A DNA stretch of 64,000 nucleotides, from positions 62,001-126,000 of the forward strand of contig DXHR01000018.1 in NCBI GenBank assembly GCA_019113295.1. Direction: 5' to 3'. This document shows positions 1 to 64,000 of this stretch, piece after piece. Below the pieces are notes generated by a model. The model did no database searches, had not been told where the DNA came from, and worked only from the letters and a program-made list of their open reading frames with translations. Every line of letters begins with the position of its first letter. The stretch's first letter is position 1. The DNA comes from Candidatus Salinicoccus stercoripullorum. Lineage in GTDB: Bacteria > Bacillota > Bacilli > Staphylococcales > Salinicoccaceae. The translations under genes were made by a program, and so were the position numbers.

Positions 1-1383
1 CGCGAACATCGTCTGTCTGAAGACGGATCCCTTGAAGCCTTCGAGCTGTTCATTCAGAAGATAGAGTTTCTTCCTGTTGTCCTCGAGATTCCTGAACATG
101 TAGTCAGCGAGCAGCGCCTCGTTGAAGTTGCTCGCCACTTCCGCCACAAAGATGGAATAGCCGGACATGTTCGATGGCTGGTTCTGACGGCTGTAGTAGC
201 TGTGCACACTGTGCCCGAATTCATGCGTCAGTGTAAAGAGGTTGTTCACATTATCCTGCCAGTTCATCAGTATGAACGGATTGGTGCCGTACGTTCCGGA
301 GGAATAGGCGCCGCTTCTCTTGCCTTTATTCTCGTAGATGTCGACCCAGCGGTTCTCGAGTCCTTCGCGGATGATGCCGACATATTCCTCACCCATTGGC
401 TCGAGTGACTTCAGCATCCATTCCTTCGCCTCCTCATAGCTCATCTCGAAATCGATGTCCTTGACCATCGGCACATAGACGTCGTACATTCTGAGTTCGT
501 CCAGGCCGAGCAGCCTTTTGCGGAGTTCAGTGTAGCGGTGCATGAGGTGAAGATTCCTATTCACCGTCTCCACCAGCTGATCATATACTTTTTCTGGAAT
601 AAAGTTATTGGAGAGCGCCTGATGACGCGCTGAATCATACCCTCTCGCCTGAGCCTGGAATACGTGCGTATTGACGACACCCTGCAGCGTCTGGCTCAGC
701 GTGTTTTTGAAGTCACCGTATCTCGTATACAGATTTTCATATGCGGACCTGCGCAGCTCGCGGTCCGGTGACTTGAGCAGATCGATGTACGTCCCCTGGG
801 TCAGCGTGTGCCTGTTGCCCTCTGAATCGACCGCATCCGGAAATTCGAGATCCGCATTGTTGAACATGCCGTATGTGGATGACGGTCCCGCCAGGACTTC
901 CCCGGCCCGGGCCATGAGCTTCTCCTCTTTGTCGCTCAGGACATGGTCGCGCCTGCTGTTGAGCTTCTTGAGATCGAAGGCGAACTCGGAGAGGCGTCTG
1001 TCCTCCATCCAGGATTTGAGCTCCGCCTCATCGATATTCATGATTTCAGGGACGAGGAAACTCCAGGCCGTGCTGAATTTGACTGCGAGCGTCCTCGCTT
1101 TTGCCTCCATCGCGCTGTACGTATCATCCGATGTGTCCTGGTCGTGCTTCAGGTGGGCGTATACATAGAGTTTGCTGACTTCGATGTCGATTTCCCGTTC
1201 TGTTTCCAGTGCATCTGCAAGTGTGCCTGCGGAATCGATCGAGCCTTTGTATTTCTCCTCTTCGCCGAGACGGTCCTCAAGCGCTTTATATTTCTGTTCA
1301 AACGCTTCGTCCGACTCGAAAATCGTCGTCAGATCCCACGTGTTTTCTGTTTGCTGTTCATTCCTTGCAATGACTTTTGCCAT
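1..1383 (-). CDS. pepF: Oligoendopeptidase F (3' end beyond the window)
   Basis: Cytoplasmic M3-family zinc metallopeptidase that cleaves short oligopeptides. The first 461 codons are visible, starting MAKVIARNEQQTENTWDL; the family is about 600 residues long, so the C-terminal quarter lies beyond the left edge. The zinc motif HEFGH is at residues 387-391 (plus-strand 211-225), where PepF proteins carry HExxH. The ATG at 1383 follows a strong GGAGGGG ribosome site. It is the last gene of the coiA-pepF end of the mecA cluster, with about 68 bases after coiA. Peptides imported by the Opp system in this window are plausible substrates, but that link is inferred. Confidence 0.95.
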   Translation of the reverse strand, partial: MAKVIARNEQQTENTWDLTTIFESDEAFEQKYKALEDRLGEEEKYKGSIDSAGTLADALETEREIDIEVSKLYVYAHLKHDQDTSDDTYSAMEAKARTLAVKFSTAWSFLVPEIMNIDEAELKSWMEDRRLSEFAFDLKKLNSRRDHVLSDKEEKLMARAGEVLAGPSSTYGMFNNADLEFPDAVDSEGNRHTLTQGTYIDLLKSPDRELRRSAYENLYTRYGDFKNTLSQTLQGVVNTHVFQAQARGYDSARHQALSNNFIPEKVYDQLVETVNRNLHLMHRYTELRKRLLGLDELRMYDVYVPMVKDIDFEMSYEEAKEWMLKSLEPMGEEYVGIIREGLENRWVDIYENKGKRSGAYSSGTYGTNPFILMNWQDNVNNLFTLTHEFGHSVHSYYSRQNQPSNMSGYSIFVAEVASNFNEALLADYMFRNLEDNRKKLYLLNEQLEGFKGSVFRQTMFA

Positions 1384-1451
1384 TCTTACCCCTCCAGTAT
1401 CAAGATAATATAATTTTCTCAATATTCACTTGGAATTTCAAGCTCCGAAAC

Positions 1452-2411
1452 TTATTGTGAATTATATAACATATAATAGCCGTACAGCAGCTCCTTCATC
1501 ACCTGCTCCTTCTCCGGGGCGCCCTGCACAGTGCGCATCCGTATGAACCGCCCGAACATATCCATATGGAACGTGCCCTTTTGTATGTGAAGGTACAAAA
1601 ACAGCTTCCACTCAAGCGGAGGGTTCAATATCCACCGCTCCGCCTCAATCGTCCAGCATAGATGAGGCGGGATACGGCTTTCGTCCAGGCCCAGATGATA
1701 CATGAAGGACAATGTACTGTTCAGGACGCTCCGCTGCTGTCTTTCCCGCTGGATCATCAGTTTAATCTCACTCCCGGTCAGCTGCCTCGTTTCCTCTTGA
1801 AGGAATGGCTCTATCAGGAGGAGTTCCGGGACATCGGTTTCACGCCTCACGTATGACCACCTGCCGCAGCCGTGATTGTGATGGAGCATGATCCTGTGGA
1901 CTTTGCCGGTTTTCGTATTGTAGGTGAATAAAGACCGCATATACTGGGTGGACAGCTGGAAATTCGTTGGCATGCATCTGCCCGATTCCATGCGTATGCT
2001 CTCTTCGTCAAGCAGCCAGATGACCTCCATGCCGAGTGAATGATACCCTTTCGACCGCTCTCTGATGAGCTCGGCAGAGATGGTGGAGAATTGAATTTCC
2101 AATGCGAGCCTTTCATCCACCAGAAGATCCGGGATCTGCTCGATGGCGGGCAGATAATACTCCATGGCAACGGCGGCGCTTTCCCTCACTTTCAGATACA
2201 GATCATGCTTTGCCTGGAGATGCTCAATGGACTCTTTCTTGTAGAGATAGCGGATGCAGTCCAGTATTCTGTGATGTGAGAAATGAGGCAGTTTGATATT
2301 CCCGGACTTGAATGTCACAGGCGCTTCGCAGACAGGACAGAAATACTTCCTGTTCTTCACTGCATCCGCTGCTGTAATCTGGCTGCCGTTTTCATCCAAC
2401 GCTAAAAACAT
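1452..2411 (-). CDS. coiA: Competence protein CoiA-like
   Basis: A 319-residue protein of the CoiA family, which promotes recombination of incoming single-stranded DNA during transformation. The N-terminus carries a CPVC zinc-ribbon motif (about residues 25-28), followed by a His-rich HFSHH segment and a central nuclease-like region (DERLALEIQFS at about residues 98-108) typical of CoiA. It lies between mecA and pepF, a conserved Firmicutes order. The AAGGAGG ribosome site lies inside the 3' arm of the hairpin that follows mecA, so translation may be restrained on read-through transcripts. Confidence 0.88.
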   Translation of the reverse strand: MFLALDENGSQITAADAVKNRKYFCPVCEAPVTFKSGNIKLPHFSHHRILDCIRYLYKKESIEHLQAKHDLYLKVRESAAVAMEYYLPAIEQIPDLLVDERLALEIQFSTISAELIRERSKGYHSLGMEVIWLLDEESIRMESGRCMPTNFQLSTQYMRSLFTYNTKTGKVHRIMLHHNHGCGRWSYVRRETDVPELLLIEPFLQEETRQLTGSEIKLMIQRERQQRSVLNSTLSFMYHLGLDESRIPPHLCWTIEAERWILNPPLEWKLFLYLHIQKGTFHMDMFGRFIRMRTVQGAPEKEQVMKELLYGYYMLYNSQ

Positions 2412-2413
2412 AT

Positions 2414-2457
2414 AAAAAACCTCCTTTTCTATATATATGCTAGAAAAAGAGGTTTTT
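2414..2457 (-). terminator. mecA terminator hairpin that contains the coiA ribosome binding site
   Basis: On the minus strand a 17-base arm (2457-2441) pairs with 2431-2415 with a single G-U wobble; the loop is about 9 bases and a run of T follows. It fits a Rho-independent terminator of mecA. The 3' arm includes AAGGAGG, which is the Shine-Dalgarno sequence of coiA, whose ATG is at 2411. Confidence 0.75.
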
Positions 2458-2480
2458 GATTATTTTTTCTGTCAGATAAA

Positions 2481-3134
2481 TTATTTTACTTTAAAATATT
2501 TTCTTACCTGACTCCTTACGTTGTTGCTCATGATGATTGTGCCGTATTCTTCTATCACCATTGAAGCAATTTCCGCCGGTGTACTGTACTCGAGCAACTT
2601 CGCTTCGACGCGTTCGATCTCCATATATTCCAGGCGGTAGTCGAAGAAGATCTGGTAGTAGTACCTTCCTCCGTACGTGAACAGCAGGTCTTCATACTGC
2701 GTTTCGTCGACTTCCACTTCGTGGGTGTACTTGATCAGGTCCTCTATATCATCGAAATGGACCATTACAGGTTCCTTCCTCACTGGAACTGTATCCTTGC
2801 CGTCTTCCACCGCCCCGTCAAGGAAGTTTTCTATATCATTGTTATTTATATTCATAGGCGTCTGCTCCATTGAGAAAGGATCATCTTCATCACGTGACTT
2901 GGAAACTACAACTTCCACTCCCTTGTCATAGGCGTGGACCTGAATCCAGAGCGGGCCTTCCATCGCAAAGTCATCCTCCTGCTCATGGTTCACTTCATCC
3001 ATGATCGACCAGAAGAATTCTTCGCCGCGTTTTCGGTTCATCCAGAGATCGTCACGGTCAAATCCGCGTTTTTCGATATCCTGATAGGTTATGAAAAACT
3101 TGATCGTCGAATCATTCACTCTTTCAATCCTCAT
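2481..3134 (-). CDS. mecA: Adaptor protein MecA
   Basis: A 217-residue adaptor that targets proteins to ClpC-ClpP for degradation and, in B. subtilis, controls competence by delivering ComK. The start MRIERVNDSTIKFFITYQDI matches the family N-terminus, as does RKRGEEFFWSIMDEVN. The C-terminal half (FDDIEDLIKYTH... ending QVRKYFKVK) is the ClpC-binding domain. The ATG at 3134 has AAGGAG eight bases upstream; a GTG three codons earlier is possible but overlaps the ribosome site. It is followed by a strong terminator and then coiA. A sigma-A-like promoter lies at 3222-3251. Confidence 0.95.
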   Translation of the reverse strand: MRIERVNDSTIKFFITYQDIEKRGFDRDDLWMNRKRGEEFFWSIMDEVNHEQEDDFAMEGPLWIQVHAYDKGVEVVVSKSRDEDDPFSMEQTPMNINNNDIENFLDGAVEDGKDTVPVRKEPVMVHFDDIEDLIKYTHEVEVDETQYEDLLFTYGGRYYYQIFFDYRLEYMEIERVEAKLLEYSTPAEIASMVIEEYGTIIMSNNVRSQVRKYFKVK

Positions 3135-3221
3135 CCTTCTCACTCCTTTTCACCGAGAATGGCTTCTATATATATTATACCCCATAAGCTCAGGGCAATA
3201 CCAATTTTGGAATTGTAACCC

Positions 3222-3251
3222 ATTATACGCCAAGACACCCACGGATATCAA
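3222..3251 (-). promoter_or_regulatory. Promoter of mecA
   Basis: On the minus strand TTGATA (3251-3246) and TATAAT (3227-3222) are 18 bases apart, about 90 bases upstream of the mecA ATG. The -35 box lies in the loop and arm of the hairpin that ends spx. Confidence 0.55.
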
Positions 3252-3268
3252 GATATCCGCAGGTGTCT
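3233..3268 (-). terminator. Hairpin after spx
   Basis: An inverted repeat with 17-base arms and two internal mismatches (AGACACC..CGGATATC on both arms) lies 38 bases downstream of the spx stop codon. The T-tract is weak (TCTTGG), so it may act as a leaky terminator. It overlaps the mecA -35 box. Confidence 0.5.
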
Positions 3269-3305
3269 CCAACGTAAGTAATATATCAGTTTAAGGAAGG
3301 GAAAC

Positions 3306-3704
3306 TTACATTTCAGCTAAACGCTTTGCCTCTTTGAGATGGAACGTCCTTACAGTCCTTGGGAGGAAACGGCGAATTTCATCTTCGTTGTATCCCACCT
3401 GCAGACGTTTGTCATCCATGATGATCGGTCTTCTGAGAAGCCCCGGATTCTCCATAATCAATGTGTACAGTTCATGCATCGGCAGACTGTCGATATCAAC
3501 ATCAAGTTTTTGGAAAGTTTTAGATCTCGTGGAAATAATCTCATCCGTACCATCTTCAGTCATTCTTAGAATTGATTTCACTTCATCGAGTGTCAGTGGT
3601 TCAGAGAATATATTTCTTTCAGTATAGGGAATATCGTTTTCCTGTAACCATGCTTTTGCTTTACGGCATGATGTGCAGCTTGGAGAAGTAAAAAGTGTTA
3701 CCAT
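3306..3704 (-). CDS. spx: Global regulator Spx (ArsC family)
   Basis: A 132-residue redox-sensing transcription regulator that binds the RNA polymerase alpha subunit during thiol stress. The start [20 protein letters not shown] carries the Cys10-x-x-Cys13 switch. The motifs [23 protein letters not shown] and [13 protein letters not shown] are nearly identical to staphylococcal Spx. The ATG at 3704 has GGAG ten bases upstream; a GTG three codons earlier is less likely. It sits next to mecA, as in S. aureus, and is transcribed divergently from trpS. A CTGTAC-CC-GTACAG palindrome lies about 40 bases upstream. Confidence 0.97.
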
Positions 3705-3744
3705 GCAGCTCACACTCCAATTTCAAAAGATTTGTAATAGTAAT

Positions 3745-3758
3745 CTGTACCCGTACAG
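3745..3758. promoter_or_regulatory. Palindrome upstream of spx, possible operator
   Basis: The 14-base sequence CTGTACCCGTACAG has perfect 6-base arms and lies 41 bases upstream of the spx start, where the promoter should be. It does not match the PerR or YodB sites known to control spx in Bacillus, so any regulator is unknown. Confidence 0.35.
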
Positions 3759-3884
3759 TTAAAACATAAACCAGATAAGTATGATTTAACTTAAAACGTG
3801 GTGGATGACTTATTTACAATTATAATTATAAACCCTGAACATTAAAATAAAATGAGAAAACTCTAATAATCTCGCAAAATTTAA

Positions 3885-4991
<1,107 letters not shown>

Positions 4992-5005
4992 TAATAGTAT
5001 ATGGG

Positions 5006-5035
5006 GCGCACTCACCTGTTGTGAGTGCGCTTTTT
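5006..5035 (+). terminator. Terminator of trpS
   Basis: Perfect 10-base arms GCGCACTCAC / GTGAGTGCGC with a 5-base loop, followed by five T, begin 14 bases after the stop codon. Confidence 0.9.
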
Positions 5036-5044
5036 GATGGACGC

Positions 5045-5323
5045 AGCCGGAGGCGTGAGAGACGGCGGCCGGCAGTTGTCGAAAACGGAGGCCGGCAACT
5101 CCCTTTAGCGGCCGCCGTATCGTAAACGGAAGCCGGCAAACACTTTTAGTGGCCGCCGTATCGTAAACGGAGGCCGGCAACTCCCTTTAGCGGCCGCCGT
5201 ATCGTAAACGGAGGCCGGCAAATCCTTTTAGCGGCCGCCGTATCAAAAACGGAGGCCGGCAACTCCCTTTAGCGGCCGCCGTATCGAAAACGGAGGCCGG
5301 CAAACACTTTTAGCGGCCGCCGT
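5045..5323. repeat. Array 1 of 41-bp GC-rich hairpin repeats (6 full copies plus one degenerate)
   Basis: Units start at 5086, 5127, 5168, 5209, 5250 and 5291, exactly 41 bases apart, with a degenerate unit before them at about 5045. Each unit has CGGAGGCCGGC, then an A/T/C-rich core ending TTTTA or CTTTA, then GCGGCCGCCG, then TATCGTAAA. CGGAGGCCG and CGGCCGCCG pair with one mismatch, so each unit can form a hairpin. The units at 5086 and 5168 are identical. Core variants run in the order CTCCC, ACACT, CTCCC, ATCCT, CTCCC, ACACT, which points to growth by two-unit steps. The array lies between the trpS and fabF terminators, and the two genes converge. I see no protein-coding sense: 41 is not a multiple of three and no ribosome site is present. 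Confidence 0.92.
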
Positions 5324-5340
5324 CCGCATCCCCAGCCGAA

Positions 5341-5376
5341 AGACACCCTCATCCGCTGCAGCGGATGAGGGTGTCT
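5341..5376 (-). terminator. Terminator of fabHF, a perfect 36-base palindrome
   Basis: AGACACCCTCATCCGCTG is followed directly by its exact reverse complement. It lies 12 bases beyond the fabF stop. The T-tract on the minus strand is short (TTTC), so the strong stem must do most of the work. It may act in both directions. Confidence 0.75.
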
Positions 5377-5388
5377 TCATAATATATG

Positions 5389-6630
5389 TCAGTCTTCGTA
5401 TTTCTTCAACAGCAGTGTAGCGTTGTGGCCGCCGAAGCCGAGGCTGTTTGTGATGGCGTATTTCAGATCACGCTCGACGGCGCCGTCCGGCACGTAGTTC
5501 AGATCGCAGTCCGGGTCCGGATGTTCGAGTCCGATTGTCGGATGGACTTTGCCGTCTCTCAGGCTGAGTGCCGTGATGATGAGTTCCATGCCGCCACCGC
5601 CGCCGAGGAGGTGGCCTGTCATGGATTTTGTCGAGTTGACAACCATCTTGTATGCATGGTCGCCAAACACTGTCTTGATGGCCTTTGTCTCGAACAGGTC
5701 GTTATATGGTGTGCTCGTGCCGTGTCCGTTGACGTAGCCGACTTCCCCGGGATCGATGCCGCCGTCTTTGAGCGCCTCTTTCATCGCACGCGCGCCGCCC
5801 TCTCCGTCTTCTGCCGGAGCTGTTATGTGGTGCGCGTCCCCTGTGGAACCGTAGCCGACGATCTCGGCATAGATTTTTGCACCGCGTGCTTTGGCATGTT
5901 CAAGTTCCTCGAGCATGACGACTCCGGAGCCTTCACCGATTACGAAGCCGTCACGGTCCGCTGAATATGGACGGGACGCCTTGTCCGGATCTTCCGAAGT
6001 CGAGAGTGCCTTATTGGCCTGGAAACCGGCAACGCCCATCCGTGTGATCGGAGCTTCTGTCCCGCCTGTGATCATGGCGTCAGCCTGGCCCCTTGCGATG
6101 AATTTGAATGCTTCACCGATCGAGTTCGTGCCTGTCGCACATGCCGTCACTGTTGCGCCGTTCGGTCCTTTCGCACCGTGCTTGATGGAGACCTGGCCGC
6201 TTGCCATATCCGGGATCATCATCGGCACGAAGAACGGGCTCACGCGTCTCGGCCCACGCTCGTAGAGTACTTTGAAGCCGTCTTCCAGCGCCTGGATGCC
6301 GCCGATGCCGGAACCGATCCAGACACCGACCCTCTCAGCGTTGTCATCATTTATCTCAAGTCCGCTGTCGGCAACCGCTTCATCCGCCGCCACCATCGCG
6401 TATTGAGTGAAGCGGTCCATACGGCGCGCTTCCTTCTTATCCATATAATCTTCAACATTGAAGTCTTTCAGCTCACCGGCAACATGAATATTATAATCAC
6501 TGTTATCAAAGCGGGTGATTTTGCCTATACCATTTACACCATTAAGGGCATTCTCCCAGGTTTCAGTCGCTGTGTTACCAATAGGTGTGAGCGCACCGAC
6601 CCCTGTAACTACTACTCTTCTCTTATCCAT
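5389..6630 (-). CDS. fabF: Beta-ketoacyl-ACP synthase II
   Basis: A 413-residue condensing enzyme that elongates acyl-ACP in type II fatty acid synthesis in the cytoplasm. The Cys-His-His catalytic triad is at C164 (TACATGTNS), H303 ([11 protein letters not shown]) and H340 ([12 protein letters not shown]). The start [19 protein letters not shown] and the length match the family. The ATG is preceded by GGAGGAG and overlaps the end of fabH by 8 bases, so the two are cotranscribed and probably translationally coupled. It ends in a strong palindromic terminator next to repeat array 1. Confidence 0.98.
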
Positions 6631-7591
6631 GTGTCTCCTCCTTATTGCTTCCCCAGGTCAGACATATCGAACCCCATGTGAGTCCGCCGCCAAATCCGAC
6701 CAAAACAAGGTTGTCTCCTGATTTTATTTTACCATTTTTCACATCGTGATGGATACTAAGCGGTATGGACGCAGCAGAAGTATTGCCGTATCTGTCTATC
6801 GTCGAACTCATCTTTTCAGGAGGCAGCTCCATGCGCTCACGCGCCGCATTCATGATGCGGATGTTTGCCTGGTGCGGCACGAGGCGGTCGATGTCATCTG
6901 TTGACAATCCCGCTTTCTCTGTCACAGTGACGCTCGATTCACCCATCTGGCGCACGGCGAATTTGAACACTTCCCGGCCGTTCATGCGGATATTGCCGCC
7001 GTCACCCTCGTCACCGTAGAGATACGGACCGCCCTGCCCGTTGCTGCCGAGGTCGAATGATCTTATACCATAACCTTCTTCCACTTCCCCGAGTACGACC
7101 GCGCCGGCCCCGTCGCCGAATAAAACTGCTGTTGAACGGTCGCTGAAGTCAGTGATCTTGGTCAGTTTGTCCGCTCCGACGACAAGCACATTCCTATACG
7201 TTCCCGTCTGGATGAACTGTGCGCCTGTCACCACACCGTATATGAAACCGGTGCACGCTGCGAGCTGGTCCATGGACGGAACATTCCGGAGTCCCAGCCG
7301 GTTCTGGAGGATCGTTGCGACCGTCGGGAACTTCATGTCCCCGGTGGAGGTTGCGACGATGACAAGATCGATATCCTCTTTTGAAACACCGGAATTTTCG
7401 ATTGCCTCTTTCGCCGCTTCGTATGCAAGATCGCTCGTATCCATATCATCTTCGGCAAAACGCCGCTCTTTTATACCCGTCATCTCTGTAATCCATTCAT
7501 CGGATGTTTCCAATATCTTTTCGAAGTCCTCGTTCGTAAACACTTTGTCAGGTACATAGGTTCCAAGACCTAAAACACCTACATTATTCAT
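6623..7591 (-). CDS. fabH: Beta-ketoacyl-ACP synthase III
   Basis: A 322-residue enzyme that starts fatty acid synthesis by condensing an acyl-CoA primer with malonyl-ACP. The catalytic triad is C113 (LAACTGF), H240 (PHQANIR) and N270 (YGNTSAAS). It is the first gene of the fabH-fabF operon. Its promoter at 7615-7643 overlaps a FapR-type operator, so malonyl-CoA-controlled repression is likely. The C-terminus runs about 8 residues past the usual GGLTWG ending, into fabF. Confidence 0.97.
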
Positions 7592-7614
7592 TTGACCACA
7601 CCTTATGTTCTCAT

Positions 7615-7643
7615 ATTATAACTAGGTACTAATTTATCACAAA
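7615..7643 (-). promoter_or_regulatory. Promoter of fabHF with FapR-like operator
   Basis: On the minus strand TTGTGA (7643-7638) and TATAAT (7620-7615) are 17 bases apart. Between them is ATTAGTACCTAG (7634-7623), which matches the left half and centre of the FapR operator as I remember it from B. subtilis and S. aureus. The position between the two boxes fits repression. Confidence 0.75.
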
Positions 7644-7668
7644 TAAAAGACTTTCACAATAAAAAGAA

Positions 7669-7697
7669 GCACCTATGCAGTTTTGCATAAGTGCTCC
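7669..7697 (-). terminator. Terminator of the opp operon
   Basis: On the minus strand AGCACTTATGCA and TGCATAGGTGCT form a stem with a short A-rich loop, followed by TCTTTTTATT. It begins about 15 bases after the oppA stop codon. Confidence 0.85.
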
Positions 7698-7709
7698 CAC
7701 AAAGTGCGA

Positions 7710-9545
7710 TTACTCGCTTACACCCCACTTATAAGGAAGGGTTTCTTCATTATGACCGATTTCGATGCCGTAGTTTACAACCCTTTCGTTCACCGGTTCA
7801 ACTTCGGATCTGTAAAGTGTCGGAATCACAGGCATCTCCTCAACCATGAGTTCCTGCCAGTCGTTGTAGATTTCCTTGCGCTTTTCAACATCGAGCGCTT
7901 CCTCGGAGTTACCTCTTTCCATCAACTCCGTGCTCTCTTCAGTCTCATAGCGCGGATAGTTGAATGGTACATCCGGACCGTACAGGCCGTATGGATCCAC
8001 ATCAGATCCTACACCCCATGCACCCTGGTAGATATCGACTTCTTCATCGTCGTTCTCAACCATGTCATAGAATGTGTTGAACTCGATCAGGCGGCCGTTC
8101 GTCAGCTGGACATTCAGACCAATCTCTTTCCACGCCTGGATGTAATAGTTGCTCAGCGGTTCAGCAATGTCACCGCCGGACATTGATGCAAAGTTGATTT
8201 CCAGCGGTTCGCCGTCCGGATCTTCACGGAACCCGTCGCCGTCTGTATCTTCGTAACCCGCTTCATCAAGGATCTGCTTCGCTTTTTCAGGATCGTACTC
8301 AGGCACTTCGATGTCTTCATTGTGCCATGCATCATGATACGGTGTAATCAGAGTCGTCGCCTTCCAGCGCAGGCCGTTGTAGAAACGGTTGCCGACTGCA
8401 TCGTTGTCCATTGCATGCCACATTGCGCGGCGGAGCTCCTTGTCCCCCATCTTCATTTCATCCGGCTTGTATTCCACATGGCCTTCCTCATCGTTCCATT
8501 CACCGAGTTTGAAACCGATGTAAGTGTAGGAGCCTTCGATATTCGCAAGCCATTCCACACCTTCCATCTCGGATACATCCGGGAACTGGTCCGTCGGGAA
8601 GTTGATGGCGACATCCGTTTCACCCGTTTCCATCGCATTCGCTATGGATGAAGGAGACACAACTGAAAGTTCAATGCCGTCAAGCTGCGGCTCTCCTCTC
8701 CAGTAGTCCTCGAATTTCGTCATGACAACCGCTTCCCCCGGCGTGATGGACTCCACTTTGTAAGGTCCGAAACCGACAGGGTTTTCGCGTGTCTCCGGCG
8801 CTTCCGCCATATCTGCAATCTCTACACCCTCGTAGTGGTGTTCCGGCATGGCGTATGGCCAGATTCCTGCGTTAGTCAGTGATGGCGCCAGTTCAGTATA
8901 GGTAAATACTGCCGTGTGGTCGTCCACTACTTCGATGCCGGAGATTTCATCGGCATCCCCCGCTTTGTATTCATTGTATCCTTCGAGCAGTGTGAATCCG
9001 TCAGTAGCACCGCGGATCCCCGGGTAATCAGGGTGACCGATGACTTCATATGCATAAACATAATCCTCAATCGTCATCTCTTCACCGTCATGCCATGTAA
9101 TGCCTTCCTGTAAAGTGAAAGTGATTGTGCTGTCCTCTTCGTTCACTTCATACTGCATTGCACCGTCATTCGTATACTGGAAATCCTCGTCCATAGTGAA
9201 CAGCGGCTCGTCAAAGAGGCTGATCACCTCGAAGTCCGGATTCCCCTGGTACAGGTTGAAGTTGAGCGTACCTTCAAATGGTGTATCAGATGTAAGTCCC
9301 ACTTTCAACGTGCCTTCCCCAGTCGGTTCTGAATCGTTGGCAACAACTGTATTGTAGTCCTCATAGTTGTAGAGATCTTCCCCTGAAGCCGAATCTCCAC
9401 CGCCCTCAGAGCCTTCTTCGCCGCCTGATTCTCCGGAGCCTTCATCCGATTCTTCTTCGGATGAACCGCCGCCGCAAGCCGCAAGCGCCAATACCATGAT
9501 CAGCGTCATGAAAAACATCAGCTTCGACCACGAATATTTAGTCAT
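7710..9545 (-). CDS. oppA: Oligopeptide ABC transporter, substrate-binding lipoprotein
   Basis: A 611-residue family 5 solute-binding protein anchored to the outer face of the membrane. The ATG at 9545 follows AGGAAATATT and gives a lipoprotein signal with lipobox LAAC (Cys24), followed by an acidic Ser/Gly/Glu linker (about residues 28-60), common in secreted proteins of halophiles. The body has the ATFTYTELAPSL and PVGFGPYKV type motifs of OppA/DppA proteins. It is last in oppD-F-B-C-A and separated from oppC by 311 bases that hold a cre site and its own promoter, so its level can be set apart from the rest. Confidence 0.93.
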   Translation of the reverse strand: MTKYSWSKLMFFMTLIMVLALAACGGGSSEEESDEGSGESGGEEGSEGGGDSASGEDLYNYEDYNTVVANDSEPTGEGTLKVGLTSDTPFEGTLNFNLYQGNPDFEVISLFDEPLFTMDEDFQYTNDGAMQYEVNEEDSTITFTLQEGITWHDGEEMTIEDYVYAYEVIGHPDYPGIRGATDGFTLLEGYNEYKAGDADEISGIEVVDDHTAVFTYTELAPSLTNAGIWPYAMPEHHYEGVEIADMAEAPETRENPVGFGPYKVESITPGEAVVMTKFEDYWRGEPQLDGIELSVVSPSSIANAMETGETDVAINFPTDQFPDVSEMEGVEWLANIEGSYTYIGFKLGEWNDEEGHVEYKPDEMKMGDKELRRAMWHAMDNDAVGNRFYNGLRWKATTLITPYHDAWHNEDIEVPEYDPEKAKQILDEAGYEDTDGDGFREDPDGEPLEINFASMSGGDIAEPLSNYYIQAWKEIGLNVQLTNGRLIEFNTFYDMVENDDEEVDIYQGAWGVGSDVDPYGLYGPDVPFNYPRYETEESTELMERGNSEEALDVEKRKEIYNDWQELMVEEMPVIPTLYRSEVEPVNERVVNYGIEIGHNEETLPYKWGVSE

Positions 9546-9675
9546 AATATTTCCTCCCCCAAAATAATATTTAAACTGATATATATACTTAAGTTCAGCA
9601 GTAAACCGAAACTTAGTACCAAAAATTAGCAAATATTATGCGCCTGAGTTGAATATGTAAATGTGTATATGCATA

Positions 9676-9703
9676 ATATTATCACAATTGTCTGAAATAT
9701 CAA
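9676..9703 (-). promoter_or_regulatory. Internal promoter of oppA
   Basis: TTGATA (9703-9698) and TAATAT (9681-9676) are 16 bases apart on the minus strand, about 130 bases upstream of the oppA ATG, in the long gap between oppC and oppA. A second TATAAT lies further upstream, near 9750, without a convincing -35 box. Confidence 0.5.
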
Positions 9704-9784
9704 TCGCTTATTTAATAAAAACAGCCAAAAATTGTATTTTTATGGTTACATTATACAAGGATGGTAAACATCATATGATTTTAA

Positions 9785-9798
9785 TGAAAGCGATTTCA
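9785..9798. promoter_or_regulatory. cre (CcpA) site between oppC and oppA
   Basis: TGAAAGCGATTTCA matches the consensus TGWAANCGNTNWCA at every position on both strands. It lies about 80 bases upstream of the proposed oppA promoter and 58 bases downstream of the oppC stop. It could activate that promoter or block polymerase coming from oppC. The rest of the 9546-9856 gap is AT-rich with no gene. Confidence 0.7.
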
Positions 9799-9856
9799 AA
9801 AAGTTTCAAAAGCGGAATTCCGTTACATGATTCATGCCACGGAATCCCCCTTGAAT

Positions 9857-10987
9857 TTATGCCTGTCTCTGCCTTGCGTCACCTGCACGGCGGAGCGCCT
9901 CGCCAATATTGCGCACACACAGCATCATCAGCAGGATCAGTACCGCTGCCGGCACCCAGATCCACCATCTGTGCTGGAGCGTCTGCGAGTTCGTCGCATA
10001 GGCCATCAGTGTCCCGAGCGATGGATAATCCTCAGGGAATCCGAAGCCGATGAATGACAGGCCGGACTCGATGCCGATGTTGGCTGCCAGTGACAGTGTG
10101 CTGTTCACGATGATGATCCCGATAAGGTTCGGCATCATCTGTGTGAATACTATTTTCAGATGGGAACTTCCCAGTGTCTTCGATGCATTGATGTAATCCA
10201 GTTCCTTCTCCTGTATGGCAAGGGAACGTACAAGCCGTGCTGTGCCCGTCCACAGAAATGCAGCCATGATGAGCGAGAAGGTGAATATATTGTACGATGG
10301 TGAAATCGTCACGAACACGATGATGACCATGAGGAACGGAAGCACCATGAAGAAGTCGACGACACGCATCATCATGTTGTCGATCTGTCCGCCGAAGTAG
10401 CCGGACACGACCCCGTAGGCGATGCCGAACCCGACACTCATGATGGTGACCAGAATACCGATTGCAAGGGAGTTCCTTGTACCGATGATCAGCTGCCCGA
10501 ATATGTCACGGCCGCCGTAGTCCGTCCCCAGCCTGAAATCTTCATTCGGCGGTTCGTTGATGGCGAACAGGTCCACTGCGACAATCGTCTGGCGGTCGAG
10601 GAACATCGTAAGTCCGAACACGTATGATGTAATCAGGACGAATATGATGAGCGAGAAGAGCGCAAGCTTGTCTGCAACAAGTTCCTGGATCAAAATCCTC
10701 CAGCCCGGAGTACTTTTCGGCAGGTTCTTTGAATCCAGGGCGCCATGACCGGAAGCGCCGTGCGGGATATCCGCCTTGACACTCATGTCCATGTCCCCTT
10801 TTTCATACCTGTGCGTGTCACTGCTTCTCGCATCGAACGGATCGCCGCTTCTCGGCCTGCCGTCACTTGCCGTCTCCCGGTCGTCCAGTTCTTCCCGTCG
10901 GCGTCTGCGTTCCTGCACGCTCATCATTTCGGAATTTTCCTCTTCCTGTTGCCGGCCCAGTCTGCCGTTGTTATCTTTATTGTCCAT
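9857..10987 (-). CDS. oppC: Oligopeptide ABC transporter permease OppC
   Basis: A 376-residue inner permease of the peptide transporter. The membrane part starts near residue 98 (LALFSLIIFVLITSYVFGL), and the permease loop EKELDYINASKTLGSSHLKI that contacts the ATPases is present, as is GLSFIGFGFPEDYPSLGTL. Unusually, about 85 hydrophilic, strongly charged residues (RRRRREELDDRE and similar) precede the first membrane segment. The ATG at 10987 has a strong GGAGGG ribosome site, so the extension looks real. It follows oppB by 12 bases. Confidence 0.93.
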   Translation of the reverse strand: MDNKDNNGRLGRQQEEENSEMMSVQERRRRREELDDRETASDGRPRSGDPFDARSSDTHRYEKGDMDMSVKADIPHGASGHGALDSKNLPKSTPGWRILIQELVADKLALFSLIIFVLITSYVFGLTMFLDRQTIVAVDLFAINEPPNEDFRLGTDYGGRDIFGQLIIGTRNSLAIGILVTIMSVGFGIAYGVVSGYFGGQIDNMMMRVVDFFMVLPFLMVIIVFVTISPSYNIFTFSLIMAAFLWTGTARLVRSLAIQEKELDYINASKTLGSSHLKIVFTQMMPNLIGIIIVNSTLSLAANIGIESGLSFIGFGFPEDYPSLGTLMAYATNSQTLQHRWWIWVPAAVLILLMMLCVRNIGEALRRAGDARQRQA

Positions 10988-10999
10988 TTTCCACCCTCC

Positions 11000-11962
11000 T
11001 TACTTGATCCGTATCCTTGGATCCACGATGCTCAGAATGATATCGGACAGCAGTGCGCCGACGATTGCCATGAACCCGTAGAACAGGATCAGGATGTTCG
11101 CCACACTGAAGTCACGTGTCGATATGGAATCCAGGAACAGCCTGCCCATGCCCGGGTAGCTGTAGATCATTTCTATAAAGATAGAGCCGCCGAGCAGTGC
11201 CACGATTTCATAACCGAAGAAAGCTGCAATCGGAAGTATGGAATTTCTGAATATATGCCTGCTGTATACAGAAGACTCCTTCACACCTTTGGCCCGGGCC
11301 AGGACGATGAAATCCTTCTGTTTCGTTTCAATGATGCCGCTCCGGAGATATTGTACCGTGCCCACCAGGCCGATCAGCGCGATGGCGAAACTCGGCAGCA
11401 CCAGATGATTGATCTTGCTGAGTACAAAGTCGAGGGTCCCCGGTTCTATGCCGGGGCCGACTGAACCGCCGGTCGGGAACCAGTTCAGGTTGTATCCGAA
11501 GATCCACAGGATGACCAGCCCGAAGATGAACTGCGGTGTCGCAAAGCCGAGATATGTATACCCGGTGATTGTCGTATCAAGCAGCGAATCATTATAGCGT
11601 CCGGAGACAAGTCCGAGCGGCAGGCCGAGCAGATAGATCAGGATTGTCGAGAACAGTGACAGCCAGATCGTATTCATCAACCTGTCGCCGATGACATCGA
11701 GCACCGGCCGCTGGTGGAAGATGGAGTTTCCGAAATCGCCCTGGAACATCGCGAATACCCAGTCCCTGTACTGGATATACCATGGATTGTTGAGGCCGAG
11801 TTCTTCACGCTTCGCTTCGATCGCCTCCCTCGGAATCGTCGGATCGATCAGGCCGGACAGCGCATCCCCCGGCATCATGGAACCCATGATGAATACGAGG
11901 ACACTGAGCACGACCAGCTGCGGGAATGTCACCAATAGACGTCTGATTGTAAATTTCAGCAT
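11000..11962 (-). CDS. oppB: Oligopeptide ABC transporter permease OppB
   Basis: A 320-residue permease with about six membrane segments. The start MLKFTIRRLLVTFPQLVVLSV is typical of OppB/DppB, and the ATPase-contact loop is seen at KQKDFIVLARAKGVKESSVYS. It ends in YGFMAIVGALLSDIILSIVDPRIRIK, the usual family end. It sits 7 bases after oppF and 12 before oppC in one transcript. Confidence 0.95.
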   Translation of the reverse strand: MLKFTIRRLLVTFPQLVVLSVLVFIMGSMMPGDALSGLIDPTIPREAIEAKREELGLNNPWYIQYRDWVFAMFQGDFGNSIFHQRPVLDVIGDRLMNTIWLSLFSTILIYLLGLPLGLVSGRYNDSLLDTTITGYTYLGFATPQFIFGLVILWIFGYNLNWFPTGGSVGPGIEPGTLDFVLSKINHLVLPSFAIALIGLVGTVQYLRSGIIETKQKDFIVLARAKGVKESSVYSRHIFRNSILPIAAFFGYEIVALLGGSIFIEMIYSYPGMGRLFLDSISTRDFSVANILILFYGFMAIVGALLSDIILSIVDPRIRIK

Positions 11963-11969
11963 AAGTACA

Positions 11970-12899
11970 TCAACCTTTCACCGGGAGCGCAACTCTGTGC
12001 GTCTCCGAAATGGATTGGAGCGGGAACGCCCTTCCCTCATCGTCGAGGGAGTCTGAGAAGTTCTGGTCATATTCCGTCTTGACCGTCTGCCTCACTTCCA
12101 GGTTGCGCTCAATTTTATCCACATTCGTATCAGGGATGGCCGCAATCAGACGTTTCGTATAAATGTGCTGGGGATTTGAGAATATATCCTCGGCGGTCCC
12201 CTCCTCCACGAGACGTCCCTGATACATGATGCCGATGTGCTGGCACATGTGACGGACGACCCCGAGGTCATGGGCGATGAACATCATCGTAAGGTTCATA
12301 TCCTTCTGTATCTCCTGCATGAAGTTCAGAACCTGTGCCTGGACGGACACGTCCAGCGCGGATACCGGCTCATCGGCAATGATCAGCTTCGGATTCAGCG
12401 CGATGGCCCTCGCCACCCCGATCCTCTGACGCTGGCCGCCTGAAAATTCATGCGGATATTTGTACAGGGCGTCCCTCGGAAGCCCGACACGGTCGAGAAG
12501 TGCGAGCACTTCCTCCGCCAGTTCATTCTTCGGCTTCCTGTTATAGTTCCGGATCGGTTCGGCAACGATGTCGAATACGCGCTTACGTGCGTTGAGGGAA
12601 GAGTATGGATCCTGGAAGATCATCTGGATATCATCCCGGACATCCACTTTCCTGCCGGATGCATTCAGCTTCCTGCCGTCGAACAGGATATCACCTGCCG
12701 TGATGCGGTTCAGTCCCATCACTGCCTTGCCGGTCGTGGTCTTGCCGGATCCGGACTCGCCGACGAGACCGTATGTCGTCCCTTCGGGGATATTGATGCT
12801 CACCCCGTCGACCGCTTTGACATGATCTTTTACTGTATTGAAAAATCCGCCCTTGATCGGGTAATGCACTTTAAGGTCCTTTATCTCAAGCAGTGTCAT
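11970..12899 (-). CDS. oppF: Oligopeptide ABC transporter ATPase OppF
   Basis: A 309-residue ATPase that powers peptide uptake with OppD. Walker A is GESGSGKTT (about residues 50-58), the signature is FSGGQRQRIGVARA, and Walker B is LIIADEPVSALD. The C-terminal oligopeptide-transporter tail (IYTKRLIAAIPDTN) is present. Its ATG overlaps the oppD stop codon by one base (TGATG), which indicates translational coupling. Confidence 0.95.
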   Translation of the reverse strand: MTLLEIKDLKVHYPIKGGFFNTVKDHVKAVDGVSINIPEGTTYGLVGESGSGKTTTGKAVMGLNRITAGDILFDGRKLNASGRKVDVRDDIQMIFQDPYSSLNARKRVFDIVAEPIRNYNRKPKNELAEEVLALLDRVGLPRDALYKYPHEFSGGQRQRIGVARAIALNPKLIIADEPVSALDVSVQAQVLNFMQEIQKDMNLTMMFIAHDLGVVRHMCQHIGIMYQGRLVEEGTAEDIFSNPQHIYTKRLIAAIPDTNVDKIERNLEVRQTVKTEYDQNFSDSLDDEGRAFPLQSISETHRVALPVKG

Positions 12900-13936
12900 C
12901 AGGCTCTACCTCCGGTACCAGTTTCCATTGCCGCATCCGCCGCTCGAGCGTCCCCGTCATTGTTCAGATGGAAGTTCCCATAGCATGTACATCTCACAAA
13001 GTGGTCATCTGAAATTTCCCGGAGCTCAGGATTATCTTCATGTTCCGAAGCAGGCACCCACGGAATGCGCGGTGCGAATCTGCAGCCCGTCCTGTCCATC
13101 TTGTCAAGAGGCGGTACGACGCCCTCAATCACATGGAGCCTGCTGCCGAGCATGTCTTCGGATGGCAGTGAATTCAGCAGCGAGCGCGTGTATGGATGCT
13201 GCGGATTCTTGAACAGTTCACGCACCGGTGCGATTTCCACAATCTGACCGGCATACATCACAGCCACCCTGTCTGCCATCTCTGCCACAACGCCCAGGTC
13301 ATGTGTAATCAGGAGGACGCCTGAACCCAGGTCATCCTGCAGTTCGCGTATCAGATCCAGTATCTGCGCCTGGATTGTCACATCCAGTGCGGTCGTCGGT
13401 TCATCGGCGATCAGGAGCTTCGGCCGGTTCGCGATGGCAATCGCAATGACGACACGCTGGCGCATACCGCCGGATAGTTCATGCGGGAATGCTTCCGCAA
13501 CCCGCTCGGGACGCGGTATGCCCACCTTGTCCAGAAGTTCGACAGCATAGGATTCACGTTCATTCTTCGATTTTTTGCCGTGCAGTTTCAATGTTTCCGT
13601 TATCTGCTGTTTTATTTTCATCAGCGGATTCAGGGCGGTCATCGGATCCTGGAAGATCATGGACATATCCCCGCCGCGTATCTTATTCATCCTGCCTGTA
13701 CTGAGGGTTGTCAGTTCCTTATCCCTGAACTGAACTTCCCCCGTTATGCGGGCCTTCGTATGCAGCCCCATCAGTGAGAACGCTGTGGCACTCTTCCCTG
13801 AACCGGACTCTCCCACAAGCGCCAGCACCTCGTTTTGCCTGATGCTGAACGACACATGGTCTACCGCCGGATAGTACTCACCCTTGATCTTGAACGAGGT
13901 CGTAAGATCATTGACCTCAAGTAACTTCTCGGACAT
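12899..13936 (-). CDS. oppD: Oligopeptide ABC transporter ATPase OppD
   Basis: A 345-residue ATPase and the first gene of the opp operon. Walker A is GESGSGKSA, the signature is LSGGMRQRVVIAIA and Walker B is LLIADEPTTALD. The C-terminus has the Cys-containing tail (TGCRFAPRIPWV..VRCTCYGNFHL) of OppD-type subunits. ATG 13936 is preferred over a TTG two codons earlier. The order D-F-B-C-A differs from the B-C-D-F-A order I recall for S. aureus opp3. Confidence 0.95.
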   Translation of the reverse strand: MSEKLLEVNDLTTSFKIKGEYYPAVDHVSFSIRQNEVLALVGESGSGKSATAFSLMGLHTKARITGEVQFRDKELTTLSTGRMNKIRGGDMSMIFQDPMTALNPLMKIKQQITETLKLHGKKSKNERESYAVELLDKVGIPRPERVAEAFPHELSGGMRQRVVIAIAIANRPKLLIADEPTTALDVTIQAQILDLIRELQDDLGSGVLLITHDLGVVAEMADRVAVMYAGQIVEIAPVRELFKNPQHPYTRSLLNSLPSEDMLGSRLHVIEGVVPPLDKMDRTGCRFAPRIPWVPASEHEDNPELREISDDHFVRCTCYGNFHLNNDGDARAADAAMETGTGGRA

Positions 13937-14074
13937 TAGCAATCACCCATTCTTTCCTTACTCGTAGCAACCCTTTGTCATGCGCCTGACGGCGCTTCTA
14001 TGTAATATCATGAGGCAGTGTCCATCCTACCGGCCGGCATATGACAGAAACTCTGATATACCTGTCCCGGAAAT

Positions 14075-14089
14075 AATTGTTGGACAATT
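14075..14089. promoter_or_regulatory. Palindrome in the opp leader, possible operator
   Basis: AATTGT-TGG-ACAATT has perfect 6-base arms and lies roughly 16-31 bases into the predicted opp transcript, a usual place for a repressor site. It does not fit the CodY consensus well. Confidence 0.35.
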
Positions 14090-14111
14090 CCAAAAACTGC
14101 ACGTTACACAT

Positions 14112-14140
14112 ATTGTAATTCCGGGAGTTACCATTTGCAA
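14112..14140 (-). promoter_or_regulatory. Promoter of the opp operon
   Basis: On the minus strand TTGCAA (14140-14135) and TACAAT (14117-14112) are 17 bases apart. The oppD ATG follows about 170 bases downstream. Confidence 0.65.
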
Positions 14141-14413
14141 CTCCATTTTTTCGAATTGTGACAATACTTAGCATATTTTTCAAGAGTTAAATATACATCA
14201 TTGCATAGGGCATTTCAACACCATGGCACGAAATTTCCCTGATATTTGAAACCGCTTACAATTGAAAGCTTTACGGCACCGGGCTTAGAATGTGATTTTG
14301 TGAAAATAATATTTTGTTCGCTTTTTGGTCATCAATCATACGGATTGCCACTATACATACAAAGCGTTTTAAGTTATTATTGGTTTATATACTTACGCAG
14401 TGGAGGCAGGACC

Positions 14414-14614
14414 ATGAGATACGTTATCAGCTTTATCTGGGCATTCATGCTGACACAGATGGTAAACTTCGTCCTGAACAGTCTTGGCGGCGGCGGCCCT
14501 TATATGTTCTGGAGCGGTGTCGCATTGGCAGTACTGATCACAGTGACGATTGCCATCTTTGATGTAATGCTCAAACATCCGGATGATGAAAGTGAAACAC
14601 AGCACAACCATTAA
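14414..14614 (+). CDS. Small membrane protein, DUF2929 (YjzD-like)
   Basis: A 66-residue protein with two predicted membrane segments (about residues 3-20 and 29-50) and a charged tail DDESETQHNH. The start MRYVISFIWAFMLTQMVNF follows a GGAGG ribosome site. It resembles the YjzD/DUF2929 family, which in B. subtilis and staphylococci lies near fabH. Function is unknown. A strong terminator follows. Confidence 0.8.
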   Translation: MRYVISFIWAFMLTQMVNFVLNSLGGGGPYMFWSGVALAVLITVTIAIFDVMLKHPDDESETQHNH

Positions 14615-14626
14615 TGCATTTTTAAA

Positions 14627-14659
14627 CCCGCAGCCTGTCCCGGCTGCGGGTTTTCTTTT
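14627..14659 (+). terminator. Terminator of the DUF2929 gene
   Basis: Perfect CCCGCAGCC / GGCTGCGGG arms with a 6-base loop, followed by TTTTCTTTT, 12 bases after the stop codon. Confidence 0.9.
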
Positions 14660-14814
14660 AATTTCAGCTATCCATATCCAGATTTTGAAATTCCATCATG
14701 TGGAAACGGGAGGATGCATCAGATGCCCACACCGTTTTCCCCGGTTACACGGTTATAAATCCGGTTGCAAATAAAACCCTCGCCGTTCAGGAAAACTTCT
14801 CTCCACGGGATACT

Positions 14815-15891
14815 TTAAATATCATATCCAATCTCCCGGACTTCAGAAACGAGCGTCCGTACAAGTTCTGCCGCAGGCATATACCGGGCCTGCTGCCTGC
14901 CCTGGCCTGCAAGCAGCATGGCATAATCCGGGGAACCGGTGTTCCTGGACGCTTCCTGGAACGGCCGGGTCAGACTGCGCTGCACCGGATAGGCGGTCAT
15001 GTCATCCTCGAACATGCCGAACTCGGTTATGAATCTGTTCTTTACAGCGCGTGCCTGCCTGCCGGTGAACAATTTCGTCAGAACGGCGGGGACATCTTCC
15101 GATTCAGTCAGTATTTGCTTATGGAGCGGATGCGCCCCGCTTTCAAACGCCGCGAGGAAGGCGGTGCCCATCTGCACCCCTTCGGCGCCGAGTACACCGG
15201 CAGACACGATTTCCCTGCCGGTCATGATGCCGCCGGCTGCAATGACGGGGATATCCACGCGTTTTACACTCTCGGGGATGAGGGCCATGAGTCCCGTCAG
15301 ACTGTCTTCCGACCGGCCAAGATACGTCCCGCGGTGGCCGCCGGCCTCAGCCCCCTGCAGAATGACGGCATCCAGGCCGGCGGCCCCGATATCCGCCGCC
15401 TCCGCCGCAGTCGTTGCGGTCGCGAGCGTGACGATGCCCGACGACTTCAACCGGCTGATATCGGCTGGTTCCGGCACACCGAAGATGAAGGAGACTGCCG
15501 GGACCTGCTCCTCTATGACGACGTCCAGCTGCCTGTCGAATTTTTCTCGGATCTCTTCCGGGGCGGCCGGCGTGACGGGTGCCTGCTCCAGCCCGAACGC
15601 GTCATACGCCGGCCGGAGCAGGCGGAGGGTGTTGCCGATGTCACTGTCCGTGACTTCAAATTCCCTCGGCACGAAAAGGTTCACTCCGAAGTTATTTTCT
15701 GTCTTCTGTTTCGTTTCATGTATCAGGCTGGCGAGGTCACCCGGGGCGAGACTCCCCGCGGCAATCATTCCAAGCCCGCCTGCATTCGACACTTCCGAGA
15801 CGAGCTCCGGTGTCGTGATGCCTCCCGCCATCGGTGCCTGTATGATGGCGCAATCGATTCCGAGCAGTTCCGTTATCCTTTTTGAATCCAT
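14815..15891 (-). CDS. Nitronate monooxygenase (2-nitropropane dioxygenase family)
   Basis: A 358-residue FMN-dependent TIM-barrel enzyme that oxidises alkyl nitronates such as propionate-3-nitronate. Family features are QAPMAGGITTPELV near residue 18, GGLGMIAAG, and the catalytic-loop motif ILQGAEAGGHRGTY with His186. The ATG has GGGAGGAA upstream. It stands alone between two plus-strand genes. Nitronate detoxification is the family role; the true substrate here is not known. About 260 bases without a gene lie upstream. Confidence 0.88.
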   Translation of the reverse strand: MDSKRITELLGIDCAIIQAPMAGGITTPELVSEVSNAGGLGMIAAGSLAPGDLASLIHETKQKTENNFGVNLFVPREFEVTDSDIGNTLRLLRPAYDAFGLEQAPVTPAAPEEIREKFDRQLDVVIEEQVPAVSFIFGVPEPADISRLKSSGIVTLATATTAAEAADIGAAGLDAVILQGAEAGGHRGTYLGRSEDSLTGLMALIPESVKRVDIPVIAAGGIMTGREIVSAGVLGAEGVQMGTAFLAAFESGAHPLHKQILTESEDVPAVLTKLFTGRQARAVKNRFITEFGMFEDDMTAYPVQRSLTRPFQEASRNTGSPDYAMLLAGQGRQQARYMPAAELVRTLVSEVREIGYDI

Positions 15892-16153
15892 TGTGATTCC
15901 TCCCGTGAATATGTATCCCCGCCCGCTGGTCAGACCGCTTCCTTCTATAATATGTCTGATCCATATGAACGGCTGAACAACAATACAGACCTGCTCCCCC
16001 GGCCCGCATTCCGGTCTGGATCCGGTCTTTGTCCATAAACCCTATACCCCGACCCACACATTCTATGCACTTTTTTTAAGTCCGGCTATACAAAATGAGC
16101 CGCTTCCTCTATCATGTACTATTACTACAATCAATTACGAATGGAGCAATATT

Positions 16154-16705
16154 ATGGTTAAAATACTGCCGGCTGTCCGGTCGATGAAGGATTTCGAGAA
16201 ACTCATAGGGAGCGGATACACGGAGTGTGTCGTCCTGGACATCCATATCGGACATCTGGAGAGCCACATAGCCCTCATGAAAAAGCATGGATTTGAAGTC
16301 TATCTGCACCTTGATCTGATCAGGGGACTGTCCACGGACATCGCCGCCCTTGAGTTCATACACCAGCGTTTCAGACCTACAGGCATCATCACGACGCGCG
16401 GCCGGCTGATCAGGAAAGCCAACGCCCTCGGACTCAGGACGGTCCTCCGCATATTCGTCATCGATTCCTCCGCGATCGAAAAGAGCATCGAGCTCGTCAG
16501 ACAGACGGAGCCGGATCTCATTGAGATCCTGCCCGGTGTTGTTCCCAAAGTCATCCACCTCTTCAACCGCGAAGTCGACGCGGATGTGATTGCCGGCGGG
16601 CTCATCGAGACAGAAGACGAAGTCCGGAATGCGATTTCCGCCGGGGCGAAGTTCGTGACGACATCCAACCGGGAACTGTGGTTCAGCGATCAGGATGATG
16701 AATAA
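16154..16705 (+). CDS. glpP: Glycerol uptake operon antiterminator GlpP
   Basis: A 183-residue mRNA-binding antiterminator. With glycerol-3-phosphate it binds the leader of glp transcripts so that polymerase reads past the terminator. Family motifs are KILPAVRSMKDFEKL, HLDLIRGLSTD, ITTRGRLIRKA and the end DADVIAGGLIETEDEV. Its target is likely the leader hairpin at 16802-16841 in front of glpF. Confidence 0.95.
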   Translation: MVKILPAVRSMKDFEKLIGSGYTECVVLDIHIGHLESHIALMKKHGFEVYLHLDLIRGLSTDIAALEFIHQRFRPTGIITTRGRLIRKANALGLRTVLRIFVIDSSAIEKSIELVRQTEPDLIEILPGVVPKVIHLFNREVDADVIAGGLIETEDEVRNAISAGAKFVTTSNRELWFSDQDDE

Positions 16706-16740
16706 AGTATACATCTTTTCATTCCTTTGGATGAAAAAAG

Positions 16741-16769
16741 TTGACAGCGTTAACAAAATGGTATAGATT
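16741..16769 (+). promoter_or_regulatory. Promoter of glpFKD overlapped by a cre-like site
   Basis: TTGACA (16741-16746) and TAGATT (16764-16769) are 17 bases apart. TGACAGCGTTAACA (16742-16755) matches the cre consensus with one mismatch and covers the -35 box, so CcpA repression is likely. Confidence 0.65.
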
Positions 16770-16801
16770 GGAATGTAAGTTGATAAGACACGGAGATTTA
16801 G

Positions 16802-16845
16802 AGCCCGCATTTATAGCTGAACATAGCTATGAGTGCGGGCTTTTT
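16802..16845 (+). terminator. glpF leader terminator, the likely GlpP antitermination target
   Basis: A 17-base stem with two G-U type mismatches, AGCCCGCA..TAGCT against AGCTATGAGTGCGGGCT, a 5-base loop and TTTTT. It lies between the promoter and glpF, preceded by GACACGGAGATTT, the type of leader sequence GlpP recognises. Confidence 0.85.
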
Positions 16846-16889
16846 CAGGTTTTATCAGCGTATTCAACCAAACAAAGGAGTGGTTAGCA

Positions 16890-17708
16890 ATGAATATTTA
16901 CCTTGCAGAATTCGTTGGTACGGCGATACTCACCCTCTTCGGGTGCGGTGTCGTTGCCAACGTCAATCTGAAAGGGTCCCTCGCCAAGGGGTCTGACTGG
17001 GTGGTTGTTGCATTCGGATGGGGGTTCGCCGTCACGTTCGCAGTCTATGCCATCGGGCAATTCTCAGGCGGACACATCAACCCGGCTGTGACACTCGGTT
17101 TTGCGGTTGCAGGGGATTTTGAATGGGCTAAGGTCATCCCGTACATTATTGCTCAGATTGCAGGCGGTTTTCTGGGGGCCGCAATCGTCTGGCTGCACTT
17201 CATGCCGCATTTCAAGGCTGAAGAGGATGAAGGTACGAAACTCGGCGTGTTCTCGACAGGGCCCTCATACCCGAACTATGTTTCCAACTTCGCGAGTGAG
17301 ATCATCGGCACGTTCATCCTGGTGATGGGACTTCTCTTCATCGGGGCGAATGATTTTACAGAAGGGTTGAACCCGCTCATCGTCGGCTTCCTCATTACAG
17401 CGATCGGTCTTTCCCTCGGTGGTACTACAGGCTATGCGATCAACCCGGCACGTGACTTCGGTCCGCGGCTCGCGCATTTCTTCCTGCCGATACCCGGAAA
17501 AGGCATTTCCAACTTCAAATATGCAGTCGTGCCTTTCGTCGGACCGCTGACAGGGGGCGCACTCGGGGCTGCGGTATACAACACTGTATTCACCGGAAAA
17601 TCAGATATATTCCTGATCATCACCATCGCCGCCACCGTTTTAGTTCTATTGTTCGGGGTATTTCTTAATAAGAGTATTCTTAAGAAGGACACAGCGAAAC
17701 TTATGTAA
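16890..17708 (+). CDS. glpF: Glycerol uptake facilitator (aquaglyceroporin)
   Basis: A 272-residue membrane channel for glycerol with six membrane segments and two half-helices. The NPA motifs are at residues 64-66 (GGHINPAVTLG) and 185-187 (YAINPARDFGPR), and the Asp after NPAR marks the glycerol-conducting branch. ATG 16890 has AAAGGAG upstream; homologues start here. It is the first gene of glpF-glpK-glpD and is expressed past the GlpP-controlled leader terminator. Confidence 0.96.
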   Translation: MNIYLAEFVGTAILTLFGCGVVANVNLKGSLAKGSDWVVVAFGWGFAVTFAVYAIGQFSGGHINPAVTLGFAVAGDFEWAKVIPYIIAQIAGGFLGAAIVWLHFMPHFKAEEDEGTKLGVFSTGPSYPNYVSNFASEIIGTFILVMGLLFIGANDFTEGLNPLIVGFLITAIGLSLGGTTGYAINPARDFGPRLAHFFLPIPGKGISNFKYAVVPFVGPLTGGALGAAVYNTVFTGKSDIFLIITIAATVLVLLFGVFLNKSILKKDTAKLM

Positions 17709-17722
17709 AAAACAATTCGTAA

Positions 17723-19261
<1,539 letters not shown>

Positions 19262-19305
19262 AGGACTGGTGCCCTTTATTGTCCAAAAAAATTAGGAGGG
19301 ACATC

Positions 19306-20982
19306 ATGCTGAATACATTAACCAGAAAAGATCAGCTTAAGCATATGCAGGAAGTGGATTACGATATCGTTGTCATAGGAGGGGGCATCACGGGTGCCGG
19401 GATCGCCCTCGACGCATCGAAGCGCGGGATGAAGGTTGCGCTGGTCGAGATGCAGGACTTTGCCGAGGGGACAAGCAGCAGGAGTACGAAGCTTGTCCAC
19501 GGGGGGCTGCGCTATCTGAAGCAGTTCCAGGTCGGCGTGGTACGCGAGACTGGACTTGAGCGTGCGATCGTCTATGAGAACGGGCCGCACGTGACGACGC
19601 CTGAATGGATGCTCCTGCCTTTCCATAAGGGCGGTACTTTCGGCCACTTCACGACAAGTATCGGCCTGCGCGTTTACGATATGCTTGCAGAGGTGAAGAA
19701 AAATGAACGCCGCCGCATGCTGTCGATTGATCAGGTGCTTGAAAAAGAGCCGCTGGTTAGGCGTGATGGTCTGAAGGGCGGCGGCTACTACGTGGAATAC
19801 AGGACGGATGACGCGCGCATGACGATTGAAGTGATGAAGCGGGCTGCCGAATTCGGCGCCGATCCGGTGAACCATGTGAAGGCGGACGCTTTCGTCTATG
19901 ATAAAGGGAAAATCGTCGGAATCCGTGCAACTGACCAGCTGGACGGGGAAACATACCAGCTGCTTGGACGGCGCGTCATAAACGCCGCGGGCCCATGGGT
20001 CGATGATGTCCGCTCGCATGACCCTGAAGCGAAGAAGGGCAAGAAGCAGCTCCAGCTTTCAAAAGGGGTCCACATCGTGTTCGACCAGAGTGATTTCCCG
20101 CTCGGCCAGGCAGTCTATTTCGATGCGGAATCGGACGGCCGCATGATCTTTGCCATACCGCGCAGCGGCAAGACGTATGTGGGTACGACGGACACCTTCT
20201 ACAACGGAGATGAAAAAGAGATGCCGGCTGTGACGGCCGAAGACCGCCACTATCTCCTGGATGCTGCGAACCACATGTTCCCGGGGCTCGACCTCACCGA
20301 CAGCAGCATCGAATCCACATGGGCCGGCTTCAGACCGCTGATCCTCGAGGAAGGCAAGGACCCGTCTGATATTTCCAGGAAAGACGAGATCTGGGAGGCG
20401 GACAGCAACCTGATTACTATCGCGGGCGGCAAGCTGACCGGCTACCGCCACATGGCAGAAGAGATTGTGGATCTTGTGGCCAGGCGCCTCGGATCCGACT
20501 ATGGCCTGAAATTCAAACCGAGTGACACGAAACACCAGCCGATTTCAGGCGGTGACGTCGGCGGCAGTGAAAACTTCCGGGCATACGTCCGGCAGATGGC
20601 GGACCGCGCCCCGTCATTCGGGCTCACGGTCGACGACGGACGTGAGATTGCCCAAAAATACGGCAGCAACACAGATATGATATTTGAAATCGCCGGCAAC
20701 CTGAAGGATACGGCGGCATCGGACCGCTACGGACTGCCTCCTGCCGTCCACGCACAGGTGCTCTACTCCATCCAGCATGAAATGGCGTACAAACCGACGG
20801 ACTATTTCGTGAGAAGGAGCAGCGACATGTACTTCTCGATCGATAAAGTCAATCAGTACCGGGATGGTGTCATCGGACTGATGAACAGCATATTGGGCTG
20901 GGACGAAGAGACGCGCAGCCGGTATGAAGCGGAACTTGACCGCTCCTATCTTGAAGCCACCCGCCCTGCCATGGAAAAATAG
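19306..20982 (+). CDS. glpD: Aerobic glycerol-3-phosphate dehydrogenase
   Basis: A 558-residue FAD enzyme at the membrane that oxidises glycerol-3-phosphate to dihydroxyacetone phosphate and feeds electrons to quinone. The FAD site is [21 protein letters not shown] (residues 21-41), followed by [20 protein letters not shown] 19306 has AGGAGGG five bases upstream. It lies 44 bases after glpK with no terminator between them, so it should share the glpF transcript. Confidence 0.96.
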
Positions 20983-20997
20983 AGAGGACCTATTTTT

Positions 20998-21027
20998 ATC
21001 CCGCGCTTCTTTTATGAGGCGCGGGAT
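20998..21027 (+). terminator. Terminator of glpFKD
   Basis: Perfect ATCCCGCGC / GCGCGGGAT arms around a 12-base loop, followed by ATTTAATT, 15 bases after the glpD stop codon. Confidence 0.8.
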
Positions 21028-21213
21028 ATTTAATTGCCGCAGTGTATTTATACAGCTGTCCATCAGGGGAAGTGTAGTTTTCCTTAAATTTGTTTGAATT
21101 ATCTGCCATCTATAGTAGTATAAAGGTGAGGTTTACTTTTTTAAAGTGCTTTACACTTGATGGTCAGTATTTCTTACGCTTCTACATCCATTTTTATCCT
21201 TTTCAACATGAGT

Positions 21214-21241
21214 TTGACATAGAATGCCACTCCGTTATACT
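21214..21241 (+). promoter_or_regulatory. Promoter of ehuBCDA
   Basis: TTGACA (21214-21219) and TATACT (21236-21241) are 16 bases apart, about 55 bases before the ehuB start codon. No operator is obvious. Confidence 0.65.
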
Positions 21242-21297
21242 GAGCCTGTACGATGATTCCAATTTAAGGAAAAAATACTTGCTGGGAGGAAAACACT

Positions 21298-22164
21298 TTG
21301 AGGAAAATTTCGATTTTACTTACTTTCGCAGCAGCGCTTGTGCTGAGCGCATGCGGCGGGGGCGGTGGTGAAGACCGTGTTGCCGAACTTCAGGATTCCG
21401 GGACGGTAAACATCGGTTTTGCCAATGAACCGCCTTATGCATATGAAAACTCCGAAACAGGGGAACTCGAGGGTGCGGCAATTGATATTGCGACTGCTGT
21501 ATTCAAAGAAATGGGTGTTGAAAACGTGGAAGGCCATCTGACGGACTGGGGCGAACTGATCCCGGGCGTGCAGGCCGGCCAGTATGATGTCATCACGGCT
21601 GCGATGGCGATCCAGCCTGACAGATGTGAGAACGCATTGTTCGCAGAGCCTGAAATGCAGTATGGTGAGGGCCTCGTAGTCGCTGCAGACAATCCGCATG
21701 ATCTGCACAGCTACGCTGACATCGCAGAAAATCCGGATGTCACTGCGGCGCTCATGGAAGGCACCACCCAGTTTGAATTCCTTGAAAGCGAGGGTGCTGA
21801 TTCAGAGCAGTTCATGTCGGTCGCCGACATACCGGGGCAGCTCTCAGCTGTACAATCCGGCAACGCTGATGTTGCAGCAGCAACAGGTCCGACACTCCGG
21901 GCCGCATATGAATCACTCGGCAGCGATGCGGTGGAAATCGTCGAAGACTTCGAACAGCCTGATATCGAAGGTATCCCGAGCTTCGGTGCCGCCGCATTCA
22001 ACCTGGAGGATGAAGAACTACGCGATGCCTACAATGAAGCACTCGCAACTTTACAAGAAGATGGAACAATTGATGAAATCCTGGATAATTCCGAAGGTTT
22101 CACTGCTGAGGAAAACCGTGTGGAAACTGGCACAAAAACAGCTGCAGAGTTATGTGAAGGTTGA
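21298..22164 (+). CDS. ehuB: Ectoine/hydroxyectoine-type ABC transporter, substrate-binding lipoprotein
   Basis: A 288-residue family 3 binding protein on the outer membrane face. TTG is the start: GGGAGGAAAACACT precedes it, and the frame gives a lipoprotein signal with LSAC (Cys19). The motifs IGFANEPPYAY, AAIDIATAVFKEMGV, LIPGVQAGQYDVITAAM and the PDRCENALFAEP loop match EhuB proteins, including a Cys near the C-terminus (ELCEG). Uptake of ectoine as osmoprotectant or nutrient fits a halophile. Another polar amino acid cannot be excluded. Two permeases and an ATPase follow. Confidence 0.85.
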   Translation: MRKISILLTFAAALVLSACGGGGGEDRVAELQDSGTVNIGFANEPPYAYENSETGELEGAAIDIATAVFKEMGVENVEGHLTDWGELIPGVQAGQYDVITAAMAIQPDRCENALFAEPEMQYGEGLVVAADNPHDLHSYADIAENPDVTAALMEGTTQFEFLESEGADSEQFMSVADIPGQLSAVQSGNADVAAATGPTLRAAYESLGSDAVEIVEDFEQPDIEGIPSFGAAAFNLEDEELRDAYNEALATLQEDGTIDEILDNSEGFTAEENRVETGTKTAAELCEG

Positions 22165-22188
22165 AGTGAAGGTTAATAATCATGCTTT

Positions 22189-22226
22189 GGTCCAGTTATT
22201 CTTCAGGAAAGACTGGACCTTTTTAT
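22189..22226 (+). terminator. Attenuating hairpin between ehuB and ehuC
   Basis: GGTCCAGT / ACTGGACC arms with a 15-base loop, followed by TTTTTATTTT, lie between the binding protein and permease genes. Partial termination here would make more EhuB than membrane subunits. Confidence 0.75.
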
Positions 22227-22247
22227 TTTCTATAAAGGAGGGAGTAC

Positions 22248-22910
22248 ATGTCTGATTCCGTCTTAAACATACTGTCCTACCTGTCCCAGGGTATCTGGAC
22301 AACGGTCAGCATCTTTGTCGCAGCAGCATTTTTTTCATATATCATGGCGTTCATAGCCGGACTTTCAAGAATGGTGAAGAATCCCATCGTGCGGGGCGTT
22401 ACTGCATTTTATGTGGAAGTGTTCAGGGGCACGTCGCTCATCGTCCAGCTGTTCTGGCTGTACTATGCAGTGCCGATACTGTTTGACATCCATCTCGGAA
22501 GCAACTGGATCGTCGGTGTGATCGCCATCGGCCTGAACTACGGCGCCTACATGTCGGAGGTCGTCAGGACTTCGATCCTCGCTGTGGACAAAGGGCAGAC
22601 GGAGGCAGCCATCGCACTGAACCTGAGCCCGGTGCAGCGCATGAGGCACATCATCCTGCCGCAGGCACTCAGGCTGATGCTGCCGGAGTTCGGCAACTAT
22701 TCCATACAGATACTAAAAGGGACCGCACTCGTATCCCTGATCGGTCTCACAGATATACTCTACTACGGTGATATTTACCGTTCGACGAACCTTTCCGAAG
22801 GTCCGATGGCCTACCTGATGGTGCTCATCATCTACTTCATCATCGCACTGCCGCTGATATGGCTGTCCAAAAAAGGTGAAAAAGTCGCGAAGAAAGGGGT
22901 GGCAGGCTGA
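22248..22910 (+). CDS. ehuC: Ectoine-type ABC transporter permease
   Basis: A 220-residue permease of the HisM/GlnP type with about five membrane segments. The family loop is seen as EVFRGTSLIVQLFWLYYAVP, and the ATPase-contact loop as KGQTEAAIALNLSPVQRMRHIILPQALRLMLPEFGN. The ATG has AAAGGAGGG upstream. Its TGA overlaps the ATG of the next permease by one base (TGATG), so the two should be made in equal amounts. Confidence 0.85.
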   Translation: MSDSVLNILSYLSQGIWTTVSIFVAAAFFSYIMAFIAGLSRMVKNPIVRGVTAFYVEVFRGTSLIVQLFWLYYAVPILFDIHLGSNWIVGVIAIGLNYGAYMSEVVRTSILAVDKGQTEAAIALNLSPVQRMRHIILPQALRLMLPEFGNYSIQILKGTALVSLIGLTDILYYGDIYRSTNLSEGPMAYLMVLIIYFIIALPLIWLSKKGEKVAKKGVAG

Positions 22911-23605
22911 TGTGGAGCTGGGAAACATTCATTGATGCATTCCCTTTCGTCATAAAAGGGATAAACGTTACACTCGGCCTGACTTTCACAAGCTATGCAC
23001 TGGCCATTGCAGCCGGCTTCATCTGGCTCGCCCTGGAGTCGACACCGGTCAGGCCATTCAATTTCGTGATCTACTGGATCCGTGAGTTCATCCGGTCGAC
23101 ACCGCCGATTGTACAGATATTCTTCCTGTACTTTGCCTGGCCGATGGTCCCGTATATCGGGACATCGTTCACTCCGTTCATCGCAGCGATGATCGCCCTC
23201 GGCGTCCATTTCTCGACCTATATAGCGGAAGTTTACCGTTCGGGTATAGAAAGTGTCGACAAAGGACAGTGGGAAGCTGCAAAAGCACTGAATTTCTCCA
23301 AAAAAGATACATGGATGAAAATTGTGCTCCCTCAGGCGCTCCCCCCTACCATACCGATGCTCGGCAACTATCTGATCATCCTGTTCAAGGAAGTGCCGCT
23401 CGCAGCGACGATCGGCGTGGTCGGCATACTGAGCCTGGGAAGGACATACGGTGCCAACACCTGGTCATACATCGAACCGCTGACAATCGTCGCCCTGCTG
23501 TTCCTTCTGCTCAGTTATCCTTCCGCCCTCCTCATCAGGAAGCTCGAGGATAAAGTGAACCGCAGATTCGACAAAAAGAACACGAAAGTGAAGGTGACAG
23601 AATAA
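22910..23605 (+). CDS. ehuD: Ectoine-type ABC transporter permease
   Basis: A 231-residue second permease of the pair, forming a heterodimeric channel with the upstream one. Motifs are REFIRSTPPIVQIFFLYFAWP and KGQWEAAKALNFSKKDTWMKIVLPQALPPTIPMLGNYLI, again of the polar amino acid and ectoine type. Its stop codon overlaps the start of the ATPase gene by one base (TAATG). Confidence 0.85.
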   Translation: MWSWETFIDAFPFVIKGINVTLGLTFTSYALAIAAGFIWLALESTPVRPFNFVIYWIREFIRSTPPIVQIFFLYFAWPMVPYIGTSFTPFIAAMIALGVHFSTYIAEVYRSGIESVDKGQWEAAKALNFSKKDTWMKIVLPQALPPTIPMLGNYLIILFKEVPLAATIGVVGILSLGRTYGANTWSYIEPLTIVALLFLLLSYPSALLIRKLEDKVNRRFDKKNTKVKVTE

Positions 23606-24375
23606 TGGAACCGATCGTTCAATATAAGGATGTCCATAAATCATTCGGTGACGTCCATGTACTCAAGGGAATCAATCTGGATATCCATCCTACTGAGAAA
23701 ATCGCCATCATCGGACCCAGCGGCTCCGGCAAGACGACGATCATCCGGCTTCTTATGACGCTCGAGGAACCGACGGAAGGCGATATCATCGTCGACGGGC
23801 AGAACCTGTGGAAGATGGAATCAGGAAAAGGGATGAAGAAAGCCAGTGAAAAACATCTCGGCATCGTGCGCAATGACATCGGCATGGTGTTCCAGCACTT
23901 CAACCTGTTCCCCCATAAGACCATTCTGGATAACTGTGTTGTCCCGCTCGTCAATGTAAGGAAGATGAAAAAGAGTGAAGCGGTGGAGCTGTCGAAGCAG
24001 ATGCTGGACCGGGTCGGACTCGGTGACAAATACGAATCATATCCGACCCAGCTCTCAGGCGGACAGAAACAGCGCGTCGCCATGGCGCGGGCGCTCGTGA
24101 TGAAGCCGAAGATCATGCTGTTCGACGAAGTTACATCCGCACTTGACCCGGAGCTCGTCGGCGAAGTGCTCGAAGTCATCCGGGACCTCGCGGATAACGA
24201 GGATATGGCGATGGTGCTCGTCACACATGAAATGGATTTCGCACTTGAAGTCGCAGACCGGGTACTGTTCCTTGACGAAGGTGTAATCGCTGAATCCGGC
24301 ACCGCTGAAGAAGTCATAAATGAATCCGATAACCCGCGGCTGCAGGATTTCCTGCGCAGATTCCGCGGTGAATAG
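23605..24375 (+). CDS. ehuA: Ectoine-type ABC transporter ATPase
   Basis: A 256-residue ATPase of the polar amino acid uptake group. Walker A is GPSGSGKTT (about residues 37-45), the signature is LSGGQKQRVAMARA and Walker B is IMLFDEVTSALD, followed by the H-loop VLVTHEMDFA. It is the last gene of the operon, with a strong terminator after it. The order B-C-D-A differs from the A-B-C-D order known from Sinorhizobium ehu. No ectoine breakdown (eut/doe) gene is nearby. Confidence 0.87.
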   Translation: MEPIVQYKDVHKSFGDVHVLKGINLDIHPTEKIAIIGPSGSGKTTIIRLLMTLEEPTEGDIIVDGQNLWKMESGKGMKKASEKHLGIVRNDIGMVFQHFNLFPHKTILDNCVVPLVNVRKMKKSEAVELSKQMLDRVGLGDKYESYPTQLSGGQKQRVAMARALVMKPKIMLFDEVTSALDPELVGEVLEVIRDLADNEDMAMVLVTHEMDFALEVADRVLFLDEGVIAESGTAEEVINESDNPRLQDFLRRFRGE

Positions 24376-24385
24376 TATCACAGTT

Positions 24386-24416
24386 CCATCCGGTCTTCGG
24401 GACCGGGTGGATTTTT
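24386..24416 (+). terminator. Terminator of ehuBCDA
   Basis: CCATCCGGTC / GACCGGGTGG arms with one G-U pair, a TTCGG loop, and ATTTTT, 10 bases after the stop codon. Confidence 0.9.
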
Positions 24417-24570
24417 ATTGCTTAAAATTCCTCCTCCTAAAAAAATGATACATTATATCCTAAATGAACAAATACGGTTTAAATGCGAACTATTACAATA
24501 CCGGAAACGATTTTCTTTGTTATATTTAACGAACCGGGTTTTATTTCATTTAAATTTTTTTGGCACAATT

Positions 24571-24584
24571 TGACAGCGTTTTCA
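24571..24584 (+). promoter_or_regulatory. cre-like site upstream of the AGCS carrier gene
   Basis: TGACAGCGTTTTCA matches the cre consensus with one mismatch. It lies 20-33 bases before the start codon, likely in the early transcribed region, which fits repression. I could not identify the promoter with confidence. Confidence 0.55.
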
Positions 24585-24603
24585 TTAAAATGGGAGTGGG
24601 ATT

Positions 24604-25992
24604 ATGTTAGAGGTTTTAAATCGTATCAACGCAGTGCTCTGGGGACCGCCCAGCTTGATACTGCTCGCCGGAACAGGTCTCTTTTTAACATTTCAGCTGA
24701 AGGGTCTGCAGTTCTCAAAATTATGGTATGCTTTCAGACTGGCATTCACCAAAGACAAAGAAGATGCAGGTGCCGAAGGGGATGTCAGCAATTTCAAGGC
24801 ACTCATGACTTCCCTTGCCGGAATGATCGGCAACGGAAATATTGCCGGTGTTGCGACAGCCATCACACTTGGCGGCCCGGGCGCCCTCTTCTGGATGTGG
24901 CTCGTCGGTCTGCTCGGCATGGCCACAAAATACGCGGAAGCCCTGCTCGCCCAGATCTACAGGGTCAAAAACAAGGACGGCGAGTATTCCAGCGGCCCGA
25001 TGTACTACATAGAAAAGGGCATTGGACGGAAGTTCAAATGGCTGGCGGTGCTGTTCGCCTTCTTCGCTGCATTCGCAGCGCTCGGCATCGGCAACGGTGT
25101 CCAGTCCAATACGATCGCCGATGTCATGGACAACAGCTTCTTTGTACCCGGCTGGGTTACAGGGGTCCTCCTTGTGATACTCACCGGCCTGATCGTCTTC
25201 GGGGGCATCAGGCGGATCAGCAACGTCGCCGGCATATTCGTGCCGGTCATGGCGATCCTTTATATCGGCAGTTCCATCCTGATACTCATATTGAACTATG
25301 ATCAGATCATCCCTGCATTCGGACTCATTTTCAAACATGCCTTCACTCCGGTGTCGGCTGCAGGCGGTTTTTCGGGCATAGTCGTCGCCCAGGCGATGCA
25401 GCACGGCGTTTCCAAAGGAATCTTCTCCAACGAAGCCGGTCTCGGTACCGTTGCACTGATTGCAGGAAACGCCCGGACGACCCACCCGGTGAAGCAGGCG
25501 CTCGTCGCGATGACCGGTACATTCATCGTCACGATCGTCGTGTGTACAATGACCGGCCTCGTCCTGATCGTGACCGGATTCTGGGATGCTTCAGGCGGCC
25601 TCCTCTCCGGAGTCAAACATGATCCGGGGCTTGAAGCCGGTGCCCTGACCAGTGCAGCATTCGGTTCCAGCCTCGGGATCGCCGGCGAGTACATCGTCTC
25701 CATATCCGTCATATTCTTCGGATTCTCGACGATCATCGCGTGGTATGTATACGGCACCAAATGCTTCGAATACCTTTTTGGGCTGAAATACGTCGCGGTA
25801 TATGGAGTCATCTACATCACCGCGACATTCCTCGGCACAGTGATGGACCTTTCCACCGTGTGGGCGTTCGCCGATACAGCCAACGCTCTCATGATGATAC
25901 CCAACCTGATCGGGCTGCTCTTCCTTTATAAAGTGATCCGGACAGAAACACAGAAATTCTTCGCCAATCCGGTCGAAAGGACAAATATGTAG
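24604..25992 (+). CDS. Sodium:alanine/glycine symporter (AGCS family)
   Basis: A 462-residue inner-membrane carrier with about 10-11 membrane segments that imports alanine or glycine with Na+. Family signatures are SFAL-type SLAGMIGNGNIAGVATAITLGGPG (about residues 70-93), KYAEALLAQIYRVK, SSGPMYYIEKGIG and SNEAGLGTVALIAG. The ATG has GGGAGTGGG upstream. The cre-like site suggests carbon control. The stop codon is followed at once by repeat array 2, so the array would lie in its 3' untranslated region. Confidence 0.92.
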   Translation: MLEVLNRINAVLWGPPSLILLAGTGLFLTFQLKGLQFSKLWYAFRLAFTKDKEDAGAEGDVSNFKALMTSLAGMIGNGNIAGVATAITLGGPGALFWMWLVGLLGMATKYAEALLAQIYRVKNKDGEYSSGPMYYIEKGIGRKFKWLAVLFAFFAAFAALGIGNGVQSNTIADVMDNSFFVPGWVTGVLLVILTGLIVFGGIRRISNVAGIFVPVMAILYIGSSILILILNYDQIIPAFGLIFKHAFTPVSAAGGFSGIVVAQAMQHGVSKGIFSNEAGLGTVALIAGNARTTHPVKQALVAMTGTFIVTIVVCTMTGLVLIVTGFWDASGGLLSGVKHDPGLEAGALTSAAFGSSLGIAGEYIVSISVIFFGFSTIIAWYVYGTKCFEYLFGLKYVAVYGVIYITATFLGTVMDLSTVWAFADTANALMMIPNLIGLLFLYKVIRTETQKFFANPVERTNM

Positions 25993-26000
25993 CATAAAGA

Positions 26001-26183
26001 GCGGCCGCCGTTTTCGATACGGAGGCCGGGAATCTCATTTGGCGGCCGCCGTCTGTCTGACCGGGGCCGGGAACACGCAATGCCGGCCGCCGTTTTCGAT
26101 ACGAGGGCCGGCAATCCCATTTGGCGGCCGCCGTCTGTCTGACCGGGGCCGGAAACACGCAATGCCGGCCGCCGTTTTCCGAA
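26001..26183. repeat. Array 2 of 41-bp GC-rich hairpin repeats (4 copies plus a partial)
   Basis: CGGCCGCCG recurs at 26002, 26043, 26084, 26125 and 26166, exactly 41 bases apart. Units at 26020-26060 and 26102-26142 (ending GTCTGTCTGA) alternate with units at 26061-26101 and 26143-26183 (core GAACACGCAATG or AAACACGCAATG), giving an 82-base dimer repeated twice. Each unit has GGCCGG on one side and CGGCCGCCG on the other, as in array 1 and in the same orientation. It starts 8 bases after the AGCS carrier stop codon and ends 24 bases before the clpB terminator. The two genes converge. Confidence 0.9.
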
Positions 26184-26207
26184 ACACCTCAGCGACAGCA
26201 CAAAAAT

Positions 26208-26232
26208 GCCTCTCCGGCACAGCCGGGGAGGC
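26208..26232 (-). terminator. Terminator of clpB, possibly bidirectional
   Basis: GCCTCTCCGGC / GCCGGGGAGGC arms with a 3-base loop. The minus strand continues ATTTTTG, and the plus strand continues TTAATTTTATT, so it could also stop transcripts from the AGCS carrier gene. Confidence 0.85.
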
Positions 26233-26238
26233 TTAATT

Positions 26239-28839
<2,601 letters not shown>

Positions 28840-28876
28840 GTATGTCACTCCTTTGATAAAAAGTGTTCCAGCAGAG

Positions 28877-28893
28877 TTTGACCTTTTTTGACC
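28877..28893 (-). promoter_or_regulatory. CtsR operator of clpB
   Basis: On the minus strand GGTCAAA-AAA-GGTCAAA is an exact match to the CtsR heptad repeat. It begins 9 bases after the -10 box, so it covers the start of the transcript. Confidence 0.95.
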
Positions 28894-28901
28894 ATAATTC
28901 A

Positions 28902-28929
28902 ATTATACACTTTTTACCCGCGTTTTCAA
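28902..28929 (-). promoter_or_regulatory. Promoter of clpB
   Basis: TTGAAA (28929-28924) and TATAAT (28907-28902) are 16 bases apart on the minus strand, immediately upstream of the CtsR box. Confidence 0.8.
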
Positions 28930-28995
28930 GTATTTGATAGCTTTTCAAACCGAATTAATTTATATTATATCTTAGGGATTTTAGGAGGTCTTACT

Positions 28996-29820
28996 TTGGA
29001 CATCATACTTATCATCAAATATGTATTCTTGGGGCTCTTGCAGGGGATCACTGAACCGATACCCGTCTCTTCAAGCGGCCATCTTGTCATAGCACGGGAA
29101 CTGTTCAATATCGAAGCCAGGGGGCTTTCATTTGAAATTTTCCTGAACACCGCATCACTGCTGGCCATCCTGTTCGTGTACAGGAGCGATATTCTGGCGA
29201 TACTTTCCAACCTGTACAGGTATTTCTTCAGACGTGCCCGGGATGAAGAAGCCGTAAAGGATTTCAAATACACCATGTATCTCATCATCGCGACGATTCC
29301 TGTCGGCATACTCGGTGTACTGCTCAAGGATGTGATCGGCGACAACATCTCAATGGGCTTTGTCGGCGTCATGCTGCTCGTGACCGGGCTTGCGCTCTGG
29401 TTCATCAAGAACAAGCGCGGCCAGAAGCGCGACGGTGAACTCACTGTGCGTGACTCCATCATCGTGGGTCTTGCGCAGTGTATCGCACTCACTCCCGGCA
29501 TCAGCCGGAGCGGTGCAACGCTCGTCGGCTCCATGGCGGTCGGGCTCAACCAGAAGAGCGCACTCCGGTTCGTGTTCCTGCTCTACATTCCGGTGTCACT
29601 CGGCACTGCACTCATTTCAGTCGGGGACATCGTGAACGATCCGGAGATCGCGACACTCGCCCTGCCGTATACACTCAGTTTCCTGGTGACTCTCGCCGCC
29701 ACATACTTCGCTGTAAAGTGGCTGCAGAACGTCATGCAGAACGGCAACCTCGCAATCTTCAGCTACTACTGCTTTGCGCTTGGAACATTTTCCATACTCT
29801 ACTATTATATTTTCGTGTGA
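28996..29820 (+). CDS. uppP: Undecaprenyl-diphosphate phosphatase
   Basis: A 274-residue membrane enzyme that recycles the lipid carrier of cell wall synthesis; overproduction gives bacitracin resistance. The catalytic motifs are QGITEPIPVSSSGHL (residues 16-30) and PGISRSGATL (167-176). TTG 28996 is the start because TAGGAGG precedes it and homologues begin here; the frame is open upstream without similarity. It is transcribed divergently from clpB. Confidence 0.94.
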   Translation: MDIILIIKYVFLGLLQGITEPIPVSSSGHLVIARELFNIEARGLSFEIFLNTASLLAILFVYRSDILAILSNLYRYFFRRARDEEAVKDFKYTMYLIIATIPVGILGVLLKDVIGDNISMGFVGVMLLVTGLALWFIKNKRGQKRDGELTVRDSIIVGLAQCIALTPGISRSGATLVGSMAVGLNQKSALRFVFLLYIPVSLGTALISVGDIVNDPEIATLALPYTLSFLVTLAATYFAVKWLQNVMQNGNLAIFSYYCFALGTFSILYYYIFV

Positions 29821-29822
29821 AT

Positions 29823-29857
29823 AAAATTCCCGGGTCTCTGGATCCGGGAATTTTGCA
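29823..29857 (+). terminator. Terminator of uppP
   Basis: Perfect 11-base arms AAAATTCCCGG / CCGGGAATTTT around a 10-base loop, directly after the stop codon. Confidence 0.85.
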
Positions 29858-29858
29858 T

Positions 29859-29885
29859 TAAAAAAGCACCTGCAAAAGCAGGTGC
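29859..29885 (-). terminator. Terminator of the DUF59 gene
   Basis: On the minus strand GCACCTGC-TTTT-GCAGGTGC followed by TTTTTT, 15 bases after the stop codon. With the uppP terminator it fills this convergent gap, which has no 41-bp repeat array. Confidence 0.9.
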
Positions 29886-29900
29886 CCGTCTTATATGATC

Positions 29901-30209
29901 TTAGCTCACGCCAAGAGCGATTTTTGCGTAACGGCTCATCTTGTCTTTGCCCCATGGCGGGTTCCAGACGATGTTGACTTCGGTCTCTTTCACTTCTGGC
30001 AGTTCGCCGAGTGCAGTTTCCACCTGTTCGACAATCTGCGGCCCCATCGGGCAGCCCATGGATGTGAGTGTCATCTCGACACCGGCTTTGCCATCTTCGT
30101 CGAGATGTACACCGTACACAAGTCCAAGGTTCACAATGTCTATGCCAAGCTCAGGGTCGATTACGTTCTCAAGCGCACCCATCATGCTTTCTTCCATCGC
30201 TTTATCCAT
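29901..30209 (-). CDS. MIP18/DUF59 family iron-sulfur assembly factor
   Basis: A 102-residue protein of the SufT/PaaD-like DUF59 family, which helps mature iron-sulfur proteins. The key motifs are VIDPELGIDIVNLGLVY (residues 16-32) and TLTSMGCPMGPQIV with Cys53. ATG 30209 has GGAG eight bases upstream; an upstream GTG is less likely. It is a single-gene unit in the same neighbourhood as in S. aureus. Confidence 0.9.
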   Translation of the reverse strand: MDKAMEESMMGALENVIDPELGIDIVNLGLVYGVHLDEDGKAGVEMTLTSMGCPMGPQIVEQVETALGELPEVKETEVNIVWNPPWGKDKMSRYAKIALGVS

Positions 30210-30256
30210 CAATATCACTCCTTCTTAGAGTATATACCATTAATATACCAAAAAAA

Positions 30257-30285
30257 TTACACTATTAAAATATAAATGATATGAT
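30257..30285 (+). promoter_or_regulatory. Promoter of the HAD-DegV-reductase operon
   Basis: TTACAC (30257-30262) and TATGAT (30280-30285) are 17 bases apart, 35 bases before the first start codon. Confidence 0.5.
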
Positions 30286-30320
30286 AGTTTTATGAAAGAT
30301 TAACAAGGAGTATACAACTG

Positions 30321-31139
30321 ATGCACAAACATTTAATATGTCTGGACCTGGACGGTACACTTCTCACATATGAGAAGAAGATCAGTCCATATACAAAGAA
30401 AGTGCTGATGCACTTGAAAGAGATGGGTCATGAAATCATGATCTCCACCGGCCGCCCGTACAGGGCTAGTGAGCCCTACTACCGGGAGCTTGAAATGTCG
30501 ACGCCTGTCGTCAATTTCAACGGGGCGTTCGTCCACCATCCACAGGATCTTTATTTCAAGACGGTCCATGAAGAACTGGACCTTGAAGTGGCGAAGGAGA
30601 TAGTGGACCGGGTGCCGGATTTGAACATAAAGAACATCATCGCCGAAGTGAAGGACAATGTCTACATCCACTACCATGATGAAGTGCTGTTCGAAGCGTT
30701 CAGCATGGGCAACCCGCAGGTGAAGATCGGCAACCTGGTGCAGAACATAGAGTCGGGGCCGACTTCCATACTGATTCAGGCCGAAGAACCGGAAGTTCCG
30801 GGGATCCGCAAAGCGCTCGATGACCTGTTTGCCGAAACGATTGAACACCGCCGCTGGGGCGCACCCTACCCGGTGATTGAGATTGTCAAGAAAGGTATCA
30901 ACAAGGCGGTTGGCGTCGATTATGCACGGGGCTACCTCGGTATCAGCCAGGAGCATACCATCGCATTCGGCGACGAGGACAATGACACTGAAATGATAAA
31001 ATTCGCCAGGCACGGCGTTGCCATGGGCAACGCCATCGAAGAGGTCAAAGAAGCGGCCGACTATGTGACAGATTCGAACGACACCGACGGAATCGGTAAA
31101 TTCCTGAATGCGCATTTCGAATTGAATATACAACCATAA
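30321..31139 (+). CDS. Cof-type HAD-superfamily phosphatase (IIB)
   Basis: A 272-residue cytoplasmic phosphatase of the Cof/YidA group, acting on small phosphorylated metabolites such as sugar phosphates or flavin precursors. HAD motif I is DLDGTLL (residues 9-15), motif II is ISTGRPY, and motif IV is AFGDEDNDTEMI. The cap domain lies between. It is the first of three closely spaced genes (18 bases to degV). The substrate cannot be told from sequence. Confidence 0.9.
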   Translation: MHKHLICLDLDGTLLTYEKKISPYTKKVLMHLKEMGHEIMISTGRPYRASEPYYRELEMSTPVVNFNGAFVHHPQDLYFKTVHEELDLEVAKEIVDRVPDLNIKNIIAEVKDNVYIHYHDEVLFEAFSMGNPQVKIGNLVQNIESGPTSILIQAEEPEVPGIRKALDDLFAETIEHRRWGAPYPVIEIVKKGINKAVGVDYARGYLGISQEHTIAFGDEDNDTEMIKFARHGVAMGNAIEEVKEAADYVTDSNDTDGIGKFLNAHFELNIQP

Positions 31140-31157
31140 TCGAGAGGGGCGATTGAT

Positions 31158-32000
31158 ATGCAGTTATTCGCAGACAGCTGTTCTGATATATCACAGCAGG
31201 ACTTCAAGGAAAAGAACATTGAATTCGTTCCGCTGAAAATCACTATCGACGACAAAGAGTACCTGGATCAGATTGAGATATCGAGCCAGGAAGTGCTTGA
31301 TGAAATAGCGGACGGCAAACGCCCGCTTACCAGCCAGGCGAACCCCGGACAGTTCACCGACATGTTCAGGCCTTACGTTGAGAAGGGCGAGCCGATCCTC
31401 TACATCGCATTTTCAAGCGAACTTTCCGGCACATGGCAGAGTGCTGTCATTGCACGGGACACGATTCTTGAGGAACATCCCGATGCAGACATCACGATCA
31501 TTGATACGAAGGCGGCGAGCTACGGGCTCGGCCTCATCGTCGAGCGCGCACACGGCTATCTGGAAGAGGGGGTTCCGAAGGAGGAGCTCCTCGAAAAAAT
31601 TGAAAGTGATGTGAAAAGCATCCGCCACTTCTTTACTGTGGACGATCTGGATTACCTCGCCAAAGGCGGCCGCCTGTCCAAAGGCCAGGCCTTCCTCGGC
31701 GGGCTGCTCAACATCAAACCTCTGCTCCATGTCGAAGACGGCAGGCTCGTTCCCCTGGAAAAGCACAGAGGCATCAAGAAGGTCCACTCGAGCATGGTCA
31801 AGCACATGCAGGCGGACAACGTTGCGGGTGAAGTCCACATCACTCATGCGAATGCACAGAAACAGGCGGAGCAGCTCCAGAAGAAGATCATGGAGGAGAC
31901 GGATGCCCGGAGTGTCAAAATCAGCATGATCGGCCCGACAATCAGCAGCCACACCGGCAATGGTACGGTTGCCCTATTCTACTTCAACGAAGGTGTGTAA
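31158..32000 (+). CDS. DegV family fatty acid-binding protein
   Basis: A 280-residue DegV/FakB-type protein. In S. aureus such proteins carry a fatty acid to the FakA kinase for phosphorylation. Conserved features are FADSCSDI at the start, TSQANPGQF (the TSQPS-like motif), AFSSELSGTWQSA, LDYLAKGGRLSKGQAF and the C-terminal SSHTGNGTVALF. The ATG has GAGGGGCGATTG upstream. A partner fakA is not in the window, so the lipid role is by family analogy. Confidence 0.9.
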   Translation: MQLFADSCSDISQQDFKEKNIEFVPLKITIDDKEYLDQIEISSQEVLDEIADGKRPLTSQANPGQFTDMFRPYVEKGEPILYIAFSSELSGTWQSAVIARDTILEEHPDADITIIDTKAASYGLGLIVERAHGYLEEGVPKEELLEKIESDVKSIRHFFTVDDLDYLAKGGRLSKGQAFLGGLLNIKPLLHVEDGRLVPLEKHRGIKKVHSSMVKHMQADNVAGEVHITHANAQKQAEQLQKKIMEETDARSVKISMIGPTISSHTGNGTVALFYFNEGV

Positions 32001-32001
32001 T

Positions 32002-33345
32002 ATGAAACATTGTATTATCGTAGGGGGCGTGGCCGGCGGTGCAACCGCCGCCGCACAGCTTCGCAGAATAAACCCCGGCATCCGCATAACGATCTATGAG
32101 AAAGGCCGCGACATAAGTTTCGGCAACTGCGGCCTGCCATATAATATCGGCGGCGAAGTGAGTGACCGGGACAAGCTCATAGCCGCAACGCCTGAAAGCA
32201 TGGCCGAACGGGATATCACCGTGAAGACGCATCACGAAGTCCTCCGTGTGGACAGCGGGGCGAAGAAAGTCACTGTGAAGGATAGCAGCGGGGACAGGGA
32301 GTTCGAAGATGAATATGACTATCTGATCCTCTCCCCGGGCGGGGCGCCGAAGACTCTGCCGGCTCTGCTCAATGTACCTCAGGCATTCGTCCTGCACAAT
32401 CTCGGGGACCTGGATGATATCAAGGCGCATATCGACGGGCATGGTGTGGATAAAGTCGTCCTCATCGGTGCCGGATACATCGGTCTCGAGCTGATCGAGA
32501 ACTTTGTCAGACGCGGCATGGACGTGACCTTTATCCACAGAAGCGAGGAAGTCTACCGGCCGCTCGAAGATGACATGGGTGATTTCTTCATCGAAGAGAT
32601 GGAGCGCCAGGGCGTCGACGTCAGGCTTAATGCTGAAATCGTGGAAGTCACCGGCAATGCTGCAACACTCGATAACGGTGAGGAAATCGATGCGCCGCTG
32701 ATCGTTGCGGGCATCGGCATACTTCCGCGCACGGAATTCCTCAAAGGCTCCGGTATAAAATTGAATGATTCCGGGTTCATCTGCACCGGTGATACCGGCC
32801 GGACGAGCGTTGATTGCGTCTATGCACTGGGGGACGCGATCGAGACATTCTATCAGCATACCGGCGGAAAGACGACAGTCGCCCTCGCGTGGGGCGCCCA
32901 CCGCATGGCATACGTCATCGCCAACCAGATCAGCGGAAACGAAGATGTTGTGTTCGAGGGACTGCTCGGCACGAACATCATGCGGTTCTTCGACTATGAT
33001 ATTGCGACGCTGGGGCTTGAGCAGCACGAAGTCCTCGAGTACGACCACTTCATCGTCGACCACCGGCAGCGGAACAAAGCCGGGTACATGGACAGCAGCG
33101 TGCCGATCCATGTGCGGATCTATGTGTCAAAAACGGACGGTAAAATCCTGCGTGCCGCCGTCGTCGGCACAGAAGGCGTCGACAAACGCATCGATATACT
33201 CGCCGCCCACATACGGCTTGGCGGAACGGCGGCCGACCTCGCCAACATCGAAGTCGCCTACTCTCCGCCGTACTCCAGCCCGAAAAGCGTACTCAACATG
33301 ATCGGTTACAAAACGATAGAAAAATTGAAGCAATTCGATGAATGA
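32002..33345 (+). CDS. cdr: CoA-disulfide reductase
   Basis: A 447-residue FAD- and NAD(P)H-dependent reductase that keeps coenzyme A reduced; staphylococci use CoA as a major thiol. The FAD site is IIVGGVAGGATAAAQLRR, the single active-site Cys43 is in SFGNCGLPY, and the second nucleotide site is VVLIGAGYIGLELIEN. ATG 32002 is one base after the degV stop codon, with AAGGTG inside degV. The thiol role links it functionally to spx. A terminator and then repeat array 3 follow. Confidence 0.93.
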   Translation: MKHCIIVGGVAGGATAAAQLRRINPGIRITIYEKGRDISFGNCGLPYNIGGEVSDRDKLIAATPESMAERDITVKTHHEVLRVDSGAKKVTVKDSSGDREFEDEYDYLILSPGGAPKTLPALLNVPQAFVLHNLGDLDDIKAHIDGHGVDKVVLIGAGYIGLELIENFVRRGMDVTFIHRSEEVYRPLEDDMGDFFIEEMERQGVDVRLNAEIVEVTGNAATLDNGEEIDAPLIVAGIGILPRTEFLKGSGIKLNDSGFICTGDTGRTSVDCVYALGDAIETFYQHTGGKTTVALAWGAHRMAYVIANQISGNEDVVFEGLLGTNIMRFFDYDIATLGLEQHEVLEYDHFIVDHRQRNKAGYMDSSVPIHVRIYVSKTDGKILRAAVVGTEGVDKRIDILAAHIRLGGTAADLANIEVAYSPPYSSPKSVLNMIGYKTIEKLKQFDE

Positions 33346-33378
33346 TTGTTGATTGATTGTTGATTGAGCCATTTATTG

Positions 33379-33425
33379 AAAACCGCCGTTCCGCTCCCGT
33401 GGGAGAATGAGGGATGGCGGTTTTT
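33379..33425 (+). terminator. Terminator of the HAD-DegV-cdr operon
   Basis: AAAACCGCC / GGCGGTTTT arms with a long branched loop that holds its own CTCCC-GT-GGGAG stem, followed by T residues, 33 bases after the stop codon. Confidence 0.75.
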
Positions 33426-33509
33426 CTGTGACGGTGCAGAGTTTTGGCATGCTTGTGACGTGTGGCGGACACCGCAGGCTGCCCCGGTTTCCGGAAAACG
33501 CTCCGGATC

Positions 33510-33935
33510 GTTGGACGGCGGCCGCTAAAGTGATCTGCCGGCCTCCGTTTCCGTTACCGGGGCCATCAATGCCGGTTGCCGGCCTCCGTTTCCGTTACCG
33601 GGCACCAATGCCGGTTGCCGGCCTCTGTGGACTGGACGGCGGCCGCTAAACTGATCTGCCGGCCTCCGTTTCCGCTACCGGGGCCACCAATGCCGGTTGC
33701 CGGCCTCGGTGGACTGGACGGCGGCCGCTAAACTGATCTGCCGGCCTCCGTTTCCGTTACCGGGGCCTCAACCCCGGTTGCCGGCCTCTGTGGACTGGAC
33801 GGCGGCCGCTAAAGTGATCTGCCGGCCTCCGTTTGCGTTACCGGGGCCATCAATGCCGGTTGCCGGCCCCCGTGGACTGGACGGCGGCCACTAAACTGAT
33901 CTGCCGGCCTCCGTTTCCGTTACCGGGGCCGCCGA
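33510..33935. repeat. Array 3 of 41/82-bp GC-rich hairpin repeats (about five dimers, reverse orientation)
   Basis: CGGCGGCCG recurs at 33516, 33637, 33719, 33800 and 33882; the last three steps are 82, 81 and 82 bases. Each 82-base dimer has a half like CGGCGGCCGCTAAA..GATCTGCCGGCCTCCGTTTCCGTTA and a half like CCGGGGCC..CAATGCCGGTTGCCGGCCTC..GGACTGGA. The first interval is 121 bases because it holds an extra half. ACGGCGGCCGCTAAAG and GCCGGCCTCCGTTT equal the reverse complement of array 1, so the orientation is flipped. The array lies between convergent cdr and the amylase-like gene, flanked by both terminators. The whole 33346-34001 gap holds nothing else. Confidence 0.92.
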
Positions 33936-33967
33936 CGCAATTACAACACCTCTCCCATCAAAAAAAA

Positions 33968-33985
33968 GAGGCCTTGGCGGCCTCT
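33968..33985 (-). terminator. Terminator of the amylase-like gene
   Basis: GAGGCC / GGCCTC arms with a TTGGC loop; on the minus strand it is followed by a run of T (plus-strand 33961-33967). Confidence 0.85.
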
Positions 33986-34001
33986 ACTCTTTCCACAATC
34001 G

Positions 34002-35420
34002 TTACATGTCTTCTTTTGGCTTCCGGCGTTTGGCCACTATCCAGATGAATATTCCGAATCCGCCGAAGATGATGAGTCCGGCGTAGACGTAGCCGTTATT
34101 GAGACCGGTCTCTTCAGTGATGGCATAGAGTTCTGTCTCTTCCCGGTCGAGGACGGCGTTGTAGCTGTCCTGTCCGTCTTCCGATCTGAGCTTGTCTCCG
34201 ATGAGCAGGCCGCTCATCATCTTGCCCCGGTCCCCTGCTTCAAGCGGGACGTTGAAGTTTTCGGTCCTTGCTGTGTCGTTGATGTTCAGTATGAAATCGA
34301 CGTCAGTGGTGTCGTATCTGACGACGTAGTGGCCGTCCTCGCCTGTTTTAAGTTCCGTCATATCACCGTCAAGCAGCTGTTTGTTCTGGGTGAATACGGT
34401 GTTGATCTCCTTGATGTAGTCGACGTCTTCCTGGTCTGTCCAGAGGTCCATCTGCCTGTGTACCGCAGGGATGCTGTCGCCGTTCAATGCGACTTCTGTA
34501 CCGTATTGGAAGCTGACGGGGCCCGGGTATCCGTACAGATACGCGGTGAGCTGCTGGATGCGGGTACTCGGGAACATGTTTTCCCCGGCTGCATGCATGG
34601 TGAAGCGTTCGGTGAACCAGTGGTCTGCGAGCAGTATCTGTCCATCTTCCGGATAGGATGGTATCGCCTTATCCGTCGTACTGAAGGCTTCCGCAACTTC
34701 CTGTCTCATGGATTCTGAAGCGACATGGTCGAACCCTTCCGCCTCGACCGATTCGCTGCCGAGAATGCCGTATGTCGTCACGCCCTGCGGCATGAATTCC
34801 CGGGCGTCCACGCCGTCCTGCACCACGTTCATGCTGAGGCCGTCGATGCCGAATTCATCAACGAAGGATTGCGCCATCTCCCTGTATGCATCCTGATTCT
34901 CCGGCAAGCTGAAATCGATGAAATCCACATCGGCAATGTCAGAATAGTATTCCTGCTGGAGTTTATTGAGCTCAGGATCCTGAAGGGCCTCATATCCCTC
35001 CACTGCACTTGCCGGCATATCGACGACAATTTTCATGTCCATCTCATGCGCCGCGTCGACGAGCGACTGGAACTCTTCCGCCCCGCCGAATGATTCTTCG
35101 ATTTCTCCGTAGTTTTCCACGTCATAGCCCAGGTAGTCCTCATCCGACTTGTCGAAAACCGGTGACAGCATGAGTGTGTCGAATCCCATGTCATGTATGT
35201 ATTCCAAATTTTCCTGTATGCCGCGGAAGTCCCCCCCGAATGGAAGCGGCTCCTCCTCGTCATCCGTCACATTGACATCATTCGCTTCATCCGCATTGAG
35301 GAAACGGTCGACGACAACTGTATAGATGCGGTCGTGCGGTTTTTCCCGGGCTGATGCTTCCTGCTGGAATATACCGCCCACAACCAGCATCACCATTATG
35401 TATTTCAATAATTTCTGCAT
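34002..35420 (-). CDS. Membrane-anchored alpha-amylase-fold protein, probably catalytically dead
   Basis: A 472-residue protein with a signal peptide (about 1-24, ending EASA), a GH13-like domain and one C-terminal membrane helix (about 444-462) followed by KRRKPKED. The fold is shown by RIYTVVVDRF, FGGDFRGIQENLEYIHDMGFDTLMLSPVF, GYDVENYGEIEESFGGAEEF and AYLYGYPGPVSFQYGTE. The catalytic positions are lost: region I keeps D134 but lacks the following Asn-His; region II GIDGLSMNVV has Ser196 for Arg and Asn198 for the nucleophile Asp; region III has Asp266 for Glu; region IV lacks NHD. It may bind glycans at the cell surface. Function is unknown. Confidence 0.85.
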   Translation of the reverse strand: MQKLLKYIMVMLVVGGIFQQEASAREKPHDRIYTVVVDRFLNADEANDVNVTDDEEEPLPFGGDFRGIQENLEYIHDMGFDTLMLSPVFDKSDEDYLGYDVENYGEIEESFGGAEEFQSLVDAAHEMDMKIVVDMPASAVEGYEALQDPELNKLQQEYYSDIADVDFIDFSLPENQDAYREMAQSFVDEFGIDGLSMNVVQDGVDAREFMPQGVTTYGILGSESVEAEGFDHVASESMRQEVAEAFSTTDKAIPSYPEDGQILLADHWFTERFTMHAAGENMFPSTRIQQLTAYLYGYPGPVSFQYGTEVALNGDSIPAVHRQMDLWTDQEDVDYIKEINTVFTQNKQLLDGDMTELKTGEDGHYVVRYDTTDVDFILNINDTARTENFNVPLEAGDRGKMMSGLLIGDKLRSEDGQDSYNAVLDREETELYAITEETGLNNGYVYAGLIIFGGFGIFIWIVAKRRKPKEDM

Positions 35421-35515
35421 TGTAATCCTACCTTCTCATCTAATATCCCAAGTATACTAGATTAAAAATAAAAATATCATCTTTTCAAAAAATGTTCACA
35501 AAATCCCATAAGAAA

Positions 35516-35541
35516 AGACACTCCCCCGAAAAAGAGTGTCT
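35516..35541 (-). terminator. Terminator of yisL
   Basis: AGACACTC / GAGTGTCT arms with a 10-base loop; on the minus strand TTTTCTT follows. Confidence 0.85.
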
Positions 35542-35554
35542 GATTTTGATAATA

Positions 35555-35929
35555 TTATCTGAACAGCGCAGTGAGCGGTCCCATCGGCAGATAGATGCCA
35601 AGGCCGATCGTGATGACTGCAAGTACCAGGAATATGGTGAACAGCGTCTGTCCGGTACCTTTCCTCTTCCTTATCACTGCCATTTCCATCAGTCCGATTG
35701 TAAACAGGCCTGCAAGGAACTTGAGGCCGTACAGCATGCCGTTGATGCCCATCGCCTGTATGAACACCACAAGGCCCGAAACCAAGACGATGACATAGAA
35801 CAGCCTTGCAACCATATGGGGAGCTTTTGCATACTTTGCATCCGGGTCCCCTGGATTTTTAATTGAGAAGTAAGTGATGAAGAAGAATACAACTGCAATG
35901 ACAATTGCTGTAAGGTGCAAGTGTATCAT
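35555..35929 (-). CDS. yisL: YisL (UPF0344) family membrane protein
   Basis: A 124-residue protein with four membrane segments and a start MIHLHLTAIVIAVVFFFITYF. ATG 35929 has AAAGGGAG five bases upstream; an earlier start nine codons up is less likely. The family is common in Bacillales, and its function is not known. It lies 56 bases downstream of the FAH gene and has its own terminator. Confidence 0.88.
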   Translation of the reverse strand: MIHLHLTAIVIAVVFFFITYFSIKNPGDPDAKYAKAPHMVARLFYVIVLVSGLVVFIQAMGINGMLYGLKFLAGLFTIGLMEMAVIRKRKGTGQTLFTIFLVLAVITIGLGIYLPMGPLTALFR

Positions 35930-35985
35930 GAAATCTCCCTTTCTATTGTGAATCACTTACCATTCTAACATATCCGTCCGGATTT

Positions 35986-36888
35986 TCATTCCCCGATATA
36001 TGTCGTAAGTGTGCCAATGCCGTTGATTGAAATGCGGACTTCGTCGCCCTTTTCCAGGAACTTCGGCGGGTTCATCCCGGCACCGACACCGCCGGGTGTG
36101 CCGGTTGCGATGATGTCGCCCGGCTCAAGCACGACATACTTGGAAACTTCCGCAATCAGTTCATCAAGTTTCAGCACCATTTCCGATGTGCTGCCGTCCT
36201 GGCGGATCTCCTCATTCACCTTCGTGACGATGGAGGTCTGTTCCGGGTTCGGCAATTCATCCTTCGTCACGATGAATGGGCCCATCGGGCAGCCGCCCTT
36301 CAGACTCTTGGACAGGAACGGCAGGAGGTGCTCTTTCTGCAAATCGCGCGCAGTGATATCGTTGATGATTGTGTAGCCGTAGATGTAATCAAGTGCCATC
36401 GAACTTTCGATCTTATCGGCACGTTTGCCGATGACAACGCCGAGCTCCCCTTCATAGTCGAGCGCACCGGTCACGTCCTTATGGTCCGGGATGACTGCTT
36501 CATCCCCGACAAGGCTCGTTGCAGCCTTCGTGAATACATAGAGGCTCTCAACTTCGTTGTCCAGCTCTTCAGCGTGCTTTCTGTAGTTGCGCCCGAATGC
36601 AATCACGTTGTTCGGCGGCGTCACCGGCGCAAGGAATTCTATATCCGCGAACGGTGCTTTATACTGGTCCGCATTACCGGACTGATCTGCTTTCTCCACT
36701 AATTTTCTTACGATTTCCTGGAAATCCAGAGTATTGTATGTCGATATCCCTTCGAGCAGCGTCTTCGGATAGTCCGCATCACTGCCGAAATCCTCGAACA
36801 GCTTCGGCAGCATCCATGCACTCTCCTCACGCTTTACCTTAACCCCGTAGTAAGTCTGATTTCCGTAGTTAAATGTTAAAAATTTCAT
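35986..36888 (-). CDS. Fumarylacetoacetate hydrolase family protein
   Basis: A 300-residue FAH-fold enzyme. Such enzymes cleave C-C bonds or decarboxylate beta-keto acids (for example oxaloacetate or acylpyruvates). The metal-binding region is [15 protein letters not shown] (about residues 143-157), with [15 protein letters not shown] before it and [22 protein letters not shown] near the end. It lies between addA and cdr-type genes as in S. aureus. The precise substrate is unknown. Confidence 0.9.
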
Positions 36889-36934
36889 GGATTACGCTCC
36901 TTTTGTTGTTTTGTCCATTATAACAGACAACCGG

Positions 36935-38044
36935 CTAATTTTTCTCTGATTTGTCTGAATTATCCGCAAATAATGATTCAATGCCGCCGATTCCCGCCTT
37001 TTGGAATAAAAACCCGCCGGCGATTGAAAGCGCATAGACTGCCGCCATGACCACCGCCATGGAAAGTATGCTGATGTCGCCGTATGCGGTGAATCCGACC
37101 CCGTAAAAGATGAATACAAGCAGTACGTTCTGAGCGATATACATCGTCAGCACTCTGCCGCCGAGCGGGGCAAACAGCGCGCCGGCTTTCTCCGGAATGA
37201 CATCTGCGATGAACATGAGCAGGATGAAGTATCCGAGGGCGAGCACGGGGCCGCCGAAATTATCAGCCAAGAGTGTGCCGCTGTATGTGCCGAGCGTGAC
37301 GACCTGGATCAGCTTCAGGGCGAGACCCCCGCCCGCAAGCGTGATGAACATGGCGACGGTGAGCAGATGGTTTGCAGAGAGCATGTCTCTGATATCGAGT
37401 TTGGACAGCGCCATGCCTAAGAGGACCCACGGCAGGACGGTGAACATGAGTGCGTACACCGTGCCGGGGATGTCCGCTGTGAATATTTCGATATTTTTGC
37501 TGATGATCGCAAAATAGTCGCTGCTCCTGAATATGCCGGTTTGTTCATTCACCGTCTGTATGGCCGAATACATCTTATCCGTCGGCGAGCCGATATTCTC
37601 CAGAATATCCGGCAGGACGTTCACGGCCATGTGGAACACGAACAGGAGGACTGCCGAAATCAGCGGCACGAACCATTTCGATTTCAGGAATAGAAGTCCC
37701 ACGAGTGCCGAGAGTGCGAGCCCCGGCAGGAAATCCCAGGCGAAGATGAACACCGACTGCAGGGCCCCGATGAGGAATACGGTGACTGTTATCTTGACAA
37801 GATCCGAAACTCCCCTGCCCCGCCAGCAATCCAGCATGTAACCGGTAATGAGGGCAACCAGCGGCATGACGGCACTGCCGGTGAATATATTGATCAGATG
37901 ATATGAGCTGAGCTCGTCACCGCTCAGATATTCATATACATTTATCGCATCAAACGGCATCATGTAGTACATCCCGTTCATGAGGAGTACCGGGAAGAGT
38001 GCGACGGCCAGGATGAATTTTATGCTGCCTTCTTCAGTTTTCAA
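36935..38044 (-). CDS. Polytopic membrane protein, DUF418-like
   Basis: A protein of about 369 residues with roughly ten membrane segments. The C-terminal part APLGGRVLTMYIAQNVLLVFIFYGVG resembles the GRmaLTnY motif of DUF418 proteins. The start is uncertain: TTG 38044 has GGAG nine bases upstream, while ATG 38059 is in frame but has no ribosome site. Either start lies inside the end of addA, so it is probably translated from the addAB message. No function can be assigned. Confidence 0.7.
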   Translation of the reverse strand: MKTEEGSIKFILAVALFPVLLMNGMYYMMPFDAINVYEYLSGDELSSYHLINIFTGSAVMPLVALITGYMLDCWRGRGVSDLVKITVTVFLIGALQSVFIFAWDFLPGLALSALVGLLFLKSKWFVPLISAVLLFVFHMAVNVLPDILENIGSPTDKMYSAIQTVNEQTGIFRSSDYFAIISKNIEIFTADIPGTVYALMFTVLPWVLLGMALSKLDIRDMLSANHLLTVAMFITLAGGGLALKLIQVVTLGTYSGTLLADNFGGPVLALGYFILLMFIADVIPEKAGALFAPLGGRVLTMYIAQNVLLVFIFYGVGFTAYGDISILSMAVVMAAVYALSIAGGFLFQKAGIGGIESLFADNSDKSEKN

Positions 38045-41000
38045 TTTTAATCGCTCCATAATCAAAGAAATATAAGTACACAGTAACATCTTTGCCGAGG
38101 GCCTGCATCGCAGAGCGTCTGTAAATATCCATCTGTGTGCGATATCTTCCGACGAGATCCGACGGTCCGAGGCCGGTGCCCGCCACACGGTCCGTCTTAT
38201 AGTCCAGTATGACGTAGCTGCCGTCTATCTCGAGCAGGGCATCCATGATTCCCTGCACCATCTGATCCTCATATTCCGAGTAGCCGATCGCCTTCTGGTT
38301 CATGATGAACGGAATCTCCGTATGGATGGACTTCTGGCGCTCGAGCAGATCCGCCATCACACTGTCGGAAAGGAACTGTTCGATGTTACCGATCATCTTC
38401 TCCCGGTGCATATCAGTGATGAGCACGTCTTCCTGAGTATTGTCTTCAACCAGACGCCTGACATAGTCAGAGCGTTCCGGAGCCCCGAGTCCCCGCACTT
38501 CTTCGTAGCGGTTCATCATGTGCATCATCATCTGGTGCATCATCGTACCGAAGACGGGGGCATCGAGCGTCTCGTTGCGGAAGTTCGGCAGCCTCAGGTT
38601 CGGCGTCCGGTCATGGCGGATGACTGCACTGTCGTCCGGCGGCGTTTCATTGCGCCGTTTGATTTCCGTCACGGACTCCTTGAATACTGTACGCGTTTCG
38701 GCCTGATGCGGATATTTATAGAACAGCCTTTCTTTCAACAGTTCATTATCCGGCACCCTCAGCCCCTCGAGTTCAGAAAGTGATGCGAAACGCCTGTCAT
38801 CCGCTCCAGCCTCCCCGGGCGGTTCAACATATTCCACTATGAGGGACGGAATCTCCTCATTGACGAAAATCGGGGCGATGAGGTCCTGTATGGTCCGGGC
38901 CTTCAGCCTGTCGTCGGCATTGATCAGCCCGGGTTCATAGGAATATTTTTCCTTATACTCTTCATTATAGACGAGCGGCATGATGAGTTTGTCGATTGCG
39001 CGGGTCATCGCCACATAGACAAGCCGCATCTCCTCGCTGATCAGCTCACTGAGTATCCGCCTGGCTGCCACTTCCGAATGGATGCTCGGCATCACTGCAA
39101 GCGCCTCGGGCAGGAAGCGTTTCATCGCAATGCCCTCTTCCGGATGGACACTGACCTTTTTCGAAATATCCATCATGTTCAGCCGGCGGTGCAGCCCTGC
39201 ATAGATCACATAATTGAATTCCAGGCCTTTGGACGCATGGATCGTCATGACACGGAGCGTGTCATCGTCCGGTGACACTGTGTTCTCTTCCCCGAAGTCC
39301 TGGCCGTCATCGATCATGCGGTGGATGTACGAGATGAATTCATACAGTGACAGATGGGACATGGCTTCGAATTCACGCGCCTTTTCTATGAAGCCGTTCA
39401 GGTTTGCACGCCTTGATATACCGCCCCGGAGACCTGCGAAATATTCAAGGATGCTGAACTCAAGATAGATTTCATCAATCAGTTCCGGTACACTCATATA
39501 CCGTGCATATTCCTGGAGCGAGGCAAGGGCATCCCGGAATTCATGGATCTTCTTCATGACCACCGCCGGACCGTCATATCCAACCAACGCCCCATACATG
39601 TAATCCGCATCCGATGACGCACGGATCCGTGCAATCTCATCTTCGGAGAAACCGAACATCGGCAGCCGCATCATGCCGACCAGGTGATCGTCCTGCAGCG
39701 GGTTGTCGATGACAGAAAGGATACTTATCATCGTGCGGATCTCAAGTGTGTCGAGATAGCCCGACCGGTTGTTGACGAACACCGGGAGCTCTGCTTCACT
39801 AAGCAGCCTGCGGTAGTTTTCATTATCCCGCGTGTTGCGTGTCAGAATGACGATATCCCTGTAGTCTGCGCCTTTCCTTACGAGCTCCCTGATCACATTG
39901 ATGATGTGTTTTATCTTCGCATCCCCGCCATATTCAGCCCGGTTTTCGATGATATGGCACTCTGAAGGGAGCGGCGCCTCTTCGAGATAGTTGCCCTGCA
40001 CCAGCCGGTGTGTGTCATCATACGAAATCTCTCCGACTTCCCGGTCCATGATCTTTTCAAAGACCGTGTTGGTAAGGCTGAGCACTTCCCCGCGCGAGCG
40101 GAAGTTGTGGTTCAGGCTGATCAGCCGGCCGCTGCCGCCTGTCCTGAAGCGTTCCGACTTGGTGATGAACAAAGACGGGTCGGCCTGGCGGAATTTATAG
40201 ATGGACTGTTTGACATCGCCCACCATGAAAAGATTCCCGTCCGATTCGCCGCCGGTCTTAAGCGCCTGGATGATGGCCTCCTGGACACGGTTGATATCCT
40301 GGTACTCATCGATCATGATCTCCTTGAACTGGCGGCGGTAGCGCTCCCCGACCGCCCCGTCCCCGGCGCTCAGAATCTGGAGCGCATAATGTTCATAATC
40401 CGAAAAGTCCATCTCATTGCGTGCACGCTTCTGCTGCCTGAAACGCCGCATCACAGAAAGTGCAATATCGATGAGCGCGTTATTGGCACCGTTCATCGGT
40501 GCGAGTTCCGCTTTCACGCGTCCGAGATCATACGCCGGTGCGTCACGCACCTCATTGTAGCGGTCCCGCACCCGCTTCTGCACGGCGAGCAGCGCCGCCT
40601 TGTCATCGGGATCCGCGATATTTTTGATGAAGGCGGAACGGCCGTCCTTCAGTGCGAATGCCGGCAGTTCCACAGGCCGGCCCGCCATTACGTCACCTGT
40701 CGCCCGCTCGACAGACATGACGGCGGATTCAAGCGCATCATAGGCATCCGTCACCTGGGTGTCCTTGATCGATTCGTGCACCGCCGTCCTGTAATGGGTC
40801 CGGAGCTTTCCAAGATCTGCACCAAGCGCATCGAGCTTCAGCCGGATGTCATGGTTGTGGTCCGAGAGTATGCCCTCGAGGCGGTCCACGTCGATATACT
40901 GGTCTCTGTTCCCTTCAAGGAATCCTTCCGGATCCGGGCTTGCAACCGCCGTATAATAAAGGTCGCGTATGGTGCCGAGCAGCCCGTCGTTGCTCTTATC

Positions 41001-41480
41001 CGTCGACAGCATGGTGGAAACAAGCCTGAAATCTTCGTCCGGCGCCATGTAATAGGATTCGAGCACACTGGAAATCACATTCTCCAGACGGAGCTTCATC
41101 TCGATATCGCCGAGTGTGCGCATGTCCGGGGACAGGCCGATTGCATTATAGTGCATCTGGATGAGATGGAGACAGAAGCTGTGCAGCGTCGATATATGTG
41201 CCTCTTTCAGCTTCAGCGACTCCTCATATATCCTCGGGTCCCTCTTTTCAAGGAATGCCTTCATGAGGGCTTTCTCGATCTTCTCCTTCATGTCGCGGGC
41301 ACTCATATTGGTGAAGGTTGCAACGAGGACCTCGTCGATAGAGTACTTCTCCTCCAGGATCTTCCGGATGATGCGTTCAACCAGCACCGTCGTCTTCCCG
41401 CTTCCGGCGGCTGCCGCCACAAGGACATCGGAGCCTTCATATTCAATCGCTTCGAGCTGTTTAGCTGTCCATTGGACCAT
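38034..41480 (-). CDS. addA: ATP-dependent helicase/nuclease AddA
   Basis: An 1148-residue subunit of the AddAB enzyme, which resects double-strand breaks for recombination. It has UvrD-type helicase motifs, with Walker A AAAAGSGKTT (residues 22-31), Walker B-like EIMIDEYQDINRVQE and GDVKQSIYKFRQADPSLF. The C-terminal RecB-type nuclease motif is VILDYKTDRV, with Asp1093 and Lys1095. ATG 41480 lies 20 bases inside addB; a TTG seven codons upstream is possible. Confidence 0.96.
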   Translation of the reverse strand: MVQWTAKQLEAIEYEGSDVLVAAAAGSGKTTVLVERIIRKILEEKYSIDEVLVATFTNMSARDMKEKIEKALMKAFLEKRDPRIYEESLKLKEAHISTLHSFCLHLIQMHYNAIGLSPDMRTLGDIEMKLRLENVISSVLESYYMAPDEDFRLVSTMLSTDKSNDGLLGTIRDLYYTAVASPDPEGFLEGNRDQYIDVDRLEGILSDHNHDIRLKLDALGADLGKLRTHYRTAVHESIKDTQVTDAYDALESAVMSVERATGDVMAGRPVELPAFALKDGRSAFIKNIADPDDKAALLAVQKRVRDRYNEVRDAPAYDLGRVKAELAPMNGANNALIDIALSVMRRFRQQKRARNEMDFSDYEHYALQILSAGDGAVGERYRRQFKEIMIDEYQDINRVQEAIIQALKTGGESDGNLFMVGDVKQSIYKFRQADPSLFITKSERFRTGGSGRLISLNHNFRSRGEVLSLTNTVFEKIMDREVGEISYDDTHRLVQGNYLEEAPLPSECHIIENRAEYGGDAKIKHIINVIRELVRKGADYRDIVILTRNTRDNENYRRLLSEAELPVFVNNRSGYLDTLEIRTMISILSVIDNPLQDDHLVGMMRLPMFGFSEDEIARIRASSDADYMYGALVGYDGPAVVMKKIHEFRDALASLQEYARYMSVPELIDEIYLEFSILEYFAGLRGGISRRANLNGFIEKAREFEAMSHLSLYEFISYIHRMIDDGQDFGEENTVSPDDDTLRVMTIHASKGLEFNYVIYAGLHRRLNMMDISKKVSVHPEEGIAMKRFLPEALAVMPSIHSEVAARRILSELISEEMRLVYVAMTRAIDKLIMPLVYNEEYKEKYSYEPGLINADDRLKARTIQDLIAPIFVNEEIPSLIVEYVEPPGEAGADDRRFASLSELEGLRVPDNELLKERLFYKYPHQAETRTVFKESVTEIKRRNETPPDDSAVIRHDRTPNLRLPNFRNETLDAPVFGTMMHQMMMHMMNRYEEVRGLGAPERSDYVRRLVEDNTQEDVLITDMHREKMIGNIEQFLSDSVMADLLERQKSIHTEIPFIMNQKAIGYSEYEDQMVQGIMDALLEIDGSYVILDYKTDRVAGTGLGPSDLVGRYRTQMDIYRRSAMQALGKDVTVYLYFFDYGAIKIEN

Positions 41481-44400
41481 TGTCTCTCGCCCCGCTTTCA
41501 AAATTCTCTATCGTTTCGTCATCCACCGTATTCATCCTGATATCCCGACGGTTCATCAGCGGATCGATGCGGCAGGCGGATTTGAAGTCGCACATTTCAC
41601 ACGCGAGCCTCGTATTCGACGGATCGAGTGATATCGGTGAGGCAAGCACCTCACCCCGGTACATGCGGTCCGTCGTGTCCCGGTACATCTGCATGATATA
41701 TTCCGCATAATGTTCAAACAGAAGCGGGCTGTAGTACCTGTGCCGTGTCGCTTTATTTATTTTCCCGGTCCTGGTGACTGAGATCGGGTAGTAGGTGCTG
41801 TACGCTTTGTAATCATCGAGTTTTGACAGCATGCCCGTAATGCCGGCCGAGGTCTCATCGATCATGCCGTCATAGTCGGCATTTTCATTGATGAAGGCGC
41901 CGTCCGGCCGCATGCGCTTCTTCTGTTCCTGTTCGGCGTGCTCCAGCGACTCCTCACCGTCGAGCGAGATGAGCGGATCCCTGACCGGGAAGAACAGCAT
42001 GCTGTTCGGCATGATCCTCTCTTTGCCGAAATACTCCGGCCCTTTCTCCACAAGTACATGCATATATGTCATCATCTGCAGTTCGAGGCCATTCAGTATG
42101 CCCGCTTTCGAAATGGAACGTGCACTCGACTTGTAGTCGATCAGGTTCACATAGGCGCCGTCCTTCGTCTCATACATATCCACCCGGTCGATCTTGCCCC
42201 GCAGGTGGATCGTGTGTCCGTCCCCGCTCGTCAGCGTCACTTCGTCAATCGGACTTTTCACGAAGCCGTATGACAGTTCGGCTTCTGCAATCCTGTAGTC
42301 TCCCAGTTCCTCGATATCCCGCATGAACAGGAGCAGACGGACGATTGCACCCCCTGCACGCTGCTTCAGCGACTGGTAGTATCCCGTGTGATCGAAGATG
42401 CCGAACTGTATCGACCGGGCAAAACGCTCGATGGAATCCTCCACCTGCATCCTTATCTTCTCTTCATCATGGATGAGCGTAAACCCGAGTTTCGTCACGG
42501 TATCATAGAGTACTTCGTGGTACAGGTTTCCCAGTTCAAGCGGTGCCACCTGATAGGGCTTCCTCACATTGAGCTTGAGGCCGTAGGCGCTGAAATGCTG
42601 GAACTGGCAGCGGTGGAACGTCTCAAAACGCGAGACGCTCGCATTCATCTCCCCGCCGTACAGCGCCTGTGCGGCTTCTGTTGACAGCGGCCGGGCACGG
42701 TTGTCATGTGTCAGATTGCGTCTGAGCCTCGGATAGAAATCATGCCAGCTGTCCTTCATGAGCATCTGGAACGTCTCGATCCAGGGCCGGTATTCCGGCA
42801 GCCTGAGGAAATCCGCGGGGTCCTCCACCTGTGACGTCATCATCTCACGCATTTTCAGGTGCAGGAGCGGCTCCATGCTGGCGGCCGATGATATCAGGCG
42901 CTCCGGATTGAAGCGGCTGTACTCACTCACCCGCCTGTACTCGTAATTCCTCACACGCTCCGGGTGAGGAGGCATCACTTCATCGAGGAACGGACTGCGC
43001 TTTGTCACATCACCCGACGGCAATGTGACACTCCAGCTGAGGTACAGCCCCTCGGTCGCCCGGGTGATCGCCAGATAGAATACGAAACGTTCATCCCGGG
43101 CAAGTGTCCTTGAGCTTGGCGACAGTTCGATGTCCGCCCGTTCAAAGAGTGCCTTTTCCTCGTCGGAGATGATGTCGCTGTTCCTTGTCTCCCGGGGCAT
43201 TGCGTCACGGTTCACGCCGATCAGGAAGATATATTTCTTGTTCTCCACTTTCGACAGGTCGAGTGAACCGACCATCACCTGGTCTATTGTGGAAGGGAGC
43301 AGGCTGAATTCCGCATTTTTAAGCCCGTCCATGAAGGCCTCATAGAAGACCTGGAAACGGACTGCTTCGTCGTCGTAGACGACATAGGCATCGTCCAGCA
43401 GGCGGATGAACATATTATATGCCTGTTCGGTTTCATCCCTTTCCTGGATCTGGTTGTTTTCATCCTGACGGACCATCTCCTCAGTGATCTTCTCAACTAT
43501 TCCTTCTGCCATCAGGAAATCATAGATCAGGCCGATGTAATCGCGCACTGTCCGCTCCGTCCTGAATTCGGCGAACAGCTTCTCAAGACGCGAGAGGACT
43601 TTATTCTTGAAGTCGATCATATCCTGATACTGTCCGCTCTTGTCCACGGTATGGAGCACGCCGTTTTCGTCCGGCACTGTGATGTAGCGGAATTTGTCGT
43701 CATCGAACAGGGCGGCGCCGCCGAGGCCGCGCTCCAGCGCAAAGTTCTCCAGCTGGTCGATGTACACCCTGTCTGTATCCTCACACAGATATCCTGTCTT
43801 CAGCACGTTCATGAATGAATTGAATTCGTAATTTTTCGTGTAGCAGTCGAGGAGCGCCATGATGAACTGGATGAACGGGTGGGAGTACATCTGGACTTTC
43901 TTGTCGATATGGTATGAAATGCCGAACCGCCTGAAGACGGACCTGATGATCGGTTCATAGGAGACATCCCTGTAGAGGATTCCGATATCGTTGTAGTAGG
44001 CGCTGCCGCCTGCCACGAGACGTTCTATCTCCCGTGCCGTTTCAGTGATCTCCTCAAGGGCATTCGGCGCTTCGGTGATCGTCACTCCCTCATAGTCATA
44101 CATCGCTTCCTGTTCTGCGAAATGCGATTCGATCTGGATGAGACCTTTCTTTTCGGAGCGTTTGAAGTCCTGGCCGAAATGCTCGAATTCGAGGTTATCA
44201 TCCCCCATGAAGAAACGGAGCCTTTCGATGACGGCATCCGTCTTCCTGAACAGTTCCTTGTTCGTCCCCTGATGTGTGAGGAGGATGTTTATTTCCCGCA
44301 CGCGGCTGTGAAGCGCCTCTATCAGGGCATATTCCACTTCGGTGAAGTTGTGGAAACCGTCGATATAGATCACTGCATCCTCGAGCGATCTGATGGTCTC

Positions 44401-44973
44401 ACCGGAGTAGAGGAGATCGATGAACTGGTCGGTCAGGTTCAGATCTTCTATCTGGAGTTCCGCCGTCCGCCGGAGCCACTGTTCATAGATGTGGCAGAGG
44501 TCGCTGAACTTGTCCTTCATGCGGCCGGTGTCAGGCTCCGCCCGTCTCAGATCGAGGGGGGTCACCCGGTAGGCGCTCAGCTCTTTGAGCATATCGAGCA
44601 CTTTCCCGGAGAATTTTATGTATTGCGAACTGTCCCTGTAGAACGACAGCTCCTCCTTCATCTCCGTCATCATCTTGTGGAGCAGCATTATATGCCCGCT
44701 TTCCGACAGTGCGTCCCGTGTGGAATGGCCTGTCTCGTTGAAGACATGCCACATGAAGCGGGAAAAGCTGAATACTGCGGCCCTTAGACTGCCGCCTCCC
44801 CCGTTGCCCCGGGCATCCGTAATGATGTTTTCATATCTCAGCGTATTCTGCGTCGGCGTGATGATATAGATGGCGGCACCAAGCGGCCGTCCTTTCGTTT
44901 CCGCTTCTATGTCGTCGAACATCCGCCCTGTCTTGCCGGTACCGCTGACACCGGTCCATATCTTTATCGTCAT
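41461..44973 (-). CDS. addB: ATP-dependent helicase/nuclease AddB
   Basis: A 1170-residue partner of AddA carrying the second nuclease domain. Walker A is GVSGTGKTGRM near the start. Four Cys for the [4Fe-4S] cluster are visible: C789 (FHRCQFQHF), C1125, C1128 and C1134 (CEMCDFKSAC). The nuclease motif is LIDYKSSARS. ATG 44973 has GAGGAG upstream and gives the family start MTIKIWTGVSGTGKT. It overlaps addA by 20 bases. Confidence 0.96.
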   Translation of the reverse strand: MTIKIWTGVSGTGKTGRMFDDIEAETKGRPLGAAIYIITPTQNTLRYENIITDARGNGGGGSLRAAVFSFSRFMWHVFNETGHSTRDALSESGHIMLLHKMMTEMKEELSFYRDSSQYIKFSGKVLDMLKELSAYRVTPLDLRRAEPDTGRMKDKFSDLCHIYEQWLRRTAELQIEDLNLTDQFIDLLYSGETIRSLEDAVIYIDGFHNFTEVEYALIEALHSRVREINILLTHQGTNKELFRKTDAVIERLRFFMGDDNLEFEHFGQDFKRSEKKGLIQIESHFAEQEAMYDYEGVTITEAPNALEEITETAREIERLVAGGSAYYNDIGILYRDVSYEPIIRSVFRRFGISYHIDKKVQMYSHPFIQFIMALLDCYTKNYEFNSFMNVLKTGYLCEDTDRVYIDQLENFALERGLGGAALFDDDKFRYITVPDENGVLHTVDKSGQYQDMIDFKNKVLSRLEKLFAEFRTERTVRDYIGLIYDFLMAEGIVEKITEEMVRQDENNQIQERDETEQAYNMFIRLLDDAYVVYDDEAVRFQVFYEAFMDGLKNAEFSLLPSTIDQVMVGSLDLSKVENKKYIFLIGVNRDAMPRETRNSDIISDEEKALFERADIELSPSSRTLARDERFVFYLAITRATEGLYLSWSVTLPSGDVTKRSPFLDEVMPPHPERVRNYEYRRVSEYSRFNPERLISSAASMEPLLHLKMREMMTSQVEDPADFLRLPEYRPWIETFQMLMKDSWHDFYPRLRRNLTHDNRARPLSTEAAQALYGGEMNASVSRFETFHRCQFQHFSAYGLKLNVRKPYQVAPLELGNLYHEVLYDTVTKLGFTLIHDEEKIRMQVEDSIERFARSIQFGIFDHTGYYQSLKQRAGGAIVRLLLFMRDIEELGDYRIAEAELSYGFVKSPIDEVTLTSGDGHTIHLRGKIDRVDMYETKDGAYVNLIDYKSSARSISKAGILNGLELQMMTYMHVLVEKGPEYFGKERIMPNSMLFFPVRDPLISLDGEESLEHAEQEQKKRMRPDGAFINENADYDGMIDETSAGITGMLSKLDDYKAYSTYYPISVTRTGKINKATRHRYYSPLLFEHYAEYIMQMYRDTTDRMYRGEVLASPISLDPSNTRLACEMCDFKSACRIDPLMNRRDIRMNTVDDETIENFESGARDNGPMDS

Positions 44974-45001
44974 AATATTCCACTCCTCGGGGTAGACAAA
45001 A

Positions 45002-45022
45002 GACACCCATCATCCGGGTGCC
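45002..45022 (-). terminator. Hairpin between the signal peptidase gene and addB
   Basis: GGCACCC / GGGTGTC arms with one G-U pair and a 7-base loop, then TTTT on the minus strand. It may partly separate addBA from the signal peptidase transcript. Confidence 0.65.
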
Positions 45023-45030
45023 TTTTCCAC

Positions 45031-45564
45031 TTAGTCAAAATTGATGGATATTTCATTGAGCGGCCAGAATCGGAGCTGGACTTCCCCGATCACTTCCGAC
45101 TGGCTGACCAGTCCGAAATCACGGCTGTCCCGGCTGACCGGCCGGTTGTCGCCCAGCACGAGGAGGGTCCCTTCCGGGATCGTCTCCTCTTCGACACCAA
45201 GTTCCTCCAGTGTGAAATTGTCCATGTATGAATCTTCCGTATGCGTCACGTAATCCTCATTGAGCGGCTCGCCGTTCACATAAACCTGCTTGTCTTCCAT
45301 CCTGACGGTGTCACCGGGTGTGCCGATTACACGTTTCACATAGGCCGGCCCCTTTTCAGAATTGAAGACGATCACGTCACCCGTCTCATAATCGGTGAAA
45401 TTATCCATGAATTTGTTGACCACCACTTTGTCCCCGTCCTCGAATGTCGGGTCCATGCTCAGTCCATCCACCGTGAACGATACGAACAGGAACTGTCTGA
45501 TTATCACTATTAGGACCACCGCGACCATTATCGCGACGAGCCATTCCTTTATTTCCTTCAGCAT
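45031..45564 (-). CDS. lepB: Type I signal peptidase
   Basis: A 177-residue membrane-bound protease that removes signal peptides from exported proteins. One N-terminal membrane helix (about 8-28) precedes the catalytic Ser36 (DGLSMDPTF) and the general base Lys77 (YVKRVIGTPGD); the GDNRPVSRDSRDFG box is present. Residue numbers equal those I recall for S. aureus SpsB. Only one copy is present, while S. aureus has an inactive SpsA beside SpsB. Confidence 0.95.
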   Translation of the reverse strand: MLKEIKEWLVAIMVAVVLIVIIRQFLFVSFTVDGLSMDPTFEDGDKVVVNKFMDNFTDYETGDVIVFNSEKGPAYVKRVIGTPGDTVRMEDKQVYVNGEPLNEDYVTHTEDSYMDNFTLEELGVEEETIPEGTLLVLGDNRPVSRDSRDFGLVSQSEVIGEVQLRFWPLNEISINFD

Positions 45565-45576
45565 AATGCCACACCT

Positions 45577-46176
45577 CTATTTATCCATTTTTCTGTGAAT
45601 GTACTTCTGGTACCATTTCGAAAAGAAATAGACGAGCACCAGTCCGGCAATTGACAGCGTAAGCCGCAGCGGCGAATTGAAGAATGATGTGACATCGTAT
45701 CCCACAAGAGCCATCGTCAATATCATGATCGCTTTTGCTGCAAGCAATATATACAAGTATACGACTTTTTTAAGATTCGATAAAGCCGCAATGACATTGA
45801 TCACCGACGTTGGCGTAAAAGGCAGCGACAGCAGGACGAACAGGAAGACGAAACCGCGCCGGTCGATGAACGACAGCATCTGGCCGAGCCTTCTGTGCTT
45901 CCTGATATACTTCTGTGCGGGTCTCCTGAAAAAATAACGTACGAGCAGGAACACGAGGTAGCTGCCGAGCACCGTCCCGGAATAGCTTGACAGGGAGCCA
46001 AGTATGAAACCGTATGAATTTATATTGACTACCACGATGATGAACAGTGGCAGAAACGGCAGGAATGATTCCATCAATACGAGCAGGAACCCCACGATGA
46101 GCCCGAGCTGCTCAACTTCCTGAAACAGCTGTTCAAGCCCTTCCTGAGTCATCAGCTTTTCAAATATTGCTTCCAC
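45577..46176 (-). CDS. TVP38/TMEM64 (VTT domain) family membrane protein
   Basis: A 199-residue membrane protein with about five membrane segments. It has the family features MESFLPFLPLFIIVVVNINSYGF (the acidic entry motif) and SLPFTPTSVINVIAALSNL. VTT proteins are linked to lipid scrambling or transport of undecaprenyl phosphate; the role here is not known. It is 12 bases from lepB and probably cotranscribed. Confidence 0.88.
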   Translation of the reverse strand: MEAIFEKLMTQEGLEQLFQEVEQLGLIVGFLLVLMESFLPFLPLFIIVVVNINSYGFILGSLSSYSGTVLGSYLVFLLVRYFFRRPAQKYIRKHRRLGQMLSFIDRRGFVFLFVLLSLPFTPTSVINVIAALSNLKKVVYLYILLAAKAIMILTMALVGYDVTSFFNSPLRLTLSIAGLVLVYFFSKWYQKYIHRKMDK

Positions 46177-46201
46177 ATTAATAACCCCGTCCTATTTAAG
46201 A

Positions 46202-46230
46202 AAGGCTATATTACACTGTAATATAGCCTT
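46202..46230 (-). terminator. Terminator of pgi
   Basis: Perfect 13-base arms AAGGCTATATTAC / GTAATATAGCCTT with a 3-base loop, and TTTCTT on the minus strand, 24 bases after the pgi stop. Confidence 0.85.
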
Positions 46231-46254
46231 GAGTTCTATACAATTATATAATTT

Positions 46255-47577
46255 TTATCCGAGTCTGTCATTCAATTGCTTCCGCAATTCTTCATACCCG
46301 GATTTTCCGAGCAGTGCGAACATATTCTGCTTGTATGCTTCCACACCCGGCTGGTTGAACGGATTGACGCCGAGCAGGTAGCCGCTCAGTGCACATGCGA
46401 TTTCGAAGAAGTAGACCATGTAGCCGAACGTGTAGGCATCCATCTTCGGAATCTGCACGACCATGTTCGGCACACCGCCGTCCACATGGGCAAGGATCGT
46501 GCCCGTCATCGCCTTGTGGTTGACAGCGTCGACTGTTGTCCCCGCAAGGTAGTTGAGGCCGTCAAGATCGACCTCCTCCTCTTCGATCGTCAGATCGGAC
46601 AGCGGTGTTTCTACATCGATGACCGTCTCCATCAGCATCCTTCTGCCTTCCTGGATATACTGTCCCAGGGAATGCAGGTCCGTAGTAAAGTTTGCACTGT
46701 GGGGCAGGATGCCCTTATTGTCCTTCCCTTCACTTTCCCCGAACAGCTGCTTCCACCATTCGCCGAAATATTTGAGCCGCTCGTCATAGTTGATGAGCAT
46801 CTCGACATCGTATCCTTTGGCCAGGAGCGCATTCCGCACTGCTGCATACTGGTAGGCCGGATTGTCTTCGAGTGCTTCCGCCGCCAGGTCGTCCATTGCT
46901 GCACGCGCACCTTCCATCATCCGGCTGATATCGATGCCTGATGCGGCGATCGGCAGGAGTCCGACAGCGGTCAGTACAGAATATCTGCCGCCGACATCAT
47001 CGGGTACGACGAACATTTCATAACCCTGCTCTTTGGCCAGTGTGTTGAGTGCCCCCTTCTCCCGGTCTGTCGTGACATAGATGCGGTCAGCCGGGCTGTC
47101 ATACTTTTCCCCAAGCAGTTTCTTGAACACGCGGAACGCGATGGCCGGTTCCGTCGTTGTGCCGGATTTGCTGATGACATTGATGGAGAAGTCCCTGTCC
47201 TTCAAATAGTCTTTGAGCTCATTCATGTAATGGCTGGACAGGTGATGACCGGCGAAGATGATCTCCGGCCCGTTCTGGCCAAACGCCGGCGCCATCATTT
47301 CAATCGCAGCCTTCGCCCCCAGGTAGGAGCCGCCGATGCCGATTACAACCAGGACATCAGAGTCACTCCTGATTTTGTCCGCTGCTTTTCCCACGCGGGA
47401 GAACTCTTCCTTATCATGGTCTTTTGGCAGATCGACCCAGCCGAGATAATCGCTGCCTGCACCGGTGCCTTCGCGGATCAGTGAATGGGCGGCTGAGACG
47501 AAGGGCTTCAGGTTGTCCAGTTCCTCTTCGTTTAAAAATGCTGAAACATTACTATAATCGAATTTGATGTGTGTCAT
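46255..47577 (-). CDS. pgi: Glucose-6-phosphate isomerase
   Basis: A 440-residue enzyme of glycolysis that interconverts glucose-6-phosphate and fructose-6-phosphate. Motifs are [18 protein letters not shown] (about residues 71-88), [17 protein letters not shown] and [17 protein letters not shown] 47577 ([11 protein letters not shown]) has GGAGG upstream. It lies next to the signal peptidase region as in S. aureus. Confidence 0.97.
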
Positions 47578-47631
47578 AGCATCCTCCAAATAGTTTATCT
47601 ATCTTCTACATTGTAGATAAAAAGGGCATGA

Positions 47632-48438
47632 CTAATCAAATATTTTCGACGTTACTTTTTCCAGTGCGCTTTTTTGGGGGATGATCCCGCTGATCTCATC
47701 CGCCTTCCCTTCATGCAACAGATTGACGATGCGGCTGCCGACGATGACGCCGTCACATGCAGAACCGACTTTCTCCGCCTGTTCGCGCGTACTGATGCCG
47801 AATCCTGCACATACAGGTGCACGGCTCAGTTCAGTGATGTGCTCCAGATGATCATAGAGGGAATCGTCAAAGCCGTCGCGGACACCCGTCGTGCCGTTCA
47901 CCGTCACCGCATAGACGAAACCTTCCGCGGTCCCCGTCACTTCCCGGATACGTTCCTCGCTGCTCGTCAGCGTGACGAAGCGGATGATTGCGATGTCGTA
48001 TTTGGCAAGCGGCGCGCCGAACTCGCCCTCCTGTTCGAACGGGACATCCGGCAGGATGACGCCGGCGACACCCGCTTCATGCGCAAGGCCGGAAAATTTT
48101 TCCGCCCCTAGGCTGAGTACCGGATTTGCATATGACATGATGACGACGGGAATGCTGATTTCCGCCTTTATGCGGGCCAGTTCCACAAGCACCGCCTCAA
48201 GCGTCACGCCTTCGGCCAATGCACGCCGGCCCGCCGCCTGGATTGCCGGGCCGTCCGCCACAGGATCCGAGAATGGAATGCCGAGCTCGATGATCGATAC
48301 GCCCGCTGACTCCAGCTCACTGATCCGGTGCCCGAGATTCGACAGCCCGCCGTCACCGGCCATGATATAGGCGATGAAGGCTTTTTCATTTTTTTCCTTC
48401 AGTCTGTTGAATGTGTCCCCGACCTTGAATTTACTCAT
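47632..48438 (-). CDS. trpA: Tryptophan synthase alpha chain
   Basis: A 268-residue subunit that cleaves indole-3-glycerol phosphate and passes indole to TrpB. The catalytic acids are Glu51 ([11 protein letters not shown]) and Asp62 (VADGPAIQ). It is last in trpDCFBA and overlaps trpB by 8 bases. A weak hairpin near 47593-47620 may end the transcript. Confidence 0.97.
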
Positions 48439-49645
48439 ATCCGACCGCCCCTTTCAGCCGTTCCTTGATTTCGGCAACATCTTTGTCCCCTCTGCCAGAC
48501 AGACAGATGACAAGACTCTGTTCCTTTGTCATCCCGGGCGCCATCTTCAGCGCGTGGGCGACGGCATGGGCGCTTTCAAGGGCCGGGATGATGCCTTCGG
48601 TCCGTGACAGCACCCTGAAGGCATCGAGTGCCTCCTCATCAGTGACATGTGTATATTCTGCACGGCCGATTGACTCGAGGTGGCTGTGCTCCGGTCCTAT
48701 TCCCGGATAATCAAGACCTGCGGATATCGAATAGGCTTCCTGTATCTGTCCCGCTGCATCCTGCAGCAGATGCATTTTTGCACCGTGGAGGATGCCGATG
48801 CGGCCGTCTGCGAGCGAAGATGCATGCTCGCCCGTCTCAATACCGTGCCCTGACGCCTCCACACCGATCATCCTTACCGACTCCTCTTCGATGAACGGAT
48901 GAAACATGCCGATGGCATTGCTGCCGCCGCCGATGCATGCAACAACTGCATCCGGCAGTCTGCCTTCAATATCCGCCATCTGCCGCTTCGTCTCTTTGCC
49001 GATGACCGACTGCAGGTCACGCACAATTTCCGGAAACGGATGCGGGCCGAGCGCCGAGCCCAGAATGTAATGGGTGTCACCGACATTCGCCACCCAGTAG
49101 CGCAGCGCCTCGTTCACCGCATCCTTCAGTGTGCCGCGTCCCTGGTCCACGCTGACGACCCGGGCGCCCAGCAGTTCCATGCGGAACACGTTCAGCTCCT
49201 GACGCCTCACATCCTCTTTCCCCATGAACACCACGCAATCCAGATCCAGCAGCGCACACACAGTGGCGGTTGCCACACCATGCTGGCCGGCCCCCGTCTC
49301 GGCCACGATCTTCCGCTTGCCCATGCGGCGGGCCAGCAGTGCCTGCCCGATCGTATTGTTGATCTTGTGGGCGCCCGTATGGTTCAGATCCTCACGCTTG
49401 AGATAGATTTTTGCCCCGCCGCACTGCTCTGTCAGATTTTCCGCCGGGTAAAGCGGCGTCTCCCTGCCGACATAGTCCTTCATGTATGACTCCAGCTCAA
49501 GCTGGAATTTCTGGTCCGCCTTCGCTTCGCTGTACGCAGCCTCCAGCTCCTTCACCGCACTCATGAGCGTCTCTGGTACATACCTGCCGCCGAATTCCCC
49601 GTAATGCCCGCGGACATCCGGCTGTCTATAAGTCTTCTCCATCAT
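48431..49645 (-). CDS. trpB: Tryptophan synthase beta chain
   Basis: A 404-residue PLP enzyme that joins indole to serine. The PLP lysine is Lys94 ([13 protein letters not shown]), and the phosphate-binding loop [12 protein letters not shown] is present. The start [27 protein letters not shown] is typical of the main TrpB1 type. It overlaps trpF by 20 bases, with GAGGAG before the ATG. Confidence 0.98.
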
Positions 49646-50249
49646 TTACACTCCTCACTTCATTCATGATATCCCTTATCTTCTCCGGGTCCTTGACCCC
49701 GTCTGTCTCCGCACCGCTTGAGAGGTCCACTGCATATGGCCCGACTTCTCTGTAAGCCGCTTCGATGTTGCCGGCATCAAGACCGCCGGCAAGTATCAGC
49801 CGCCCCTTATCGATATCGGGATGGTCGAGGTCCGACCAGTCGAATGCTTTGCCGGTGCCGCCGCGCGCATTCTTACTCCCGCTGTCGATCAGTATGAAGT
49901 CTGCCGGGAAGCTGAACATCTCCATGAATGTACAGGGGGATGCGTGCGAAAAAGCTTTGATGACGCGCGCATTGATCGATCCGGCAAAAACTTCGTCCTC
50001 ATCACCGTGAAGCTGGACGTAATCGAGCCCGACGCGCCGGATGGCTTCATCGATTTCATCTTTTTCGGCATTCACGAACACACCGGCCTTTTTGATACAA
50101 GAACTCAGTTCACCGGCAATTTCCTCAGCTTCCCCGACCGTCACCCGGCGGCGGCTGTCAGCGAACAAAAATCCGATCATATCCGCGCCGCTCTCCTCAG
50201 CCGCTTTTGCCGCTTCCACCGTCTGTATTCCGCAGATCTTCACTTTCAT
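49626..50249 (-). CDS. trpF: Phosphoribosylanthranilate isomerase
   Basis: A 207-residue TIM-barrel enzyme of tryptophan synthesis. The catalytic Cys6 is in MKVKICGIQ and the catalytic Asp is in [21 protein letters not shown]. Other motifs are [16 protein letters not shown] and [10 protein letters not shown]. Its ATG directly abuts the trpC stop codon. Confidence 0.95.
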
Positions 50250-51014
50250 CTATACCGTCACCTTTAGTTCCTTTATTTTCCCGGACGGATCCTCGGCTGT
50301 CATCAGTGTTTCACCGACCAGCAGGCCTTTCGCACCGGCACGCTGCATCCTGAGCGCATCCTCCCGCGTCCGGATGCCGCTCTCTGCTATGAATGATGGG
50401 CCGAAGTCCCGGTATTTCCCGAGCAGTTTTTCCGTATTCGCAATATCCACCCTGAATGTCTTCAGGTCCCGGTTGTTGATACCGATGATTTGCGGGTTTA
50501 TTTTGAGAGCGCGTTCCATCTCGGTTTCATCATGAACTTCGACCAGCACATCGAGGCCGAGCGACTTTGCATGATCGTAGAGGGCTTTGAGTGCCCCGTC
50601 ATCGAGCGCTGCCACGATGAGCAGGATGACATCCGCACCGTACCGGTAGGCATTGTCGATCTGACGCGTATCGATGATGAAGTCCTTGTTGAGCACCGGT
50701 ACATCCACAGTCCGTTTCACCTGTTCGAGATCGGACATCGTGCCGGAGAAGAATTTCTGATCCGTGAGGACCGAAACAGCATCCGCTCCCCCCTCAGTAT
50801 ATTTTGCCGCCTGTTCCGACGGGTTGATACCCTGGTTGATATCCCCTTTTGACGGTGACGCACGTTTCACTTCGGATATGAGCGCCATCGTACTTGAAAC
50901 CTTGAGCTTTTCCGCCAGTGAAACCGGCTCTCTGTCCGCTGTAAGCGGGCCGCGCGGCAGGCTGTCCAGCTCCGCTTTCTTCTGTGCGATGATTTCATCC
51001 AGTATGGTCCCCAT
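50250..51014 (-). CDS. trpC: Indole-3-glycerol-phosphate synthase
   Basis: A 254-residue TIM-barrel enzyme of tryptophan synthesis. Family motifs are ISEVKRASPSKGDIN (about residues 46-60), VLNKDFIIDTRQI, IGINNRDLKTF and FIAESGIRT. It abuts trpD upstream and trpF downstream without spacing. Confidence 0.97.
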   Translation of the reverse strand: MGTILDEIIAQKKAELDSLPRGPLTADREPVSLAEKLKVSSTMALISEVKRASPSKGDINQGINPSEQAAKYTEGGADAVSVLTDQKFFSGTMSDLEQVKRTVDVPVLNKDFIIDTRQIDNAYRYGADVILLIVAALDDGALKALYDHAKSLGLDVLVEVHDETEMERALKINPQIIGINNRDLKTFRVDIANTEKLLGKYRDFGPSFIAESGIRTREDALRMQRAGAKGLLVGETLMTAEDPSGKIKELKVTV

Positions 51015-52079
51015 CTATATCACTCTTTCGTTCGAATATTTGACCATGTTCCTGAGCTTGGCCAGTGCATTGCCTGTTTCGATGCTTTCCCTCGCAAGCC
51101 CGATGCCGGCCTCGATCGAATCGGCAGCACCGGCGGCATACATGCCGAGGCCTGCGTTCAGCAGTACTGTGTCCCTCTGTGCGGGCGTCGCATTTCCTCC
51201 GAGTACATTCTTCAGTATTTCCGCATTTTTACTGCTGTCCCCGCCGACAATCTCCTCGAGGGGATATGTGGTGAGCCCGACGGATTCCGGTGTGAATTTC
51301 ATTTCGTATATGGCTCCGCCTTCGAGCAGGGCCATATGGTTCTCTCCGGCAAGTGACGCTTCATCCATATGACCGGCGCCGTTGATGACGACCGCCCTTT
51401 TGCGTCCGAGGCGCTTCAGTACCGTCGCCATCATCACGAGCTGGCTGCGGTCGTAGATGCCGAGGAACTGATGGTCGAGCTCCACCGGATTGATGAGCGG
51501 GCCGATGAGATTGAAGATCGTCGGCACCCTCAGATCCTGCCTGACTTTCATGATCTGCCGGAGCTTCGGATGCACGTGCGGTGCAAAGAGGAAGGCGATG
51601 TTGTTTTCCTGGAGCATCATGTCTGTGTCCTCCGGGCCGAAATCGAGTGCAACACCCAATTCCGAGAGTACATCCGAACTGCCCGTCCTGCTCGTCACGC
51701 TCCTGTTGCCGTGTTTCGCGACTGTCACATCGGCCCCGGCAAGGACGAACGCCGACGCTGTTGAAATATTGAAGCTGTGCGAGCCGTCGCCGCCGGTACC
51801 GCAGTTGTCCATCACATTGGTCATCGTGCGTCTGATCGGCAGCGCGTTTTCCCTCAGTACTCCGACGAGTGCGGCAATCTCCTCCACCGTCTCGCCCTTC
51901 GCCTTCAGTGCCATCAGGAATGCCGCCACTTCGGAGTCACTCACGGCGTCGTTCAGGATGATCTCCATCGCCTCCGCCATCTCTTCGAACTCCAGATTTT
52001 TACGTGCGGACAATTTTTTAAGATGAGTGCGTATGCTTCGTTTTTCAACCTGTAAAGTGAATGCCTGATTTGTGTTCAT
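51015..52079 (-). CDS. trpD: Anthranilate phosphoribosyltransferase
   Basis: A 354-residue enzyme that joins anthranilate to phosphoribosyl pyrophosphate. Key motifs are DNCGTGGDGSHSFNIST (PRPP site), AKHGNRSVTSRTGSSDVL and FAPHVHPKLRQI. ATG 52079 has AAAGGAG upstream and gives an N-terminus about 20 residues longer than usual. It is the first gene of the operon, directly behind the second T-box. No trpE or trpG lies upstream, so anthranilate must come from elsewhere. Confidence 0.96.
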   Translation of the reverse strand: MNTNQAFTLQVEKRSIRTHLKKLSARKNLEFEEMAEAMEIILNDAVSDSEVAAFLMALKAKGETVEEIAALVGVLRENALPIRRTMTNVMDNCGTGGDGSHSFNISTASAFVLAGADVTVAKHGNRSVTSRTGSSDVLSELGVALDFGPEDTDMMLQENNIAFLFAPHVHPKLRQIMKVRQDLRVPTIFNLIGPLINPVELDHQFLGIYDRSQLVMMATVLKRLGRKRAVVINGAGHMDEASLAGENHMALLEGGAIYEMKFTPESVGLTTYPLEEIVGGDSSKNAEILKNVLGGNATPAQRDTVLLNAGLGMYAAGAADSIEAGIGLARESIETGNALAKLRNMVKYSNERVI

Positions 52080-52101
52080 TATCCATTTCTCCTTTCGAAT
52101 G

Positions 52102-52320
52102 AAAAAATCCCCCACAGACGTTCTGTCTGTGGAGGACGATATCACCGCGGTGCCACCTCGTATTAATGCCGCTCAGGGCATTCTCTCCCGCCGTGTAATG
52201 TACGGCCGTCATCCGTATATTCGGCCCAGGCCCATTCAGAACAGGTGCATGTGCCGGTTTCCACCATCCCGGCTCTCTGTCACATGCCCGCTGTACCTAC
52301 TTGTTCTGGAATACGGATCT
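52102..52320 (-). promoter_or_regulatory. Second (trpD-proximal) T-box riboswitch, tRNA-Trp
   Basis: On the minus strand it starts near 52320. An AGUA/GAA loop-E type pair leads to a GAAUGG segment, so the specifier codon is UGG (Trp). The T-box AGGTGGCACCGCGG is at 52158-52145. The terminator TCCTCCACAGAC / GTCTGTGGGGGA with TTTTTT lies at 52136-52102, 23 bases before the trpD ATG. Confidence 0.9.
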
Positions 52321-52347
52321 GTATCAATTTTGCGCTGCTGCTTCAGA

Positions 52348-52618
52348 TAAAAAAAGGCTCCCCTGTCTCTATGAAAAGGACGGGGAGCCGTGGTACCACC
52401 TTTATTGACCGATTGAACGGTCCACTCTGGCTGCAGCTTACACTTCAGCTGCGAATCCCTGTAACGCGGGATGAACGCCAGAGCCTAATCTCAAAATGAT
52501 TTCAGCTTCTGGTTCTGACGGAAGTCCATTCACATGTCCCATGTACCGGTTCTCAGCAGCCACCGGCTCTCTTGAACATCAGGGAAATGCTACTCCTCTT
52601 CCTGATCACATGTTATTT
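52348..52618 (-). promoter_or_regulatory. First (promoter-proximal) T-box riboswitch, tRNA-Trp
   Basis: On the minus strand stem I begins with AGGAAGAGGAGUAG, with apical AGAGAGCCGGTGG. The 3' side has GAAUGGAC, giving a UGG (Trp) specifier, then CTTCC closes the stem. The T-box AAGGTGGTACCACGG is at 52402-52388. The terminator GGCTCCCC / GGGGAGCC with eight T lies at 52389-52348. Confidence 0.92.
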
Positions 52619-52633
52619 AAATGATTGAATACC

Positions 52634-52662
52634 ATACTAATACACGAAAAAAGATAATGCAA
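52634..52662 (-). promoter_or_regulatory. Promoter of the trp operon
   Basis: TTGCAT (52662-52657) and TAGTAT (52639-52634) are 17 bases apart on the minus strand, just upstream of the first T-box. Confidence 0.65.
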
Positions 52663-52681
52663 GCTTAAAATTAAAATTTTT

Positions 52682-52695
52682 TCAGAAAAATCTGA
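52682..52695 (-). terminator. Weak terminator of the first gdh gene
   Basis: TCAGA-TTTT-TCTGA is a short stem directly after the stop codon. It is followed by A and T runs rather than pure T. Confidence 0.35.
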
Positions 52696-52700
52696 TTCCT

Positions 52701-53945
52701 CTATGCCCAGTGGCGGTATCTGATTGCCTCGGCTGTGCGTTTGATGCCGACCACATATGCCGCAAGGCGCATGTCCACACGACGGGTGTCATGGATTCTG
52801 TATACTTCGTCGAACGACTCCTTCATCTTCCTGACAAGGAGCTCATGGATTTCCTCATCGTTCCAGTAGTAGCCCTGCTTATTCTGCACCCATTCGAAGT
52901 ACGAGACGGTCACCCCGCCGGCGGATGCCAGCACATCCGGCACGATCAGCTTGCCGTTTTCGGTCAGGATCGCAGTCGCCTCCTGCGTCGTCGGCCCGTT
53001 CGCCGCCTCGCAGATGATATCCGCCCTGATGCGTGCTGCATTTTCCTCAGTGATCTGGTTGGCGATCGCCGCCGGAATCAGGATATCACACTCCAATTCG
53101 AGCAGTTCTGCATTAGTGACCACTTGAAGGTCCAGTTCCTTCGCAACATCCACTTTGTCTTTATTCTCGATGACGTAGTCGATATCGATGCCATCCGGAT
53201 GATAGAGCGCACGCGTGGATCTCGACACGCCCACGATCTTCGCCCCTTTGTCGTAGAGGATCTTGGAGATGAAGCTTCCTGCGTTACCAAAGCCCTGGAC
53301 TGCGACACGGGCGTCCGCGATATTGATGCCGCGCTTCTCAAGTGCCTGTTCGACACAGATTACCGCACCCATCGCGGTTGCGGTGTTGCGCCCCTGGGAC
53401 CCGCCGAGCACGATCGGTTTGCCGGTGATGAATTCGAATGCGTTATCTGAATGCTTCACACTGTATTCATCCATCATCCAGGACATCACCTGGGCATTCG
53501 TATAGACATCAGGCGCCGGAATGTCCTTTGCCGGACCTACAATCTGGGAAATCGCCCTGACATAGCCCCTTGAAATGGCCTCCAGTTCCTTGTCGCTCAG
53601 CTCTTTCGGGTTACAGATGACGCCGCCTTTGCCCCCTCCATACGGGAGACCGACGATGCCGGCCTTCAGCGTCATCCACATGGACAGTGCAATCACTTCC
53701 TCCTCCGTTACGTCAGGATGGAAACGGATTCCCCCTTTTGTCGGCCCTGCAGCGTCACTGTGCTGGGCGCGGAAGCCTGTAAAAACCTTCACAGAACCGT
53801 CATCCATATGTATCGGTATGCGCACTTTGAGCAGTCTTTCAGGTTCTTTGATGAGGTCATACATGCCTTCATCAAAGCCGAGCATATCAAGCGCCTCATG
53901 AATTACAGATTGTGTTGATGAAATAAGATTCGAAGTCTTCCCCAT
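52701..53945 (-). CDS. Glutamate dehydrogenase, paralogue 1
   Basis: A 414-residue catabolic-type (GudB/RocG-like) enzyme that converts glutamate to 2-oxoglutarate and ammonia with NAD. The catalytic lysine is in LPYGGGKGGVIC; the AAGPTKGGIRFHPDV and GFGNAGSFISKIL motifs are present. The start MGKTSNLISSTQSVIHEALD has a GGTGG ribosome site. It lies directly downstream of a very similar gene. The two differ over much of the NAD domain (residues about 190-290), so they are not a recent copy. Compare GudB and RocG of B. subtilis. Confidence 0.93.
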   Translation of the reverse strand: MGKTSNLISSTQSVIHEALDMLGFDEGMYDLIKEPERLLKVRIPIHMDDGSVKVFTGFRAQHSDAAGPTKGGIRFHPDVTEEEVIALSMWMTLKAGIVGLPYGGGKGGVICNPKELSDKELEAISRGYVRAISQIVGPAKDIPAPDVYTNAQVMSWMMDEYSVKHSDNAFEFITGKPIVLGGSQGRNTATAMGAVICVEQALEKRGINIADARVAVQGFGNAGSFISKILYDKGAKIVGVSRSTRALYHPDGIDIDYVIENKDKVDVAKELDLQVVTNAELLELECDILIPAAIANQITEENAARIRADIICEAANGPTTQEATAILTENGKLIVPDVLASAGGVTVSYFEWVQNKQGYYWNDEEIHELLVRKMKESFDEVYRIHDTRRVDMRLAAYVVGIKRTAEAIRYRHWA

Positions 53946-54280
53946 AATTTCTACCACCCGTTATAAGATTTCCGCGGACACGGCATTATAAAGTGAATCT
54001 GTTTTACAAGGTACCTCCTTATAGAGAATAGGAAGCAGCTTCAGCCTGTCCAGGTTATATTATGTTAAAATTTTCGCAATTTAGATATTCATAATAATAC
54101 AAAAGTTCGCATAATGCAAGAAAAAATACAGCAGGGGATTATAATCGAAACCAGCATATGTCATAGACGCATTTCAACTCTCTGACAGCCGCATCGTTCA
54201 AAAGGGGGACGGACGTCGGGCTCCCAAAAACATGAAAAACCCGGAAATCCATCGGATTTCCGGGTCGGCAGTTCTTATTT
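53946..54280 (-). other. Intergenic region between the two gdh genes
   Basis: No gene of its own. It holds the terminator of the upstream gdh (54240-54264) and an AT-rich stretch before gdh 1 that should carry its promoter; I could not choose one with confidence. The separate terminator and gap suggest that the two gdh genes are controlled apart. Confidence 0.55.
54240..54264 (-). terminator. Terminator of the second gdh gene
   Basis: Perfect 11-base arms CCCGGAAATCC / GGATTTCCGGG with a 3-base loop; the minus strand continues TTTTTC. Confidence 0.9.
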
Positions 54281-55525
54281 TTATGCCCATCCTCTGTATC
54301 TGGCTGCTTCTGCTGTACGCTTGATGCCGATGATGTATGCTGCAAGGCGCATATCAATCTGGCGTTTGTCATGGAGGTCATAGATCTCATCGAAGGCTTT
54401 TCTGAGTTTGAGCTGAAGTTTCTCATTGACTTCGTCCTCATCCCAGTAATAGCCCTGGTTGTTCTGCACCCACTCGAAGTAGGACACTGTCACACCGCCT
54501 GCGGATGCAAGCACATCGGGAACGATGAGCTTGCCGTTGTCGGTGAGGATTTTTGTCGCTTCTTTCGTAGTAGGACCGTTTGCCGCCTCACAGATGATAT
54601 CCGCTTTGATATCATCCGCGTTCTCTTCTGTGATCTGGTTGGCAATTGCTGCCGGGATCAGGATATCACAGTCGATTTCAAACAGTTCATGGTTGCTCAG
54701 GACGTCATCGAACAGATTTGTCACCATGCCAAAGCTGTCACGGCGGTCCAGCAGGTAGTCTATGTCGAGTCCGTCCGGATCATGCAGCGCACCGTTCGCA
54801 TCTGAAATCCCTACGATTTTGGCACCTTTGTCCGAAAGGATCTTGGACAGGAAACTTCCTGCATTTCCAAATCCCTGTATTACGATGCGGACATCTTCCA
54901 TCTTCATATTACGCTTTTCCATCGCCTGTTCGAGACACAGGACAACCCCCATCGCTGTTGCACGGTCGCGTCCCTGAGAGCCGCCCAGCACAAGTGGTTT
55001 ACCTGTAATGAATCCCGGAGAGTTGAATTCGTCGATCATGCTGTACTCATCCATCATCCACGCCATTATCTGTGAATTCGTGAACACATCCGGCGCCGGT
55101 ATATCCTTGGCCGGCCCGACAATCTGGGAGATTGCACGGACGTAACCGCGGCTCAGACGTTCAACCTCCTCTATGCTCATCTCACGCGGGTCACAAACAA
55201 TCCCGCCTTTACCTCCGCCGTAAGGGAGATCGACGATTCCCGCTTTCAAAGTCATCCACATGGAAAGTGCAACAACTTCCTCCTCATTTACATCAGGATG
55301 GAAACGCACACCGCCTTTAGTCGGCCCGACCGCATCATTATGCTGCGCCCGGTATCCCGTGAACACTTTTACAGAACCGTCATCCATACGTACAGGGATA
55401 CGTACGGTCAACAGACGCATCGGTTCCTTGATGAGTTCATACATGCCCTCATCGAAGCCGAGTTTGTCCAGGGCCTCATGAATGATCGTCTGTGTAGAAG
55501 TGATAAGATTTGATTTCTCTGACAT
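54281..55525 (-). CDS. Glutamate dehydrogenase, paralogue 2
   Basis: A 414-residue enzyme of the same class as its neighbour, sharing VGPTKGGVRFHPDV, LPYGGGKGGIVC and IQGFGNAGSFLSKIL, and of equal length. The start is MSEKSNLITSTQTIIHEALDKLG. It has its own promoter and a cre-like site, so it may be the copy repressed by glucose (RocG-like). It lies 70 bases after rocD, which supplies its substrate pathway. Which paralogue is GudB-like cannot be told from sequence alone. Confidence 0.94.
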   Translation of the reverse strand: MSEKSNLITSTQTIIHEALDKLGFDEGMYELIKEPMRLLTVRIPVRMDDGSVKVFTGYRAQHNDAVGPTKGGVRFHPDVNEEEVVALSMWMTLKAGIVDLPYGGGKGGIVCDPREMSIEEVERLSRGYVRAISQIVGPAKDIPAPDVFTNSQIMAWMMDEYSMIDEFNSPGFITGKPLVLGGSQGRDRATAMGVVLCLEQAMEKRNMKMEDVRIVIQGFGNAGSFLSKILSDKGAKIVGISDANGALHDPDGLDIDYLLDRRDSFGMVTNLFDDVLSNHELFEIDCDILIPAAIANQITEENADDIKADIICEAANGPTTKEATKILTDNGKLIVPDVLASAGGVTVSYFEWVQNNQGYYWDEDEVNEKLQLKLRKAFDEIYDLHDKRQIDMRLAAYIIGIKRTAEAARYRGWA

Positions 55526-55545
55526 TTTTTATCCGCCTCTTTTTA

Positions 55546-55559
55546 TGAAACTGTTTTCA
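55546..55559. promoter_or_regulatory. cre-like site in the leader of the second gdh gene
   Basis: TGAAACTGTTTTCA is near-palindromic and differs from the cre consensus only in the central CG (TG here). It lies just downstream of the -10 box, where CcpA binding would repress. Confidence 0.45.
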
Positions 55560-55564
55560 ACTTC

Positions 55565-55592
55565 ATTGTATCACACTGAATCTTTTTTTAAA
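55565..55592 (-). promoter_or_regulatory. Promoter of the second gdh gene
   Basis: TTTAAA (55592-55587) and TACAAT (55570-55565) are 16 bases apart on the minus strand, about 40 bases before the start codon. Confidence 0.5.
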
Positions 55593-55595
55593 GCG

Positions 55596-56789
55596 TTATT
55601 TGGACAGGACTGATTTCACTTTTTCAAGTGCCCAGTCGAGATCTTCTTTTGAAATGATGAGCGGCGGCGCAAAACGGATGACTGTTTCATGTGTTTCTTT
55701 GCAGAGGATGCCGAGCTCTTTAAGTTCTTCACAATACGGGCGGGCCGGCTCTGCCAGTTCCACTCCGATGAACAGTCCGCGGCCCCTGATTTCCTTGATG
55801 GCCTGGTTGTCGATCTTCCTGAGTTCCGCCTTGAAGTATTCGCCCAGCTCATTGGAACGCTCCACGAGATCCTCGTCGATCATGACATCGAGCGCCGCCT
55901 CCGATACGGCACAGGCCAGCGGGTTGCCGCCGAACGTGGAACCGTGGGATCCCGGATTGAACACTTCAAGCACTTCCTTGTCGGCAACGACCGCTGAAAT
56001 CGGGAATACCCCGCCGCCGAGGGCCTTGCCGAGGATGTAGACATCCGGTTTCACATTATCCCAGTCCGTTGCGAACAGCTTGCCTGAACGGCCGAGCCCC
56101 GCCTGGATTTCATCCGCCACGAACAGCACGTTGTGTTCATCACACAGGTCGCGCACTTCCTTCAGGAAGCCTTCCGGCGGAATGTTGATGCCTGCCTCGC
56201 CCTGGATCGGCTCGAGGAGTACGGCCGCTGTGTTTTCGTTGATCTGCGCTTTGATCTGTTCAATATCGCCGAAGTCCACAAGTTTGAATCCATCAAGCAA
56301 CGGGCCGTAGCCACGGCGGTATTCCGCTTCGGATGACAATGACACTGCAGCCAGCGTACGGCCGTGGAAGTTCTGGTTCATCGCGATGATTTCCGCCTTG
56401 TTGTCTTCGACGCCTTTGACATCATAAGCCCAGCGGCGCACTGCCTTGATGGCTGTTTCCACCGCTTCCGCTCCGGTATTCATCGGCAGTGCCATATCTT
56501 TGCCTGCAAGTTTACAGATCTTCTCATACCATGGGCCGAGACGGTCCGAGTGGAAGGCGCGGGACGTCAGCGTCAGTTTGTCCGCCTGATCCTTGAGCGC
56601 CTGGATGATCTTCGGATGCCTGTGTCCCTGGTTGACTGCCGAGTAGGCACTCAGCATATCAAGGTATTTATTGCCCTCCGGGTCTTTCACCCATACGCCT
56701 TCAGCTTCCGAGATGACGATTGGCAGCGGATTGTAGTTCGGTGCTCCGTAGTGGTTTGTCTGTTCAATGATTTCCTGTGATTTCGTCAT
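55596..56789 (-). CDS. rocD: Ornithine aminotransferase
   Basis: A 397-residue class III PLP aminotransferase that turns ornithine and 2-oxoglutarate into glutamate semialdehyde and glutamate. The PLP lysine is Lys255 ([16 protein letters not shown]); other motifs are [21 protein letters not shown] and [14 protein letters not shown]. It lies between rocA and gdh, so ornithine-derived semialdehyde can pass to RocA and then to glutamate dehydrogenase. Confidence 0.96.
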
Positions 56790-56809
56790 AATGACATCCT
56801 TTCCAAAAA

Positions 56810-56838
56810 GACAGCAGGCTGATGATCGACCCGCTGTC
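56810..56838 (-). terminator. Terminator of rocA
   Basis: On the minus strand GACAGC and GCTGTC close a stem with a long loop, followed by TTTTT. It lies between rocA and rocD. Confidence 0.65.
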
Positions 56839-56864
56839 CTGATTTTATTGTTATGATTATGTGC

Positions 56865-58406
56865 CTAGAACTGCTCTGATGATGTTTTACCCTGCATATG
56901 CAGCGTCAGGTAATCCGGGCCGCCGGCTTTGGAGTCCGTACCGGACATCTTGAAGCCGCCGAACGGCTGGTAGCCGACAATCGCAGCTGTACAGCCTCGG
57001 TTGAAGTACAGGTTGCCGACCATGAAATCGCGGCGGGCCTGTTCGATGTGTTCGCGGTTCTGCGTGATTACCGCCCCGGTCAGACCGTAATCCGTAGCGT
57101 TCGCATATTCGATTGCCTGATCGAAGTTCTTCGCCGTCGTAAAGCCGACGAACGGGCCGAATATCTCTTCCTGCATGATGCGGTCATCATGTTTCAGACC
57201 TGAGAAAATCGTCGGGTGCACGAAATGACCCGTATCATTCTCCGTCGTCCCACCCGCTTCGAGGTTCCCTTCGGACTTGCCGATTTCAATGTACTTCCGG
57301 ATTTTTTCAAGGGAAGCATCGTCGATGACCGGTCCGACATTGACGTCGGATTCCGGATTGCCCACTTTGAGCTGTTTCGTCTTTTCGACCACTTTGGCGA
57401 GCAGTTCGTCGTGGATATCCTCAAGTGCGATTACCCGGGAGCATGCCGAACATTTCTGTCCGCTGAATCCGAATGCCGAATAGGTGATTGCCTCTGCTGC
57501 AAGTTCCAGATCGGCATCGGAGTCGACGACGATGGTATCCTTGCCGCCCATTTCCGCGATGACGCGTTTGAGATGTGTCTGAGAGTCCTGGACGATGGCT
57601 GCCTTTTCGTAGATCCGTGTTCCCACATCCCGTGAACCTGTGAAGGATACGAAGCGCGTATCCTTATGTTCGACAAGATAGTCGCCGATGTCGCGGCTTG
57701 AGCCCGGAATGAAGTTGACCACGCCTTTTGGCATGCCCGCCTCTTCCAGCACTTCCAGGAACTTGTACGCCACAATCGGAGTACGGGAAGAAGGCTTGAG
57801 CAGCACTGTGTTACCTGTTACGAGTGCAGCAGCCGTCGTGCCCGCCATGATGGCGAAAGCGAAGTTCCACGGGGAGATGACGAGTCCGACACCGAGCGGT
57901 ATGTAGTGGAACTGGTTGTATTCACCCGGGCGGGATTCAACGTGACCCCCGTCTTTGATCTTAAGGTTGTTCCGTCCGTAATACTCCAGGAAGTCGATGG
58001 CTTCCGCCGTATCCGCATCCGCCTCTTTCCACGGCTTGCCGGCTTCCTTGACAAGGAGGGCTGTAAATTCAAACTTGCGCTTACGGATGATCGCCGCCGC
58101 TTTGAACAGCACGTCGGACCGGAATTCGAATGTGGATTTCCTCCAGGACCCGAATGTTTCAAGTGCGGCATCCATCGCCTGCTGGGCATGTTCCCGGCCG
58201 GCCTGGGACATATGGCCGATCGTCTCCGTCTTTTCAGCCGGGTTATAGGACTCTTTCTTTTCATCGGTCATGATGCGTTCGCCGCCGATGATCAGGGGGT
58301 AGTCCTTGCCCAGATAAGATTTCACTGTCTTTAATCCCTCTTGGAGCTTTGTCCGGTTTTCCTCAAGGGAAAAGTCCGTAAACGGTTCGTGTTTGTACGG
58401 TATCAT
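56865..58406 (-). CDS. rocA: L-glutamate gamma-semialdehyde dehydrogenase
   Basis: A 513-residue aldehyde dehydrogenase of proline, ornithine and arginine breakdown, giving glutamate and NADH. The catalytic Cys319 is in [10 protein letters not shown] and the general base Glu285 in AEMGGKD; the NAD motif is [15 protein letters not shown] 58406 ([17 protein letters not shown]) has AAGGAGG nine bases upstream. It heads the roc block. No proline dehydrogenase (putA/fadM) or arginase is in the window. Confidence 0.96.
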
Positions 58407-58746
58407 TACAGATAACCTCCTTAAAGTATTGAATCTATAGATTATAATGAACGTTTTGTCAGACTTTTTCAACCCTTTTGATAACTGCATGGAGGAGCTG
58501 AATGAAAAGTGCTGTAAACCTATTCATACAATTCGATAACTATTCAATTGACAGAATATATTTCATTACTGCAATAACCTTTACGCGTTTCTCTGATGTA
58601 AACACTATTCATAAAAATTTATGTAAGCGTTTTTAAAACAGGGTGCCGAAGCACTCCGATCAGCCTGTATACTTCAAAAATAAAAAGACCACAGCCCATG
58701 CTGCAGTCTTTTCTGTTCAAGCCGTGTTTTAAAATGGGAGGCATCA
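58407..58746 (-). other. Upstream region of rocA with repeated CTATTCA boxes
   Basis: No gene of its own. CTATTCA occurs at 58520-58526, 58540-58546 and 58605-58611; the first two are 20 bases apart. A CATAAAAATTTATG inverted repeat (58610-58623) overlaps a cre-like TGTAAGCGTTTTTA (58622-58635, one mismatch). A TATAAT for rocA lies near 58445 with a poorly spaced -35 box. These may be sites for ArgR/AhrC-type or RocR-type and CcpA regulators. The downstream part holds the terminator of the S1-domain gene (58685-58710). Confidence 0.4.
58685..58710 (-). terminator. Terminator of the S1-domain gene
   Basis: AAGACTGCAGC and GCTGTGGTCTT pair with two G-U wobbles on the minus strand, followed by TTTATTTTT. 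Confidence 0.85.
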
Positions 58747-59127
58747 TCACTTGTCCTTAAGATGATTCTTTGCCTCTTCAATCCATTCCGGCATCTTTTG
58801 TCTGATGGATTCGAATCCATATTTCTCCGTCTCCCGGATCTGTTCCAGAACAGACCGCCTGTCCCGTTTCCTTTCCTCGCTTTTGAAGTATTCATTCTCC
58901 TTCAATGTAAGGTTCAGTTTGCCATGCTTGTCCACGCTCAAAATCTTCGCTTTTACAATCTGGCCCTTTGACAGAAACTGGTTTACATCATGGACATAAT
59001 CGTTCATCACTTCCGAAATATGAATGAGTCCTTCTTGATTATCAGGGGTTTTGACAAAAGCGCCATACGGCTGGATACCAGTCACTCTCACTTTGACGAA
59101 CTGGCCTTTCCGATATTTTTTTGCCAC
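58747..59127 (-). CDS. S1-domain RNA-binding protein (general stress protein 13-like)
   Basis: A 126-residue protein with one S1 domain (about residues 1-78: GQFVKVRVTGIQPYGAFVKTP, EGLIHISEV, GQIVKAKILSVDKHGKLNLTLKE) and a charged C-terminal tail. It resembles YugI/GSP13 of B. subtilis, a ribosome-associated protein. It is a single-gene unit with its own terminator. Confidence 0.88.
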   Translation of the reverse strand: MAKKYRKGQFVKVRVTGIQPYGAFVKTPDNQEGLIHISEVMNDYVHDVNQFLSKGQIVKAKILSVDKHGKLNLTLKENEYFKSEERKRDRRSVLEQIRETEKYGFESIRQKMPEWIEEAKNHLKDK

Positions 59128-59225
59128 TTATATTACCCCGCTTACTTTCGGTAGTACATACGCAATGATTATTTTATCATATTGAATAACGATTATCTAA
59201 TCATTGGCGGGGAATGCGGAATATG

Positions 59226-59267
59226 AAAAACGCAGTGCAGTGCTTCATTACGGGCACACTGCCTGCG
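59226..59267 (-). terminator. Terminator of the two small genes
   Basis: On the minus strand CGCAGGCAGTG and CACTGCACTGCG form a stem with one bulge on each arm, followed by TTTTT. It begins right at the stop codon of the DUF1871-like gene. Confidence 0.8.
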
Positions 59268-59555
59268 TCACGGTTCTTTATATAGTTCGATGATTTCAAA
59301 AGCTTCCATTACAACGGGTCTGATTTCCCCGAGCGGCACCGTCTCTTCAAATGAAAACCGGAACACTCCCTGCACTCCGGCGCTCGCTGCCTCCACATCA
59401 TCCCTGTGCCTGAAAATGACGTCCATGCTGTCATAGATTTCACTGTCAAAGTCGAAATCCTCCCCCTCAGGCATACCGGCCGCCACGGGGTACCATTTCC
59501 CAAGAAGCCTGTACAGTTCAATATTACCTTCGGGACTCATCATGGTCTTTCTCAT
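59268..59555 (-). CDS. Small DUF1871-like protein
   Basis: A 95-residue acidic protein. The segment DFDSEIYDSMDVIFRHRD..VQGVFRFSFEETVPLGE resembles the DUF1871 family (YugE-like) of Bacillales, which has no known function. The start is uncertain: ATG 59555 overlaps the upstream gene by 32 bases, and a double ATG at 59543/59540 is also possible. Confidence 0.65.
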   Translation of the reverse strand: MRKTMMSPEGNIELYRLLGKWYPVAAGMPEGEDFDFDSEIYDSMDVIFRHRDDVEAASAGVQGVFRFSFEETVPLGEIRPVVMEAFEIIELYKEP

Positions 59556-59727
59556 CCAGTTGTTTCAGCACCTGCTGCTCAAACGCCTTCATCTTCTCTT
59601 CCTGCTTCCTGGAATATTTTCTGACCAGGCGGAATACGATATAGGCCAGAAGTATACAGATGGCCAGCGTCAGGAAAGCCGGGATATATTCAGTCTTATC
59701 TTCCGGGAAATAAAGAAACTCCATCAT
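59524..59727 (-). CDS. Small single-pass membrane protein, unknown
   Basis: A 67-residue protein with one membrane helix (about residues 15-34, IPAFLTLAICILLAYIVFRL) and a charged C-terminal part that may be a coiled coil. It overlaps the DUF1871-like gene and has AAAGGTGAG upstream. I do not recognise the family. Confidence 0.6.
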   Translation of the reverse strand: MMEFLYFPEDKTEYIPAFLTLAICILLAYIVFRLVRKYSRKQEEKMKAFEQQVLKQLDEKDHDESRR

Positions 59728-59895
59728 AGTTAATCACTCACCTTTATCTCAATAGATTATAACAAAGAATCTCACGCCGTGTCTCATCATATTAATGACT
59801 ATTTTGTGAGCGTTTCAACCTTAATCATTGAAATCCCGGGGGAAATGTGCAAAGTGATTTAACGGCCGGCAAACCCGAACGGCCATCATAAAAAA

Positions 59896-59919
59896 GGACA
59901 AAACCTTCCGGCTTTGCCC
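59896..59919 (-). terminator. Terminator of ppiB
   Basis: GGGCAAA and TTTGTCC pair with one G-U wobble around a 10-base loop on the minus strand, followed by TTTTTT. Confidence 0.8.
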
Positions 59920-59938
59920 CGTTCAAACTATACATCCA

Positions 59939-60526
59939 TTATTTCACTTCGATGTTTTCGATGACTACATCTTCGACAGGACGGTCCTGTGCGCCTGTTT
60001 CAACATCTGCAATCTTCTCGACAATGTCCATGCCGCCTATGACATGCCCGAAAACCGTGTGGCGCTGATCGAGCCACGGTGTGCCGCCATGCTCGGTATA
60101 TGCGTTGATGATTTCCGACGGGTATCCGGCTCCTTCGAGCTGTGACAGCATCTGGGAAGGCACTTCTTTCAGCTGTACTATGAAGAACTGGCTGCCGTTT
60201 GTACCCGGGCCTGCGTTCGCCATTGAGAGTGCACCGTAGAGGTTGAACGCCTCTGTGGAGAATTCATCTTCGAATGAGCCGCCGTAGATGCTTTCTCCGC
60301 CCATCCCCGTTCCTGTCGGGTCGCCGCCCTGGATCATGAAATCTTTGATGACACGATGGAAAATCTGCCCGTCATAGTAACCGTTTTTTGCGTGTGTCGT
60401 GAAGTTCTCTACTGTTTTCGGGGCGATATCCTTAAAAAGTTTGACAGTTACGTCTCCGTGGTTTGTATGGATGACCGCCTTGACTTCATTTTCCTGTACT
60501 TCATTGTTCAACTGTGGAAATGCCAT
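59939..60526 (-). CDS. ppiB: Cyclophilin-type peptidyl-prolyl isomerase
   Basis: A 195-residue cytoplasmic cyclophilin that speeds proline isomerisation in folding. The active-site motifs are [19 protein letters not shown] (about residues 56-74) and NGSQFFIVQ. No signal peptide is present. It contains an insertion ([27 protein letters not shown]), typical of the Firmicutes form. It is divergent from mnhA, as in S. aureus. Confidence 0.95.
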
Positions 60527-60652
60527 TCTAATCCTCCTAAAGTTTCAAACGTTTCAATTTTATGAATGAAAATGTGAAAATTCTGTGACGCCTATTCCTT
60601 TTATTCCTATTTATACTATACAGTGATTTTATTTATTTTCAAACCCTATACA

Positions 60653-60681
60653 TTTATTTAACCTGATGTTTCATGTATAAT
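60653..60681 (+). promoter_or_regulatory. Promoter of the mnh operon
   Basis: TTTATT (60653-60658) and TATAAT (60676-60681) are 17 bases apart. A second TATAAT follows within 15 bases. Downstream, TGTGCAAAAATTTGTACA (60694-60711) is an imperfect inverted repeat that could be an operator. Confidence 0.45.
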
Positions 60682-60730
60682 TTACTATATAATGTGCAAA
60701 AATTTGTACAACGACGAAGGAGGTCACACA

Positions 60731-63145
60731 GTGACGTTAATACATCTGGCGATTCTGCTGCCTGTCATTGCCGCCGTTTTCACCGGCACGCTCTACAGGT
60801 ATTACAGACGTATACACCTGGGCTGGTTCGTCCTGCCTGTACCACTCCTGATTGTCATCTATCTGTTTACTCTGATCCCCCGGGTGATGAACGGACTGGT
60901 GATACATGAAACAATGCAGTTCATGCCGAGAATAGGTATGAATTTCGATGTTTACATAGATGGTCTCGGACTGCTGTTCGCCATACTGATATCAGGTATC
61001 GGGGCGCTCGTCGTCCTATATTCAATCGGCTACCTCTCCGAAAAGGAGAACCTCGGCAGCTTTTACGTCTTTCTGCTCATGTTCATGACTGCGATGCTCG
61101 GCATCGTTCTCAATGATAACGTACTCATGCTCTATCTTTTCTGGGAACTGACATCAATCTCCAGTTTCCTGCTCATCGCATTCTGGTACACCCGTGACCG
61201 TTCGCTGTACGGTGCACTGAAATCGATGATAATCACGATGTTCGGCGGCTTCCTCATGCTCGGTGGATTCATCACCCTCTACCTGATCACAGGCACTTTC
61301 AGCATCAGAGGGATGATCGAAGCCCTGCCACAGATCCAGGAAAGTCCGCTTGCACCATTTGCAATCGTCCTCATCCTGTTCGGCGCATTCACGAAATCCG
61401 CACAGTTCCCGTTCTACATCTGGCTGCCGGATGCCATGGAGGCGCCGACGCCGGTCAGTGCATATCTGCACTCCGCCACGATGGTCAAGGCGGGAATCTA
61501 TCTTGTCGCACGTTTTACCCCATTGTTTGCCTTTTCAAACCTCTGGGTATGGACAATTCTCATTTTCGGACTGTTCACGATGGTCTGGGCGTCCTTCAAT
61601 GCCATCAAGAAAGATGACCTTAAAGCGGTTCTGGCATTCTCCACTGTTTCACAGCTCGGCCTCATCATGAGTCTCCTGGGACTCGGGGCACTGAGCCTCG
61701 CAACAGGCGCGGATGATGAACTGTTCACAGTGGCTGTCGTAGCAGCGGTATTCCATACGATCAACCATGCAACATTCAAGGGTGCATTGTTCATGATCAC
61801 CGGCATCGTCGACCATGAAACCGGCACAAGGAGCATGAAACGCCTTGGCGGCCTCCTTACCATCATGCCGGTTTCATTCACCCTGACAGTCATTACAGCA
61901 CTTTCGATGGCCGGCCTTCCGCCGTTCAACGGCTTCCTTTCGAAGGAACTGTTCCTGGAAGCCATGATCACCGTAATGGAAGCCGACTTCAAAGCCATGG
62001 GAAGCCTGGACTTCCTCATCCCGCTCGTTGCGGTTATCGGGAGTATTTTCACATTCATCTACTCCATACTGATCGTCTACGGCATCTTCCTCGGCAAACG
62101 TACACACGATACGCCGAAGGAACCGCACGAATCACCTGTTCTGATGCTGATTTCACCAGCGATCCTGTCGTTGCTCGTCATCCTCTTCGGGTTGTTCCCG
62201 AACGTATTGTCGTCAACGATCATCGATCCGGCAGCCATGGGCATCATGGACAGCCCTAAACCGCCCGGCACACACCTCGCGATGTGGCACGGTTTTGCCA
62301 ACCCTGCACTCTGGGCGACAGCAGCCGTTGTCATCATCGGTTCTGTCTTGTTCTATTTCAGGGACAGATGGATGTTCATCTACAACTATCATAAAGAGGC
62401 ATTCACACTCAATTATCTGTACGACCAGGGACTTCTATACAGCCGCATCGGCTCACACAGAATCACCGACGGCTATATGACAGGCTACATCCGCAACTAT
62501 CTGGTCTATATATTCGGGTTCTTTACTGTCATGGGAATCCTCACGGTAATGAACACCGGTCTGCGGATCGACTTCGGCAACTTTGCCCCTGTCGGCATAC
62601 AGGAGGCCGTGCTTACACTCATCGTGCTCATCGCCACGGCAGTGATCCTCATCACCCGTTCGCGCATGGTATCCATCATCATGCTCGGCACCATCGGGTT
62701 CTCAATGGCACTGTTCTTCGTATTCTTCAGGGCTCCTGACCTCGCCCTGACGCAGCTGGCCATTGAAACGGTGACGACATCACTTTTCCTGGTGTGTTTC
62801 TACCACCTGCCGAAGAAGAGCAGACACGAAGAACGCATGCGTTTCAAGTTCACAAACTTCATCGTATCCTTTGGTGTCGCCGTATTTGTCATCCTGATCG
62901 GACTCTCTGCATTCTCTGAACGCCTGTTCGAGTCCATCAGTGAATACCACATCGAAAATGTATATGATCTGGCAGCCGGCGGCAATATGGTTAACGTAAT
63001 ACTCGTTGATTTCCGTGGCTTTGATACATTGTTTGAAACACTTGTATTCGGCATTGCAGGCATCGGCATATACGCACTGATGAAACTGAACCTTAACAGA
63101 AAGGATGAAGATAATGAAGAGCACACTGAAGAAGGCAGGATATAG
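60731..63145 (+). CDS. mnhA: Na+/H+ antiporter subunit A
   Basis: An 804-residue membrane subunit of the Mnh/Mrp antiporter, which exports Na+ for H+ and is related to NuoL plus an MrpB-like C-terminal part. About 20 membrane segments are seen. The ion-channel core has LYLFWELTSISSFLLIAFWYTRDRS and GAFTKSAQFPFYIWLPDAMEAPTPVSAYLHSATMVKAG. GTG 60731 is the start, with AAGGAGG upstream; an in-frame ATG 13 codons earlier has none. It overlaps mnhB by 32 bases. It fits life at high salt. Confidence 0.96.
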   Translation: MTLIHLAILLPVIAAVFTGTLYRYYRRIHLGWFVLPVPLLIVIYLFTLIPRVMNGLVIHETMQFMPRIGMNFDVYIDGLGLLFAILISGIGALVVLYSIGYLSEKENLGSFYVFLLMFMTAMLGIVLNDNVLMLYLFWELTSISSFLLIAFWYTRDRSLYGALKSMIITMFGGFLMLGGFITLYLITGTFSIRGMIEALPQIQESPLAPFAIVLILFGAFTKSAQFPFYIWLPDAMEAPTPVSAYLHSATMVKAGIYLVARFTPLFAFSNLWVWTILIFGLFTMVWASFNAIKKDDLKAVLAFSTVSQLGLIMSLLGLGALSLATGADDELFTVAVVAAVFHTINHATFKGALFMITGIVDHETGTRSMKRLGGLLTIMPVSFTLTVITALSMAGLPPFNGFLSKELFLEAMITVMEADFKAMGSLDFLIPLVAVIGSIFTFIYSILIVYGIFLGKRTHDTPKEPHESPVLMLISPAILSLLVILFGLFPNVLSSTIIDPAAMGIMDSPKPPGTHLAMWHGFANPALWATAAVVIIGSVLFYFRDRWMFIYNYHKEAFTLNYLYDQGLLYSRIGSHRITDGYMTGYIRNYLVYIFGFFTVMGILTVMNTGLRIDFGNFAPVGIQEAVLTLIVLIATAVILITRSRMVSIIMLGTIGFSMALFFVFFRAPDLALTQLAIETVTTSLFLVCFYHLPKKSRHEERMRFKFTNFIVSFGVAVFVILIGLSAFSERLFESISEYHIENVYDLAAGGNMVNVILVDFRGFDTLFETLVFGIAGIGIYALMKLNLNRKDEDNEEHTEEGRI

Positions 63146-63581
63146 CAAGGTACAAAAACAGGTCCATGATGTCTTCCTGCAGTTTACTTCCAAGATTGTA
63201 TTCTTCATCATCATCCTGTTCGCCTTCAAATTATTCTTTGCAGGCCACTATACTCCGGGCGGCGGCTTCGTCGGCGGACTGCTTGCGGCTGCTGCGATCA
63301 TCCTGCTGATGATCGCCTATGACCAGAAGACGGTGGCAAAGATGCTGCCGATCGATTTCAGGATACTGATCGGTGCCGGTCTTTCATTCGCAGCTGTGCT
63401 GCCTACGCTGTCCTTCCTTTTTGGGACGCCGTTCTTCACCCATCAGCACACATATATAAATGTGCCTGTATTCGGTGAAGTCGCACTCCATTCGGCAGTG
63501 ATTTTCGATGTGGGCGTGTTCCTGACTGTTGCAGGTGCCGCGCTCCTGATCATCAAACTGATTGCAGAGGAGGATGCCTGA
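63114..63581 (+). CDS. mnhB: Na+/H+ antiporter subunit B
   Basis: A 155-residue membrane subunit with four helices and the motifs [21 protein letters not shown] and [21 protein letters not shown] 63114 has AAAGGATGA upstream; the ATG at 63105 is too close to it. Its TGA overlaps the mnhC ATG by one base. Confidence 0.95.
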
Positions 63582-63922
63582 TGGAACTGATAACGATTAT
63601 CCTGAGCGGCATCCTGATCGGTGCCTCCGTCTATCTTATGCTTTCAAAAAGCCTGATACGGATCATCATCGGTACAGCCTTATTGTCCCACGGCGTCCAT
63701 CTGATGCTTCTGACGATGGGGCAGCTCAAACGCGGCAATGTACCCGTACTCGATCCGGAAGTTTCGTCCTATACCGACCCGCTTCCGCAGGCGATGATCC
63801 TGACTGCGATCGTCATCGCATTTGCACTGACCGCCTACATCCTTGTACTTGCCCTCAGGATGTACAAGGAGATAGGGACAGATAATGTAGAAGAAATGAA
63901 AGGAGTTCCACATGACGACTAA
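63581..63922 (+). CDS. mnhC: Na+/H+ antiporter subunit C
   Basis: A 113-residue membrane subunit related to NuoK, with three helices and the motif [23 protein letters not shown]. It is translationally coupled to mnhB and overlaps mnhD by 11 bases. Confidence 0.95.
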
Positions 63923-64000
63923 CATATTAGCGCTATTACCGATATTGATTCCGCTGTTTTCAGGAATCATCATGTTGTTCATGGGAAAACGCCCGGTGCG
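63912..64000 (+). CDS. mnhD: Na+/H+ antiporter subunit D (cut by the window edge)
   Basis: Only the first 29 codons are visible, starting [19 protein letters not shown], a hydrophobic N-terminus as in MnhD/NuoN-like subunits. The start ATG has AAAGGAG upstream inside mnhC. Assignment rests on operon position. Confidence 0.85.

Follow-up and report, generated by a model that had tools for sequence, protein, structure and literature searches.

We found that the protein encoded at positions 34,002-35,420 of the window (the whole 64,000-nucleotide stretch of Candidatus Salinicoccus stercoripullorum DNA that was analyzed) belongs to a real, conserved pseudoenzyme family and is an unusual variant. 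In the salt-loving Salinicoccus and its relatives, it has the build of a starch enzyme, has lost the catalytic residues, and has long been retained at one address; its present role is therefore probably one of binding or support on the cell surface rather than starch cleavage. Judged from its residues, the protein very probably no longer hydrolyzes alpha-glucans, and there is about an even chance that the old cavity serves in a binding role. The reading as a whole, a functional pseudoenzyme with a remodeled pocket, is one that we hold to be somewhat probable.

Gene structure and local signals

The decayed GH13_45-type protein is encoded by one open reading frame of 472 aa on the minus strand, from a start at 35,420 to a stop codon at 34,002-34,004; all gene features and signals given below for this protein are likewise on the minus strand. 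The initial annotation had given the same frame without a strand and had described it as intact with its own terminator, which we placed at 33,967-33,985. The terminator of the upstream gene, YisL, located at 35,516-35,541 on the minus strand, splits YisL and the decayed-amylase gene into two transcription units. A candidate promoter of its own (ATGATA-18-TATACT; 35,451-35,480) has a CTAGTATACT box that is kept upstream of orthologs, and a conserved upstream element, TTTGTGAAC (35,494-35,502), is a possible activator site. The promoter scan by itself was at chance level, and the evidence for the promoter is the conserved footprint at 35,451-35,502, in which TTTRTGAAC precedes a CTAGTATACT-like box by ~42 bp in nearly all of 16 orthologs; from its sequence, this arrangement looks like an activator site plus a -10 box. 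At zero mismatches, the upstream element had a single site genome-wide, this gene's own, and therefore no regulon was drawn. A search for a catabolite-response (cre) site upstream returned no convincing matches in either the intact or the decayed class.

Between Cdr and the decayed-amylase gene we noted an 82-bp GC-rich tandem repeat in 4.4 copies (33,577-33,930). Because 21 related matches were present in the same genome, mostly on contig C12, this is a dispersed repeat family, one that we take to be reminiscent of staphylococcal STAR repeats. Elsewhere in the window, two adjacent glutamate-dehydrogenase-like genes (52,701-53,957 and 54,281-55,525) were on the same strand and clearly related to each other.

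Domain layout, predicted fold, and membrane anchor

From the N- to the C-terminus, the protein comprised a signal peptide, a GH13 barrel from which domain B is almost entirely missing, domain C, and a transmembrane helix. Pfam identified Alpha-amylase (E 2.2e-25, best stretch residues 36-135) and Alpha-amylase_C_2 (residues 352-432), in agreement with the GH13 framework first proposed, and the best solved relatives were GH13_45 alpha-amylases of Anoxybacillus and Geobacillus. An AlphaFold model built from an alignment of 69 diverse relatives, which replaced an earlier model from a narrow alignment (pLDDT 73.8), had a mean pLDDT of 93.7 and a pTM of 0.87. Superposition on an active GH13 enzyme, the check that the initial annotation had suggested, gave a Z of 42.9 to 5a2a (rmsd 2.2 Å over 399 residues), so that an amylase-like fold is predicted, with the (beta/alpha)8 barrel and domain C that characterize GH13.

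The signal peptide (residues 1-24; 35,349-35,420), with cleavage expected after ASA, was recognized from the sequence, and orthologs have the same layout. Domain C covered residues 352-436 (34,113-34,367), based on the Pfam match and the model. The C-terminal transmembrane helix that had been proposed earlier, along with the signal peptide, was recovered both as a hydropathy maximum (residues 445-463) and as a helix in the model (residues 442-465; 34,026-34,097); it is followed by a basic tail, KRRKPKEDM. Together, the signal peptide, hydrophobic helix, and basic tail should place the amylase domain outside the cell. The same region contains a motif like that of BmaN1 (GLNNGYVYAGLIIFGGFGIFIWIVAKRR here versus GFNIGYIAAVAAVYTGFGIFLYKASSKRR in BmaN1), for which a transmembrane helix has been predicted (PMC11448133). 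The C-terminal region of GH13_45 has also been discussed in the literature as a starch-binding aromatic motif; here it is most simply read as a membrane helix. A search with the BmaN1 C-terminal peptide as probe found no close relative in the genome sample. Within and before the helix, F455, F458, and N441 were invariant or nearly so across all groups. The idea that the helix is unusually conserved was dropped, as it was no more conserved than other segments.

Active-site residues and register

To fix the register, we aligned the protein by way of intermediate relatives, of which 24 have an intact Asp-Glu-Asp triad. In place of that triad the protein has N198 (nucleophile), I219 (acid/base), and F269 (stabilizer). 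Region I (D134-M-P136-A-S138-A139; 35,004-35,021) has kept its Asp, has lost Asn-His, now S138-A139, and has gained a Pro that is invariant in the clade. Region II (G194-L-S196-M-N198-V-V-Q201-D202; 34,815-34,841) has lost both the Arg, at S196, and the nucleophile Asp, and S196, M197, and Q201 were invariant or nearly so in the Staphylococcales clade. In region III, on strand beta5 (residues 215-223; 34,752-34,778), the acid/base Glu is replaced by I219, a column holding I, V, or F throughout that clade. Region IV (residues 264-274, L-A-D266-H267-W268-F269-T-E-R272-F-T; 34,599-34,631) carries W268-F269 where His-Asp would stand. These results agree with the initial annotation as to N198, S196, and the losses in regions I and IV. 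Its assignment of the acid/base to D266 failed, since D266 falls on the Asp that opens region IV (DNHD), a position held by Asp in all 114 relatives, active or inactive. All three catalytic acids were thus changed, as had been claimed, but to Asn, Ile, and Phe. Shifting the alignment by two residues would put G221 at the acid/base position, again without an acid.

Substrate contacts were lost to a similar extent. Specifically, R211, W101, H217, H309, and R362 of ASKA correspond to S, D, D, W, and H here, the last being H321 (residues 318-324; 34,449-34,469) in place of the maltose-binding Arg, while Y100 is kept as Y99; of the ten maltose contacts in ASKA crystal structures (PMC4791539), Y99 alone is left. 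The second calcium (Ca2) site was retained (residues 38-64; 35,229-35,309), with N42, N47, D48, and D64 aligned to N44, N49, D50, and D65 of ASKA (PMC4791539). In the Staphylococcales clade, N47 was present in 34/40 and D48 in 31/40 sequences (the others having mainly Thr/Ser and Asn, respectively), and D64 in 40/40. The second calcium site is thus mostly kept, whereas the first one is lost, along with most of domain B. Two further hallmarks of GH13_45 were missing: the Trp pair of helix alpha3 is replaced by S185-F186 (F186 in 40/40 Staphylococcales sequences), and the LPDlx motif in CSR-V by V165-D166-F167. Given the absence of triad, Trp pair, and LPDlx, the protein should not be annotated as an alpha-amylase.

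Orthologs, chromosomal address, and selection

Of the 32 genomes searched in the same family, 31 had a full-length ortholog without internal stops, and the remaining one was a fragmented assembly; chance is thereby excluded. Carriers by name were Salinicoccus, Jeotgalicoccus, Lacicoccus, Phocicoccus, and Nosocomiicoccus, with Macrococcus more distant. Within Salinicoccus, dN/dS was 0.07-0.18, a sign of purifying selection, and in these genera the gene occupies a single chromosomal address. There, AddB-AddA-DUF418-YisK-YisL and the decayed-amylase gene face Cdr-DegV-HAD-PaaD-UppP-ClpB (neighbor names assigned by homology). The same address was occupied in a second family (f6), but with other substitutions in the protein. 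Four Staphylococcus-like genomes (the genus name being inferred) lacked the gene, with 82-165 bp from YisL to Cdr. In one of the genomes examined (G059, locus L212), YisL was inverted relative to its neighbors when compared with other Staphylococcus-like genomes, and another genome (G338) had two decayed copies (L113 and L137), one of them off the usual address.

Phylogeny and exit from the maltodextrin operon

In a tree rooted with other GH13 enzymes, copies with an intact triad were basal, and 56 of 59 decayed representatives formed one clade (SH-aLRT 99), although the tree was of a quick kind, with some long rows, and BmaN1 group ii sequences were not among its rows. The decayed clade was nested after active copies and so derives from active GH13_45 enzymes. 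One member inside it (L088) still had D-E-D and had lost other active-site residues; outside it, L063 and the pair L067/L152 represented separate, recent losses. Repeated independent loss, which a midpoint-rooted tree had suggested, was rejected, as outgroup rooting produced one main loss clade plus a few recent losses.

MalEFG transport genes, checked by Pfam, adjoined 23 of 24 intact copies versus 2 of 74 decayed copies. By counts, the association of operon and triad had a Fisher p of 5e-19, but the tree contains no more than three or four changes behind it, so that as independent events it is not significant. One genome (G169) carried an intact copy and MalEFG operon beside Cdr-DegV-HAD-PaaD-UppP-ClpB, that is, beside the same neighbors as the Salinicoccus gene. 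The simplest history is that the operon around the amylase was lost first, catalysis decayed later, and the protein was retained.

Four copies (L063, L067, L070, and L152) showed recent loss of one or two triad residues; L067 and L070 were still inside a maltodextrin operon, L063 and L152 were near the remains of one, and all four are possible starting points of decay. Additionally, copies labeled Paenibacillus, Pseudomonas, and Sporosarcina globispora (L056, L059, and L065) were of the Cytobacillus type, and these labels may be wrong.

A proposed remodeled pocket in the Staphylococcales clade

In the Staphylococcales clade, conservation at the positions corresponding to the maltose contacts of ASKA exceeded the average (a level reached by 0.9% of random draws), in a test that rests on nine positions. 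New residues were fixed at S196, Q201, and F269 (40/40 each) and nearly so at H321 (39/40), and the old Y99 was present in 40/40. These positions drift in the decayed copies of Bacillaceae (99.98% of draws were higher) and were neutral in f6. The contrast between conservation in Staphylococcales and drift in Bacillaceae is our main reason to propose a rebuilt pocket that is in use. Across groups, the Arg to His change at R362 of ASKA was observed in 39/40 Staphylococcales, 27/27 f6, 11/24 decayed Bacillaceae, and 0/23 intact copies, and the column of P136 had a pattern similar to that of H321.

Under this proposal, a GH13_45 alpha-amylase gave rise to the extracellular part of what would be a type I membrane protein. 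The predicted fold and second calcium site have been kept, and the catalytic acids and nearly all maltose contacts lost. In the Staphylococcales branch, the active-site cavity would have been rebuilt from Y99, D134, S196, Q201, D266, F269, and H321 and may now accommodate some other small ligand, or a partner, on the outer face of the membrane, with the helix and basic tail holding the protein to the cell.

Relation to known GH13 proteins

GH13_45 (GTA 4E2O, ASKA 5A2A, and BaqA) provided the best structural and sequence match, sharing with this protein the second calcium site, a C-terminal transmembrane region, and a GxNxxY...FxxF motif. The protein differs from GH13_45 in lacking the catalytic acids, region II Arg, region I and IV His, Trp pair, LPDlx, first calcium site, and MalEFG operon, and in the near deletion of domain B. 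Decayed triads in GH13_45 were already known from reports in 2017 and 2025. Sarian et al. (PMC5347038) reported aberrant triads among GH13 amylases; in one small group, all three residues were substituted "without an obvious regularity". In 2025, the majority of GH13_45 entries were found to be without complete conserved regions, with 140 of 1091 fitting the subfamily criteria (PMC12695923). BmaN1 of Bacillus megaterium and the aberrant-triad groups (PMC5347038) are GH13_45-related with an altered triad, as here. The features of BmaN1 group i (Lys-Asp nucleophile, Glu acid/base, and His stabilizer) were absent, the corresponding residues being N198-V199, I219, and F269. Substitution of all three triad positions, the feature of group ii, was shared; however, group ii is irregular, whereas the substitutions of the Staphylococcales clade are regular (S196, I219, and F269). 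In the open-access literature searched, no description came up of this clade or its fixed location, of the link between operon and triad, or of regular replacement residues, nor anything useful on GH13 pseudoenzymes as a topic; the clade structure, operon loss, and pocket remodeling are the new part.

Alternative explanations

Outside this subfamily, rBAT and 4F2hc (SLC3) have a membrane-anchored dead GH13 domain as partner subunit of amino-acid transporters (PMC8537225), and 4F2hc also is without domain B (PMC9110406). By analogy, the protein might be an accessory or scaffold subunit whose dead amylase domain stabilizes or places a membrane partner, such as a transporter or envelope synthase, the cavity serving in core packing. 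We regard this as a credible minority possibility. It is consistent with a single membrane helix on an extracellular GH13 domain devoid of catalytic residues, the near absence of domain B (PMC8537225, PMC9110406), and the constancy of F455, F458, and N441. The likeness is in working principle only, as rBAT and 4F2hc have an N-terminal membrane helix, belong to another GH13 branch, and have a known transporter partner, so that shared ancestry of the loss is not implied. Moreover, the neighborhood at the locus names no such partner, and no gene was consistently linked beyond YisL and YisK, which also occur without the gene in Staphylococcus-like genomes. Nor does the helix, with its ordinary conservation, argue for a partner: active relatives carry the same one, which is thus inherited and no evidence of a new partner. 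Core packing of the barrel could by itself explain conservation of the pocket, and the nucleophile position varies freely (N/T/F/M/Y), both of which count against a rebuilt pocket, as does a gene neighborhood that names no ligand.

BmaN1 also bears on the loss of hydrolysis, as it was reported to hydrolyze starch with Lys and His at two triad positions (PMC5347038, PMC11448133) and so weighs against a pseudoenzyme. An unusual mechanism through other acids is nevertheless unlikely here: BmaN1 retains Glu231 together with an Asp next to the nucleophile position, neither of which is left in this protein, which has also lost the region II Arg and both His. By homology, loops or strands bordering the cleft carry two invariant acids, D134 and D266, and one that is specific to the clade, D95, but D134, D193, D266, and E309 are identical in active enzymes and hence are not new catalysts. 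A lectin-like receptor for maltodextrin or starch in the old cleft appears still more improbable, despite GH13 descent and the stacking Y99 of subsite -1 (40/40), as the protein has lost nine of ten maltose contacts as well as the Trp pair, LPDlx, and domain B, and its gene is detached from the MalEFG operon. Clean absence from the four Staphylococcus-like genomes indicates that the gene is dispensable in some lineages and would suit a functionless relic awaiting deletion; with dN/dS about 0.1, no stops in the orthologs examined, and many invariant columns, we give this explanation very little credence. Thus, of the role initially suggested, a pseudoenzyme kept outside the cell is well supported by family-wide retention, selection, signal peptide and anchor, and loss of three acids. 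Glycan binding, as far as the old substrate is concerned, is not supported, given the missing contacts, motifs, most of domain B, and operon; the rebuilt pocket may hold another ligand, or a protein partner may be involved.

Implications

Automatic annotation by family models would label these proteins alpha-amylases. We suggest tentatively, and with more doubt than confidence, that in the Staphylococcales branch a secreted amylase became a surface receptor or accessory subunit that is anchored in the membrane and whose new pocket is conserved, an ancient, vertically inherited bacterial counterpart in kind of rBAT/4F2hc, and that most GH13_45 records outside the operon belong to the same non-hydrolytic class. 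If the pseudoenzyme reading is right, a large share of one CAZy subfamily would be a non-hydrolytic surface protein with a role of its own, recognizable by the lack of MalEFG next door. The natural series at one address, which runs from an active enzyme to a protein that is dead yet under constraint, lets pocket rebuilding be tested for another task, and Salinicoccus, Jeotgalicoccus, and Macrococcus emerge as carriers of an unstudied surface protein that is absent from Staphylococcus-like genomes.
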